From Chloranthus sessilifolius (lineage: Eukaryota > Streptophyta > Magnoliopsida > Chloranthales > Chloranthaceae): a DNA stretch of 64,000 nucleotides. The notes under the pieces are model-generated. The model had not been told where the DNA came from. It saw only the letters and a program-made list of their open reading frames with translations, and made no database searches. The stretch's first letter is position 1. Each line of letters opens with the position of its first letter. The DNA lies in contig CM037585.1 of the NCBI GenBank assembly GCA_021018995.1, forward strand, positions 126,818,831-126,882,830, in the 5' to 3' direction. Shown one piece after another: positions 1-64,000 of this stretch. The position numbers were made by a program, and so were the translations under genes.

Positions 1-82
1 ACAGAGGCGGTGGAGTCTGCTGGAGTGGCTGTGCGGTGGTGGAGCTGTCTTTGGTGAGTGGTCGGGCGTGGCAGCGTCTCGG

Positions 83-1525
83 TCATGAGGCGGATGTAGT
101 GGTAGAGGGAACCGCGTCTGCAGTGGTGGGAGGGCAGACGCGTCCTCTGTGGAAGGCCGCGCGTCCAGCGGGCCACTCCCCCTCCTCGGCGAGGTAGCGG
201 TGGGAGTCCGGGTAGATGTAGCGGAGGGTGTGGAACATCAAGAAGTCCATCCTCCGGTTCATCCGCTCGTTGTTGGCCTCCATGCGAGCCAACACGTCCT
301 CGATGGTAGGACCGGATGGAGCGGCGCGCCGGCGGTAGGATGAGGTGGGTGTCGAAAGCGCGGAGTGGGCAGGTGGTGTCGGTGAGGCTGTGGTGTGGGA
401 GGGAACCCTCTCCACAGATGGCTCTGCGAGAATAGGGTGTGCCCCACCCACGGGTGGGTCATGCTGAGGTGGTGGGGGTGGTGGCGGTGCTACTGCTGCT
501 GCTGCTGCTGGGGCGGGAGCGGGACCCGGAGCTGGTAGGGTTCGCTTGAGAAGGTTGTAGCTACGGGTCCATGAAGACTTCGTAAACGTCTTCACACGAT
601 CCGTAGCCCTCACCTCGTGAGGTGAGATGGTGTAGGAGGGCTCGTCGGAGTAGCACTCCAACATGCTCGATATAAGGCGAGCATAGGGCATCTTTTCTTT
701 GGGCCTCATGTTGCCCTTCATTAACTTCCCCTTGATGTACTTCATCCCCTCTAGGATGACCATTGTGGCGTTGAACCACCGGCCACAGAAGGCCGCATAA
801 AGTGCATGTTGCACTTTGTCCACGCGCTCGGTGTTGTGGCGCATCGGGTAGAGGTTGCACTTGATTATGGAATCAAGCATCCACATGTAGGGTGGAAGGT
901 CAACTCTCTTAATGGAGGATCCTGACCCCTTCTTCCCATTGGTCATACGGGTCATGACCTCCTCGAAACGGGGTTCCTCCTCAAAGGGTGGGAAAAGAGT
1001 GGTCTCCGGGGTGAAATCGAGGTAACACTCGAGTACCTCATGGATGTGGCGACGAGTGATCGTATAGAGACGACCCTCAATCTTGGTTATAATACAATCG
1101 TCAGTAGGGCCATCGGTTAGCCCTTGGTAAAAGAGTCTAACCAATCTAGGGTAGTAAGAACCCCGGATTGGTTTGAGAAGGTTGCCGAGTCCGGCGTTGG
1201 TGAGGTAATTTCGAGCCCATTGGGTCTCGCCCGGTAAATCGGGATTGGTGAAAAGGGTAGGGTCTATGATATATTCGACCTCAAAGGTCTTTGCCGTCCA
1301 CCATTCATTTGGTTGTTCAACATTGGTGGGTGGTGGTGGCATGGGGGTGGGCTCGCGGGAAGACTCGCGCGTAGACTCGCTCGTCGAACCGGAGGTGGTC
1401 TCCGATGCCGACGGTGATGGAGTCCTCACCGGCGATGGGGTAGGTGGTGGTGGCGCGGCGTTCTTACGCCGAACCGAGAGTTTAGAAGTCGCCTTCTTTG
1501 AAGATAAACGGGTTTTAGGCGGCAT
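83..1525 (-). CDS. Plant transposon-associated protein (PF20167-like), 480 aa
   Basis: The reading frame is uninterrupted from ATG to stop. Residues 1-66 are rich in Pro, Ser and Thr. A globular region at about 70-330 includes the stretch ARNYLTNAGLGNLLKPIRGS. A poly-Ala/Pro segment at about 333-352 is encoded partly by a GCA/GCT-type triplet run near 489-511. The C-terminal part at about 405-445 is probably coiled (EDVLARMEANNERMNRRMDF). This order matches the 'putative plant transposon protein' family, which is scattered through plant genomes next to LTR elements and has no established biochemical function. It is the only long undamaged frame in the window, which suggests recent insertion or selection. 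The TATA box about 235 bp upstream supports this start. The family call is from recognition, not a search. Confidence 0.75.
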   Translation of the reverse strand: MPPKTRLSSKKATSKLSVRRKNAAPPPPTPSPVRTPSPSASETTSGSTSESTRESSREPTPMPPPPTNVEQPNEWWTAKTFEVEYIIDPTLFTNPDLPGETQWARNYLTNAGLGNLLKPIRGSYYPRLVRLFYQGLTDGPTDDCIITKIEGRLYTITRRHIHEVLECYLDFTPETTLFPPFEEEPRFEEVMTRMTNGKKGSGSSIKRVDLPPYMWMLDSIIKCNLYPMRHNTERVDKVQHALYAAFCGRWFNATMVILEGMKYIKGKLMKGNMRPKEKMPYARLISSMLECYSDEPSYTISPHEVRATDRVKTFTKSSWTRSYNLLKRTLPAPGPAPAPAAAAAVAPPPPPPPQHDPPVGGAHPILAEPSVERVPSHTTASPTPPAHSALSTPTSSYRRRAAPSGPTIEDVLARMEANNERMNRRMDFLMFHTLRYIYPDSHRYLAEEGEWPAGRAAFHRGRVCPPTTADAVPSTTTSAS

Positions 1526-1768
1526 TTTGACGAAATTTCTGGTAAAAACTAGGGTTTTCGACTTGAAATTGAAGAATATACTCGAGCCTAGGGTTTACCT
1601 TAGGCTTCGAAGGCGAATGCGAGCAATTTCAGATGTGAATCGGCGGAAAATCCAAACCCTAGAGTACTCGGTTGGTTGGAGAAGAAGAAGAAGATGAAAC
1701 GCCCAACAACCCCAAGCAAGAAAATTTTCGAATGGGGAATAAAATCCCCAATCTTATATATATAGCCC
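1526..1768 (-). promoter_or_regulatory. Promoter and 5' leader of the PF20167-like gene
   Basis: On the minus strand a TATATATA core at 1755-1764 lies about 235 nt before the ATG at 1525. The leader contains a CTTCTTCTTCTTC pyrimidine stretch (1681-1695) and CTAGGGTTT (telo-box-like) motifs, both common in plant 5' leaders. The transcription start is inferred, not shown. Confidence 0.45.
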
Positions 1769-1770
1769 AC

Positions 1771-2375
1771 GGCTCGATTAATCGAAATTCAGAATCGTTT
1801 AATCGAGATTCAAAACTAGGTTAAGCCGCGTAAAATCGATTAATCGATTTCCCAAATCGATTAATCGAAAGTCATATTCGATTAATCGAAATCATTTCGA
1901 TTAATCGAAATCATTTCGATTAATCGAAATCGTATCTAATTAAAATTTTAAATTTTTAAGCTCACTGGCGCGAGCTAGTCGATTAATCGAAATCCATTTC
2001 GATTAATCAAAATTCCAAAATCGATTAATCGAATTTAATTTTGATTAATCGAAATCGTGCTGTAACTTCTAAATTTCCAGAATTCCTTAAGTTATTTGAT
2101 TAATCGAATTCCCAGTTTGTTCGATTAATTGAACCTGCAGTTCGATTAATCGAATTCCCAATTCGATTAATCGAATTCTCAAAATTGATCAATCGATCCC
2201 AAATCGATTAATCGAAATTTTAATTCGATCAATCGAAACTGCATCCTATGTATATTCTAACTCTCATTCTCATTTCCAGTCACTGGCACATGCCAGTCGA
2301 CTAATCGAACAAAATCGATTAATCGAAATTCCAAATCGATCAATCGATTTGAAATTCGATTAATCGGTTTTGCCC
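1771..2375. repeat. Array of TCGATTAATCGA-type palindromes upstream of the PF20167-like gene
   Basis: About 600 bp hold roughly two dozen copies of the 12-14 bp palindrome TTCGATTAATCGAA and close variants, separated by short irregular spacers. GGCGCGAGCTAGTCG and CACATGCCAGTCG interrupt the series. The same word recurs at 9045-9720, 62330-62500 and 63265-63595 inside LTRs of other elements, so this stretch is probably part of an LTR or an LTR-derived promoter. Confidence 0.85.
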
Positions 2376-2580
2376 AATTTCTCCAGATTTTTCAAGTTCT
2401 TTGGTTCTTTGATTTCTTTTGGTAATTTATGACATCAAGTGGTTCATAGTTCCATAGAGTTGCATACACTGGATCATGTACATGTATATCTGTCCCTTCA
2501 ATCAGATTGGATCAAAATTTCCATTGAATTACAAGTATAGTGGAGATTCCACAGACACGTTTGTGGTTTACATTGAATTT
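2376..2580. other. Unassigned junction between element A and the PF20167-like unit
   Basis: About 200 bp without coding sense. It follows the end of element A's chromodomain on the minus strand, where a polypurine tract and 3' LTR would be expected. I see neither, so A appears to be truncated or interrupted here. Confidence 0.4.
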
Positions 2581-3720
2581 TCACGTCGTCGGAAACAAGG
2601 CTGGATATTGTTCTTTCACATCGGCCTCTCGTTCCCAAGTAGCCTCTTCTTTTGGATGATTGTTCCACCGAACAAGCACTAAGGGAATCACTTTAGTGCG
2701 CAGTACTTATTCCTTTCGATCCAAGATTTCCACTGGTTCCTCTATCATGCTCATGTCCTCACACATATCTATAGGTTGCTTTCCTAATACATGAGACGGA
2801 TCATTCACGTACTTCCTGAGCATCGATATGTGGAAAACATTATGTACTCGATCAAACAACGGTGGTAAACCAATGCGATATGCAACTTCACCTACGCGTC
2901 CCAAAATTTCAAATGGTCCAACATTACGTGGACTTAATTTCCCTCTCTTGCCAAATCTCATTACACCTTTCATAGGTGACACCTTCACAAACACATTCTC
3001 GCCCACTTTATAGTCAACACTAGTCCGCTTCATATCGGCATAACGTAACTTTTACATCTACTACACCTTTCTCGATAATTAGGACAACGGTGGCGTTGTC
3101 TTCAAGTAGTTTAGGTCCTAATACAAATTTCTCTCTGTTTCCTCCCAATTGAGAGGTGACTTGCATCATCGTCCATCTGAGCTTCATACGGTGCCATGCC
3201 AATGCTTTCGTTTAGGCTGTTGTTGTATCTGAACTTCGAGCATCGGTAGATACTCATCCGATATCCTTGCATATCAAGCATGCATGCTGAGCATGTCTTC
3301 TATTACTTAGTTCACTCGCTCTGTCGCCCATCGGTTTGAGGATGGAAAAGTTGAACTAAAGTCTAAGTGTTCCCATTCCTTCTTGAAATTTCTTCCAAAA
3401 CTTGGGCGTATATAGTGGATCACGATCTGAAACTATGCTGCTTGGAATCCCATGTAATCTTACAATCTCCTTCATGTATAAATCGCGATCTTCTGCATGT
3501 CGTAGTATTATCGGCAAAAGTCTGTTGATTTGGTCAATCGGTCTCTGACGACCCAAATGGCATTGTGTCTCTTAGCGATGCAGGGTAATCCAACAATGAA
3601 ATCCATTGAGATCGATTCCCACTTCCATTACGGGATCGGTAAAGGTTGCAATAGTCGGCCGGGATGTCTATGATCAACCTTCACTTGTTGACAAGTCAAA
3701 CACCGTGACACGTGCTCGAC
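2581..3720 (-). pseudogene. Element A integrase core and chromodomain tail (broken)
   Basis: The integrase core is degraded over 3720-3030 in several frames. IVRLHGIPSSIVSDRDPLY marks the second catalytic Asp region, followed by a frame change. The C-terminal part is well preserved (3033-2707: VGPFEILGRVGEVAYRIGLP, then VHNVFHISMLRKY). A TAA at 2707-2709 stops this frame. The same frame stays open beyond it to 2581 and encodes IPLVLVRWNNHP and EEATWEREADV, a chromodomain-like end. In chromoviruses this tail directs integration into heterochromatin. Replacement of a sense codon by TAA is the simplest reading of the stop. Confidence 0.8.
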
Positions 3721-4700
3721 CCTCTTGCTTGATCCTCTCCACGGTAGTCCTTTTTCAAATCTTGGTACATTTTGGTGCTACCAGGGTGGATAGCATAATT
3801 TGACTTATGGGCCTCATCAAGAATTGTTCGTCTTAGGTCGACATTGTCCGGAATGCATAGACGGCCCTTAAACAATAAAGAACCATCTTCTTTTAATGAG
3901 AAGTCCGACCTAATGCCTTCACTCACGTCTTGATGAATCTTTATCAATGCCGGATCTTTCATCTGTAGATCGTGGATATGTTCAAATATCACTGGCTTTA
4001 CTGATATGTTAGCCAAAAAGGATCCGGTGTCCTTTGACTCAATGTTCGCATCATAGCATGCCAGGTCTTCCAATAATTTCCATCGGTGCATACCCAAAAT
4101 CAAAGAAGCTAACTGAGCTGAACCTTTCCGACTCAATGCATCGGCTACTACATTCGCCTTGCCAGGATGGTATTGTATGGAGCAATCATAATCCTTGAGG
4201 AATTCCATCCATCTGCGCTGTCTCATATTGAGCTCTTTCTGTGTAAACAGGTATCGGAGGCTCTTATGATCGGTGAAAATTTCAAAAGTCTCACCATACA
4301 AGTAATGTCTCCAAATCTTCAGCGCAAAAATGACTGCTGCCAGTTCCAAGTCATGAGTCGGGTAATTTTTCTCGTGTTCTTTCAGCTGTCTTGATCCGTA
4401 AGCTATCACCTTCTTGTGTTGGTTGAGCACACAACCAAGGCCATTGTATGATGGGTCGCTGTACACGGCGTATCCTCCACTGCCTGAAGGAATCGCTAAT
4501 ACTGGAGCCGAAGTGAGTCTCGTTTTGAGTTCTTGAAAACTCTTCTCGCATGCCTCACTCCACTCAAACCTTGAATCTTTTCGTGTCAGCTTTGTGAGAG
4601 GTTCCAATATCTTTGAAAACCCCTCAACGAAACGTCGATAATAGCACGCTAAGCCCGTGAAAACTTGGGACATCGGTCCTTTGTCTTTGGCTGCTCCCAT
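3696..4700 (-). pseudogene. Element A RNase H and integrase zinc-binding region
   Basis: A 334-codon frame encodes the connection segment ([15 protein letters not shown]) and a Ty3-type RNase H. The expected acidic positions are visible in [37 protein letters not shown] and [12 protein letters not shown]. The first motif reads SDPS where related elements usually have SDAS. It continues into the start of the integrase HHCC domain ([14 protein letters not shown]) and is then thrown out of frame before the two Cys. RNase H degrades the RNA strand of the RNA-DNA hybrid. It is separated from the RT by a frameshift near 4700. Confidence 0.85.
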
Positions 4701-4712
4701 TTAACTCTGCTT

Positions 4713-5678
4713 CTATCTTTCTTTGGATCTCTGTGACACCATGCTTTGAGACAACGTGTCCCAAAAGCTTACCTCTTCCAACCAAAATTCACACTTGCTG
4801 AGTTTGGCGTACAATTGGTGTTCACGTAGCGTCTGTAGAGCAATCCTCAAATGTTCTTCGTGTTCCGTCTTGGATTTGGAGTATATCAGTATATCATCAA
4901 CAAACACTACGACGCAGGAGTCCAAGTGTGGTTTAAACACTCGATTCATCAGATCCATAAACGACGCCGGAGCATTCGTTAATCCAAACGGCATCACAAG
5001 GAATTCATAGTGTCCATACCGTGTCCGAAAAGCTGTCTTCTGAATGTCCTCTGCCTTGACTCGCAACTGATGATACCCAGATCTCAGGTCGATCTTAGAA
5101 AAATACCTTGCTCCTTGCAGTTGGTCGAATAGATCGTCTATTCTAGGCAAAGGGTAGCGGTTCTTCACAGTGAGTTTGTTCAATTGTCGATAGTCAATGC
5201 ATAGCCGCATTGACCCATCCTTCTTCTTGACAAATAAGACCGGTGCTCCCCATGGAGATACACTTGGTCTAATAAACCCCTTGTCCATAAGCTCTTGTAG
5301 TTGTTCCTTTAATTCCTTTAACTCAGCGGGAGCCATCCTATAAGGTGCTTTCGAAATAGGCTCTGTTCCTGGTGCTAAGTCAATGGCGAATTCTACTTCT
5401 CTTTCTGGAGGTAATCTAGGCAATTCCTCTGGAAACACGTCAGCGAAGTCTCGCACAACTGCTATCTCAGAAATGACATTCTTTTCTTCCTTGTCCTCCT
5501 TTAAGAAAGCTAAGTATCCACTGCAACCCTTTCTGATAATTTTCTCGGCCCTTACTGCTGAGATCAGTGGCACAGATGACGACCTCACTCCTTGAAACCG
5601 AAATGATCTTCTTGTGTTGGGTCTGAAAATAACTACCTTGTTCTTGCAATCGACGGTTTGCACAATCTTTGCATCCAA
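4713..5678 (-). pseudogene. Element A reverse transcriptase
   Basis: A 321-codon frame carries the RT blocks in order: [96 protein letters not shown] and the catalytic [10 protein letters not shown] (FVDD at about 4893-4904). All three catalytic Asp are present. The frame shifts right after the thumb (EEVSFW...), at a short T run, which separates RT from RNase H. The 5' end overlaps the protease frame by about 45 nt in a different frame, so another frameshift lies between them. Confidence 0.9.
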
Positions 5679-5961
5679 CCAAGGATCACATCAAACCCTT
5701 GCATGTCTAATATCAACTTTGCTTCTAGTTCATGCACCTCTAAGTCTCGAATGCTACTATGATGGATTTGCAAGCTAACTCCGTGTCTACTAACTCTCCG
5801 GTTGAATGAACCGAGAATAGGGCCGAAATCCAACGTCTCTGGAACAATCTTCATCTTCTTAGCGAAACGTGGAGTAACGAATGAGTGGGTAGACCCGGGG
5901 TCTATCAACACTCGAGCGTCATATCCACCGAAGCATCCTTTTTCATATATATTTAGAGTAC
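5633..5961 (-). pseudogene. Element A aspartic protease
   Basis: Starting at the inferred splice acceptor, the frame reads GTLNIYEKG and then ARVLIDPGSTHSFV, the retropepsin active-site region. The first position after Asp is Pro, a variant common in plant chromoviruses. [10 protein letters not shown] follows, equivalent to the second conserved segment. The frame is lost just after ILG, where ILGMDWL is usual. It processes the Gag-Pol polyprotein in intact relatives. Confidence 0.8.
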
Positions 5962-6121
5962 CTATAGTATACATACATACATACACATCAATTTACACTC
6001 TTAATTCACATACAGCTTTTTTTATTGAGAAAAGAATCTATATAATTTCTAACGCATGCTCCTCTCTATCTAAAATCTTAATGAAATGAAAATTTTCTTT
6101 AATTTTTAAAAAGGGTCTCAC
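5962..6121 (-). other. Inferred 160-nt intron between gag and protease of element A
   Basis: On the minus strand the gag frame ends ATCCAAG|GTGAGA and the protease frame begins TATACTATAG|GTACTC. Removing 160 nt joins the two in phase at a Gly codon. The interior is A/T-rich with a pyrimidine stretch, as in plant introns. Element C has the same arrangement with 161 nt. Splicing is inferred from sequence only. Confidence 0.55.
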
Positions 6122-7505
6122 CTTGGATGACGTCATGCACGTTCCCTGCTTCCTGAGCAGTGACTGCATAGGCTCTCCCCTGGACGATCGGTTTCCTTGC
6201 TTGAATTGGTCGTGGTGCTGCAACTGAAACCGTCTTTCTCTTATCCGTCTCGGGGCAATCCTTGATCAAGTGGCCCACCTTGCCACATCGGAAACAACCC
6301 CTAGTTCCCGATCTACAGTCCATCGTCCTATGAGGCTTGCCACACTTTGCGCAAGTCTCCCGAGGTGCGGAAGAAAGCGATCACGAGAACCACTGTGATA
6401 GTGGCGGATGAACATGGCGGGGCTCTCATAGTAAATAGGTCTCCCGACGCAAGTAATGGAAACCTCTGTTGGTGTTGTTGTTCTTTATTCGCCGGTCTTA
6501 AAACCCCCTTATGGCCTGTGGCCTCTGATTTTGGGCCATGAACCTCGGCTTTTTGTTCACCGGTTCGTAGTGCCCCGATCTTCCTTGTTCATTTCCTCCT
6601 CTCTGCTGCTCCCTCTGTCTATATCTATTTGTATTCTCCTCTTCAACTACCAGTGCTTTACTCATGACCTCTTCATAGGTCCTCAGTTGAAATGGAGCTA
6701 CGCCTCCCCTAACCTCCGGCTTCAAACCTTCTTTGAAACCTCTTGGACTTCATCACTTTCGATGAGCAGCGTAATCCGAGCAAAACGGGCAAATCGTAGA
6801 AACTCTACCATATTCTCTCCTTTGTCATTCTCCTTGTACTAACTGCAAAAAATTGTATCTCAAGTGGTTCCTCACCACTTAGAAAATATTGTTTGTTGAA
6901 CTCCTCAACAAACTCCTCCCAAGTCCAAGGCAACTCTGGGGTCTCCACAGGCGAGTCCGTATCCCGGACTCCCCCCAAGGCCCAGCCTCCCCATCCAACA
7001 TGTAAGCTGCCCATCTTACACTCTCATCTTCCGTGCAAGTTAGCACGCTAAAGACTTTCTCCATCTCCATCAACCAGTTCTCAGCGGCCATTGTGTCTGC
7101 CTGCCCAGAAAATGAAGGAGGTCTCATCCTCCTAAACTCTGTAAATGATGAGGGCACAGGCAACGCAGGTCCTACAGGTGGTGTAGGTGGCTGCTGTTCT
7201 CTTGATGCATGAGCTGCAAAGGATGCGGCTTGTTGTGCCATGGCAGCTGCCATAGTCTCCATAGTGTGCATCATCCTTTGTCGCTCCTCTCTATCTTCTT
7301 GTCTTTCTCTCAATCTTTCTTGTTCTCTTAGATCTTGATCTTGATGATCTCGATCTTCTTCATCCCGTTGTCTACTACTACTGCCCCCTGGGGCCTCAGT
7401 ACCTCCTAAAGGCACTCTATTTGTAGGAGAGATGTAACCATCTCCACTCGTGACTCCTCTCTCCTCCCCTTGGTGGCCTCTTCCTCTAGATGACATTTGG
7501 TGCAT
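6122..7505 (-). pseudogene. Element A gag with two zinc knuckles
   Basis: The N-terminus starts at 7505 (alternative Met at 7496, MSSRGRGHQGEE) and is rich in Arg, Glu and Gln. The capsid region reads FRRMRPPSFSGQADTMAAENWLMEMEK, then after a frameshift near 6990 LPWTWEEFVEEFNKQYF, and after a second shift KSKRFKEGLKPEVRGG. Near the C-terminus are CAKCGKPHRTMDC and CFRCGKVGHLIKDC (a CCHC knuckle, about 6270-6345). Gag packages the element RNA. At least two frameshifts and one stop make it a pseudogene. Confidence 0.85.
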
Positions 7506-7579
7506 TTGAAACTAAAGTTTAGTTAGCGAAGCCCCTATGTTCGGACGAAAGAACCCTTGTCGAATTGCTAAAAGAAAAT

Positions 7580-7592
7580 GGCTCGATACCAA
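7580..7592 (-). other. Primer-binding site of element A (tRNA-iMet type)
   Basis: On the minus strand TTGGTATCGAGCC directly follows the LTR end ...CAGCCA. It is close to the TGGTATCAGAGC used by many plant LTR elements, with one base missing. Confidence 0.7.
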
Positions 7593-7944
7593 TGGCTGAG
7601 CCGGATTTGCACCCCCAAAACCCATGCCATCGACGATCATCTTGACCGTGCCCTTAGCTAAACCACGGAACCTTTGGTATATCAAGCATTGCAATAAAAT
7701 AATAAACAAAATTGCGGAATTTGAATCTATATTAATTAACTCTCCAAAAGACAGTTCTACCCTCATGCCTCTACATGAATGGAGAACCGATCCGAACCAT
7801 CGATGATAGCAATCATCACGGATGGTTCGCCCCAAAAGAATAATCCCATCTATATATATATACATGGTTTAAACAGAATCAAGGCTTGACATACCAAGCC
7901 GTACAAAAATCTCTCCAAAATCCCTCAAAGTAGCTGTGAGTCCT

Positions 7945-8024
7945 CTAGAAGAAGTCCTCTGGAGGTGGCCCGACTCGCCGGGATCAGCGTCTCCTGAAGC
8001 CTCGGCAGCTGCTAGTAGTGGACC
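7945..8024 (-). other. Acidic open tail in LTR A (degenerate copy)
   Basis: After the GCAG|GT junction the minus-strand frame reads GPLLAAAEASGDADPGESG. A one-base shift then gives PPPEDFF-stop. It corresponds to the tails in LTR2 and element C. A translated product is not shown. Confidence 0.35.
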
Positions 8025-9044
8025 TGCGACGTATAGTCTATAGGGTGAGCTACATCCTAGCTCAATAGGGAACAAACACGGTTGAACATATAAATTATAA
8101 CTCACATATATTCCATGATATGCCATGCATGATGTGTCTATGCAATGGTTAATGAAACAGTTAAAAGCATTTCGTTTCTTTGTTGATTACTTAGTATTTT
8201 CATTTACTCATGAATGATCTTTGAAAAGGCCTAAAAGCAAAACTTAAACTTTCAACAAGTAATCCCGAGCAATATAGCATCGAGCCCCGATGAGATACCC
8301 ATCATCGTCATCTATATAGGCGTTTTAATGTATTCCACAGGAATACCAATAGTACCAAGCCCTTTCCCACAGGGATTGGTGGCGAGTTCACTTGTCTCAA
8401 TCAACACCCACAGAATTGTGCTTACTATCTAAGGATAAGCCTCCGCTCTCGTGATACGGTTTCATACCGTATCGGTCACGGATATCCTGCCGTGTCAGTC
8501 GTGGATATCCCGCCACGTCGGTGGGGTACCCTATCAAACCTCAAATAACAAAAATATCGGTGCCTTACATATAGTTATTCACCATGTAAATATGCTATCT
8601 TATATCAGTTAGGCCCTATCAAACATGATTCAATCCTTGGATACATCCCTGGGATGTATCCATTTACTTGCACCACACCTGATGCTCTCATCTCTTTACT
8701 TCTTCATCCCCTGGGGATGGCTTATTAGAATTTCTCTTATGGATGTCATACGCACACACACTTTTCACAATTCTTAAGCAATTAAACATTTGAATGGAAA
8801 TCTATATCACTACATATATGCTCTTGTAAAATAAAGTACATGTTCAAGGTGTTCCCTACCTCAAGTCTTCATTTGATCAATGCATCAAGGTCCCACGTGG
8901 CTCCTTGTGCATCAGTTCACACGTACCACCTATGGTACCACATAACAGGTGAAACACATCACAAAGGATGCAATAAAGAAGGTATAAGACCCTCCAAGAA
9001 TTTTAAAGTCAAACCCAAAAGTCAACATAATTTATCTCAGTCGA

Positions 9045-9720
9045 TTAATTGAATTCCAAAATCGATTAATCGAACCCGATTCGATCAATCGATTTCCAAA
9101 ATCGATTAATCGAAGGTCAATATCGATTAATCGAAGTAATTTCGATTAATCGAAATTCTCTGTTTCGCAAGGTCAATCCTCAGTTCGAACAGTCGAGCTT
9201 TCATTCGATTAATCGAATCCAATTTCGATTAATCGAAATTCTCCTTTTCGCAAAGTCGATCCTCAGTTCGAACAGTCGAGCTTTCATTCGATTAATCGAA
9301 TCCAATTTCGATTAATCAAAATTCTCCTTTTCGCAAAGTCGGTCCTCAGTTCGAACAGTCGAGTTTTCATTCGATTAATCGAATCCAATTTCGATTAATC
9401 GAAATTCTTCTTTTCGCAAAGTCGACCTCGGTTGGTGAGTTTCTGAGTTGATTAATCGATCCCAAATCGATTAATCGAAAACTAAAATCGATTAATCGAA
9501 ATCCCATTTCCATTAGTCGATTTTTCCTCAAGTCATTTCCTCCAACCCCTGGGGTCCACTGGAGGTTCTCAGTCGATTAATCGATCCCCAAATCGATTAA
9601 TCGAAATCCAAAGTCGATTAATCGAAATCAAATTCGATTAATCGAAATCGGGGTCCTCTGACCCTTCAACTTCCTGGCCAATTTCGATTAATCGAAACCC
9701 AATTTCGATTAATCGAAATT
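9045..9720. repeat. TCGATTAATCGA palindrome array in LTR A with an 83-bp higher-order repeat
   Basis: Many copies of TCGATTAATCGA and variants. Within it an 83-bp unit beginning CAGTTCGAACAGTCGAG occurs three times, at 9181, 9264 and 9347. The array lies between the LTR leader and the CACAGGT-type acceptor, as in the other LTRs. Confidence 0.9.
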
Positions 9721-10013
9721 GTCAGATTCAGCCCCTTTCGAGCTATTCTTCCCAATCTTCTTCCATACTTTTTCCTCTATTTTTTCTAAGCCATTATCCT
9801 ATGATTTAACCCACATTCAATCACAAATTAACCCCTATAATCTATGCATTTTATTTACAAAAATTTTATCTTGAATAGATCTCAAGTTGATTTCAATCAA
9901 GTGGTTGGAAGGCTAGGGTTTCCAGCTTTGGCTCTAACAGATCCAAATCGCGTTGAATCCGGCTTTTATCTCTTGAATCCCCCCTCCAATTAGTTGTAAT
10001 AACTCCTCTCTTA

Positions 10014-10018
<5 letters not shown>

Positions 10019-10046
<28 letters not shown>
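10019..10046. repeat. (CT/GA)n microsatellite in LTR A
   Basis: Uninterrupted CT dinucleotides. GA-rich tracts lie at an equivalent place in other LTRs here (24541-24565, 56566-56587). Confidence 0.95.
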
Positions 10047-10049
<3 letters not shown>

Positions 10050-10316
10050 TTACTCTCCTTCAACAACCAAAATACACCTCTAGGGTTATTAAACCCTTTT
10101 ATCCCTTTTCTCACTTGTGTGTGTTGAGCACATACACCGCGATAGGTGTATGCGATTTCACATTTACAACACACACCACATAGACATTAAGTTTATCACA
10201 TCTCATCCGTTCATCACACCTCATGCTAACTATTGGACTTCCATTTGGTCAAACCTATGACCGATCGGGCACGGATCCCGAGGTCATAGTTTAGCGTGAT
10301 TTTTCGGGCTATTACA

Positions 10317-11634
10317 TGCGAAGTCAAGAAAAGTCCTATTGATGGCCTCTCGCCCTCAATCTACATCACAATATATGTTCATGCATTAAGATAAACTCTA
10401 ATTACTAATAATATAGACCTATTTAAGGGTTTCCTCAAAAACAAGTCAAAACAGGCAAGTTGCGCCAATCCTAGAATTTGACGTAACATTCTCATATATT
10501 TTTGACTATCAAGACGATTGATCCATGAGTTGGTCAAAACATAAAAGTTGTAGATTTTTCTATTAGCTTTCTAACGCAAAAATAATCGTCTCAATCGGAG
10601 TTCGGGACAAAATGTTATGACTAAAATACTAAGGCAATGTCGAAGTTTGGTGATACCTTGCTCGAGCGATGATAATAGCTCGCTCGAGCGATTTGATGTA
10701 ATATTCTCATATATTTTTTACTATCAAGATGATTGATCCATGAGTTGGTCAAAACATAAAAGTTGTATAGTTTTCTATTAGCTTTCTAACGCAAAAAGAA
10801 TCGTCTCAATCGGAGTTCGGGATAAAACGTTATGACAAAAATACTAAGGTAATGTCGGAGTTCGGTGATACCTCGCTCGAGCGATGATAATAGCTCGCTC
10901 GAGCGAGCTACAGCGACGCGATTTCGCTGGTTTTCACCCGAATCGAAACCCATACATCCCAAAGTAAAATCCATGGCTAATCTAATGATTTAATAAAAAA
11001 GTTTAATTAAAACGTACCTTTAATCTAAGGATTCCTAGATTAGAAATGAGTCACGCGAATGGAGCTTCGGAACGAAACCGACGGGTTTCCTCAACGATTC
11101 GTGCCGCGATCGATCCCACGAGTTCACAGAGACAACTCCAACACGCCCCCAATGATCTCAACCTCTCCCAATAGCCAACTACGAATCCAAGGTTGATTCA
11201 ACTTCTTTCTAAGGTTTAAGTGTTTTCAACAAAGAGGATTCTAGAGAAGGAGGTTTTCTAAACCGATCTCCTACGATGATTGAAGAAGAGAGAAGACGGA
11301 GTTTCACACGGTTGGGTAACTATCCTCTCTTAACAAAACCTAGTATAATACGGAAATGCAATTCCTTCTTATAATAGGATTGCTCACAAAGTAAAACACA
11401 CACACACATCTTATGTATTATACACTTCTAATTTTAAAACTCAAGTCAGGTGTTGAACGGCTACACCGAGGTCGGTGCACAACTTTCGCACGAGGGTCCA
11501 AATGGGCTCTAAATTAAAATCTGTCCGCACAATCACATCTAGATAAAAATCCAAAACAAATGGTGACGTCGGTTGCCGAGCCGAATACACACACAGGGTC
11601 AGTCTAACTCAGGTTCAAAATACGGGTCTTTACA
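10317..11634 (-). repeat. LTR I fragment (minus)
   Basis: It begins on the minus strand with TGTAAAGACCCGTATTTTG (11634), a normal Tekay-type LTR start, and is cut at 10317 where element A's LTR begins. An AAAG|GTACG donor-like site lies at 11017. A 215-bp unit is tandemly duplicated at 10476-10690 and 10691-10905. Each copy holds the conserved AATCGTCTCAATCGGAGTTC block followed by CTCGCTCGAGCGA palindromes. Confidence 0.65.
10476..10905. repeat. Tandem duplication (period 215 bp) of block plus CTCGAGCG palindromes
   Basis: ATTGATCCATGAGTTGGTC occurs at 10517 and 10732. The rest of the unit follows in the same order, ending in GCTCGCTCGAGCGA. The duplicated unit coincides with the module shared with other LTRs. 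Confidence 0.85.
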
Positions 11635-12633
11635 TAAACTCACTCGCACGAGTTTGCAACATAGCATGTATGACCTTGGAATTTGCGCGTGTGACTATGA
11701 CTGAAGTGTCGACACAACTTCGGTATTTTGGCCGTAACTTTCTGTTTCGAACTCGGATTGACCATGAGTTATGAACAAAGAACATTACTATGTATTAGAA
11801 TCTGCATGATGATTTATAAGGTTCATTCGAACGAATCCCCTAAATTATGTATTGTCTGAACACTGTTTTGGCCCGACATTGTCCGCGCTGTAGCCCGGCT
11901 AAGCTGCACATTTTAACCCTAAAAATTATTCATTAAACGACAATTGTTAGAAGAGATTCCCATTGGTATTAACTCCTACTCTAATACTATATTCGCATTA
12001 GAGATTATTTAAGTTATGTTTTAAGTCATGCATTAAGTATGAGGCTACATATGAATGAGAAAATGAGTAAGTGAATCCGGAAGAATATGAAATTGAATAT
12101 AAATTTGATTAAGAACTCTGAATCTAAAATTTTGAATCCAAATTCGATAATCTGACTCTGAATTTAAATTCGAATTTGATAATCGAACTCTCAATATGAA
12201 TTTGAATCTGAATATGAATTTTAGAACTCTGAATAAGTAAATTCCAAAATTTGAACTCTGATATTGAATCCTGGAAGGAGAACCTCGATTTGACTCTAAT
12301 TTTGGATATAAGATCTTATGAATTTCGTTTCATGAAAATGTCTTTGAAAGTTCATCTCTGCTTTGATATGAATAAAAATGCTTATGCAAATTAGTCTCAG
12401 CCTATTATCTGAAAATGCTTTTGAAATTTTTCCCCTATTTTCATTATGAGAATGTTTGCTTTAGTCTCCTGTTGACATGAAAATACCTTGGGACTTGATT
12501 TTCTATTTTTGGTTTTGAAAATGCCTGGTTAATTATAATCATTGGATTTATGCATTGATTGAAAAGATGAAAATAGTATTAATCTTTTCTCTACTGACCT
12601 TAGACTGTTAGCTCACCCCGACTATACGTCACA

Positions 12634-12714
12634 GGTGCAAGGAATAGTCAAGTCCTTGAGCTTGAGGTTGGTCCTGCTCATGTTCCGGAAGTAACAGAGC
12701 CTATCTTTATATAG
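12634..12714 (+). other. Open acidic tail in LTR H
   Basis: From the CACAG|GT junction 26 sense codons are followed by TAG. The frame reads GARNSQVLELEVGPAHVPEV and ends TEPIFI. The phase is the same as in LTR1, LTR2, B and C. Confidence 0.35.
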
Positions 12715-12781
12715 GTATAGCTGAATTTTGTATATTTGGAATTAGCACACTTTAGACAGTTGTAAATTGAACCACTGTTTA

Positions 12782-12801
12782 GGTGACGGTCGGCCGTCAC
12801 C
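12782..12801 (+). other. Conserved hairpin in the LTR 3' part
   Basis: GGTGACGG, loop TCGG, CCGTCACC is a perfect 8-bp stem. Related stems lie at 26643-26662 (B), 29324-29342 (C 5' LTR) and 51877-51896 (C 3' LTR), each about 70-130 nt after the open tail. Confidence 0.6.
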
Positions 12802-13031
12802 GGTGGTATACTTTTGTTTTAATTTTTGTTCTATACATATTGGAGTCTATCTTTGTTTAATGTCATATGATATTTGTCTACTTATATTCCGCTATACACA
12901 TGATAACTAATCTTTGATTCCCGCTCATTTGTTTAAGAAGAAAAGAAAAAATTTATTCTCAATTTCGAACATCGGACGATCCGGTCTTCCCCGAATCCGT
13001 ATTTTCGTCTAGGGGGAAAATCAGGCTGTCA

Positions 13032-13433
13032 CACTCTGAGTGCTGTTTGGGGTGGTGACTTTGGTCCTAGAAATCCATAGGGTTTGGGAAATTGGCCCCC
13101 AAACTTTGTGAAGAAGAAGTGTCAGGAGATCATCCTTTTCCCTCAGCAATCAGGGATTTCTTGCAGTTTTGTGGGGTTTTGTTTGTCTAATAAGATGTCT
13201 GATACCTTTTAAGTTAGAGTTTATTCCTCTTGCAAAAGATGTCAATTTTGTGATTGTCACAAATGACAAACTTCAGCAAGAAGAGATGGGATGGAAGAAC
13301 GCTATTGTAGGATATGTTCTTTGAATGAGGCCTAAGATTTGAAAGCAGTTGTTAATAGAAGGTGGAAGACCGAGGGAATATATGGTGGAAGTTATCACTT
13401 TAAAGGATGGTTTCTTCTTATTCAAATTTCGGA
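13032..13433. other. Unassigned 400 bp
   Basis: Sequence between the end of LTR H and the end of LTR G. There is no primer site, long frame or repeat I recognise. It could be old element interior or flanking DNA. Confidence 0.3.
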
Positions 13434-14266
13434 TGTAACGACCCGAAATCTCCCTTAAGGATATAAGTGGAATTTCAAGTCGCTACTCACATATCAGTTA
13501 CTTATTACCGGCATTAAGCATGATGCTACTTGGAAAATATGTGCAATATTTTTTTTTAAAACTAAACTAAACATCAACAATCAACTGCATAAAAAGAGCA
13601 GCATATATTAAAGCCAAGTGAATAAAAAGGAGAAGGGTGAGTCTCAAAATGCTTGTCAACCACTCTATGTAGTCCATGTCTGCACCTCACTGTATTCGAT
13701 GGTAAGATTTGTCGACATAAGTCGAGGGATGAGCATTTTGCCACGATGCTCAGTAGGGGTAACCAGTGAGCTCAAAGATTTGGCTTAATCATAACATGAG
13801 CGTATCTTAGAAATTTGAACTTATCATATAATTTCATTACATTTTTTTTATCATATTAAAAATATATTCTGTACATATTTCTGATATAAAACGTGCAGTT
13901 GAGCTTTGGAAGCTGCCTACGTACCCTAATTGAGATCAAGCCGACAATAGTTCTAAACTTATCATATTCTTAACAAACATATAAGCATAAAGGTGGGGGC
14001 CCATAATGCAGTAAAACTCGCAAATATCAATAGACCCAACTGCCGCATCTTTTCACAGGGAAGCAATTCTATACGTCCCATTCTGTATAAGGGAAACTTT
14101 CAAATTTGATAGCTCGATCAGGTCTGTGACGGTAACTATACCATGAGTAGAACGTAACATAGCTTAATCTTATTATTGAATTCATAATTTACTTATAATG
14201 TATTAGAATTTCATCATTTCCACAACTTAAGTCTTGCATTTTATCTTAGCTTATTTCACATATGGC

Positions 14267-15242
14267 TAGGGCTGCAACCGAGTAGAGGCCGAGGCCAATC
14301 TTAGGTCAGCTCTAGCTCGGCTCTACCTTATACAAGCCAAGTTGGAACTTGGTTCTAGGCCCTTCGAGCTTAAAAAGACTGAACTCTAGCTCGGCTCTAT
14401 CGAGTTCGAGTCGGGTCGAGCCGACCTTCAAGCTAAATAAGTTTTATTATAATTTTTTTTCCTAATATTGTCTTAAAACATTCTCTTCTTTTTTTAATAG
14501 ATGAAAGCTTTAATAAAATTTATAAAAGAAAGCCCTAATATATTTTAATCCCTTAGTCCTTTTGGATTTAACGGATCGATTGGAGAAAAAAGTGTTTAAA
14601 TTTTGAAAAGTAAAAAGGTGTTTAAATTTAATGTGCTAAATATTGATAAAGAGCATAGGTGTTGGTTGCAGGTGTTGCTTGATTGATCAATTTCTATGCT
14701 AGTGGTTGTTCATTAAGATGGGTGAGAAATAACCTTAATGGTTGCACAGAGAGAGAGATAGAGAGAGAGAGAGAGAAAGTACAAACTTCAATAGAGGATC
14801 ATAAGGATTATATGTTAATTAGATATCTATCCATTATAAAGTAACCATTAGATGAATCTTATTATAAGGGGAAAATAGTAACAAAAAAACTTTTAAAATT
14901 ATATATTATATATTTTATCATATAAAAATATTATATATTATTAATGAAGCTAAGTTGGGTCGAGCCGAGCTTTACTAGCTTAGCTCTAGCTCGGCTCTAC
15001 TTCAACCGAGCTTTAAATAAAAAGCTTTCCTCTAGCTCTCGAGTCGAGCTTAACAGAGCAAAAGCTTTTATTTTCGAGCTAAGCTGAGCCAAGCTGTTGA
15101 CCTAGCTCGGCTCTACTTCAACCAAGCTTTAAATAAAAAGCTTTCCTCTAGCTCTCGAGCCGAGCTTAACAGAGCAAAAGCTTTTATTTTCGAGCTGAGC
15201 TGAGCCAAGATGTTGACCTAGCTTGGCTCTGTTGTAGCCCTA
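14267..15242. mobile_element. hAT-type non-autonomous DNA transposon, 976 bp
   Basis: Terminal inverted repeats TAGGGCTGCAA (left) and TTGTAGCCCTA (right) differ at one base. The flanking 8-mers CATATGGC and CCTACGGC match at 6 of 8 positions, as expected for an aged hAT duplication. The interior is rich in AGCTCGGCTC / GAGCCGAGC words typical of plant hAT MITE-like elements and has no ORF. A 116-bp segment (CTACTTCAACCGAGCTTT...) is tandemly duplicated within about 14985-15216. Confidence 0.8.
14755..14777. repeat. (GA)n microsatellite inside the hAT element
   Basis: Short GAGAGAGATAGAGAGAGAG run. Confidence 0.8.
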
Positions 15243-16440
15243 CCTACGGCTTAAATCCCGTGGCTTATCTTAATTTACCTTATCTTAGCGTATCTCGCCT
15301 ACGGCTTAGGTCCCATGGCTTATCTTCACTTATTTTATTTTAGCTTATCTGCGGCATAGCTCCCGCAATTATACTTTTAGGTTTACGGCTTAGGTCTCAT
15401 TCACCTTCTTATTCTTATAGGTTCACAGCTTAAGTCTCGTTTACCTTTTCTTAACTTGACTTTACTTATCACTCTTATTCTTAACAAAGAACATATTCAT
15501 CGTATCATTACCTTAAATTATAACTTAAAATAACTTAGGTGCATAGACAATAGCCTAAAACTACATATAATAAGACAGAAATACCTACTATCGATAGTTG
15601 ACCAACTCATATCATTGGATGCGAATACCCTACATGTCACTAAAGACTGTGGGTCTGCTACTAATCACCGGAGGCAAACCTCCTACTAATCACCGGAGGC
15701 TAAGCTCCTACTAATTACCGAAGGCCACGGTCCTCCTAATTTATCATCGGATGCAAGAATCCTAATAAAGGGACTTGATATTTGATACAAATCATAAAAT
15801 GTCTCGATTAATTGCGTCCAAATCATTATTTTTGTATCTTGACTAATCTTTCTTAATCTTGGTTTGTATCTTGACTTTGGATGATCCATTATGTGATTAA
15901 ACTCTCAATCACGTCCTATCGCAAGTCATGAAGTTATCATGACAATCCTCGCACTATAACATCTCATACCATCACAGTGAACAAGGATTGGGTAATGAAA
16001 TCATACACATGGACTAAACGGCATCGGGGGTAAAATCACACAAAGGCGGAGGCTTACTTATAACATATCTCATATTCATATTTTTCATATAATCCACACT
16101 GTGCATACATGACTTAACAAGTAGCTTAACATATTCTTATCTTGATCTTAACATACATTTTGTCTTATATGATCTATCATCCATTCTTAATAGCTTAATT
16201 GGATTTTTGAACCCATTTACGCATATGAACATTTATCACACACGTGCTTATTTAATGATAATTAACACACGCGTACACAATTACTCCTAATCATAATACA
16301 ACATATAAAAAGCAAGTGCAACAGGAGCATTTAAGGATTCTTAATGATTTTTGGAGTCCTTTATTATGCGCACAATTCGTTGCATGTGAGAGATATAAGA
16401 AGGTAGTATACATACAGGTATATGTTCCATGCTGCTTGCA

Positions 16441-16486
<46 letters not shown>

Positions 16487-16512
16487 TGCTTGCATGATAT
16501 ATATATATATAT
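16441..16512. repeat. (AT)n microsatellite, two blocks
   Basis: A long AT run follows GCTGCTTGCATGAT, and that phrase plus a shorter AT run repeats at once. Short Tyr/Ile-rich frames across it are artefacts of the repeat. Confidence 0.95.
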
Positions 16513-16620
16513 GAGCAATGGCTACAAGCTCCTAAAATTTCAACGTAATCAACTTCCACATCAGCCCTATCATGAAAATCTAATCTTACCATGTATTATG
16601 TTCAAGTTATCAGCCCAAAG

Positions 16621-16934
16621 GCGATAAAATAGAGAATATTATATATCAATTTTTTTCTTACGCAAAGAAACTACATAACATTGATCGAGTACCAATGTAT
16701 AACAAAAATGATTCAATAACTGCCTTGGGTCTAACTTGATTTTGCTTGTAAATAAAAGTTTAGTGTATTTATCTAAACTATGGTAGCTTAATCCTGAGTT
16801 TAGCCGAATCATGAAGAAAATACTGACCCATAGTGAATAGCACGTTAATCATCATGCCAGTCATATGGAATTAAAGAAATCTCTATTTTCCTTTATAGAT
16901 GTGTTAAAATTAGCCTATAAGAGAACTTTTTTTT
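16621..16934. other. A/T-rich stretch without features
   Basis: No frame, repeat or element end recognised. Confidence 0.3.
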
Positions 16935-17260
16935 TTATAGAAACAACAAAGTTATGAAAAACATAATACTTTTGTGAACATAATTTCCCCTACCTTTGGT
17001 AGTAGCATCATGTGCATAAATCGATCCCGGTTCTGGCTTGTTCGAATTGTGAGTCCGAGTTGAGAAGCGGAAGAGAAAGGGATACGAAACCGACTTCATT
17101 AATGGTTGCCTCATTATTTTGTTGATGCTGCAATTCTTCAGTATAGTTGTAGCATAGATCCACGAGAGGATTAGAGAGAAAGGAAAAAGTTCTTGTAGAT
17201 GCCATTTGAGGAGATGGAGAGAACCGTGTAAATGCATAGATTTAGGGTTTTATCGTGGGT
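16935..17260 (-). pseudogene. Exon-like fragment, possibly a captured host first exon
   Basis: On the minus strand AAACCCTAAATC precedes ATG codons at 17237 and 17205. The frame from 17205 starts MASTRTFSFLSNPLVDL and runs 65 codons. The overlapping frame from 17237 runs through RFSTRTHNSNKPEPGSIY and meets a consensus-like donor, CCAAAG|GTAGGGG, at about 16998. Hydroxylated/basic residues and phrases such as RFSTRTHNSNKPEPG resemble an organelle-targeting first exon. I do not recognise the gene and no downstream exon is visible. It may be a captured or isolated exon, or chance. Confidence 0.3.
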
Positions 17261-17365
17261 TATTCAGAAGTGGAGGGTTGTGACCACGGCAGAGATGGAC
17301 GATTATGCAAGTGTTAAGCTTTCTATCACTCAAAGATTCTATATGTGACAGCCCGGATTTTCCCA

Positions 17366-17397
<32 letters not shown>

Positions 17398-17589
17398 TGT
17401 AAGCTTTATCAAATAGGAAAACCCGGACCGCCAGATTACAGAACACAATCTGATACAGAATTCACTTGGTATATACACAGTTAAACTGAATTTAAGGAAG
17501 ATATGCATGTGGCAGAACTAAAATAAAAAATTTCTATATCTAAGTACAAAAACAGAAACTCAATAATATACCAAGCTCAAACTCAGAAG

Positions 17590-17676
17590 TCACTGTGCCA
17601 AATCCAAGTAAACTTCTCCCTTCAGTAGGTCACTTGGATTCTCCTCAACTCTAAGATACTGATCAAGAGCTATACC
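17590..17676 (-). other. Open acidic tail in LTR1
   Basis: From CACAG|GT the minus-strand frame is open for 28 codons to TGA. It begins GIALDQYLRVEENPSDLL and ends YLDLAQ. The phase matches the other LTR tails. Translation is not shown. Confidence 0.3.
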
Positions 17677-17989
17677 TGTGATGCATAGTCAGGGTGAGGT
17701 AACAGTCTAAGCCCAGTAGAAGAAAAATCAATGACATTATATCTTCTCAATGCGTATAATCAACGACAGAGTTCAAAGCAGAAACAAGGTATGGATTCAA
17801 TGATAGAAACAAAAATGATAACCGAATAAAGATTCGATAACCGAAATAAAAACGATCATGGAGCAAATATTTGATGACAAAACAAAAACTCAAATTTTGT
17901 TTTTCCCTAAACACTATTCATTAACTTAATACTCAGATTTCATCATTCACTATATGATAATTCAAATGTCCACTATTAATTGTGTATTC

Positions 17990-18130
17990 ACTTATGTATG
18001 CTATGCAATGCATACGGTAGCCGTCATACCTACCCACTTATGTATGCTATGCAATGTGTACTGATAGCCACCGTATCAGTCCATTTATGTATGCTATGCA
18101 CTGTACACTGTATACTAATAACCGCCGTAT
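17990..18130. repeat. Three tandem 46-47 bp repeats in LTR1
   Basis: Units begin TTATGTATGCTATGCAATG at 17992, 18038 and 18085, each followed by a CCG-containing phrase (CATACGGTAGCCGTC, GATAGCCACCGTATC and a decayed third). Confidence 0.8.
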
Positions 18131-20159
18131 CGGTCTACTTGTCAATGTCCACTCACTGTCAATGTTCGGATATATTCTCAATATTCACATTCACTCTCAG
18201 ATACGGGATTCAAAGTTGATACTTAACTTAATAACTCAACACTAAGTCTATCTTGTTTCTAAAGTTTAGAGTCCAATAATCATATTGTCTTAGTTTTAAT
18301 TAAAATGAGTCACAGTGTGATAGACTTTACCAATCACGCTTTTCAAGGGACGGGGTTCACAGTAACCTGGATATACTTCGTGTGGTATCCCATACTACCA
18401 TAGAGGAGTTTCATCTATACATGGACACCTACATTCCAAGTTTCATGTGCTTAGGAAAGAAACCTCACTGTAACTCAGGCTTAAAAGTCGTGTCTTATCG
18501 CATTACATTTTCTTATCATACATAGTTCCTTGTTCATTCGAATTCAAAGTTCGTATGCAAGTTAGACAAAACGGATCATAAGCAAAAATAGAAGGAATCA
18601 GACTAAACATAATGAACTTATCATCAGAACGAATCAGATCAAAGCATAACTGAACATAACAAATAGGATCATAAGCTAAAAAATGGAACAATCAGATCAT
18701 ATAAAGAAATAGGATGGAAATAGAATATATCAAAATAGAAAACAAAGTATCAGATCAAACATCAAATTGAAACCATCAGAAACTATGAACCAAATTCAAA
18801 AAATATAATTTTTCATTGAGTTTTCCCCTACCTTAAGTTCAGAGCTGTTCAAAGCAACACCAATGTCCTTATCGACGGCTTCCCGTTCCCAATCTAATAA
18901 GGACTGATTCTAATTACTAATAACTTTACATATTTAACTATTCTCTCAAAATCGAGGCAGAAATGGGCAAATTCGTGCTAACTCAGAACTTGACCCAACT
19001 TCCTGCTCAACTTTGACCTTTAAATAATTTGATTCATTAAATTATTAATTCATAAAAGTTATAGGACTTGTTGTCCTCTTTCCAACGCCATAAGAGTCGT
19101 GTTAATCGGGGTTCAGAGTAAAAAGGTATGGCCAAAATATTGAAGCTATATCAACACATTCAGTCAAAATCGAATGGTCAATTTTTTTCAAGGCATAGAA
19201 CTCGAACGTTCGATTCTGACAGGTTCAGAACTCATTCAACTTCCTCTTCCTTGATCTAAATCACCCAAAACTCATTTTCAAGCATCCTAATCACCTATAA
19301 ATCATAACCAAACTAATTCTAACCAATTTAAATTGAATCTTACCTTTCAATCTCGCGTATGCAAATTGACGAATCGGCGCTTGTCCTCGCACACATTCAA
19401 GGGATTTGAAACCCCTTTTTCCCTTTTAAGATCGGATCGTCGTTGGAGATCAAATCAATGGGGTTGGCGATTCAATCTCTCCGACGCACACGACACACTC
19501 AAGATTCTCCAACGCAACTACAAAGAATCAAAATGAATTTATGAAAGAGGGTTTGGGTTTTTGCCACCTTTGTGGGTCGAAATCAAGCCAATTTCCACGC
19601 GTTCTTGTGATCATCAATCGAAGAAGGATTTGTGGGGGAGATCGACAACGTCGGATCTCGGCACGGATTCGAAAGTGAGGAGAACGACGTTTTTCTCAAG
19701 CTCCCTTCTCTTTCTCTCTTACTCTTTCTCTCTCTAAAACCAAAAACTCCCATCACTTTGCAAATGGGTAGTAGCTTCTAAATGAAGCTTTGCCTTTTTA
19801 TAACTTAAAGGGGCTGTGTCACAGCCCGATTTTTGGTGCTCCGAAAGCCGTGCCATCAGCACAACCCTCAAGGTCGAGCCCCACAAACCTTTACAATACA
19901 TTTGGTATAAGCAAGCCAAAATTTTACTCTAACGAATTCTCATAAAGAAAAAAAAAAGAATATAGTCATGGTCCTTACTGGCAGTCCTTGTCCCATGCCA
20001 ATTCATGGGCATAAGAACTTACCCAAGCCGTTATATGAATGTGCATCCCAAGAGTTTTATCAAAAGCATACCGAATTTAATTACATTCAATATGGAGGCT
20101 TTATATACCAAGCCGTGCCTAACACTCTCAACTCACTCTCAAAGTACGCAATGGGTCTC

Positions 20160-20264
20160 CTAGAAGAATTCCTCAGGAGGAGGCTCTGATTCCTCAGTGG
20201 GTACGTAGTCTGAATTCCCTAGATCAAAGTCTCCAGAAGTCCTTATTGCCGCTAGTCCTGAACC
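20160..20264 (-). CDS. Short acidic open tail in LTR2 (34 codons from acceptor-like AG)
   Basis: From CGCAG|GT (minus strand) the frame is open for 34 codons to TAG. It starts GSGLAAIRTSGDFDLGNS and ends DYVPTEESEPPPEEFF. The final part is matched in element C's LTR by DYISEDDSEIHPEEFF with several synonymous third-base differences, which suggests selection on the peptide. There is no ATG at its start, so if real it is the last exon of a spliced message. Function unknown. Confidence 0.4.
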   Translation of the reverse strand, partial: GSGLAAIRTSGDFDLGNSDYVPTEESEPPPEEFF

Positions 20265-21239
20265 TGCGACGTATAGTCTAAGGGATGAGCTGCATCCTAG
20301 CTCAATAAGGAAACAAAGTGAACATATAGATTAAATCTCACATATATGTTAGCCGTTTTGAGAGCACAATTTACTAGGTATCACATTTTAACAAAACAAT
20401 TGATATAACTGAAATAACAAAAATGGATACAACAGATTTCTTTTCATAGTGTTGTTTGTTCTCATCTTACTGGTTTAGTTATGAATTCGGCCTAATCACT
20501 TCAACCTTTAACTTAAATAATCTCTGAGCAATATAGCATCGAGCCCCGATGGAATATCCACCATCATCGTCTACTAGACAATTGTTACGTGTATTCGCTG
20601 AGAATACTGTCCAAGCCCCTTCTCGTAGGTGGCGGGATCTATTATTAAATCTACATCCCTGGGATGTGCTATAAGTGTACGGATTGGCCGCCGTACCGGT
20701 CACGGATATCCTGCTGCGTCAGGCGTGGGTATCCCGCCACGTCGGTGGGGTATTCTAATCAAACCTCAAATAACAAAATATCGGTGTGCATTACTTATAG
20801 TTATTCACCGTGACTTGTGCTAATTTTTAGTACATTAGGCCTTATCATTATGCTTTAGTTTTACGGTTTGTTTTCGTCTGTATCCCTGGGATACAACTAG
20901 TTTAATACATCATTTAGATGCCCTCATTACAATATTCCGTCCCCTGGGGATTTCATGGTTTCACCTTGAAACCCACGCACACACCCCCTATTGAAAGATC
21001 ATACAATACTCACCCTTTTCATAGTGTAACACTGCATATATGGGATGACGAAATAAATACATGTTTCAAGAATATTCCCTACCTCAATGAATTTCAAAGC
21101 ACGCTTTCTCGTAGAGGTTTACACTTCACGATCGTACGTCAAACCTACATTTCATGTATTTAGAATATGCTTAGAAAGGTTATAAGAATAATTGGAGCGC
21201 ATAGCCTCCATGTTTCTGCACCAATAATTTTAAGAACTG

Positions 21240-21480
21240 AGTGGTGCCTCGCGCGAGGGAGAACCAATCCCCTCTCGAGCGGTCACTTGACCTCGCTCGA
21301 GCGGTTAAATCGAGGTCGCTCGAGCGGTTAATCGAGCCGTCTGAAGCTTTACTGGGGACCTCGCTCGAGCAAGCTTCCCTTTTTGTTTTGGGAACCGCTC
21401 GAGCAAGCCCAGAGCTGTATTTTTATAGTTTGTGCTCGCTTGAGTGATCCCTTTAGACCGCTCGAGCGAGGAGCGATAAT
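21240..21480. repeat. CTCGCTCGAGCGG palindrome array in LTR2
   Basis: About ten copies of CGCTCGAGCGG-like words with short spacers. The array occupies the place held by the TCGATTAATCGA array in the homologous LTR A. Confidence 0.85.
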
Positions 21481-22326
21481 TTTTACACCTCGATCTGTTC
21501 GAGAAGCAACCTCTTACTCCATTTATGGTCCCTTTTTAGCATCAAAACCATTCAACCGATGCTTTATATATGCAACAAGAACACACCTAAGTATTATATG
21601 CATTTAACACACCTCATTCGATGTATCTTCTATAACTTAATCCAATCTTCTAACACGAATGGAGGAAATCCCTGGTCCCTCACCCAATTCCTTTCCTGAT
21701 CCTCTATGGCCTGATCCAACAAGCCCCACCCCACTCCTCTTTACAAAACCTTCTCTCCTTTCTCTCTATTCTTCCTTCTCTCCTTCTAAGATTTAATTAG
21801 GTTACGTATGGGAGGGACCTCTCCCCCACTTTTACTTATATAGTGAAAGAAAAAAAATTAGTGTGTTTCACACATATACGCCCAGTGTATATATGTTAAA
21901 TTGGTTTCCTTGTGAACCACACATATACGTGATTGGCACATGACGTGTACGGTTCCCAAAAATCTGGGGTTATTACAGGCTAATTCCCCTATTAAACACA
22001 TATACACCCATTTGGGTGTTAAGATTTATCCGTCAAGCTTTGTTCCGATGTGGAACACATACACCTAAGCAAGGTGTTTCGTATTTCACCAAAAGATCCC
22101 TGGTTTGGTGTGTAGCTTGTACACCCAAACCACTTATCCACTGGATTAGGTGTTAAGCTTATACATCGAAATTGTGTATGTGTTTGGTCCAAAAATCTTA
22201 TACAAGGCTCAAACAGACCCGAAATGATCCTGTTTAAAAAATCTGAAACGATGACGCGTTTCTTAACGGACCCACACCTAATCAGGACCTATGGTGTCAG
22301 AAATGTTTTTTTGGGGGGATGTTACA

Positions 22327-23249
22327 CTATAGATCGACATTTAGCTTTTCACACAATCTTAGAGAGAGAGAGTGTTTGGAGTGCATAGTATATAAGAGAA
22401 AAGATTTTTTATCTTTCCATTTTTATTTGACATGAGATTTACTAAGGCAAAATTAGGAGTCTTAAGAGGTTGTGGGCGTGCACAATGGGATGGTTAGGAA
22501 CATTACCAAAAATCAAGGTTGTTACATAAGGAAAATTTAATGAGGCCTTTGATATGATTGGATGGAGATTTGGAGAGAATTTGAGTGAAATTGGACTTTA
22601 TGTCAATTTCTTTGTTATTTTTATATTTATCTCAATTTCTCATGAGAAAATAGAGAATTTCTCAATATTTTAATAAGAGAGATAAGGTTAGGAGTAAAAT
22701 TATAGGGAGGCGCCTAAAATTTGTGTGCATGAACTTTTTCCCAATCTTTTCTTCTCTCCATGAGTTCTATAAGGGTTTTAAGCACATATATTTAAGCAGG
22801 TTATGTAGAATCTAGAAGAGTTAATATAAAAATAATATTTATTGAATTTAAGATGACTTGATCCCATAACCTTTGGTATATTTCTCTAGTCACTAACAAT
22901 TGAGAACTGATATAACTTTTGTTAATAGACCATCATTATTAATTTTTATATTATAAAGATATTTATATGTATTTTCTTATACAAGTTTTAATATTTTTGA
23001 ATCCCTAATTATTTAGGTTCAAAAAATTTGAGGGTTCCTATCGATCTCATTGAGATTACCATTATTACTCAAACAATCAGATTTAAGGTCCCAAAGGTCA
23101 AATTAGTCAATACTAGTTAAATTCCTCATAGACGATAAGAATAGGTCATTGAAGCGTTAACTAGATCATTGAAAGTTATTTCACGAAAATTAAAGTGACA
23201 AAGAAGCATTTATTATATTTAAATGTGTGAGAAAAATCAGGTTATTACA
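22327..23249 (-). repeat. J: probable 5' part of a minus-strand LTR
   Basis: TGTAATAACCTGATTTTTC starts on the minus strand at 23249, a typical LTR start. The 920 bp is A/T-rich and has no ORF. It may be the U3 of LTR1 separated by insertion of LTR2. That is inference. Confidence 0.4.
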
Positions 23250-24921
23250 TCTGTAATAACCCAAAATTTTTGAAAACATTGAGTCGCTGATCTTTGACGA
23301 GAATGCGACCTTTTGACTGATTTGACTGAAGTAAAACGTTTGACCTATGTAACATGGTCTCGAAACCTCACTATTTATAATTGGGCGCACGCCAAGCACA
23401 CTGAATCTCAACTCGTACCGTATGTGGAATGTATGTGTGTTTGTGCATGTTGCACACAAACCTGAAACCAATGCTTGAACTTGGGCCTCAACCCGAATTT
23501 CAACTTGAACCAAGAGTAGACCCGAGCCCAATAACCCAACTTGTCACGTGACACACAACCAAGTATATGTATTTGGCACGGCACGCAAATGTCACCTCGA
23601 ATTTTTGAGACACTTAGATCAGAAAAGTACACTTTTCGCGGAAAGGGTAAAATAGTTAAATGGGAAATTAGTTAATCGAGACCCGAGAGAGCATCGACGG
23701 TGAAAGAATTAGTTTATAAGAGAAGATTAGTCCATCTTGACCTTTGATGGAGAAACTGTGCACCGACTCACAGTGTGCATGCTTAATACCGTGCATGCCC
23801 AATAAGTTAAAAGGATAAAATCCAATAAAAGACCAAATATCTTAGATATTTCCTTGTTTTGCTTGTAAAAAGGGTGTTACCGCTTAATACCATAACCAAG
23901 ACCAAATATAAATGGTGCATAACTTCTCACATAAGTTGTGATGGGCTCTATACCATGTGATCGATAATCACAAACAAACCGTCTGATGGTAAGGCGATGG
24001 TCTCGGAATCCGATGTATGAAAGATGGGAATGAAACTAAATCACCAACATGTGATTCGAGGCAGAATGTGGAACATGGGTTCCCACCAGTAATTTGGCTG
24101 GTGCAAATAATGGGACCCAATCTATTTGTAACATCCCAAACATTTTCAAACCCGAACGCACCCGACCACATGTACGTGTTCGGCATGGCGACGATGCCGC
24201 CCTAAACTTTTAAGAATATAATATGTGTGGAGAAGTGAGTTTAGGATTTTACTTGATCTTATTTTGGCCTTAAATGAAGGCCCGTTCACTGACTTGTAGT
24301 GTGCCGGCTTAGCACCGAATTTGGCCATAAATTAAAAGTAGATATAAATGAGCTTCGTGAGAACATCAGTGGTGAGAGATCTGGATTTAAGTGAAACTAG
24401 ACCATTTTTTACCATTGATGAGAAGCCGTACACCGACTTACAGTGTATCGGCTCAACACTTAGTTAAGCCCTTTAAGTTGAAAGAGGATTAGACCTCTTG
24501 AAATAAAATATCCTTAATATTTTGTTTGTTGTCGTAAGAAAGAGAGAGAGATAATGAGAGAGAACTTTCCACAGTCTGAAACCCTCCTTGAAATCCATAG
24601 TGAGATTCCTCCGCAAGCCTCTTCGTCTTCCTCGTAAGGATCATTGTGGTTTCCGATAGCTCTTGCGATTCTGACCACAAAGAATCTTAAAGCTTCTATC
24701 TCGTTTGGATCGAGGATCGAATGGAAGCATACCTTCAAATGAGCTCAAATCAGCCATCGTAAGCGGGGTGTGCATGATTTAGAAGGTGAAGAGCAATACG
24801 TGCTAATGTGGAACTTCGTTTAGAACTTCATCTTGGCTCGATTGCCTCAAGAACCCGCAAATTCACACCGAAACCCCCTTTCTTTAGGAATCATTGCGAG
24901 TCGTGACAACAACCTTGAAAG

Positions 24922-26445
24922 GTTAGCTTTTAGAGTTATCGCACGATATTGCTGTTTTAAGCTTAGGATTAAAAAAAAAAATCAATGGTTTTTTATTCAA
25001 ATCATGTGTTTTGGGGAAAAATGGATCGAAGAAGAAGAAACCAAAAGAGGGCAAGTTGTAACATTTGCCGCGGCAACCCTGAACCTCACCGCAGTGAGGG
25101 TAATTCTAAAGCACTCGCCACGACGAGTGCTACATTGAAAAACAGGTCATTTCGGCATTGTTCAAACTGGCCATGCCGAGTTTTGGGTGTCAGAAGACCT
25201 TGCCGCGGCGAGCTACTATTCATAGCCAGACACCTGCTCGATATTTTGATCATAACTTTTGACCTTCAAACTCCGATTGGCACGATTCTCACGGCGTTGG
25301 AAAGAGGACAATGAGCCATATAACTTTCATGAATTAACAAATTTATGAATCAAATGTTTTAAAAGTCAAATTTGGACAGGAATTTGGGTCAAGTTCGAAG
25401 TTAACACGAATTTGCCCATTTCCGCCTCAGTGTTGAGAAAACACTTAAGTGTGTCGAAGTTAGTAGTATTTGGAATCAATCCTTAATACATTGTCATATG
25501 ATTAGATATAGATTGAGCATTGGCGATCATTAGTAGGACCTTTGCTTTGCTTCCGTTTTGCACGACTTCGAGATTTGGTAGGGGAAATTCAACATCCATT
25601 TGCACTTTTGATTTTTGATTCATAGATGCCTTTGATATTCATTTCATTTCACTTATTGACTCGCAATTTGTATGATATTCATTTTATTTGCTTTTGACTC
25701 ATAACTCATAAGATAATTGTTGATTTTTAGAATTTTTGAACTTGTGACAATTTGCATGCTCATCTTGAAAGTCTAAAAAAAATGTGTTCCTCATATTTGC
25801 CTTGAAACTTTACACACGAATTTGTTAGTTCCTGAAACAGGAAAAGAAATTGAGGTTTGTCGTGAGTTCTTAAATGATTATTTTGTGTTAGCATTGCATG
25901 TTGATTTAAGGTTCACTCGAATGAACCCCTCTACTCCTTGAATCATGTTGATGGTAAACCTGATACGCACAAGTTGCCCTTGTAACGCAGGGGCTTGTCG
26001 CACTCCCAAAAATTATTCATTAAACGACGATGGTTAGGTAGGGGTTCCCATCGGAAAATCTCCGGCTCTCAAGCTATAAATGCTTGGGAGATTGATTTAA
26101 GTTATTTATTAAGATAAGAAATTACATGTTTTGATACGAAAAAGGATTTGTTGAGGTCCTTCACTAGAATTTTGTCTTAGCATGAAATTGTCATTTCATC
26201 TATGCTCAGTTTTCATTATTAAACCTATTATGGAATCATGCCTTGTTTCTACTTTTTCTTCTACTTTTAATTATGTCTTCAAATCTATGTTTCATTCCGC
26301 TTTTGTGCTATCATTGAATATACTGCTCTATTACGGCTCTTGAATTATGTCACTAATTTATGCATTGATGTGAGAAATTGTAAATGGTATTGAAATTCTC
26401 TCTACTACACTTAGACTGTTAGCTTACCTCGACTATACATCACAG
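24922..26445 (+). other. Inferred leader intron within LTR B (1524 nt)
   Basis: Donor AAAG|GTTAGC at 24922 and acceptor TACATCACAG|GTACAG at 26445, with a branch-like GCTTACC about 20 nt before the acceptor. The dyad array and conserved block lie inside. The same donor-array-acceptor order holds in C's LTRs, LTR1 and probably F. Confidence 0.4.
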
Positions 26446-26540
26446 GTACAGATTGTTATCAGAACCTTGGGCTTAGAGAAAACCCCAGGCCAGTACCGGA
26501 GCAAGAGGCGAATCTTTCGCATTGGGGATTTTACCCATAG
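26445..26540 (+). other. Open tail in LTR B
   Basis: In the shared phase the frame is open for 31 codons from the acceptor to TAG. It begins GTDCYQNLGLRENPRPVPE and ends HWGFYP. Confidence 0.35.
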
Positions 26541-26902
26541 TTTATTGGTATCAAATTGGGTATTTTGTGAACTTCATACTTTAGACATGGTACATTTTTG
26601 GAAATAGTTTATTTTGTGTACAATTGTTGTCACCACTATTTAGGTGACGGTCGGTTGTCGCCGGTGGTTGGATCATTTTGATATTTTCCTTTTGCCACAG
26701 TGTAAATAGGAAATCATATTTTGCCATACGTTATATCGGCTTTAATTTTCTCACTGTGTGGATGTACCAAGTAAATTCTGTATTCAGATTGTGTTCTACG
26801 ATTTGGCGGTTCGATTTTTTTTCAGTTGGTTTAAAGTTTAAAGAGAAAAATTAGATAATTATATCTCAAAAAATTATGTTGGGAAAATCCGAGCTGTCAT
26901 AA

Positions 26903-26916
26903 TTGGTATCAAAGCC
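26903..26916 (+). other. Primer-binding site of element B (tRNA-iMet type)
   Basis: TTGGTATCAAAGCC just inside the LTR end. Confidence 0.7.
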
Positions 26917-27001
26917 TAGGCTTTAGGTCTTATGGGAGACTCAGAGCCATAGCTCTAAGTCCAGGAATATGGCATTAGGGTCTATCTAAACATAGGCTAT
27001 G

Positions 27002-29535
27002 TGTAATATCCCAGATATTTCGAACCCGAACTCGATCAACCCCGTGTGCGTGTCCGGCACAGCGACCGATGTCGCCTTAGGTTTTTGAATAAATAATTAA
27101 ATAATATTGGAATAAATGATGTGCAAAGAGTGCGATTTAGAGCTTGATTGGACGTTTATTGGAAAAGCAGTGCACCGACTCGTGGTGTGCCCTTAACACC
27201 GAAGCTGAACCTTAGAGGATAAGTGGATAGGACTGAACACCTTCGTTCGGTGTGTGCATCTAACACCGAATCAAAACCTAAAGGTGTGCAGATAGAATTT
27301 AGGGTGCAATATCAAGGATATTTAAGGGTTTTCGTTGGGTTATAAGAGAGGGAAGGCTTCTCATGTAAGCCATTCACCTTGCAAAATTTGAGAAAGAGTG
27401 AGAGTTTGAGAGAATCAGAGAAGATAAGATTCTACCATGCGTGAGCCCTTGCACACAACAATCCTGACTTCGTCGTTGATGTTTTGTGCACTCTGTTCGT
27501 CATTGATCGGTTGCCGTAATGGAGCGTGATTCTCGGAAGCGGTAGAGATTCGGGAACTCCAAATTGTTCGAACCCCTTTTTCATGAATGTTGCATCTCGC
27601 GATCATTTCCCTTGCTTTGATGAGGTAGAAATCAATCTGTGATCGTAGATGACTTCATCTTGTGCCTCTCTCTAATCAATCTCTGTGAAATCACCGTGGA
27701 AATTTGAAGTTTCGTTCCAAAGCCCCCTTTCGCTACACTTCTTAAAGCCGCGAAATCGATCAGCAAAAGGTTAGATTTCCTTTGATGATTAATGGTCTAG
27801 ATTAGTAGATTAAATGCTTGGATTAATTACTTAATATGTGTGTGGAAAGTTTGGGTGAAAATGACGAGAAGCCGTGAGGAAAATGGGTTTCTGAAACTGA
27901 TAAATCACGGAGTTTCTGAAACTCGCGCGCCTGAGCTTTAAAGCTCGCTCGCACGAGCAGCCTTCAAAAAGGCTTCTGAGAGCCTCGCGCACCCAAGGAA
28001 CAGAAGAAGAAAGTGGCTCCAGTGAACCTCTGTTCCTCGCTCGTCCGAGCTGGCTATACCACTGAAACTCTCACGCCAGAGATTCATTTCTTGCGCACCT
28101 GAGCAGCCTTCACTAAGCCTTGTGCACTCGAGGAACAAGAGGAGAAAGAGGCTTCAATGAGCCTCTATGCCTCATGCGCCCGACCCTGAATCTTGCGAGC
28201 CCGAGATTCAGAGTTTGGGCATTTTGGCTTATTTTTCTGAAATTTTTCTAAATCTCTTGCGTGTGTGGTTACCAAACCTTTGATATATGGTTATTGATTG
28301 TCTTAGGATATGTTGTGAGCATCAACCACACTGATAATATATTTCACATCGGTTTGCGTGAAATCATACCGAGGTAGGAGAATCTCAAAATCACTTACAT
28401 TCTGTTTTAATTCATATGGATATTCTGAAATCTTCAAACTTGCATATAACATCTGAACCTTGCATCTGAAAGTATGAATATGATTAAGAACTCTAAATCC
28501 AAAATAAGAACTCTGAAAATCTGAATTTATCGTGAAAGTGAAAATGCATCTGAATCTTGTACACCTGAATCCTGAACTCTGAACTCTGAATTATGTGTTA
28601 TAATATGCATCTCAATTATGTATTAGAATTTTCATCTGATTTAAGGTTCTCTCGAACGAACCCCTCAATTCCTGAACAATGTCAGTTATCTTGGCGCAAG
28701 TTACCCTCATAACGCAGGGGCTTCTTGCATTCCTAAAAAACTGTTCATTGAACGACGATGGCTAGGTAGGGGTTCCCATCAGTATTCCTGCTTTTAAGTT
28801 ATAGAGACTTGGGAGGTTGATTTAAGTTGAGATTTAAGTCATGAATTAGACAAGTTTTGCATATAAAACTAAGAAACAATGAGCATCTGAAAGTCCTTAC
28901 TTGTTTAGAATCTGATTTAAGAATCTGCATTGAAACTTCGAACATGAATCTACATCTGATCCTTGTATTTAAAATTCAGTCATTTAATCTATTTTGAATA
29001 TCTTTTTTGAAAACTATATTAATTAAGATATGATGTGATTGAGATGAGTTTCTTATACTAAGCTTAGACTATTAGCTCACTCCAACTATACATCACAGGT
29101 ACTGATTTAGACATTGCGGCTTGAGGATAGGAGAGTGACTGACTACATTCCAGAGGATGATTCTGAGATTCATCTTGAAGAGTTCTTTCCGGATTAGGAT
29201 TCTTTCTTGTCTTGGTGTATTTCATTTTGTGAGACTAGATACTTGGGCTTGGTACGTCCGGCCTATTTAGTTTATGTTTGGGAATCATGTAATTATTATA
29301 TCTTATTTTGTGAACCATATTTCGGTGATGGTCGGCCTCACTGGTGGTTCATTTCGGTTCTTTTGTCCACGTGTTTTCACATGGAATTAGAACCGTTATT
29401 TTTTGGTATAGAAATGGAGCTTCCTTTCATTATACTATGATAATTGTCTGTGTTCTGTTCGGCTTATCGATTTATCGATAGGTTGGCAAGCCGACCTTCC
29501 CGATATTTCGAATATGGGAAATTCGAGTCTTCACA
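27002..29535 (+). repeat. 5' LTR of element C, 2534 bp
   Basis: It starts TGTAATATCCCAGATATTTC and ends ATTCGAGTCTTCACA. U3 carries repeated CACCGACTCG...TTAACACCGAA dyads (27173-27275). A donor-like CAAAAG|GTTAGA is at 27770 and the acceptor CATCACAG|GT at 29098. Between them lies an array of CTCGCGCGCCTGAGC-like words (27915-28210). The hairpin is at 29324-29342, with a one-base loss in the right arm compared with the 3' LTR. Confidence 0.9.
27915..28210. repeat. GC-rich dyad array (CTCGCGCGCCYGAGC words) in C 5' LTR
   Basis: Irregularly repeated CTCGC...GAGC words, e.g. AAAGCTCGCTCGCACGAGCAG, spaced by AGGCTTC/AGCCTTC phrases. A matching array sits in the 3' LTR at 50455-50775. Confidence 0.8.
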
Positions 29536-29536
29536 G

Positions 29537-29549
29537 TTGGTATCAAAGC
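29537..29549 (+). other. Primer-binding site of element C (tRNA-iMet type)
   Basis: TTGGTATCAAAGC one base after the LTR end ...TTCACA. Confidence 0.75.
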
Positions 29550-29647
29550 TATGGCTCTAGATCCAGATTCCATAGGACTCTGGGCATAATTGTCTTTACA
29601 ATCGATACTGATCAAACATTATTATTATTTAACAATGACAGATCAGC

Positions 29648-30928
29648 ATGACCCCAAGATTCAGAGGCAGAGGTGGAGGTAGAGATGGACCGAGGACGGT
29701 TCCGTTGGTGGATGCTCGAGAGGGCGTTGGTACATCTAGAGGAGTTGGGATCGCTACCAATCCTAATGAAATTCCTATTGGTGGTAGGGGTAGTGACGGA
29801 CGTGTTGAGTAAGTGTTGGAGGCCTTGGCCAACAACATGGCACAATAGACAACATCTATGGCTCAACAAGCACAGTTACTTGTGGCCAGGAATCAATCGT
29901 CAGGGTTTACAGAGTTGCGGAGGATGCACCCTCCTAATTTTTCAGGTCAGACTGATCCATTGGAAGCCTAGAAGTGGCTTAATGATTTGGAGAAGATGTT
30001 CGAGGTGCTTCAGCGTACTGAGATAGACATGGTACGATGGGCATCTTTCACTTTTTATGGAGAGGCTGACCCGTGGTGGAAATCTATGAAGAGGGCACAG
30101 GAACAAGATACTCAAAATATTCCATGGACCTGGGCCGAGTTTGTAGAGGTCTTCAATGATGAGTACTTTCCCCGCATAGTACGGAATCAATGGGAGGTCC
30201 AGTTCATCAAACTGGAGCAAGGCGATATGACAATGCATGAGTATGGTGCCGAGTTTACGAGACTCTCGAGGTTTGTACCTCTACACGTGGCCACTGAGTT
30301 GATGAAGGCCTAGAAGTTTCAGCATGGAATAAGGCCAAATATATAAGAGAGAGTGTCGATGTGGGAGATGGAGACCTATGGGGGAGTTATGTCGAAGGTC
30401 CTCATCGCTGAAGAAGACATTCAGAAGCAATTTTTGAGGAGGATCAGATGAATCGGAACTGGATTGGCCAGGGGTAGTCTAGTGCTTCTGAGTAGGCAAG
30501 CAAGAAGCCGAGATTCTCGAAACCGTCGATATATCCTACTCAGCCGGCTTACTCGTGTCCCGCTACCTATTCTGGGCCATCCTCCTATCGCGAGCCGTCT
30601 AGGACATTATCTATGCGACCTTTCTGTTCTTCGGGCATAGTTGCGAGTGGACCATCTGTGACACAGAGATCATCTCGTGTTGCGCCTTTTACTCTTGCCT
30701 CATTGTGTACAAGGTGTGGAAAACCACACAAGACGGATGACTGCAGGAGGAACATTGGAGCTTGCTTCAGGTGTCGTAAGATTGGCCACATGGTCAGGGA
30801 TTGTCCGGAGGAGAGCAAGGAAAGGACTATTTCGGCATCTACTCAGAGATCTTTTCGACCTACTGTTCAGGGACGAGCTTAAAACGTTATAGCTGTTGAT
30901 GCCTAGACATCCAATGACATCATCCAAG
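29648..30928 (+). pseudogene. Element C gag
   Basis: The best start is ATG at 29648 (MTPRFRGRGGGRDGPRTVP), giving a Gly/Arg-rich N-terminus. The frame is interrupted by stops but continues through FTELRRMHPPNFSGQTDP, KMFEVLQRTEIDMVRWASF and IPWTWAEFVEVFNDEYFP (capsid, PF03732-like, 29930-30313). After more stops and a frameshift come CTRCGKPHKTDDC and CFRCRKIGHMVRDC (CCHC knuckle, about 30705-30800). The last exon codon is split at ATCCAAG (30928). Gag would form the particle. The stop codons show it is inactive. Confidence 0.85.
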
Positions 30929-31089
30929 GTATGAATTACTATGGATTGTGAGTCTAAGTTCTCGTATTTTAGATAAAGAAGATGCATAAAATGAGATAAT
31001 CTTAGGAATTGCTCTTAGGTAATTGCTCTTAGGTAATGCAATAAACCTCTTGTATGAACATCTAATTGAATAACATGCGTGAAAACTAG
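30929..31089 (+). other. Inferred 161-nt intron between gag and protease of element C
   Basis: ATCCAAG|GTATGA opens it and AAAACTAG|GTACCTTA closes it. Removal keeps frame from gag into protease at the same Gly codon as in element A. A branch-like CTAAT lies about 30 nt before the acceptor. It contains a small direct repeat of GCTCTTAGGTAAT. Confidence 0.55.
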
Positions 31090-32309
31090 GTACCTTACAA
31101 ATGTATCACGAGGGTCATTATTTTTGTTGCGAGGCACGAGTATTGATAGATCCAAGATCTACCCACTCTTTTGTGACACCCTAGTTTGCAGTAAAATTGA
31201 ATGTCACCCCTAAACCTTTAGATTTCATTTTAGCTGTATCAATCCCTACGGGAAACCCGGTGACCACCGACATAGTGTATTATTCAGTTATTGTCGCCAT
31301 CAGGGATTATGAAGATCATGAAGTTGTGGTCGTTTTGATCTTACTAGATATGCATGGGTTTGATGTGATCCTTGGTATGGACTGGTTGTCCACTCACGAT
31401 GCGAATGTCGACTGCCAAAGAAAAATAGTTACCTTTCATCTCAATGTGGGCAGATCATTTAGATTTTTCGACATGCGATCGACCATAGTACTATTTATCT
31501 CTTCGATTCGAGCTCATCGTATGATGAGGAACGGATGTAGTGGATATCTTGCATTCTTGCAAGAGAAAAAGGAAGGGGAGAGTATTATTACGGACATTCC
31601 GGTTGCATGCAAGTTTTTTTATGTATTTCCTAAAGATCTCCTTGGACTACCACCTGATCGAGAGATCGAGTTCGTGATTGAGTTGGCTCCAGGCACCGAG
31701 CCATTGTCGAAAGCTCTGTATCGCATGGCTCCTATATAGTTGAAGGAACTGAAGGAGCATTTACAAGAGCTTCTAGACAAAGGGTTTATCCGACCTAGTG
31801 TGTCTCCTTGGGGAGCACCGGTCTTGTTTGTCAAAAAGAAGGATGGCTCGATGTGGCTCTACATCGACTATCGGCAGTTAAATAAGTTGATGATTAAGAA
31901 TCGTTATCCACTCTAATAAATTGATGACCTTTTTGATCAACTACAAGGTGAAAAGTTTTTCTCAAAGATCGACTTGAGGTCAAGATACCATTAGTTGAAG
32001 ATCAAGGCTGGGGACATTTCAAAGAATGCATTCCGTAGGAGGTATGGTCATTATGAGTTCTTAGTGATGCCATTTGGGTTGACGAACACGCCGATATCAT
32101 TTATGGATCTGATGAACCAGGTATTCAAACCACACCTTGACCAATCTGTGGTGGTTTTCATAGATGATATCCTCATCTATTCGAAGACAAGAGAGGAGCA
32201 TGAGCAACACTTACGAGTGGCTCTTCAGACACTTAGAGACCATAAGTTGTATGCAAAACTCAACAAGTGTGAGTTTTGGCTTGAGCAGGTCAATTTTTTG
32301 GGCCATGTT
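31090..32309 (+). pseudogene. Element C protease and reverse transcriptase (5' part of pol)
   Basis: The protease has ARVLIDPRSTHSFVTP, where Arg replaces the usual Gly after the active-site dipeptide, and an internal TAG. LDMHGFDVILGMDWLSTHDA is intact. RT blocks follow: [53 protein letters not shown] and [13 protein letters not shown] (FIDD catalytic site, about 32155-32166). At least four stops interrupt RT. The frame ends at the D insertion at 32309 and resumes in phase at 44760. Confidence 0.9.
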
Positions 32310-34404
32310 TATTGGTACGTACTTTTTTTAGGTTCCTTTCAGTCCTCGGAAAGAGTGGCCCAATTCGGTCCAAATGGACTCTGGCAAAGGTGATGATAAG
32401 GTAATAAATTAGGAAATATTAAATTACTGAAATTAAAGAGGCAAATATTAAATAGAGAATACCTGGATTATACGATCGCCAGCTGTAGATATTTATCGAT
32501 GCTGCAACACGTCACTGATCACTCTTTAAGAAGATAAGCGAGGGCTTGCAGGTTGAACTCCTTTACTGATTCGCCAGTCGGCCGACGTCAGCAACTGTGG
32601 GTTGCCTATAGAGTAACTAGTTTGGTTTTCCTAATCCTAATAGGGTTCTAATTGACTTGACTTATTGGTCCTACTAGGAGTCTGGTTAAAAAAAAAGAGG
32701 TCTCCTACTTCTACTAGGAGTCTAATTTAAAAAGAGTCTCCTGATTCTACTAGGAATCTAATTAATTTAAATACCTTAGTCTTATTAGAAATCTAATTAA
32801 TTAAGCCTCCTAATCCTACTAGAAATACAAATATGTTAATTCTACGAAAACTAATTAGGAATATATCAATTAATTAAAAATATACTAATTCTATTTAAAT
32901 TCTAATTAAAGTAAATATACTAATTTTACTGAAAATCTAAAAAAAGGGGTTTTGGCCCACTATGCTAAGGAGGATCGGCCCTGTTCCCGGATACCCTCCG
33001 TAAGCTCCTTGGAAAACCGGTTGGTTAGGGTTTACTTTGAAAATAATATAGATTGAAAAATAAATTTTGAACTTATAAATTATGGATTTACGGATCGAAA
33101 ATTGATTTAAGAATTAGAACTAAAAATAAAAAATTCTAGGACTGAATTTAAGACTGAAATTAAGGACTAATTCTAGAAACTAGGAACTAGAATCAGAAAA
33201 AACTAAAAATTTAGATTGAAATATAGGATCTAAGATTTAGAATTTAAGAACTAAAAGACTAGAACCTAAATCTAGAATCAGAAGAAAAAAAAAAATTGGT
33301 TCTAGAACCTAAGAACTAGAACCAGGGAGAAGAAAAATAGATAGGAATTAAAGATTGAAGAGATTTAAAATTTAAGATTTAGAACTAAAAGCTTAAGATC
33401 CTAAAGTCTAAAACCAATGATCTAGAACTAAGAACTAGAACTAGAAGAATTAAAACTAAAAACTAGAACTAGAAGGAGAGTATACCTGGGGCCAGAGCCA
33501 CAGAGAGAAATCTCAAAATCCACTGCTTGGAAGCCGGAACTCGAAAATTCGATTGCTAACTGTGTTGGTGATGTGTTTTTGAGACATGGTGGTGGGTCCT
33601 TTTTATAGATATTTGGCTAATTATGTGCCCTATAGGGTGCGTATAATTGGTCGGTGAATTTCAATTGTGCGCCCAGTTTGGTGCGGTCAAACGAATTATG
33701 CGCGCTGTATCCGGCGCACAATCACTTTGAGTCGATGTCTGACTCAGTGAGTCACTGGCTGATTGGCTCAGCCAGGTAGCCTAGTCCTAGTCTAATTAGA
33801 CCAATTGCGCGCTCTATGTAGTGTGTACAATCAATTATGCGCAGAATTAAGAGCGCATAATAGAGAATTTTCAGGTGGTCTAGGGAATTAGAGACCAAAT
33901 TGGCTTAGAAACCAATTATGCGCTTGTACTGAGGCGCATAATCTGATTACACGCTCTAATTAGGGCATACAATTGCGTCTCAGGCAGTTTCTTAAAGGGT
34001 AAGAGGCCAGTCCAAAACGAACCAATTGCGTGCCGGTGGTGAAGCATGTAATCTGATTGTGTGCGCCTAGTATGGCGCATAATCAAGGTCTAGCGGTCCT
34101 CAGGAAGTGAAATCCTGATCCAAGAGGGACCAATTGTGTGCTAGCCAAGGGGTGTGCAATGGATTAATGCCCGCTATACAGGATGCATAATTCGAGACTT
34201 TTCTGGGTTCGAGCCGGGTCTGAGCCACAGAGCTATTGTTTAAGCCTAGGTCCCGACCATGTACTATTATTTTAGTGCATGGTCCCCGTATGGGGTTTTA
34301 AAGTCTTCAGAGAAGGTTAGTCCTTTTCTAGAGATCGTGGGCAAGGTCAGAGGTTGACCGAACAGGTTTATATATTTCGAGAGCGAAAAATGGGAGTGTC
34401 TACA
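32310..34404 (-). repeat. 3' LTR of element D (left), 2095 bp
   Basis: It is alignable with 42672-44754 over its whole length. The outer end is TATTGGTACG, where the other LTR has TGTTGGTACG, so the terminal dinucleotide has mutated. It contains a purine-rich CTAGAAC/AAGAACTAGAAC stretch (33100-33480) and a dyad array of ATTATGCGC / GCGCATAAT / CAATTGCGCGC words (33620-34190). Confidence 0.92.
33620..34190. repeat. ATTATGCGC...GCGCATAAT dyad array in D LTR
   Basis: CAATTGTGCGCCC, AATTATGCGCGCT, GCGCACAATC, CAATTATGCGCAG and GCGCATAAT words alternate in both orientations about every 30-60 bp. The other D LTR has the matching array (about 43970-44540), and similar words recur inside D at 36520-36900. 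Confidence 0.7.
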
Positions 34405-34464
34405 GATGCCCCGCTTCGACGCATTCTTGTGGAATAAGAATGCGTCGAAGAAGTAGACACCCCT
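34392..34464. other. Polypurine tract of D within an extended stem-loop at the LTR junction
   Basis: On the minus strand AAGCGGGGCATC adjoins the 3' LTR start and is the likely polypurine tract. TTCGACGCATTCTT (34415-34428) and AAGAATGCGTCGAA (34436-34449) are a perfect 14-bp inverted repeat with a 7-nt loop. Outside it, the LTR terminus (34392-34403) is mirrored by GTAGACACCCCT at 34453-34464. Confidence 0.65.
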
Positions 34465-37400
34465 CATCCGAGGGACCTTCTCGTTTATCTTGAGAAATTA
34501 CAAGTGTGAACTGGAGATGCTAACATGAGATGCTTGGCTTTCTTATCATCAGCGCAAGCTAAAATGGAGCATTCGGGGGCCCAGTGGTAGTTGTCGAAAG
34601 GCGTATTCCAAGCCTTGGATGCGAGTGACATCCCGCTGCATATCGCGACATGCTGCTAGTAGCACTCAACAGGGGAAAAGAGGCATAACCTAATCCATGG
34701 GTGCAAGGGGCATCCCATCGCATATCACGACCTGCTGTAAGGGGCAATCAAACTGTAGGAGAGTCGATATCCTAATCTGCAAGTGCAAGGGGCAATCAAA
34801 CAGAGGGATATACAACACAATCGAGGTACTAGGGGGCATCATATGAATGTCCAGAGATAAGGTCCAGAGACTGATAATAAGATATAATATCATATAATGG
34901 TGAAGGTTTTCGTAAGTCATGTCAGACCGAGCGCATCATTGCTCACACCAATATGCGTCAGGTGTCCCTTTTCAAGTGGACATTTATGATTTCTCAGAAT
35001 TGAATATATTTAGTGTTCGATTTCCCAGGGAAAAGAATGGATTGGAGTGGTGAGAGGTAAAAGTTTGATAGATAGGAGTTTATTTATTTTATTATTGTTT
35101 TGTTGTTGTTTTTCTTTTGAAAATTTGGAATTTTAACTTAAGATTAATTCGGTGATAAATCTTCGAAAAATGTGGTTTTCGAGATATCGATAAGCAGATC
35201 CACCGGTATGGGATTTGTGGACCCAACCGTTTGCATGATTGTCAAGATGACACTTGGCATGTTGGATGCTCCATTTAACCTTCTCGTGAATACTGATGAT
35301 TGTCACTTATGGGAGGACTATGTGATTCACGGATAGAGAGAGACGAGTTTTGAAAATATTTGACTTAATATTAGCTAATTATATTTTATAGAAACATCGA
35401 GTAAGGAGAAAAGGGGGTTATACTTACTTGAATTGTTGCCTGTTGGGACTTTTGTATGCAATGGGACTCTCTAGTCATCGTAGTGACGATGCAATGGGAT
35501 ACAAGAGGGCTCCCTCTCTTTACTTCTTACTGCAGCGGGACCTAAGGGTCATCAATGTGGTAGGATGTCTTAGAGAGGTGAGGTTCGTGATGGGACATGG
35601 TGGTCATCCCCTTATGGTCATGTGCTATAGTGAGTCCCGCCGGTTGTAGATGCAATGAGACCTGAGAGGGGCTCCTCTCTGTTTCTGATTTCTGTAATGG
35701 TAGGGGCTCGCTGATTATCGTGTGATGGGATGGTGGAGGGTCTATGCCCCTCTACTACCAGTGAGCACGTGTTTCAGTTACGCTGGAGTCTGATGATTGC
35801 TGCATGATAAGGGATTTAGGAAGTGGGCTCTTTGGTGGTTATGCAAAGTTATACGATGGGATTTTGAGGAAGTGTGATTTGTATAGGGTTTAGAAAGTTT
35901 GGCTCTCTGCGATGGGACATTGACTGAGCCTTCCTTTCTTGATTATGCATCGTGATGGGATGTGTCCGAGCGTCTTGGGTAGATGTGTCATGATGAGACA
36001 GGTTTGTGATGGATTAAGTTATAGTTGCACCGCAACAGGAAATGTGCGCGGTTGATGATTCTTTAGTTGTCTTAATGTCATGATGGAGCAAGGATGTTGT
36101 TTCTTTCTTTGGCAGATCTAGCGTATGTAATGGGTTGGAGTCAATAGGGTCGGGATCATTTGAATTTTGGTCTTGGTGGTATAATAGGATTTTCGGGAGG
36201 TTCAGTCTTAACTCTTCGCGATGGGATATTGGGGTCAAGCCTTCCTTTGGTCGCGTTGGCATGTTTTAGCATTGCATTGGGACATAGCTGACTTATGCTA
36301 ATGTGTTTGGATGTTGTGAGTCCTGCCGCAGTGAGACGTAGGTGTGGTTAATGGCTCTCTTTCTCTCTAAACGACCTATGAGGCTACACGATGGGATGGA
36401 GGAGAAAGAGGGATCCTGATCGAGGTGGGACAAAGAGGTGTGAGGGTGTGCATTCTATTTGAAATGTGGTCGTAGCTAAGTGTTGCACGTAGGGTACCGA
36501 GCGCTTGATTATAGGATTAGAGAGGTGATTGCACGTTAGTGTGCTTGCGTGCAATGTCATTATGCGCACTGTGAACAACGTGCAATTGAAGAGTCGCGGG
36601 GCTGGCATGTTCGGGTGTCGATTTGAATTCCATGCATGAGTACCAGCATGTAATCCAATTATGCGCTAGAGCCAGTGAGCACAATTGGAGCATTGCCAGG
36701 TCAGTGTGCGGGTGTCCCTTCACATTCTGTGCGGTAACATAGGCATATAATTTCATTGTGCACAAGATTAGCTGCACACGATTATTTTATCGGGATTGTG
36801 TATGGGCGGAAGTTTGATTGTGCACCCCTTGGGGTGTGCATGATCACATTTAAATGTTTCGGTATATACGCATAATCGAATTGCTCATTTTGTTTAGGGC
36901 GTTCAATTAAGCGAGTGTTTATATATACCCAACTTCCTTTCATTTTTCTTCATTCGTTCGTATTTTTCTCTAATATCTGAGTTTTAGCGATAACTTGTGA
37001 GCTACCCATTGGACTTTGATGTCATTTCTTCCTATATTTGCGGTTTCGCATGATCTTCAGCTTGGCTGGGGTTCTGATGGTGAAGTAACTTTGAGAATGG
37101 GCGGTGTTGGGAAAGAGGAGGTCGGCCTTCACATCGGTCCCTTTTAGGGAGCAGTGAAGGTAGTGTTGACGCGGGGGCGACATAGGAGGTGAAGATGGCG
37201 GAAGAGACGGTGTTACAAGTGGAGGGATGTATTCCCCAATCAATCCGCCATCTTGCCTTTTCTGAAGCGTCCGATTGGACACTCCGAACTCGAGCCTTCG
37301 GGCTTAGTTTTCATTTTGGGTTGTAAATTAGGTCTTTAGGTTTTCATTTTGGGTTGTAGATTAGGATTTTAGGTTTTCATTTTGAGTTGTATATTCAGGT

Positions 37401-39491
37401 GGTATGCCTCCGGTGATACTTGTAAAATTTTGTTATAAATGAAGTGATATTTGTTTTGTTTACTGTGTTTGTTTTATTTATGTTTGTTTATATTTATTGT
37501 TGTATGTTTCTTATTTGTCTTGTTTTGAATGTTTTTGGTCCCATGACAGAAAAGTAAGGAATAAACTAAAAAAATAAAAAATAAAAAAATGCCCTAGTTT
37601 GGGGTATCCGAGGTGGAAATGCAAGAATTAAATTAAAAAAAAAAATGCCCCAGTTTGGGGTATCGGTCTTATGACCTGAGTATCGCTACAAAGGTGCTAG
37701 CACACTTTAAAAATAAATGCCCCAGTGTCAAGTGATAGTGGGACTTTTATCTGCCTCCCAGAGGTCTTGGAGTGTATTTGTGATGATCGCATGCTGGGAG
37801 GTAGCTCGATTATTTCGACCACATGTCGGGCTCGATTTTATAAGTGTTGAACGATCATCATGTATCGTAGCTTTTAACAAGATTGAGGTGAACGGTAGGT
37901 AATGGGTGATTGCATCACTTGTCATTCAAGAGTTTTCGATTTAATTTTGAAAGATATTTTGAAAGTCATTTGACTCATTGTCCGAAAACAAAACTAAGGG
38001 TGAAGAGGAGGTAAGGTTTATTGATCTGAGGGTAGCTTCTTATTCAACCAAATTTTGAAATAGTAGTCAACTACTTTCTTCTCGGGTGGCTAATGCGGCG
38101 CCATAATTGAGCTCTCCATCATAGTCCAGTACCATCAAATCATCAGATTCTATGGTTAGGAGGAGATTTATCCTCCTCCCGCCACCGTACGACGATATCT
38201 AGTAGTGTGAAGACGTTAGGGATGCCCTCACGGCTTGCTTATGCTTCCCTAATAAGATTACTAGGAATGCCCTCACAATTTACTTATGCTTCCCTGAATT
38301 CATTGACTATTCATTCGTCATATTGCTCTCACTCAGTTGTGCTTCTTTTCTCTCTTTTTTTGAAGCATGTATGTATATATTTTTTTAAAACATCATGCTG
38401 ACACAAGAATTATGAGATTTGATGGAACCTTATATTTTTATTTTTTTCTGCTCTAACATCAACTCCACTGGCTAGAAGGGTGTGTGAGAATCTAGAGTTT
38501 TCTATATTTCAAAAAGAGAGTTTCATGACTAGTCCTTTCGATCAACTTGCCCGAATAGGAGGGGTGGTTAATGAGTTAGATGATTTTCAAAATAGTTCAA
38601 AAGAATAATTACCTATGACCGGCACATGCCTGGCGATGACTACGAGGGTGATAGATATATAAGTATATTTGTTTAGGCTACGAGACATGATGGTCATTGA
38701 GGTATGATTCTAAGGGTTAGAAAGTCCTTCCCCTATTTCTTGTTTCCTGGGCATGTTGCCAAGATAATATATGTACTTCCTATATGGGTTTGATTTCTTC
38801 CAAGTGAGGCGGTTGTATAGGCACTTTTTCCTTAGCACTAGCTCCCTGACTTCGAGTTCTTGATCAGGTAAGAGTTATAGGTGAGAGATATTGCTGGGCA
38901 GATGATATATATATATATATATATATATTATGATATTATGTTTTGTATATATTTTTTTATTCTTTTTATATTTTTGTGTTATGGTACAACAACAGTTCCT
39001 TAAGCGGAGTCTGACTCAGGACGTCGAATGGGCAAACTGACAGTTGGATAGTTTGTTTTAGGGTCCTCGATCCCTCTCGATTTGGTCAATCTGCTATGAG
39101 AAAGAGGTCATGTTTGCATTCGTGGTTTGGATGATGTGAGATTTGTCAAAATATGTGTGACATCTTTTAACTTTTTCTTTTGATGATTCTTTTATGGTCG
39201 GGCCTCCTTGTCGGGAGGGACCTTCTTCAATTTTTCGACGGAAGGAGGCCTCTCATAGAGTTGGAGCGTAAAGTTGTTAGAGAGTTTTTCAAAATTATTT
39301 ATGAGTTGTTGGAAAGTTGTTCATTGGTGAAGTTGGAGAGGGATGTGTTGAGAGGGAACTTGATGTTGTAAAGGTAGTGAGAGAATAAGGCAGAGGTAGA
39401 GTAGGAGGAGACACGAGAGCATAGGCCAAGGTGGACCTTTCTTTCGTGTAGGGTAGTTTAATTTTATTTGATTATGCTTGTTTGGTTTGAT
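34465..39491. other. Non-coding interior of element D
   Basis: About 5 kb with no recognisable protein domain on either strand. It contains degenerate repeats with GATGGGAC/T (35450-36420), dyad words like those of the LTR array (36520-36900), three roughly 38-bp repeats of TTTTCATTTTGGGTTGTA (37308-37400), three ATGCCCCAGT-type phrases two of which form CCCCA-GTT-TGGGG hairpins (37590-37735), and an (AT)n run (38906-38928). Confidence 0.6.
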
Positions 39492-41556
39492 TCACACTTT
39501 GGGTTTATCGTGAGGTTGTTTTAAAGTTTTTTTTATAATTTTTCGAGGAGGTTTAGCATTGAAGGGTTGATATTGCGGTATTATCGTCGGTTGAATTTCT
39601 ACAGGGACCTTGATTGTGAGGTCTATAAAAATTTGGATCCGACGGTCGAAATCGGTCTTGGTTATGATGTCAATTTTGTGTTGTGGTGGGATTTGAGAGT
39701 TTGGCAACACGCTAATTTGGATGTCGATCGGGGTCGTAGGATTTAAGTCCATGTTGATTTCAAAAATGGGAGCGATGATCGGCTCCTCGATAGGTTCCGT
39801 GGTTGGCTCAAAGGTGAGTGGAGTTGGCATTGTAGGAATAGGTTTGGTTTTATTGACAGGTTCGTGTTCGATAATAGGCTCGAGTTTGACGTCAGGTTCA
39901 GGTTTGACAATGGGTTCGGGTTTGATGGCGGGTTCGGGTTTGATGGCGGGTTCGCCTTTGATGGGGGGTTCGGGTCTAGGTTCGATGATTGGTTTAAGTT
40001 CAATGATTGGTTTGGTTTCGTGTCTAATGATAGGTTCAAGTTCGATTATGGGTTTAGGTTGGGTGATAGGTTCATGTTCGAGGATAGGTTTAGATTCGAT
40101 AATAGGTTTAGATTTGAGAAATAGGTTTAGGTTTGATGATAAGTTTAGGTTTTATAATAGGTTTAGTTTTGATGATAAGTTTAGGTTTAGGTTTGATGAT
40201 AAGATTAGGTTTTATAATAGGTTTAGTTTTGATGATAGGTTTAGTTTTTGTAACAAGTTTGAGTTTGGGGTTCAGTTTCGTGGTTAGTGGAATGGTTAGT
40301 TCAATAGCGGGTTTAAGTTATTGTTTCAGAGTTGAGGGGATGATAAGTTTAGTGATGAGTTCTGTAGGGGTTGATTGATGAGTTGGTTCCGAAATTAGCC
40401 CAATGAGTTATTCTGGAGTGGGTGGTTCGGAGGTATGTTTGGTAACCGATTTGGGTTCGAGATTTTGTTTTGAAGTTGGTGACGTGACGAGTTCGATAGT
40501 GAGTTTAGGTTTGAAAGATGGTACCGAGGTTAGTAGGGGGAAGTGTTTGTTTTTTAGCTCAAGTTTTAAAGCAGGTGTAGGGATTGATTCAGGGACTGGT
40601 TTTGAGATTGGTGGGACAATGTGTTCGATTTCAAGGGTTTGTTTCATAGTTGATTTGGAAGCGAGAGGGCTAGTGATTTTGGGGGTATATTGGATTACGG
40701 GTTTAGGTTCAGAGTTTAGTTTTGAGATTCATTTAAGTATGAATGGCGTCGTATAATATCGATTGATTGGTTCGAAAATTACTTCTATAATCGACACGTG
40801 AGCCTATTTGGGGGTAGTTTGCATCATTGGTTTGGGCACTGGTTCAGGAGGTGTGGGGATTGATTCGCTTATTGGTAGGTTATCATATTCAAGGGTAGGT
40901 TGAGTTAGTTCGGAGATAAGTGCGTTGAGGTTGGGGATGAGTTTGGTGATGGGTTGAGTTAGTTTAGCGGTGGATTCGGTGATAGTTTGAATTTTAGTGA
41001 TCTTAGTGACCGGTTCTAGGCGAAAGGTAACTTCGCGTTTACAGGTTCGTGGGATAGGGTTAGTTGGTTGCGAGTGAATGGTATGGACATGGTCTGAAGG
41101 GGGTTTAATTCTGCGAATCAGGCTAGCTGGGTGGAATGGGACGGGAGTGAGTGAGTGTACGGTCTCATATGCAGGTCAAGTTTGATCGACCAATGGGTTG
41201 TAATAGGCGATGTTAGTTTGCGTGTCGTTGGGGTCTTGGTTTTGATCGTAGTGCAGGTTTGTGTATTGGTTAGTGTATAAAAGTTGGTAAGGGTGTTGAT
41301 CTTGGTTTGTGTATAGATCTTGAGCTTGGTCATATGGGTGGTATGGTTGAGAGTTTATTTGGTTCTGTTCTTGGTTCTTGTTGATTTGTTCGGTTCTTAG
41401 AGTCTCATTTAGGGAATTTATTCTAGGGTTGTTGGTCATCAGTGTGGAGAGATTAAGGTCTCCATTCTTCAGTCGACGTTCTATGTATGAGGCTTGTTCA
41501 CGGAGGCTAGAGAAATTAGAATAGTCGCATAGGATGAGAACACTCCGAAGAGGCTC
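39492..41556 (-). pseudogene. Repeat-rich C-terminal extension of D Gag
   Basis: Downstream of the TGA that ends the Gag domain the same minus frame stays largely open to 40109, with only a few stops (e.g. 41176, about 40803, about 40729, 40408). After one frameshift near 40108 it remains open to 39492. The sequence is built of KPII-E/K-P-type units (IIKPKPKLIIKTKPIIKP; EPAIKPEPAIKPEPIVKP), from 18-21 bp DNA repeats, and ends in basic RKIIKKTLKQPHDKPK. No zinc knuckle is seen. It may be a flexible nucleic-acid-binding tail; function unknown. Confidence 0.6.
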
Positions 41557-42495
41557 TCAAGTATTGCCAATCATGATTTCTATCACATCACTTTCTTTTA
41601 TTTGATTCCCCATTTGAGCGGCGAGCCTTCTCCAGCAATTGGCGAACGTCGAGAAGTCTTCGTCGTCCTCTTGTCTTGTGTGTATCAAGTCAGCGAGACC
41701 GACCTCTTCATGAGTTAAGTGTTGGTATTGGTCTAAAAATCTATCGACTACGTCTTCAAATGTCTTAATTTCGGCTAAAGGTAAGGCAGTGAACCAGTCA
41801 AGGGCTTCCTCTTCTAGCGATTTCCGAAAGTAATGGATCAGGAGCCCATGATTGGTGTGGATTGGTTGACAGTCATTACAGAATAGGGCCAAGTGGTGCT
41901 TTGGGTTTCCCGTATAGTTATATTTGTTGAATTTGGGTGGTTTGAACTCGGCGGGTATAGTAAAGTCAATGTCTCGGCAAAATTGGTTAGAGCGTTCTTT
42001 CTTAGCCATGTAGTTGTCTAAAAGTTGGTGGAGGTTGTTTATGTTTATGGCGGTGTCTTTTCTCGTTGTCTTGGGAGAGGGTTGTCCTCGGTAGTTGTTG
42101 TTGAAGGTGTGAGAGGTATATGTGTTATGTGTCGGGGAAGTCGAAGAATGTGGAGGAGTCGGCATCCTTTCCTCTTGTCTGTTCCTCCGAGTAACTTGTC
42201 TTTGGGACCTGAGGAATGCATCGACTTCTTTTCCTCCTTTTATGAGTGCACTGGCAGTGTGGTCCATAACTTGACTAGTGAGGTAGCTTCGCTCAGTACC
42301 ACTTTCTCTGTTGTTGTCACTGTGATTTGTGTTTCGTGGAGCGAAGGGGTATTTTTCGCTCTCATAGACCGTATTTACCCGGGCACGATGTTGGACTGTC
42401 CAGCGAGACGGCCTAACGTTATACTCGGGATCACTAGGGAGGCCCCATGAGGGTGGGTCGATATCATCAAAGTTTAATTTTCTGATGCCAACCAT
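41557..42495 (-). CDS. Element D Gag domain (retrotransposon gag), 312 aa
   Basis: The open frame extends upstream across the primer site, so the ATG at 42495 (MVGIRKLNFDDIDPPSWG) is preferred. Residues about 40-180 are polar and Arg/Ser/Thr-rich. Residues about 185-310 match the PF03732-type capsid: FKPPKFNKYNYTGNPKHHLA, LIHYFRKSLEEEALDWFTAL, TFEDVVDRFLDQYQH and FSTFANCWRRLAAQ. A TGA follows IMIGNT, but the frame continues open after it, so this stop is either a mutation or a readthrough point. It would act in particle formation, with enzymes supplied by another element. Confidence 0.75.
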   Translation of the reverse strand: MVGIRKLNFDDIDPPSWGLPSDPEYNVRPSRWTVQHRARVNTVYESEKYPFAPRNTNHSDNNRESGTERSYLTSQVMDHTASALIKGGKEVDAFLRSQRQVTRRNRQEERMPTPPHSSTSPTHNTYTSHTFNNNYRGQPSPKTTRKDTAININNLHQLLDNYMAKKERSNQFCRDIDFTIPAEFKPPKFNKYNYTGNPKHHLALFCNDCQPIHTNHGLLIHYFRKSLEEEALDWFTALPLAEIKTFEDVVDRFLDQYQHLTHEEVGLADLIHTRQEDDEDFSTFANCWRRLAAQMGNQIKESDVIEIMIGNT

Positions 42496-42650
42496 TTTAA
42501 AATAGCTTTTTATTTTCTTTTTATTTTTTTTCTTTTTAAGTTTATCCACGTGCAAGTGTGTGTAGAAAAGTGATAAGGTGGAACAAAATAGAAATCTAAA
42601 TAAAATTAAATTAAAAAAACTGAAAAAATACAAAACCTTAGCGAAAAAGA

Positions 42651-42671
42651 GTCCCATTGCGATCGCCCGTC
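42651..42671 (-). other. Putative primer-binding region of element D
   Basis: On the minus strand GACGGGCGATCGCAATGGGA lies directly inside the 5' LTR. Position and the GGCGAnCGCAnTGGGGA-like form fit Tat-group primer sites, but the matching tRNA is not certain. Confidence 0.4.
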
Positions 42672-44754
42672 TGTTGGTACGTGCTTTTTCTGGGTTCCCT
42701 TCAGTCCCTGGAAAGAATGGCCAAATTCGGTCCAAGTGGATTTTGGCAAAGGCGATGATGGAGAAATAAATTAGGGAATATTAAATTGCTAAAATTAAAG
42801 AGGCAAATATTAAATGGAGAATACTTGGATGATGCGATCGCTAGTTGTAGATATTTATCAACGCTACAACATGTCATTGATCATGCTTTAAGAAGATAAG
42901 CGGGGGCTTGTAGGTTGAACTCTGTTACTGAATCGCCGGCTGACCGACGCCAGCAGTTGTGGGTTGCCTATAACGTAACTAGTTTGGTTTTCCTAATCCT
43001 ACTGGGGTTCTAATTGACTTGGCTTATTAGTCCTACTGGGAGTCTAGTTAGAAAAAGAGGTCTCCTACTTCTACTAGGAGTCTAATTTAAAGAAAGTCTT
43101 TTGATTCTACTAGGAGTCTAATTAATTTAAATATCTTAGTCCTATTAGAAATCTAATTAATTAAGCCTCCTAATCCTACTAGGAATGCAAATACGTTAAT
43201 TCTACAGAAACTAATTAGGAATATACTAATTCTATGGACACTCCAATTAATTAAAAATATACTAATTCAATTAAAATTCTAATTAAAGTAAATATACTAA
43301 TTTTACTGAAAATCTAAAAAAAGGGGTTTTGGCCCGCTATGCTAAGGAGGATCGGCCCCGTTTCCGGGTACCCTCCGTAAGCTCCTTTGGGAAAATTGGT
43401 TGGTTAGGATTTACTTTGAAAATAATATAGATTGAAAATTGAATTTTGAATTTTTAAATATGGATTTACGGATCGAAAATCGATTTAAGAATTAGAACTA
43501 AAAATTAAAAATTCCAAGACTGAATTTAAGACTAAAATTAAGGACTAATTCTAGAAGCTAGGAACTAGAATCAGAAAAAACTATAAATTTAGATTGAAAT
43601 CTAGGATCTAAGATCTAGAATTTAAGAACTAAAAGACTAGAACCTAAATCTAGAATGAGGTGAAAAAAAGAGGAACTGGTTCTAGAACCTAAGAACTAGA
43701 ACCAGGGAGAAGAAAAATAGATAGGAATTAAGGATTGAAGAGATTTAAAATTTAAGATCTAGAACTAAAAGCTTAAGAGCCTAAAGTCTAAAACCAATGA
43801 TCTAGAACTAAGAACTAGAACTAGAAGGAGAGTATACATGGGGCCAGAGCCACAGAGAGAAATCTCGAAATCCTAAGCTTGGAAGCCGAAACTCAAAAAG
43901 TTGATTGCTAACTACGTTGTGATGTGTTTTTGGGACGTGGTGGTGGGTCCTTTTTATAGGTATTTGGCCAATTGCGCGCCCTCTGGGGTGCGTACAATTG
44001 GTCAGTGAATTTCAATTGTGCGCCCAGTTTGGTGTGCTCAAATGAATTATGCACACTGTATTTGGCACACAATCACTTTGAGTCGGTGTTTGACTCGGTG
44101 AGTGACCGGCTGATTGGCTCAGTCGGGTGGCCTAGTCCTAGTCTAATTAGACTAATTGCGCGCTCTATGTAGTTTGTACAATCAATTATGCGTAGGATTA
44201 AGAGAGCATAATAGAGAATTTTCAGGCGGTCTAGGGAATTAGAGACCGGATTGGCTGAGGAACCAATTATGTGCTTGTGTTGAGGCACATAATCCGATTA
44301 CACGCTCTAATTAGGGCGTACAATCGCGTCTCAGGCGGTTTCAAGAAGGGTAAGAGGACAATCCAAAACGGACCAATTGCGCGCCAGTGGTGAAGCGTGC
44401 AATCTGATTGTGCGCGCCTAGTAGGGGGCATATCAAGGTCTAGCAGTCCTCAGGAAGTGAAATCCTGGTCCAAGAGGGACCAATTGCACGCCAGCCATGG
44501 GGCGTGCAATCGATTTATGCGCGCTATACAGGACACATAATTTCAGACTTTCTTGGGTTCTAGTCGGGTCCAAGCCACAGAGTTATTATTTCAGCTTGGG
44601 TCCCGACCACGTACTATTGTTTCAGAGCATGGTCATCGTATGGGGTTTTAAAGTCTTCGGAGAAGGTTAGTCCTTTTTCAGAGATCATGGGCAAGGTCAG
44701 AGGTTGACCGAACAGGTTTGTATATTCTGAGAGGGTAAAATAGGGGTGTCTACA
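42672..44754 (-). repeat. 5' LTR of element D (right), 2083 bp
   Basis: Minus strand TGTAGACACCCCTATTTTAC (44754) to GCACGTACCAACA (42672). It has the same internal order as the left LTR, with scattered substitutions and small indels, so the insertion is older than a very recent burst. Confidence 0.92.
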
Positions 44755-44759
44755 ATGTT

Positions 44760-45830
44760 GTCTCTAAGACTGGCATCACAATTAATCCATCCAAGATTGA
44801 ATCGATTGTGAACTGGGAACAACTGAAGACGATGACAGAGGTTCGTAGTTTCCTTGGTTTGGCGAGATACTACAGGCGATTCGTGGAGAGTTTCTCTAAG
44901 ATCTCGGGTCTGCTTACACAGCTCACAAGGAAGAATGTTAAGTTTGATTAGATTGAGCAGTGCGAGCAGAGTTTTTGGGAGCTCAAGAAGAGATTGACCA
45001 CCACACCAGTGCTTGCCATACCGTATGGCAATGGATGTTTTGCATTATATAGTGATGCTTCGTACAGTGATTTGGGTTGCGTGCTTAATTAGGACAAAAG
45101 AGTCATTGCTTACGGCTCCAGGCTACTCAAGGACCACGAGAAGAATTATCTGACTCATGACCTTGAGTTAGCAGCGGTGATTTTCGCTCTGAAGATATGG
45201 AGGCATTACTTGTATATGGAGACGTTTGATGTATTCACGGATCACAAGAGCCTCAAATATCTCTTCACTCAGAAGGATTTGAATATGAGGCAATAACGAT
45301 GGATGGAGTTCTTGAAAGACTATCATTGAACCATCCAGTACCATCCTGGGAAGGTAAACATTGTGGCAGATGCTCTAAGCCGAAAGTCTTCTGGTCAATT
45401 GTCACATCTTGTTGCGATAATGCATTGGTGACGGTTACTTGAAGATATGGCCTTATGCGACGCCAGATTTGATGTAAAGGGTTCCGGAGCCTTAATGGCT
45501 ACTATTGTGATTTGGTCGACACTCTTCGAGAATATCCAGAAGCTACAGATGATCGATGATGATCTCATGTCCATTAGACGGGATGTGATCAGTGGGACTA
45601 AACCAGATTTCTCCATCCAAGAGGATGGAACAATGCTATTTCGGGATAGGGTGTACATATCGACCAATACTAAGCTTCAAGACACTATTTTAGAAGAAGT
45701 TCACAAGTCAATGTATGCCATACATCCTGGAAGTACCAAGATTTGAAGAGATGTTCTGGTGGAGAAGCTTGAAGAGAGATGTAGCTGAGTATGTGTCAAG
45801 ATGTTTAATATGTCAGCAGGTCAAGGTTAA
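44760..45830 (+). pseudogene. Element C RT end, RNase H and integrase zinc-binding region
   Basis: It resumes the RT frame cut by D: KTGITINPSKIESIVNW, EVRSFLGLARYYRRFVESFS. RNase H follows with [47 protein letters not shown] and [12 protein letters not shown], so all four acidic positions are kept. At least five stops interrupt it. [13 protein letters not shown] marks the integrase HHCC start. The frame reaches CQQV-like sequence at the solo LTR insertion. Confidence 0.88.
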
Positions 45831-47664
45831 TGATGAGTACTGAAAAATGAGGATATTTCGCCCCTAAATACCTATATTTAGCTGTCCGATGAAGGCTATC
45901 TGATAAGATTGATTAGATTTGAAGTGTTTCAGGTAAATATGAGCCAAGTATAGAAAACAGTGCAAGAATTCTGAATATAATGCCAAAACACTGCAATTTC
46001 GGGTAATCAAGAACTTGGTGCGACTTGCGGCTAAATTTGGACCTTCAAGACGGCCGAATTACAAAATTGTTAAAACATGAAAGTTGTAGATCCTTTCGTC
46101 AGCTTTCCAACGGCGTAAGAATCGTCTCAATCCGAGTTCGGGACAGAAAGTTATGGCCAAAATACTGAAGCAGTGTCTGAACCACAAGAAATGCTGATTT
46201 TCACGGATTTCTGGGGTCGATGCATCGACCCTACAGGTCGATTAATCGAGCAGGAATTGCAGTCTGACACGATTCTGACACTGGAAACGTGATTTTGTGG
46301 AAGTTTTGTCGGCTCGATGCATCGGCAGCCATTAGTCGATTAATCGACCATAAAAAGTCGGTTTAGGATACTTTGCGCGACGAGTTCTATTTAAAGACTC
46401 AAACACTTCAGGGAAAAGGAGATTAGGGATTAGGGATTAGAGATCTTATCAGCATTAGAATTACGTAGGAATTAAATTTAGGAGAGAGTTTTAGTTTTTA
46501 GTGTTCTTAGTTTTTAGCCATTATTTTTCATAGTTAGACATAGAAAATAGGAAGTTTTATTATTTCTTTTTGAGAGCTTTGTTCTTTAATTTTTCAGTAT
46601 TCAGTTCCTAAATTTTGTTCAAAGTTTATTTCTGCATTTATTTCGTTTCTGAAGATTATCATCCGTGTGGATCAACGTAATTTATTTTGAAGTTTGAGGT
46701 AATTTTAATTAATGTTATTTTCCCGTCTTTATTTATTTATGTCATTTACTTACAATATGTGTGGCTAAATTTATAGAGATGGGGATCTAATGATTCCCAT
46801 CCGAGGGATGTACTTTTAATAATATAAAATTAGGGATTAAAATATGAGATTTTATTTTTATGGTTGTTGTGCTATCATGAATGGATGAAATCCCGCCACT
46901 AACCGGATCGCTGCAGCCGAGTCATGCCCGGGATCTCAAATCTGTGACGGTAATTTTACCCTATCATTGTTATGGTCTTTGTGTTTTCGTTGTGTGGATT
47001 TAATTATGATTATGTTCTGGGATCGAGTGTGCCGAGCCATGCCCTGGATCTTGGTTCTGTAATGGTAATTTTATCTTAAATATCCCTAATCTGAATAAAG
47101 TGTGCCGAGCCATGCCCTTGATTTCAGATTTGTAAGTGGTATTCTTGTTGGAATTTTCACCCACTTTGAGGATGGTTTTTATTTGAACCTGAGATCATGT
47201 GTGTCTAGCCGTACCCTTGATCCCAGATCTAGATATATGAAAATCATCTAAGTCCTGATTGCAGGGATGCAACGTGGAACCTATTAGGGTGTTGACCATT
47301 GATCTTCCATAAAAGATGTTTGTTACCAATGAAATATCTCATAATTTAATCCTTAGATTTATATTATAGGAAGAACGGACCAAAGATGGGAGGATTTAGT
47401 ATCTTCATCTTTATCATCATCTTCACTTTTATTTGTGAATCATCAGTTGAATTTTAGTTTGTAGTCATTAATTACCATCTTATCAACCGCTTAAATCATA
47501 AAATTGGTAGAATACTATTAGATCTTAATAGATTTCTAGAATTACTTGTCTCTTTTAGGTATTTCAACATTAATCCTCGTGGGAACGATCTCGTACTCCG
47601 CACCCACTATATACAAATCGATTCGTGCACTTGCGAGTAAAACATACATTAAAATATCACATCA
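45831..47664 (+). mobile_element. Solo LTR of an Athila-like element inserted in C integrase
   Basis: It starts TGATGAGTACTGAAAAATGAG, like LTR E at 56620, and ends ...ATATCACATCA. The GTTAA target duplication is perfect (45826-45830, 47665-47669). It contains the conserved block (46068-46170), then TCGATGCATCGA and TCGATTAATCGA palindromes (46215-46355). No coding sequence is present, so internal recombination has probably removed the element body. Confidence 0.85.
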
Positions 47665-47669
47665 GTTAA

Positions 47670-48769
47670 TCATCGAAATCCAGCTAGATTGTTACAACTA
47701 TTACCGATACTCGAGTGAAAATGGGAAGCCATCTCTATGGACATCATTTTGGGGTTCCTAGAACATTAAAGAAACACAATGCCATATGGGTCATTATGGA
47801 TAGAATAACCAAATCCATCCACTTTATTCCATATAATACGACGAATACCACCAGCAAGCTCGTGGAGCTGTACCTCATGGAGATTGTAAGATTACATGAT
47901 ACACCGATCAGTATCATATCAGACAGAGAACCACTTTATACGTCTCATTTATGACAGCGATTTCAGGAAGGGATGGGTTCTAGGTTTGATTTCAATTTGG
48001 CATTTAATCTTAGACCAATGGGCAAACTGAGCGGGTGATCCAAATTATAGAGGACATGTTACGTGCCTGCATGTTGGATTTCCAAGGGTCATGGGAACAA
48101 CACCTACCTCTGATTGAGTTCGCCTATAATAATAGCTACCAGGCTAGCATCGGAATGGCACCATTCGAGGCTTTGTATGGGTGGAGATGTAAGTCTCCAC
48201 TTAACTGGGATGAGGTTGGCAAGAAGCTTGTTTTGAGACCAGAGATCATATTCAGTACGACTAAAATGATTCAGTTGATCCGTGAGAGATTGCGAGTAGC
48301 TCAAAGTCGCTAAAACAGTTATGCCGATCTCAGATGAATGCATGTTGAGGATATCGCCTTTGTGAAGATCTCGCCTACGAAGGGAGTGATGTGTTTCAAC
48401 AAGTGTGGGAAGCTAAGCTCGCGTTATGTTGGACCTTTTGAGATACTGGGCCGAGTCGGCGAAGTTGCATACAGGATTTCTTTGCCGCCGCAACTATTGA
48501 GCATGCATAATGTATTTCACGTGTCTATGTTGCGGAGGTATGTCAAGGACCCAACTCATGTGTTAGACTACTAGTCCATTGAACTTCAGGAGGATTTATC
48601 ATTGATTGAGGAGCCAGTATAGATCTTGGATCGTACGAAACAGATCTTTCAGACCAAGCGAATTCCATTGGTGCTTGTGAAGTGGCGAAACCACTCATCG
48701 GAGGAAGCAACTTGGGAACACAAAGAGGAGATCCGCAACCAATACTCGCATTTATTTGAGAGAAAATAG
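47670..48769 (+). pseudogene. Element C integrase core, C-terminal domain and chromodomain-like tail
   Basis: The core appears in shifted frames: VIMDRITKSIHFIPYN, MEIVRLHDTPISIISDREPL (second catalytic Asp region), then from 48035 [20 protein letters not shown] (Glu region) and [20 protein letters not shown]. The C-terminal domain is well kept (VGPFEILGRVGEVAYRISLP; MHNVFHVSMLRRYVKDPTHV). After two stops the tail reads RIPLVLVKWRNHSSEEATWE and ends at 48769. This is the chromovirus tail type also seen in element A. Confidence 0.85.
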
Positions 48770-49522
48770 TTAGTTCGGTGAGTAATGGTTCGATCAAACA
48801 TCAAAATTCTATGTAATCTTGTCTTTGTATAACTTATGTTAGTATATTTACTCGTATTTCGTTTGAAGTGGTTTTTCTTTCAGACTGGTGCGTCATGAAA
48901 TTTTTCACACTGTAAGGACATAAGAGCCAGTGTTGTTACTTTCAGAAATTCAAAATTTTGTTTCAATTATACAAGTATATTGACAATCATAAATTAATGG
49001 TCCGAATTTTTGTTCACATACTGTAACTGAATGCTTTCTGCTTAGTTGTCACTATCTAGGATTGCTGCAGCTGTGTATACTAGTTGTCGCTATCTAGGAC
49101 TGTTGCAGGTGTGTATGCTAGTTGTCGCTATCTAGAATGGCTGCAGGTATGTATTTTAATTGATTGATAACAAGAAGTTATCTTAATCCTGGAAATACCT
49201 TAGTTATTAATGTTCTCGACTAGTTTGGGCATGAGTGTCTGATAAAATCTAGTTGTAACAACAATTATAGAGGTGTTCCGCTTTTCGAATCTTAGTTGTT
49301 TTGAATGGGTGCATGGTTAATTGGCTGACTGAAACGCTGATGCCCTGGTGCATCATCGTATACTCGATTCCCTTCTTTTGGAGTAAAAGTTCTGGAATGT
49401 TTACCTTTAGTTAGAGGATTGGATTCTCTTATGCGGTAAGATTATGTTAGAATGGGTACTACCTTCAAACCAAACACCACATATAGCATTTTCGAGGATG
49501 AAAACTTCTAAGGAGGGAAGAA
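48770..49522 (+). other. 3' untranslated region and polypurine tract of element C
   Basis: A 38-bp unit (AGTTGTCGCTATCTAGGA...) occurs three times, at 49044, 49082 and 49120. TTTTCGAGGATGAAAACTTC precedes AAGGAGGGAAGAA at about 49510-49522, the polypurine tract next to the LTR start. Element B has a closely similar ending (55240-55280). Confidence 0.7.
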
Positions 49523-52088
49523 TGTAATATCTCGGATATTTCGAATCAGAACTCGACAAACCCCGTGTGCGTGTCCGGCACAACGATCAATGTCACCTTA
49601 GGTTTTTGAATAAATAATTAAATAATATTGGAATAAATGACGTGCAGAGAGAGAGGTTTAGAGCTTGATTGAACCTTTAGTGGAAAAGTCGTACACCAAC
49701 TCGCGGTGTGCCACTTAACACCGAAGCTGAACCTTAGAGGATAAGTGGATAAGTGGATAAGATTGAACACCTTTGTACGGTCTGTGCATCTAACACCGAA
49801 TCAAAGCCTAAAGGTGTGTGGATAGAATGTAGGGTGCAAATATCAAGGATATTTAAGGGTTTTCATTACGTTATAAGAGAGGGGAGGCTTCTCAGGTAAG
49901 CCATTCACCATGTAAAATTTGAGAAAGAGAGTGTCAGAGTTTGAGAGAATTGGAGAAGAGAAGATTATGCCACGCATGAGCCCTTGCACAACAATCCCGA
50001 GTTGGTCGTTGATGTTCTGTGCACTTTGTTCGTCGTTGATCGGTTGTCGTAATGGAGCGTAAATCTTGGATGCGGTAGAGATTCAGGAACTCTAAACCGT
50101 TCGAACCCCTTTTTCATGAATGCTCCATCTCGCGATCGTTTCCCATGCTTTGATGAGGTACAAATCAATCCGTGATCGTAGACCACTTCATCTTAAGCCT
50201 CACTCTGATCAACCTCTGTGAAATCGTCATGGAAATTCAAAGTTTCGTTTTGAAGTCCTCCTTTCGGCAACACTTATTAAAGCCACTAAATCGATCGGCA
50301 AAAGGTTAGATTTCCTTTGATGATTAATGGTCTAGATTAGTAGATTAAATGCTTGGATTAATTACTTGATATGTGTGTGGAAAGTTTGGGTGAAAATGGC
50401 AAGAAGTCATGAGGAAAATGGGTTTCTGAAACTCAAAAATGACAGAGTTTCTGAAACTCACGTGCCCGAGCTTTAGAGCTCGCTCACATGAGCAGCCTTC
50501 AGAAATGCTTCTGAGAGCCTCGAGCGCCCAAGGAATAGAAGAAGAAAGAAGCTCTAGTGAACCTCTTTTCCTCGCTCACCCGAACTGGGTGTACCACTAA
50601 AACTCGCACGTCCAAGATTCATTTCTCACCTGCTCGAGCAGCCTTCAGTAAGCCTCGTGCGCCCAAGGAACATGAGGAGAAAGAGACTCTAGTGAGCCTC
50701 TGTGCCTCACGCGCCCGAGCTAGGTGGGTGCCATTGGACTCGCGAGCTCGACCCTGAATCTCGTGCACCCGAGATTCAGAGTTTGGGCATTTTTGCTTAT
50801 TTTTCAAAACAAATTCTAAATCTCTTGCGTGTGTGGTTACCAGACCTTTGATATATAGTCATTGATTGTCTTAGGATCTGTTGTGAGCATCGACACTGTT
50901 CGATAATATATTTTGCATCAGTTTGCGAGAAATCGTACCAAGGTAGGAGAATCTCAAAATCACTTACATTTTGTTTTAATTTATATGGATATTCTAAAAT
51001 TTTTGGACTCGCATATGACATCTGAATCTTGCATCTGAAAGTATGAATATGATTAAGAACTCTGAATCCAAAATAAGAACTCTGAAAATCTGAATTTACC
51101 ATGAAAATGAAAATGCATTTGAATATTGTACACCTAAACCCTGAACTCTGAACTCTGAATTATGTGTTATAATCTGCATCTGAATTATGTATTAGAGTTT
51201 ACATCTGATTTAAGGTTCACTCGAATGAACCCCTCAATTCTTGAATAATGTGAGTTATCCTAGCACAAGTTACCCTTAAATGAAGGGCTTGTTGCATTCC
51301 TGAAAAACTCTTCATTGAACGACGATGGTTAGGTAGGGATTCCCATCGGTATTCCTGCTTCCAAGTTATAGAGATTTGGGAGGTTGATTTAAGTCATGAA
51401 TTAGACAAGCTTTGCATATAAAACTAAGAAACAATGAGCATATGAAATTCCTTGTTTTAAATCTGATTTAAGAATCTGCATTGAATCTTCGAACATGAAT
51501 CTGCATCTACTCCTTGTATTTGAAATTTAGTCATTTAATCTGTTTTGAATATCTATTTTGAAAACCATGTTAATTAAGATATGATGTAATTGAGATGAGT
51601 TCCTTCTACTGAGCTTAGACTGTTAGCTCACTCCGACTATACGTCTTAGGTACTGATTTAGACACTGTGGCTTGAGGATACGAGAGTGACCCTGACTACA
51701 TTTCGGAGGACGATTCTGAGATTCATCCTGAAGAGTTCTTTTCGGATTAGGATTCTTTCTTGTCATGGTGTATTTCATTTTGTGAGACTAGATACTTGGG
51801 CTTGGTACGTTCGACCTGTTTATTTTGGGTTTTAGAATCATGTAATTATTATATCTTATTTTGTGAACCATGTTTCGGTGATGGTCGGTCATCACTGGTG
51901 GTTCATTTCGGTTCTTTGTCCACGTGTTTTCACATGAAATTAGAACTATTATTTTTTTGTATATAAATGGTGCTTCCTTTCGTTATACTCTGATAATTGC
52001 CTGTGTTCTGTCCGGCTTATCAATTTATTAATAGGTTGGCAAGCCAGCCTTCTCGGTATTTCAGATATGGAAAAGTCAGGTCGTCACA
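49523..52088 (+). repeat. 3' LTR of element C, 2566 bp
   Basis: It matches the 5' LTR throughout. The donor-like AAAAG|GTTAGA is at 50305, array at 50455-50775, acceptor CGTCTTAG|GT at 51649, hairpin at 51877-51896 (GGTGATGG-TCGG-TCATCACT, closed with G-U pairs as RNA). Confidence 0.92.
51649..51750 (+). other. Open acidic tail in C 3' LTR (one internal TGA)
   Basis: In the phase used by the other LTRs the frame reads GTDLDTVA, TGA, GYESDPDYISEDDSEIHPEE and ends FFSD before TAG. The 5' LTR copy (29098-29197) keeps DYIPEDDSEIHLEEFFPD after a small indel. Confidence 0.4.
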
Positions 52089-52093
52089 CTATG

Positions 52094-52866
52094 AGTGTTA
52101 GAGTTCTGTTAGGACATCGGGACCATCTATTAATTGAAACCTTTGTTTCATTTTGAGAAATTCATATGGTGCCTTGAAAAAGAGCGAAAATCGTACGCAT
52201 AAAAGAAAACGATCACGAATAAACTAGGCAACTGCTGGAAACAATGGTCAACACAATGGCCAAGTAGGCTACATTGCTCGCGACTATATTACGAGGCACT
52301 ATGCACACCTGTCCATCTGCGATGGTTGTGTTATGCTCACAGTGTGGAAAGCAATGCAAGACGGAGAAGTGTAGATGGGACACCGGTGCATGTTTTAGGT
52401 GTGGGAAATTGGACATCTGATAAGAGACTATCCCAAATTGGAGAGAGAGCGACGACATCGGCAACAACTCAGGATCCCTCTCGGTCCACAGTTTAGGATC
52501 GTACCCTTTCCATCTCTGCACGAGATGCTCAGGCAGCCAGAGGAGTTGTCCAAGTGCCTTCTCGCTCTTTAGATCCAATAGTAGCTAGAGCATCGGCAGT
52601 GCGACAGACTTTATGTATCTCGTCATTCGCACCGATTGATACATGTGCAAGATGTGAAAAGCAGCATAGGACAGAGGAGTGTAGGGGCTCATCAGGCGCA
52701 TGCTTCAGATGTGGTCAGGTGGGACATTGGGTAAAAGATTGCCCCGAGATGAATCAAGGGAGGATTACATTGGCATCCACTCTGGGATCATTTCTACCTA
52801 CAATTCAGGGTCATACCGACGCTGCATCGACACACGATGCCTAACCAATCAATGACGTTATCCAAG
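52094..52866 (+). pseudogene. Element B gag remnant with duplicated zinc-knuckle region
   Basis: A short N-terminal piece (LLETMVNTMAK) jumps directly to CSQCGKQCKTEKC / GACFRCGKLD (about 52335-52425), so the capsid domain is deleted. A second, better kept copy follows: CARCEKQHRTEECRGSSGAC and CFRCGQVGHWVKDC (about 52645-52745). It runs on to GHTDAASTHDA, a stop, and the ATCCAAG exon end at 52866. Confidence 0.75.
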
Positions 52867-52999
52867 GTAAAAGTTCATTATTGATTGTCAAGATTTTACC
52901 TTATTCTTAGTTGATGAATGTCCCTGGAAGTTGTATACTATTGTGACAGTTTAAATGCCATCATATATACACTGAGTTGAAATTTAGGCATGAAACCAG
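52867..52999 (+). other. Decayed gag/protease intron of element B
   Basis: ATCCAAG|GTAAAAG at the left and CATGAAACCAG|GATACC at the right are in the same place as the A and C introns, about 133 nt long. The exon after it has one extra base compared with A and C. Confidence 0.4.
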
Positions 53000-53022
53000 G
53001 ATACCTTACACCTATATTAGAG

Positions 53023-53241
53023 TCAAGGATCAAAATTTTGGGTTTAATTTCGGTTTCAGAGGGGACCGAAACCAAAATTTTGGATCGAAATTTAGGCCGA
53101 AAATTTGAATTTCGGCCGATAATTTCAATCCCATACAAAATTTGGACCAAAATTTTGGTCCAAATTATCGTTTCGGTGAGGACCGAAACCGATAATTTCA
53201 GCCGAAATTTCGGTCATTTCAGCCAAAATTTTGATCCTTGA
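53023..53241. mobile_element. 219-bp inverted-repeat MITE in element B
   Basis: TCAAGGATCAAAATTTTGG at the left is mirrored by CCAAAATTTTGATCCTTGA at the right. The interior is full of CCGAAACC / GGTTTCGG and AAATTTCGG words that continue the fold-back. Flanks TTAGAG and TCAGAG differ at one base and may be the target duplication. Superfamily not assigned. Confidence 0.7.
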
Positions 53242-55280
53242 TCAGAGTGGTGGCGTATGTCAAAACAAGGCCCACGTTATAGTGGATCGAGTTCTGTTGG
53301 ACATACAAGCGAGGCTTAGGATTGAGGACTTTTATGAATTTAAGTAATAGTGATGATCAGTAAAGTACGATTGAGAGTTTCGATTAGGGACATAAGGATT
53401 TATTGAGGAAGAACTTATTTAAGCTCGAGAACTTAGAGTTGATTAGAACCAATGGCATGCTAAAGAAGTTAGAAATGATTTTGACGCTTGGGTAGATAAT
53501 GAGTAAGTGATGACTTTGAGAGGTGATGGTGAATCACAAATAAGAAATTAAGATGCTACGAAAATGGTAAATTTTGAAAGATCATGGAATTGATTTAAAG
53601 TTCAGAAATTTAACTAAACAGGTAATCTAAGGTCTGTCGGAAGTTTAGGATAGAAGACTTAAACCTGGTGTGACACATGAATCATCGAATGCTTAAGGGG
53701 CAATTAGTTCCGATGAATCTGATAAATAAATAAATAAAATTTCGAGTGCTTATGGGCAATGGCATTTGAATCAAGTGTGATAATTAAATTTGATGCTTAA
53801 AAGATCAAATCTCGATAGCACTCATTGGGGTTGATGAACTATAAGAAATAATTAATAGAAAGAAATCGATGGAAATTGATTTTAGTTGTGATCCTCACGT
53901 CTCCACCTTATGGAACACTTGATCTATGAACTCTTGACTTAACAATGATTTAATGAAGTATTCGTTCATTTCAATACGCCGAGTATTAGGAATTAAGGAT
54001 GAATTGACAACTTCGAAGAAACTGACTAATCAAAATCATTGTCAATGAAAGTTTGGAGTAGACAACGATTTACCAAAATTTGTAACCGAGTTGATTCTAG
54101 ATTGTGTCAACTCATTAGTAGATTCAGCTAGAGAACTTATAGTCTATCGATGAATGACCATTTGCCTAAGAAAAGATCTAGAATATTCTAGGTTGATGGT
54201 TTAGAGTCAATCTTTTGTTGAAACTAATTGCAGATCTCTGTAACACGCTATTCCGATTCAGCTCAGCCATTGAATGTGAATCGTCTCATAAACGCCGCAA
54301 TAATCACTTAGATGATTTTGACTACCGTAGAAAAGGAATAAATTACTCTAGTGGTAATAATTGAAGATTGCGATGAAATAGTGTCATTGTGAATGGTAAT
54401 CTAGAATTATCTCTTTGATTGGATGGTTGGAGGTATTGTAAATGATTGTCTTCTCTTCTATCATTAGAATGGTATTTGAGTGATATAAGAACAATTAAAG
54501 GTATGAATCTTGGATTTCAAGATCGTTGTTGCGAGTTTATATTAAGCTTCTTTTTGTGGTGACTGCATACCTTGATGGATGTACTTGATGGTTACCATTG
54601 GTGCTTGTTCTAGTATGCTTGCAGTTAATGGTCAAAATTTTTGTTTGTGGTAATAGTGTATTCTGATCGATAAATTAAAAGTTTCGTCGAAGTCACACAT
54701 GTAGACTAATAGTTAAGATTGTTAGTTCATGTTTAAACCTTGGTGATTATAATATCTGTCAAGTGGTGGTCAATTGTGCTAGTTAATGGTTATCAAGTGA
54801 TCATCAGTATTTTCAACTAGTTATGGATAATTCTTGATGATAATTGTGGTGATGATTTGCTTGTGGATGTCTAGGACTGCTACAAGTGTGTGTTTTGTGT
54901 GATGGATGATAACAGGAAGTTATCTTGTTGTCTTGGAACGCATGTCCTATTTTAAATCTAATCGAAAATACATTCTACCTGTTGTGGATGCGTTATGTAT
55001 TTTGTGAACTTATAGGTGTTTTGTATAAATGCATGGGTGGCTGATTGATGGATTTCCGGAGCCCTAGTGAATCATAGTGTACTCGATCGTAGTACTTTTG
55101 AATAATTCATTGAATTTTTAAATTAAGTTAAAGGATTGGGTTCTCTTCATATAGAGACTTTCAACCTCCTTAGGTGATCTCTTGAGTGGTGACACTATGT
55201 TTTAGAATAGATGCGGTCTTGTAAACCCGACCATTACGTACTCAATTTTCGAGAATGAAATTTTTTTAAGGTGGGAAGAA
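53242..55280 (+). other. Degenerate interior and 3' end of element B
   Basis: About 2 kb with no protein domain I can identify. The last 450 bp parallels the 3' untranslated region of C (TCTAGGACTGCTACAAGTGT; GATAACAGGAAGTTATCTTG; TTTTCGAGAATGAAATTTTT) and ends in the polypurine tract GGTGGGAAGAA. Confidence 0.5.
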
Positions 55281-56619
55281 TGTAATAACCCGAAATTTTT
55301 GAAAGCGTTGAATCGTTGACCTTTGATGAGAATGCGACCTTTTAACTAATTTGACGCAAGTCAAACATTTGACCTATGTAACGTGGTCTCGAAACCCCAC
55401 TTGTTATAATTGGGTGCACGCCGAGCACACTAAATCCCAACTCGTACCCTATATAGAGCGTATGCGTGTTTGTGCATGTTGCACACGAACTTGAATCCAA
55501 TGCTTGAACTTAGGCCTCAACTTGAATTTCAACTCAAACCAAGAGTAGATCCAAGCCCAACTACCCAACCTATCACGTGACACAACCAAATATACGTATT
55601 TGGCAAGGCACGCAAATGTCGCCTCGAATTTTTGAGACACTTAGATCGGAAAAGTACACCTTTCATGGAAAGTATAAAATAGTTAAATGGGAAATTAGTT
55701 AACTGAGACCCGAGAGAGCATCAATGGTGAAAGAATTAGTTTATAAGAGAAGATTAGTCCATTTTGATCTTTGATTGAGAAACCGTGCACCAAATCACAG
55801 TGTGCATGCTTAATACCGTGTAGGGCCCCATAAGTTAAAAGGATAAAGTCAAATGAAAGACCCAATATCTTCGATATTTGATTGTTTTGCTTGTAAGAAG
55901 GGTGTTACAGCTTAACACCGTAACAAAGACCAAATATAAATGGTGCATAGCTTCTCAAGTAAGTTGTGATAGGCTCTATACCATGTGATCGATCATCACA
56001 AACTAATCGTCTAATGGTAAGGCGGTGGTCTCGGGATCCAATGTATGAAAGATGGGAATGAAACTAAATCACCATCATGTGATTCGAGGCAGAATGTGGA
56101 ACTTGGGTTCCCACCAGTAATTTGGTTGGTGCAAATAATGGGACCCAATCTATTTGTAACATCCCGAACACTTTCAAACCCGAATGCACCCGATCACATG
56201 TACGTGTTCAACATGGCGATGATGTCGCCTTAAACTTTTAAGAATATAATATGTGTGGTGAAGTGAGTTTATGATTTTACTTGATCTTATTTTGGCCTTA
56301 AATGAAGACCCGTGCACTGACTTGCGGTGTGCCGGCTTAACACCGAATTTGGTCATAAATTAAAAGTAGATATAAATGAGCTTTGTGAGAACATCAGTGG
56401 TGAGAGATCTGGATTTAAGTGAAGCTAGACCATTTTTGGCCATTGATGAGAAGTCGTACACCGACTTTCAGTATATCGGCTCAACACTTAGTTAAGCCCT
56501 TTAAGTTGAAAGAGGATAAGACCTCTCGAAAGAAAATATCCTTGATATTTTGTTTGTTGTGGTCAGAGAGAGAGAGAGAGAGAGAGAACTTTCCACCGTC
56601 TCAAACCCTCTTTGGAACC
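55281..56619 (+). repeat. 3' LTR of element B, first 1339 bp (cut by E)
   Basis: It parallels 23252-24600: TGTAATAACCCGAAATTTTTG start, second start TGTAACATCCCGAAC at 56155, GA tract at 56566-56587. It stops at TTTGGAACC where element E begins. The remainder presumably lies beyond the window. Confidence 0.85.
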
Positions 56620-58138
56620 TGATGAGTAGTGAAATATGATGATATTTCACCCCTAAAGACCTATATTTAGCCATTCGAAGAGAGCTATCTAATGGAATTT
56701 GTGAAGTTTTATGAGTTTCAGGTGAAATTGGTCATTGGATGCATTAAGGAGCACAAAATAATGTAATAATAACAAACACCGGAATAGTAAAACAAAGGAC
56801 CTGTTGGACCAGACTTTTGTTTTGTCGATCAATCGACCCCCTTTTGTCGATGCATCGACATAACAAGGAGAATTTAAATTTAAATTTTGAATTTCAATAT
56901 GGTCGATCGATCAACCACTTATATCGATCAATCAACCAATTTCAAATTTGAATTTTGAATCAGAAATATATTTAAAGAGAAATCTGAGGATTCGGGGGAT
57001 CTTCTCCGCTTGCATTTTTCTGCTTTTGCTTTGAGATTTTCTAGGGCATTCAGTCCCGGTTGTTCCAGTTTTTATTATTCACTTTTTATGCATAAGATTT
57101 AGATTAGTTTTCATTTCTGCATTTGAAGAATTATTGTACCTGTTGGATTAAAAGATTGAGATTAAAGCTTTCATTGGGATTTAGTTAAAGCTCTGCACGG
57201 TATTTTAATGTTTATGTCAATTTACTAATCATGTTTTTTAATTTCATTGTGTGGCTAGTTCCATTAAGGATGGGGATTTGATGAACCCCATCAGAGATAG
57301 TCATTTATAGTAATACAAATTTGTGGTTGAGATGTTAGATTCATTTAAAAGGCCCTAATGTTATTATTGACAGGGATAAAATCTGATTGCAGTCTAAGAT
57401 CTTGGAGCTAATCATGCCCTATGATCTCAGCTTTGTAATGATGATTTTATCCTAATTATTGCCCATCTCGAAGTTAAGTTCTATTACTGTTTGAGGTGTG
57501 AGTGTTAATTATACACTCATGGGATGTTAATCATACATCTTCGTGATCTCAGATCGGTAGCGTGACTTTACCCCAGCGATAAGTTCCAATTACCATCTGA
57601 GGTGTGAGTGTTAATCATACACTCATGGGATGTTAATCATACATCTCCTTGATCTTAAATCGGTAGTATGGAATTTACCTAGAGATTGGATTCTGAATAT
57701 TGTCTGAGGTGTGAATGTTAATCATATACTCATGGGATGTTTATCATACATCCCCGTGATCTCAGATCTGTATTTTAAAACTCATGTGTGTTTGGGGTCG
57801 GTGCTTCCTCTTAGATATCTTTTGGAAATCTCACATCTTAATCCAACGATTTGTATTGCACAAATGATAAACCTACGATGGGAGGATTTAGTATCCCAAT
57901 CCTTATCGTTTATTATTTGTTTAAATTCTCAGTTTTTGTTAGTACTTATCTCATCCTCAAAATTCTCAAATTCATAATTTAGTAGATACTGTGATAGATC
58001 TATGGTTATTCTTTTAATTAATTGCTATTTCTGGTTATCATTTTTTAACCAATCCTCGTGGGATTGTTCTTGTACTCTGCACCCACTGACTACATCATGA
58101 TTTGTGCAGTTGCGAGTAAAACACATTTAAAATCACAA
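56620..58138 (+). repeat. 5' LTR of element E, about 1.5 kb
   Basis: It starts TGATGAGTAGTGAAATATGA. Palindromes TCGATCAATCGA, TCGATGCATCGA and TCGATCGATCAA lie at 56820-56945. A 110-120 bp phrase (TGAGGTGTGAGTGTTAATCATACACTC) repeats three times at 57480-57760. The exact 3' end is uncertain by a few bases. Confidence 0.75.
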
Positions 58139-58143
58139 GTTTT

Positions 58144-58161
58144 TGGTGCCGCTGCCGGGGA
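58144..58161 (+). other. Primer-binding site of element E (tRNA-Asp type)
   Basis: TGGTGCCGCTGCCGGGGA closely resembles TGGCGCCGTTGCCGGGGA, the usual Athila primer site. Confidence 0.8.
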
Positions 58162-58578
58162 TTGGGAGTAGAAAATTCATAATTTTTAGGAAATAGAAAA
58201 TTAATTTTAAGAATTTCTATAGGTTTAAATCAGTAATTTTATTAGTTTCAAACAAAGTAATTGAAAAAATCGAAAAATATAGAGACCAATCAATCGAGCC
58301 AAACACTCGATCCATCAACTCCAAAAATTCCGCAAATTTCTCCACCATAATCTTTGGATTTTGGGGAATTTCAAAATTCAAAATTTTGAATTTCTAAATT
58401 CGAATTAAATATATATATATATATATATTCAAATTCCAAATTTTAATTCTTGATCGATCGACCTAACCCCTCAATCAATCAGAGATTGTTCTCGATTGAT
58501 CGATCAACTTAATCCCTCGATCAATCGAACTTTAAAAAAAAAAAAAAAAATTATCAATAAAATTTGTGCAGCTTATGT
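58162..58578 (+). other. Leader of element E with TCGATCGATCAA-like words
   Basis: A/T-rich, with palindromic words around 58290-58320 and 58450-58520 (GATCGATCGACC, TTGATCGATCAA), an (AT)n run at 58409-58429 and a poly-A stretch near 58534. Confidence 0.6.
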
Positions 58579-59630
58579 ATGCACACGAGGTCTTCTGGAG
58601 AGAACTCGTTAGAACCTTTCAATTATGAGATCGAGCGAACTTGTCGTTCAAATTGAAAACGGATCAGAGCAGGATGAGAGGCCCGAATTGAAACATTAAT
58701 TCAATTCGAGATGAACAGTTGTGAAAACCTCCCACCTGAAAAATGATGAAGAACCAACTCTGAGAGAGTTGTTTGCTCCAATAACTATAAACACCCCTTC
58801 TTGCATCACATAGCCTGTCACACCTGATGGCAGATTTGAGATCCGTACAAATGTGATTCAAATCCTTCCCATTTTTCATGGCATGGATAGAGAAGACCCG
58901 TACCAGCACATGACTTTGTTGAAGTCTGTTCTTCAGCGTATCAGAACTTCAGTGAGGAATTCGTGAGATTACGTTTGTTTTTTTTCTCCATAAAGGATAA
59001 GGCGAAAGCCTGGTTGAATTCACTACTAGCTAGATCTATAACCACCTGGGATTAGATGATTAAGAAATTTTTATCAAAGTTTTTCCCATGGCCAAGACTA
59101 ATGCTTTAAGACATGAAATCATTGATTTTACACAGGAAGATGAGAGATTTTATGAAGCTTGGGATAGGTTCATGGATATCTTATTGAAGTGCCTGCATCA
59201 TGGATTCTCAAAATGGAGATTGATCCAATATTTTTACAACGGACTCGATCAGGCCAATCGGTATCTAATCGAATCAATGAACAGTGGAGGATTTCTTGGA
59301 CTTAGGGAAAATGAATCATATCAATTCTTGAAAAAGTTGGCTGAAGATTCACAACAATGGGACTTCTCGAAAACTCGAGATCAACTAAACAAGAATCGAG
59401 ACCAAGCAGGAACCTCAACGAAGAAAGGAGGATTGTACATGGTGAAAGAAACACCTGATCTTATGGCAAAGATAGATTTCCTCACTCAACAAGTTGAGGA
59501 ATTGAAGCTAAAGAAGAACGTGAGTGTTGTGAATGTACATCCAGATCCATGTTCATATTGTGCCAGTCTAATGCACACATTTGATGGTTGCCCTTCAATG
59601 CAAAATTACTTAGAAGATCCTTGCGAGTAA
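58579..59630 (+). pseudogene. Element E gag (Athila-like)
   Basis: The start is placed at ATG 58579 (MHTRSSGENSLEPFNYEIER), which resembles Athila Gag N-termini. Stops and shifts break the first 500 bp, which still shows EPTLRELFAPITINTPSC, QHMTLLKSVLQRI and KDKAKAWLNSL. From 59088 a 180-codon frame continues (EDERFYEAWDRFMDILLKCL; YNGLDQANRYLIESM) and ends with a zinc-knuckle-like CSYCASLMHTFDGC. Recognised from the family pattern. Confidence 0.8.
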
Positions 59631-60503
59631 TTGAACACATTGAACACCTACGATTGAAATTAGGGAAATGTCTTCAATGGAAACAACCCAAATAGTTGGA
59701 AATATCATCAAAATTTCTCATGAAAGCGAGGAAATAAAAAACCTCAAGCTAGAGGACAAGGGATAATTTTTTATCCAAATCAAAATTTCAACCAAGGACC
59801 ACAATAATAGTTTGGTCAAGGGCAATTCCAACAGTAGAACTATGCGGGTGGAAACCAATTTCACCAAATTCAAAGTTAAAATGGGCAACCCAGGCAATCC
59901 AACCAGAATTATCAACTCTCACAATCGATGTTGGGATATCAGAACCAACCCGCGCAGCAATTTGTGAGTCAATCTGGTTTTGCACAAAATTTCCCACCGC
60001 CTAGATTCAATAATCAGTAAGAAAATGTTGCGCCACGTCATCCTCAGAACCAATATCCTCAAAATGAGGATATGTAGAAGTTCATCCAATCAAATACTTC
60101 TTCGATATCAAGGATAGAAACTCAAATTGGTCAATTGACAACACTCTTATATTAAAGAGAAAAGGGATCATTTCCTAGTCAGTCAATTCCAAACCCAAGA
60201 GGACAGATGGTTGTCGAGCAGGCCTTGACCTCATCACATGAAGAAAATCAGTAACAAATCAAAGCAATCATAACATTGAGATATGGAAATCATGTTGACA
60301 GCAGAGTGGAAATGCCTAAAGAAGATGAGAAGTCTGAACTTGAAGATAAAATTGAGATAAATGAGAAAGTCGAAGAAGAGGAGGAACAAAAGATAAAGAC
60401 TGAAGAAGAGAATGAGAGAGAAAAAAGCTTTATGCCCAAAGCCCCATATCCTCAAAGGCTAATGGGGCCAAGGAAAAATTACGATTAGGAAGGAATAATT
60501 GAA
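59631..60503 (+). pseudogene. Element E gag/protease linker
   Basis: Gln/Asn/Pro-rich sense with many stops, followed by an open Glu/Lys-rich stretch (60276-60488: EDEKSELEDKIEINEKVEEE) ending in YPQRLMGPRKN. Such acidic linkers lie between Gag and protease in Athila elements. Confidence 0.55.
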
Positions 60504-61260
60504 ATGTTCAAGCAGTTAAAGATCAATATTCCCTTCTTAGATGTCATTCAGCAAATACCGACATACGCAAAATTTTTGAAGGACTTGGTTACAATCAAAA
60601 GAAAGACTAACATCCCGAAAAAAGATTTCTTAGCAGAGCAGCTAAGTTCAGTATTGCAAACGAGACTTTCGATTAAATACAAGGACCCAGATTGTCCTAC
60701 AATTTCAATCATTATAGGGGAGAATCGCATTGATCAAGCACTTTTGGACCTTGGAGCAAGTGTTAATCTATTGTCGTACTTCGTTTATAAGAAACTCGAG
60801 TTGGGCGAACTGAAGCCCACAGCAATGACCCTTCAGCTTGCCGATAGGTCAATCAAAATTCCTAGGGGAATAGTAGAGGATGTCCTTATTAAGGTGGACA
60901 CTTTCTACTTTCCAGTCGATTTCGTTGTCTTGGATACCGAACCTATTCTCAAACTGAAAAATAATGTCGATAATCCTAGGAAGACCTTTTCTAGTAACAT
61001 CGAATGCATTAATTAATTGTCGAAATGGGATAATGAATTTGTCATTCGGGAACATGACCGTAGAACTGAATATCTTCCACATTTCGAGACAACCTATAGA
61101 AGATGAGGAACATGCACAAGCATGCATGATTGATAGTATTATGGAGAATGTATCCTTTGCTTCAGAATATGAGGATCCTCTGAAAGCCTACCTAGCCCAT
61201 TTCGGTAAAGACTTCGACGTTGATCATGTGATCCACGAAGTTAATGAAATGTTAGATTGA
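60504..61260 (+). pseudogene. Element E aspartic protease region
   Basis: IPFLDVIQQIPTYAKFLKDL leads into the active site LLDLGASVNLL (about 60746-60778) and GIVEDVLIKVDTFYFPVDFV. A frameshift near 60960 moves to the next frame with IILGRPFLVTSNALI. A TGA after NEMLD ends it at 61260. The DLGAS-type site is characteristic of Athila/Tat rather than of the Tekay-like elements here (DPGS). Confidence 0.85.
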
Positions 61261-61740
61261 ACACCACTCTTGGGAGACAATGAATGGCAACTGAAAGATG
61301 AGGCCAAGGAGGAAGAAAGTCAAGAAGCATCAAGAGAAGAAGAGAAATCAAAGCTGAAATTGAAATATCTCCCCGCCGATTTGAAATATGCATACTTGGG
61401 CAGAGATGAAATTGATCCGATGATTATTTCAACAAAATTGAATAAGAATCAAGAGGAACAACTCATTGAAGTACTCCAAGACCACAAAAACGCAATTGGA
61501 TGGTCCATCAAGGACATTAAGGGTATTAGCCCAACAGTGTGTATGCACCAGATTCATTTAGAAGAAAGCGCTAAACCCTCTAGAGAACCATAATGCAGAC
61601 TAAATCCAATAATGCAGGACATTGTGAGAGAGGAGGTCATTAAATTACATGATGCCAGAATTATATACCCTATTTCTGATAGCAACTGAGTTAGCCCGAC
61701 ACAAGTGGTTCCCAAAAAGTCTGGAGTAACTGTGGTGAAG
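61261..61740 (+). pseudogene. Element E pol N-terminal part and start of RT, cut by LTR F
   Basis: In frame after the TGA: LKLKYLPADLKYAYLGRDE, QEEQLIEVLQDHKNAIGWSI and KGISPTVCMHQIHLEES, which is the RT entry region in Athila elements. One stop, then LNPIMQDIVREEVIKLHDA, another stop and VPKKSGVTVV. It is interrupted at 61741. Confidence 0.8.
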
Positions 61741-62328
61741 TGTAACATCCCCAAAATTTGGGCAATGAATAGTATCCTCGAGATGCGTGCCCGACTGGTC
61801 GTAGGTTTGACCAAGTGAAAGTCAAACAGAGGACTTAAAAAGGATTTATTAAGTGTGATGTGAATGTGTCGTAAATATGGGGTGAGGTGTTAGTTTAAGG
61901 GTCACGTACATCTATCTCTGCTGTATGTGCTTTACACAAAAGCTAAGGGAGAGTTAAAAGGGGTTTAATAGCTAGGAGAAGTTATTTCTCCTTGTTTGGT
62001 TGGTGTGAAGTTAAGAAGAGAGAGAGATGGAGAATAGGAAGGAGTAAATGCTAAAGGGAGTTAATGCACATTTCAAATTGAAGACGGGTTTGAGCATTTA
62101 ATATAAGATTCGAAGCGTTGGGAACCGTTGAAGTTAAAGCTAGGAGCCCTAGCCTTCATGCCAAACCATTGAATCAACCAAGGGTTGATTTAAGGTGAGT
62201 TCTATTTAGATTGCTATAAACAAGTTGTTGTGTAATTAATTGAGGTTTAAATGATGAAATAAAGAATAGAAATGAAGGAAAATGGAAAGGAAGGAAGGCT
62301 GGAAGAAATGCCCGTAAAGGGCTGAAAT

Positions 62329-62500
62329 TTTGATCGATCGATCGATTTTAGAAATCGATCAATCGCTTTTAGATTTTCGATTAATCGATTTGTGATTGAT
62401 TAATCGAGTTTGGAATTTTGATTAATCGATTTGGGATCGATTAATCGATTTTGGGATTTCGATTGATCGATTTTGAGAATCGATCAATCGATTTGGACAG
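62329..62500. repeat. TCGATTAATCGA / TCGATCGATCGA array, copy 1 in LTR F
   Basis: TCGATCGATCGATT, TCGATCAATCG and TCGATTAATCGATT words in close succession. Confidence 0.9.
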
Positions 62501-63264
62501 CTTTTATAGACTTTTGAATTGGACTTTGAGGTTTTTGGAAAGTCTTGTACCTTCTTTATTACATCTTTCTTAATGCTTTGCTTGTGCTATGGTGTACTAT
62601 AGGTAGTACGAGTAAAGGCAAGCATGGGGAACCGCATAGGACCTTGATGCTTGAATATTCAGACGTATGAGGTAGGGAACACCTTGAACATGTATTTTAA
62701 TTTCAAGAGCATGTATGTAGTGATATAGAAATGAATACAAATGCATAGTAAATGTGAATTCGTAAACGTGTGTGTGTGTGACACAAAGCAAGTGAATATG
62801 TGGCATCCCCAGGAGATGGGAATGTGATAAAGGCATCTGTGTGATGCATTGATTTAGACATCCCAGGGATGTATGTGAAATTGTAAAGCAAGATTGAATG
62901 AGAACTGATAAGGCCTAACCTATTATATTTAGCACAATCACACGGTGAATAACTATATGTAGTGCACTTGATACTTTTATTATTTAAGGGAGTTAATGCA
63001 CAATTCAAATTGAAGACGGGTTTGAGCATTTAATATTGGATTCGACGCATTGGGAACCGTTGTAGTTAAAGCTAGGAGCCCTAGCCTTTATGCCAAACCA
63101 TTGAATCGGACAAAGGTTGATTTAAGGTAAGTTCCATTTAGATTGCTATAAACAAGTTGTTGTGTAATTAATTGAGGTTTAAATGATGAAATAAAAAATA
63201 GAAATGAAGGAAAATGGAAAAGAATGAAGGCTGGAAGAAATGCCCCCAAAGGGCTGAAATTCTG

Positions 63265-63595
63265 ACCAAATTGATTAATCGATTTCTAAAATCGATCGAT
63301 CGATTTTGGCCTGGAGGATTTCTGGGCAAAGTTGCCCGAAATTGATTGATCGATTTGAAATCAACCAATCAATTTGTGGAATTCAATTAATCGATTAGAA
63401 ATTGATTAATCATCTGAGCACTTCCAGTGACTGGAAAATAGAGAGCTGGAAAATCGATTGATCAATTTTAAAATCGATTGATCAATTTTAAAATCGATCA
63501 ATCAAGTTTGGATTTTTCAATTAATCGATTTGAGATCGATTAATCGATTTTGGGATTTCGATTGATCGATTTTGAGAATCAATCAATCAATTTGG
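63265..63595. repeat. Expanded palindrome array, copy 2 in LTR F
   Basis: Same words as copy 1, plus additional units such as ATCGATTGATCAATTTTAAA (twice in tandem near 63462-63495). About twice as long as copy 1. Confidence 0.9.
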
Positions 63596-64000
63596 ACAGC
63601 TTCTGTGGACTTTTGAATTGGACTTTGAGGTTCTTGGAAGGTCTTGTACCTTCTTTATTGCATCTTTCTTGATGCTTTACTTATACTATAGTGTACCATA
63701 GGTAGTACGAGTAAAGGCAAGAATGGGGAACCGCGTGGGACCTTGATGCTTGGATATTCAAACGTGTGAGGTAAGGAACACCTTAAACATGTATTTTTAT
63801 TTTAAGAGCATGTATGTAGTGATATATAAATGAATACAAATACATAGTAAATATGAATCCATAAACGTGTGTGTGTGTGACACAAAGTAAGCAAGTGAAT
63901 ATGTGGCATCCCTAGGGGATAGGAATGTGATAAAGGCATCTGTCTGATCTATTGATTTAGACATCCTAGAGATGTATGTGACATTATAAAGCAAGAATGA

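Follow-up and report, generated by a model that had tools for sequence, protein, structure and literature searches.

A short reading frame in chromovirus LTRs of Chloranthus sessilifolius, a probable terminal exon of a spliced Gag

Long terminal repeats (LTRs) of retrotransposons are normally taken as non-coding. In the genome of Chloranthus sessilifolius (2.17 Gb), a short frame found in the LTRs of several Ty3/gypsy chromovirus families is almost certainly a real coding exon, and it is best accounted for as the end of a spliced Gag protein: a donor at the end of gag would be joined to an AG|GT acceptor in the 3′ LTR (the bar marks the splice junction), a reading to which we give a probability of roughly 0.7. 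Its direct grounds are coding constraint on the frame, a conserved donor at the gag end, matching phases of donor and acceptor, and copies in the genome from which the gag/pol intron is missing. The frame was noticed in a stretch of 64,000 nucleotides (C2:126818831-126882830), called here the window.

LTR frames in the window and across the genome

The original prediction listed seven LTR frames, and all are present as written. Three of them (A, LTR1 and LTR2) lie on the minus strand and the other four (H, B and both C copies) on the plus strand; LTR1 and LTR2 run into stops when read on the plus strand. As claimed, the frame is fully open in H, LTR1, LTR2 and B, and is interrupted by a single TGA in the 3′ copy of C, while the 5′ copy of C is damaged by a 2-nt loss and stops and the 5′-LTR copy of A by a deletion. 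The features are as follows.

20160..20263, minus strand: predicted coding exon of LTR2, GSGLAAIRTSGDFDLGNSDYVPTEESEPPPEEFF followed by a stop, the first base of the first codon being provided by the upstream exon
20262..20310, minus strand: conserved acceptor block of LTR2, with a putative branch-like CTCAT and GACTATACGTCGCAG|GT
19817..21977, minus strand: LTR2, a solo LTR of the F2 family with no adjoining internal region
17590..17675, minus strand: exon copy of LTR1, open
12635..12714, plus strand: exon copy of H, open
26446..26540, plus strand: exon copy of B, open
7945..8023, minus strand: exon copy of the A 5′ LTR, with a deletion
29099..29197, plus strand: exon copy of the C 5′ LTR, decayed
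51650..51750, plus strand: exon copy of the C 3′ LTR, with one in-frame TGA
27002..29535, plus strand: 5′ LTR of C
49523..52088, plus strand: 3′ LTR of C, 86% identical to the 5′ LTR

In the 3′ LTR of A, just beyond the window, the exon is intact and open and reads GPLLAAAEASGDADPGESDLAAGEELEPPPEDFF up to its stop. Comparison of LTR2 with C by eye agrees with the original prediction that the S, E, E and last F codons differ at third positions only.

The 17-mer GACTATACGTCRCAGGT, located just before the exon, has 19,772 exact copies in the genome (9,947 + 9,825), and its reversed control has none. Among 40 sites taken from the first 100 listed places of this 17-mer, blind to the downstream sequence, 30 have the predicted frame open over 27 codons or more, as against 5 and 3 for the other two frames, and a P..E[EDN]F-type ending is found in 26. 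A branch-like CTNAY motif is present on the acceptor side in all 40 sites, and the stretch before the acceptor is very conserved. In many copies, including LTR2 (20262-20310, minus strand) and its homologues, TGAGCTA and TAGCTCA form a 7-bp inverted repeat with a loop before the acceptor, and AGCT is also repeated directly; 88.0% of cells are paired in this putative hairpin versus 86.9% in shuffles. C-type copies (L030, L055, L056, L058 and similar ones) have a 6-nt duplication that yields frame-keeping tandem acceptors, such as CACAGGCACAGG.

F2 is an abundant family. Both LTRs of its elements outside the window contain the frame, and the two copies are mostly separated by about 9.4 kb. The exon is open in all 19 readable LTR copies of ten F2 elements, most of which have gag and pol split into several frames. 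Up to the stop of each family, the frame is open in 22/22 aligned copies of F2, 16/31 of C (counted with L022_573 left out) and 12/28 of B; copies with too little sequence or without a recognisable block before the exon were left unaligned. Decay is more advanced in the older families, where about one copy in two is broken. LTR1-type LTRs are found about 4.5 kb apart at C10:28499825, 28504369 and 28508831, a spacing that suggests short, possibly non-autonomous elements in tandem.

Pfam domains of the F2 element L010 are arranged as gag, zinc knuckle, protease, RT, RNase H, integrase zinc-binding and SH3, which fits the gag-PR-RT-RH-INT order of a Ty3/gypsy chromovirus. The integrase core was not reported in this search, and the chromodomain (PF00385) narrowly missed its cut-off (23.0 against 25.1 bits), with its frame interrupted by a stop. 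These elements are putatively placed in the Tekay clade, a name that came with the original prediction. Elsewhere in the window, positions 83-1594 (minus strand) scored 36 and 34 bits with a cut-off of 45. A pattern scan of viral contigs for relatives gave 123 matches, none of which was confirmed.

Codon-position constraint on the frame

Five family pairs were chosen by hand, with no family in more than one pair, and compared in nucleotide alignments; they differ 42, 41 and 91 times at codon positions 1, 2 and 3, respectively (p=2e-7). The flanks have no position bias, with 9/15/12 differences in the 33 nt before the exon and 33/37/33 in the stretch after the stop. The families were represented by intact-frame copies, a choice that removes stops and is not in itself a bias to synonymous change. 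Addition of the H-G pair gives 51/54/101 (p=2e-6), and pooling of all 105 pairs, which are non-independent, gives 1093/1119/1657. The latter set includes C1, D, G, M2 and Q, which are outside the five hand-picked pairs; H is absent from it and was tested in the comparison of B, H, LTR1 and G. In this B/H/LTR1/G group the third-position excess is weaker or absent: the pairs among B, H and G have none (H-G 9/13/10, B-H 13/19/15, B-G 12/17/15).

Selection on an LTR-encoded product, as the original prediction proposed, is seen between families of this genome in a dN/dS-type check, where pN/pS is 0.39 when pooled and 0.29, 0.22, 0.44, 0.39 and 0.61 by pair; within families the proposal does not hold in the same way, and decay is almost neutral. 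Changes on internal branches at positions 1/2/3 amount to 11/19/24 in C, 21/27/31 in B, 15/15/14 in H and 3/3/1 in F2, and those on terminal branches are near neutral. Such a weak signal within families is to be expected if inserted copies are free to decay.

The segment might instead be a non-coding promoter, terminator or RNA element with a frame open by accident, a view favoured by the strong conservation of about 40 nt before the exon and by the sheer number of 17-mer copies (19,772). We regard it as very improbable, since the third-position excess is confined to the exon and 92 of the 105 exon pairs are wholly in phase; the codon-position test likewise disfavours the tail as a promoter element.

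The gag donor and the source of the upstream exon

The exon starts at an AG without an ATG, a point that the original prediction counted against itself. The start at the AG fits, and an ATG within the LTR exon would be unnecessary if the matching phase-1 donor of gag is used. In F2, A and C, gag ends with GAC RTY ATC CAA G|GT (VHDIIQ|G), a near-consensus donor in phase 1, and the unspliced gag frame stops a few codons past it. The pol frame is in another register and resumes at AG|GT in the same codon phase as the donor. A donor for the LTR exon must have exactly the phase of the gag donor, as read for both in F2, A and C. In these families the acceptors of pol and of the LTR exon alike begin with AG|GT, and either of them completes an identical CAA G|GT codon.

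5962..6121, minus strand: predicted gag/pol intron of A, 160 nt by coordinates, phase 1, donor CAAG|GTGAG after 6122, pol exon from 5961 (TATAG|GTACTC)
30929..31089, plus strand: predicted gag/pol intron of C, 161 nt by coordinates, phase 1, donor CAAG|GTATG, pol exon from 31090 (ACTAG|GTACC)
52854..52871, plus strand: gag donor of B, GACGTTATCCAAG|GTAAA, first intron base 52867, no clear pol acceptor
6879..7511, minus strand: 5′ part of the gag open frame of A, identified by similarity to the gag of L010

All ten F2 elements have the donor (L018 in altered form), and so do the window elements A, B and C as well as L027, L029 and L030. Ranked with approximate donor frequencies, it is the first or second of 367-389 GT sites in 9/10 F2 elements and the third of 346 in A, and in shorter scanned stretches the first of 162 in C and of 69 in B; the rank printed for L018 belongs to another site, as the scan pattern missed its altered donor. 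A further match to the donor in L028 (C9:38270840-38278300) is not counted for the model, because its strand is opposite to that of the flanking LTR frames; it probably belongs to another element, and a nested or inverted element is hinted at.

The F2 intron, lying between gag and protease, is 148-149 nt long in the two copies measured. A gag|pol junction without the intron is found at two places in the genome with 2 mismatches each, and the reversed control gave 0. One of them, L156 (C4:15307350-15307750), is an F2 copy that reads ...VHDIIQGMLQMYEKGCYVAHDARVLIDPGSTHSF unbroken with the intron gone; the other, L157 (C8:27652300-27652700), belongs to another family whose intron-bearing form was not seen. 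The F2 LTR frames on either side of L156 are separated by only some 4 kb. The simplest account of these copies would be spliced RNA copied back to DNA, and because of them the gag donor appears to be functional in vivo.

In the proposed mechanism, the LTR frame would serve as an alternative 3′-terminal coding exon of Gag. When the donor is left unspliced, translation would end a few codons later; when it is joined to the nearby acceptor, Gag-Pol would be produced; and when it is joined to the AG|GT acceptor of the 3′ LTR, the whole pol region would be skipped (about 7.5 kb in F2). The last product would be a short mRNA encoding Gag and, at its end, an acidic tail (about 28-35 residues) that in most families finishes near PPEEFF, with a predicted joined tail such as GSGLAATRTSGDFDPGDSDYVPTEESEPPPEEFF. 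This may allow an element to make excess Gag with a tail that Gag-Pol does not have. The length that such an intron would have counts against the model. For the 30-nt junction of F2 gag with the LTR exon, no genome copy was found at up to 3 mismatches, versus two for gag|pol; absence of such a retrocopy would be unsurprising if the RNA lacks the polypurine tract and the start of the 3′ LTR.

The upstream exon might otherwise lie within the LTR itself, where transcription from a TATA near the LTR start would give a first exon spliced to the tail exon, and hence a small LTR-only protein or an upstream ORF. Donor-like AG|GT sites are indeed found by eye about 200-380 nt past TATA-like boxes in F2, A and C-type LTRs, and in L030 an in-LTR exon with an in-phase ATG could also supply the start. 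In F2, however, use of the best-placed donor would leave a TGA immediately ahead of the junction in 9/10 aligned 3′ LTRs (L018 is not comparable), and other G|GT sites in three F2 elements give a lead of at most 18 codons (3-4 of 28-31 sites; L013 was unscored), while A has no in-phase ATG by eye. With the in-phase stop in F2, a leader exon inside the LTR was rejected as an improbable source. Slightly less probable again is that the tail forms the end of pol or of a third ORF. Such an arrangement has a parallel in CRM and Reina elements, whose gag-pol frames enter the 3′ LTR according to the available parts of PMC3059260 and PMC3605345, and L010 has an in-phase GT at the end of pol; C also has a strong donor-like G|GTGAGT there, but past the pol stop. 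That GT is missing from the other two F2 copies read (L013 and L016), A has only a weak GT ahead of the pol stop, and in the C, A and F2 copies read pol always stops before the LTR, with no uninterrupted frame joining the two. This candidate was rejected as well, since no donor is common to the families read. Just past the chromodomain stop of C, the window has a well-formed intron-like stretch (48773-48884; G|GTGAGTAATG...TTTTTCTTTCAG|A).

For the reading as a spliced Gag end, an independent hint of alternative Gag tails may come from Solanaceae, at the level of protein models. One F2 gag used as a query gave 11 matches, leading to Solanaceae gag models, and a follow-up protein search gave 59, of which 19 were read together with P0010. 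Six clusters from Lycium and Solanum dulcamara, P0010, P0012, P0015, P0016, P0019 and P0021 (9, 22, 7, 8, 9 and 33 members), end no more than about 5 residues from the gag/protease point, with the short tails GTDIGDPPL, GTDAQPGDPPV, GTDDRFADPSV, GTDARFGDPPA, GTDTYFGEPPP and GTDDRFAEPSA. P0013, P0017 and P0020 continue into protease (VVTG(I/T)L...DPGST), P0024 and P0037 have other short tails, P0039 and P0045 differ at their ends, and P0014, P0018, P0023, P0026, P0028, P0032 and P0042, which come from short contigs, have frayed or partly pol-like ends. Isoform labels, taken here as a sign of transcript support in NCBI model names, are carried by four of the six cluster names. The last 41 residues of P0016 as a query matched 11 proteins, each either one of these models or close to one, and the Solanaceae tails could not be clearly aligned with those of Chloranthus.

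Known spliced Gag RNAs and meaning of an LTR exon

Spliced Gag mRNAs are already known; what would set the Chloranthus elements apart is that a chromovirus LTR contains a coding exon of Gag. The barley Ty1/copia element BARE1 has a separate spliced Gag RNA (PMC3735527), and shGAG of the Arabidopsis Ty1/copia element EVD is reviewed with Ogre and BARE1 (PMC12786077). The likeness, as far as the available parts of these articles describe it, is that one element forms a separate spliced Gag RNA so that Gag can exceed Pol; in Chloranthus such an RNA is predicted from DNA. In the Copia element BARE1, by the same partial source, 104 nt are spliced out and translation ends three residues after Gag, whereas the Chloranthus elements are Ty3/gypsy chromoviruses in which the putative splice reaches a 3′ LTR exon with a conserved tail. 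The gag mRNA of Drosophila copia, cited in PMC3735527, is similar in that splicing removes pol (2.9 kb), but its description there does not include a conserved coding exon in the LTR.

Among Ty3/gypsy elements, the available part of PMC6317226 describes a partially spliced intron between gag-pro and RT in Ogre; the present intron is instead a short one between gag and protease, with a probable second acceptor in the LTR. In CRM group A and some Reina elements, the LTR also codes for the end of an element protein, but that part is continuous and is the end of integrase in the portions of PMC3059260 and PMC3605345 concerned, whereas the Chloranthus frame is closed off by stops and would have to be joined by splicing. 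CERV of Cer1, a Ty3/gypsy element of C. elegans, is comparable in that splicing of its mRNA extends a protein that shares peptides with GAG by a 3′ coding part; as given in the available part of PMC10309623, CERV is a five-exon product whose 3′ ORF is between pol and the LTR, outside the latter. In the parts available, the sunflower shGAG article lacks Tekay in its highly expressed set (PMC7730604), and the term "splic" is absent from the LORE1 paper (PMC2832683) and from one on active sunflower elements including Tekay (PMC11728184). Among open-licence articles, where silence is weak evidence of absence, no spliced coding Gag exon in a plant chromovirus LTR was found.

A broader reading, held tentatively and at somewhat below an even chance, is that one donor and two acceptors form a switch between Gag-Pol and Gag with an LTR-encoded tail, the tail being a functional Gag domain under selection across many chromovirus families, perhaps across flowering plants, and the LTR itself a protein-coding exon. 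If the LTR frame is indeed the end of a spliced Gag, this genome would contain a protein exon in thousands of its LTRs, solo LTRs included, and the strongly conserved acceptor of that exon might also be used by host transcripts. Gene annotation would be affected, as would comparisons in which LTRs are assumed to be free of coding constraint, and the question of how a plant element produces Gag in excess of Pol would have a Ty3/gypsy answer.
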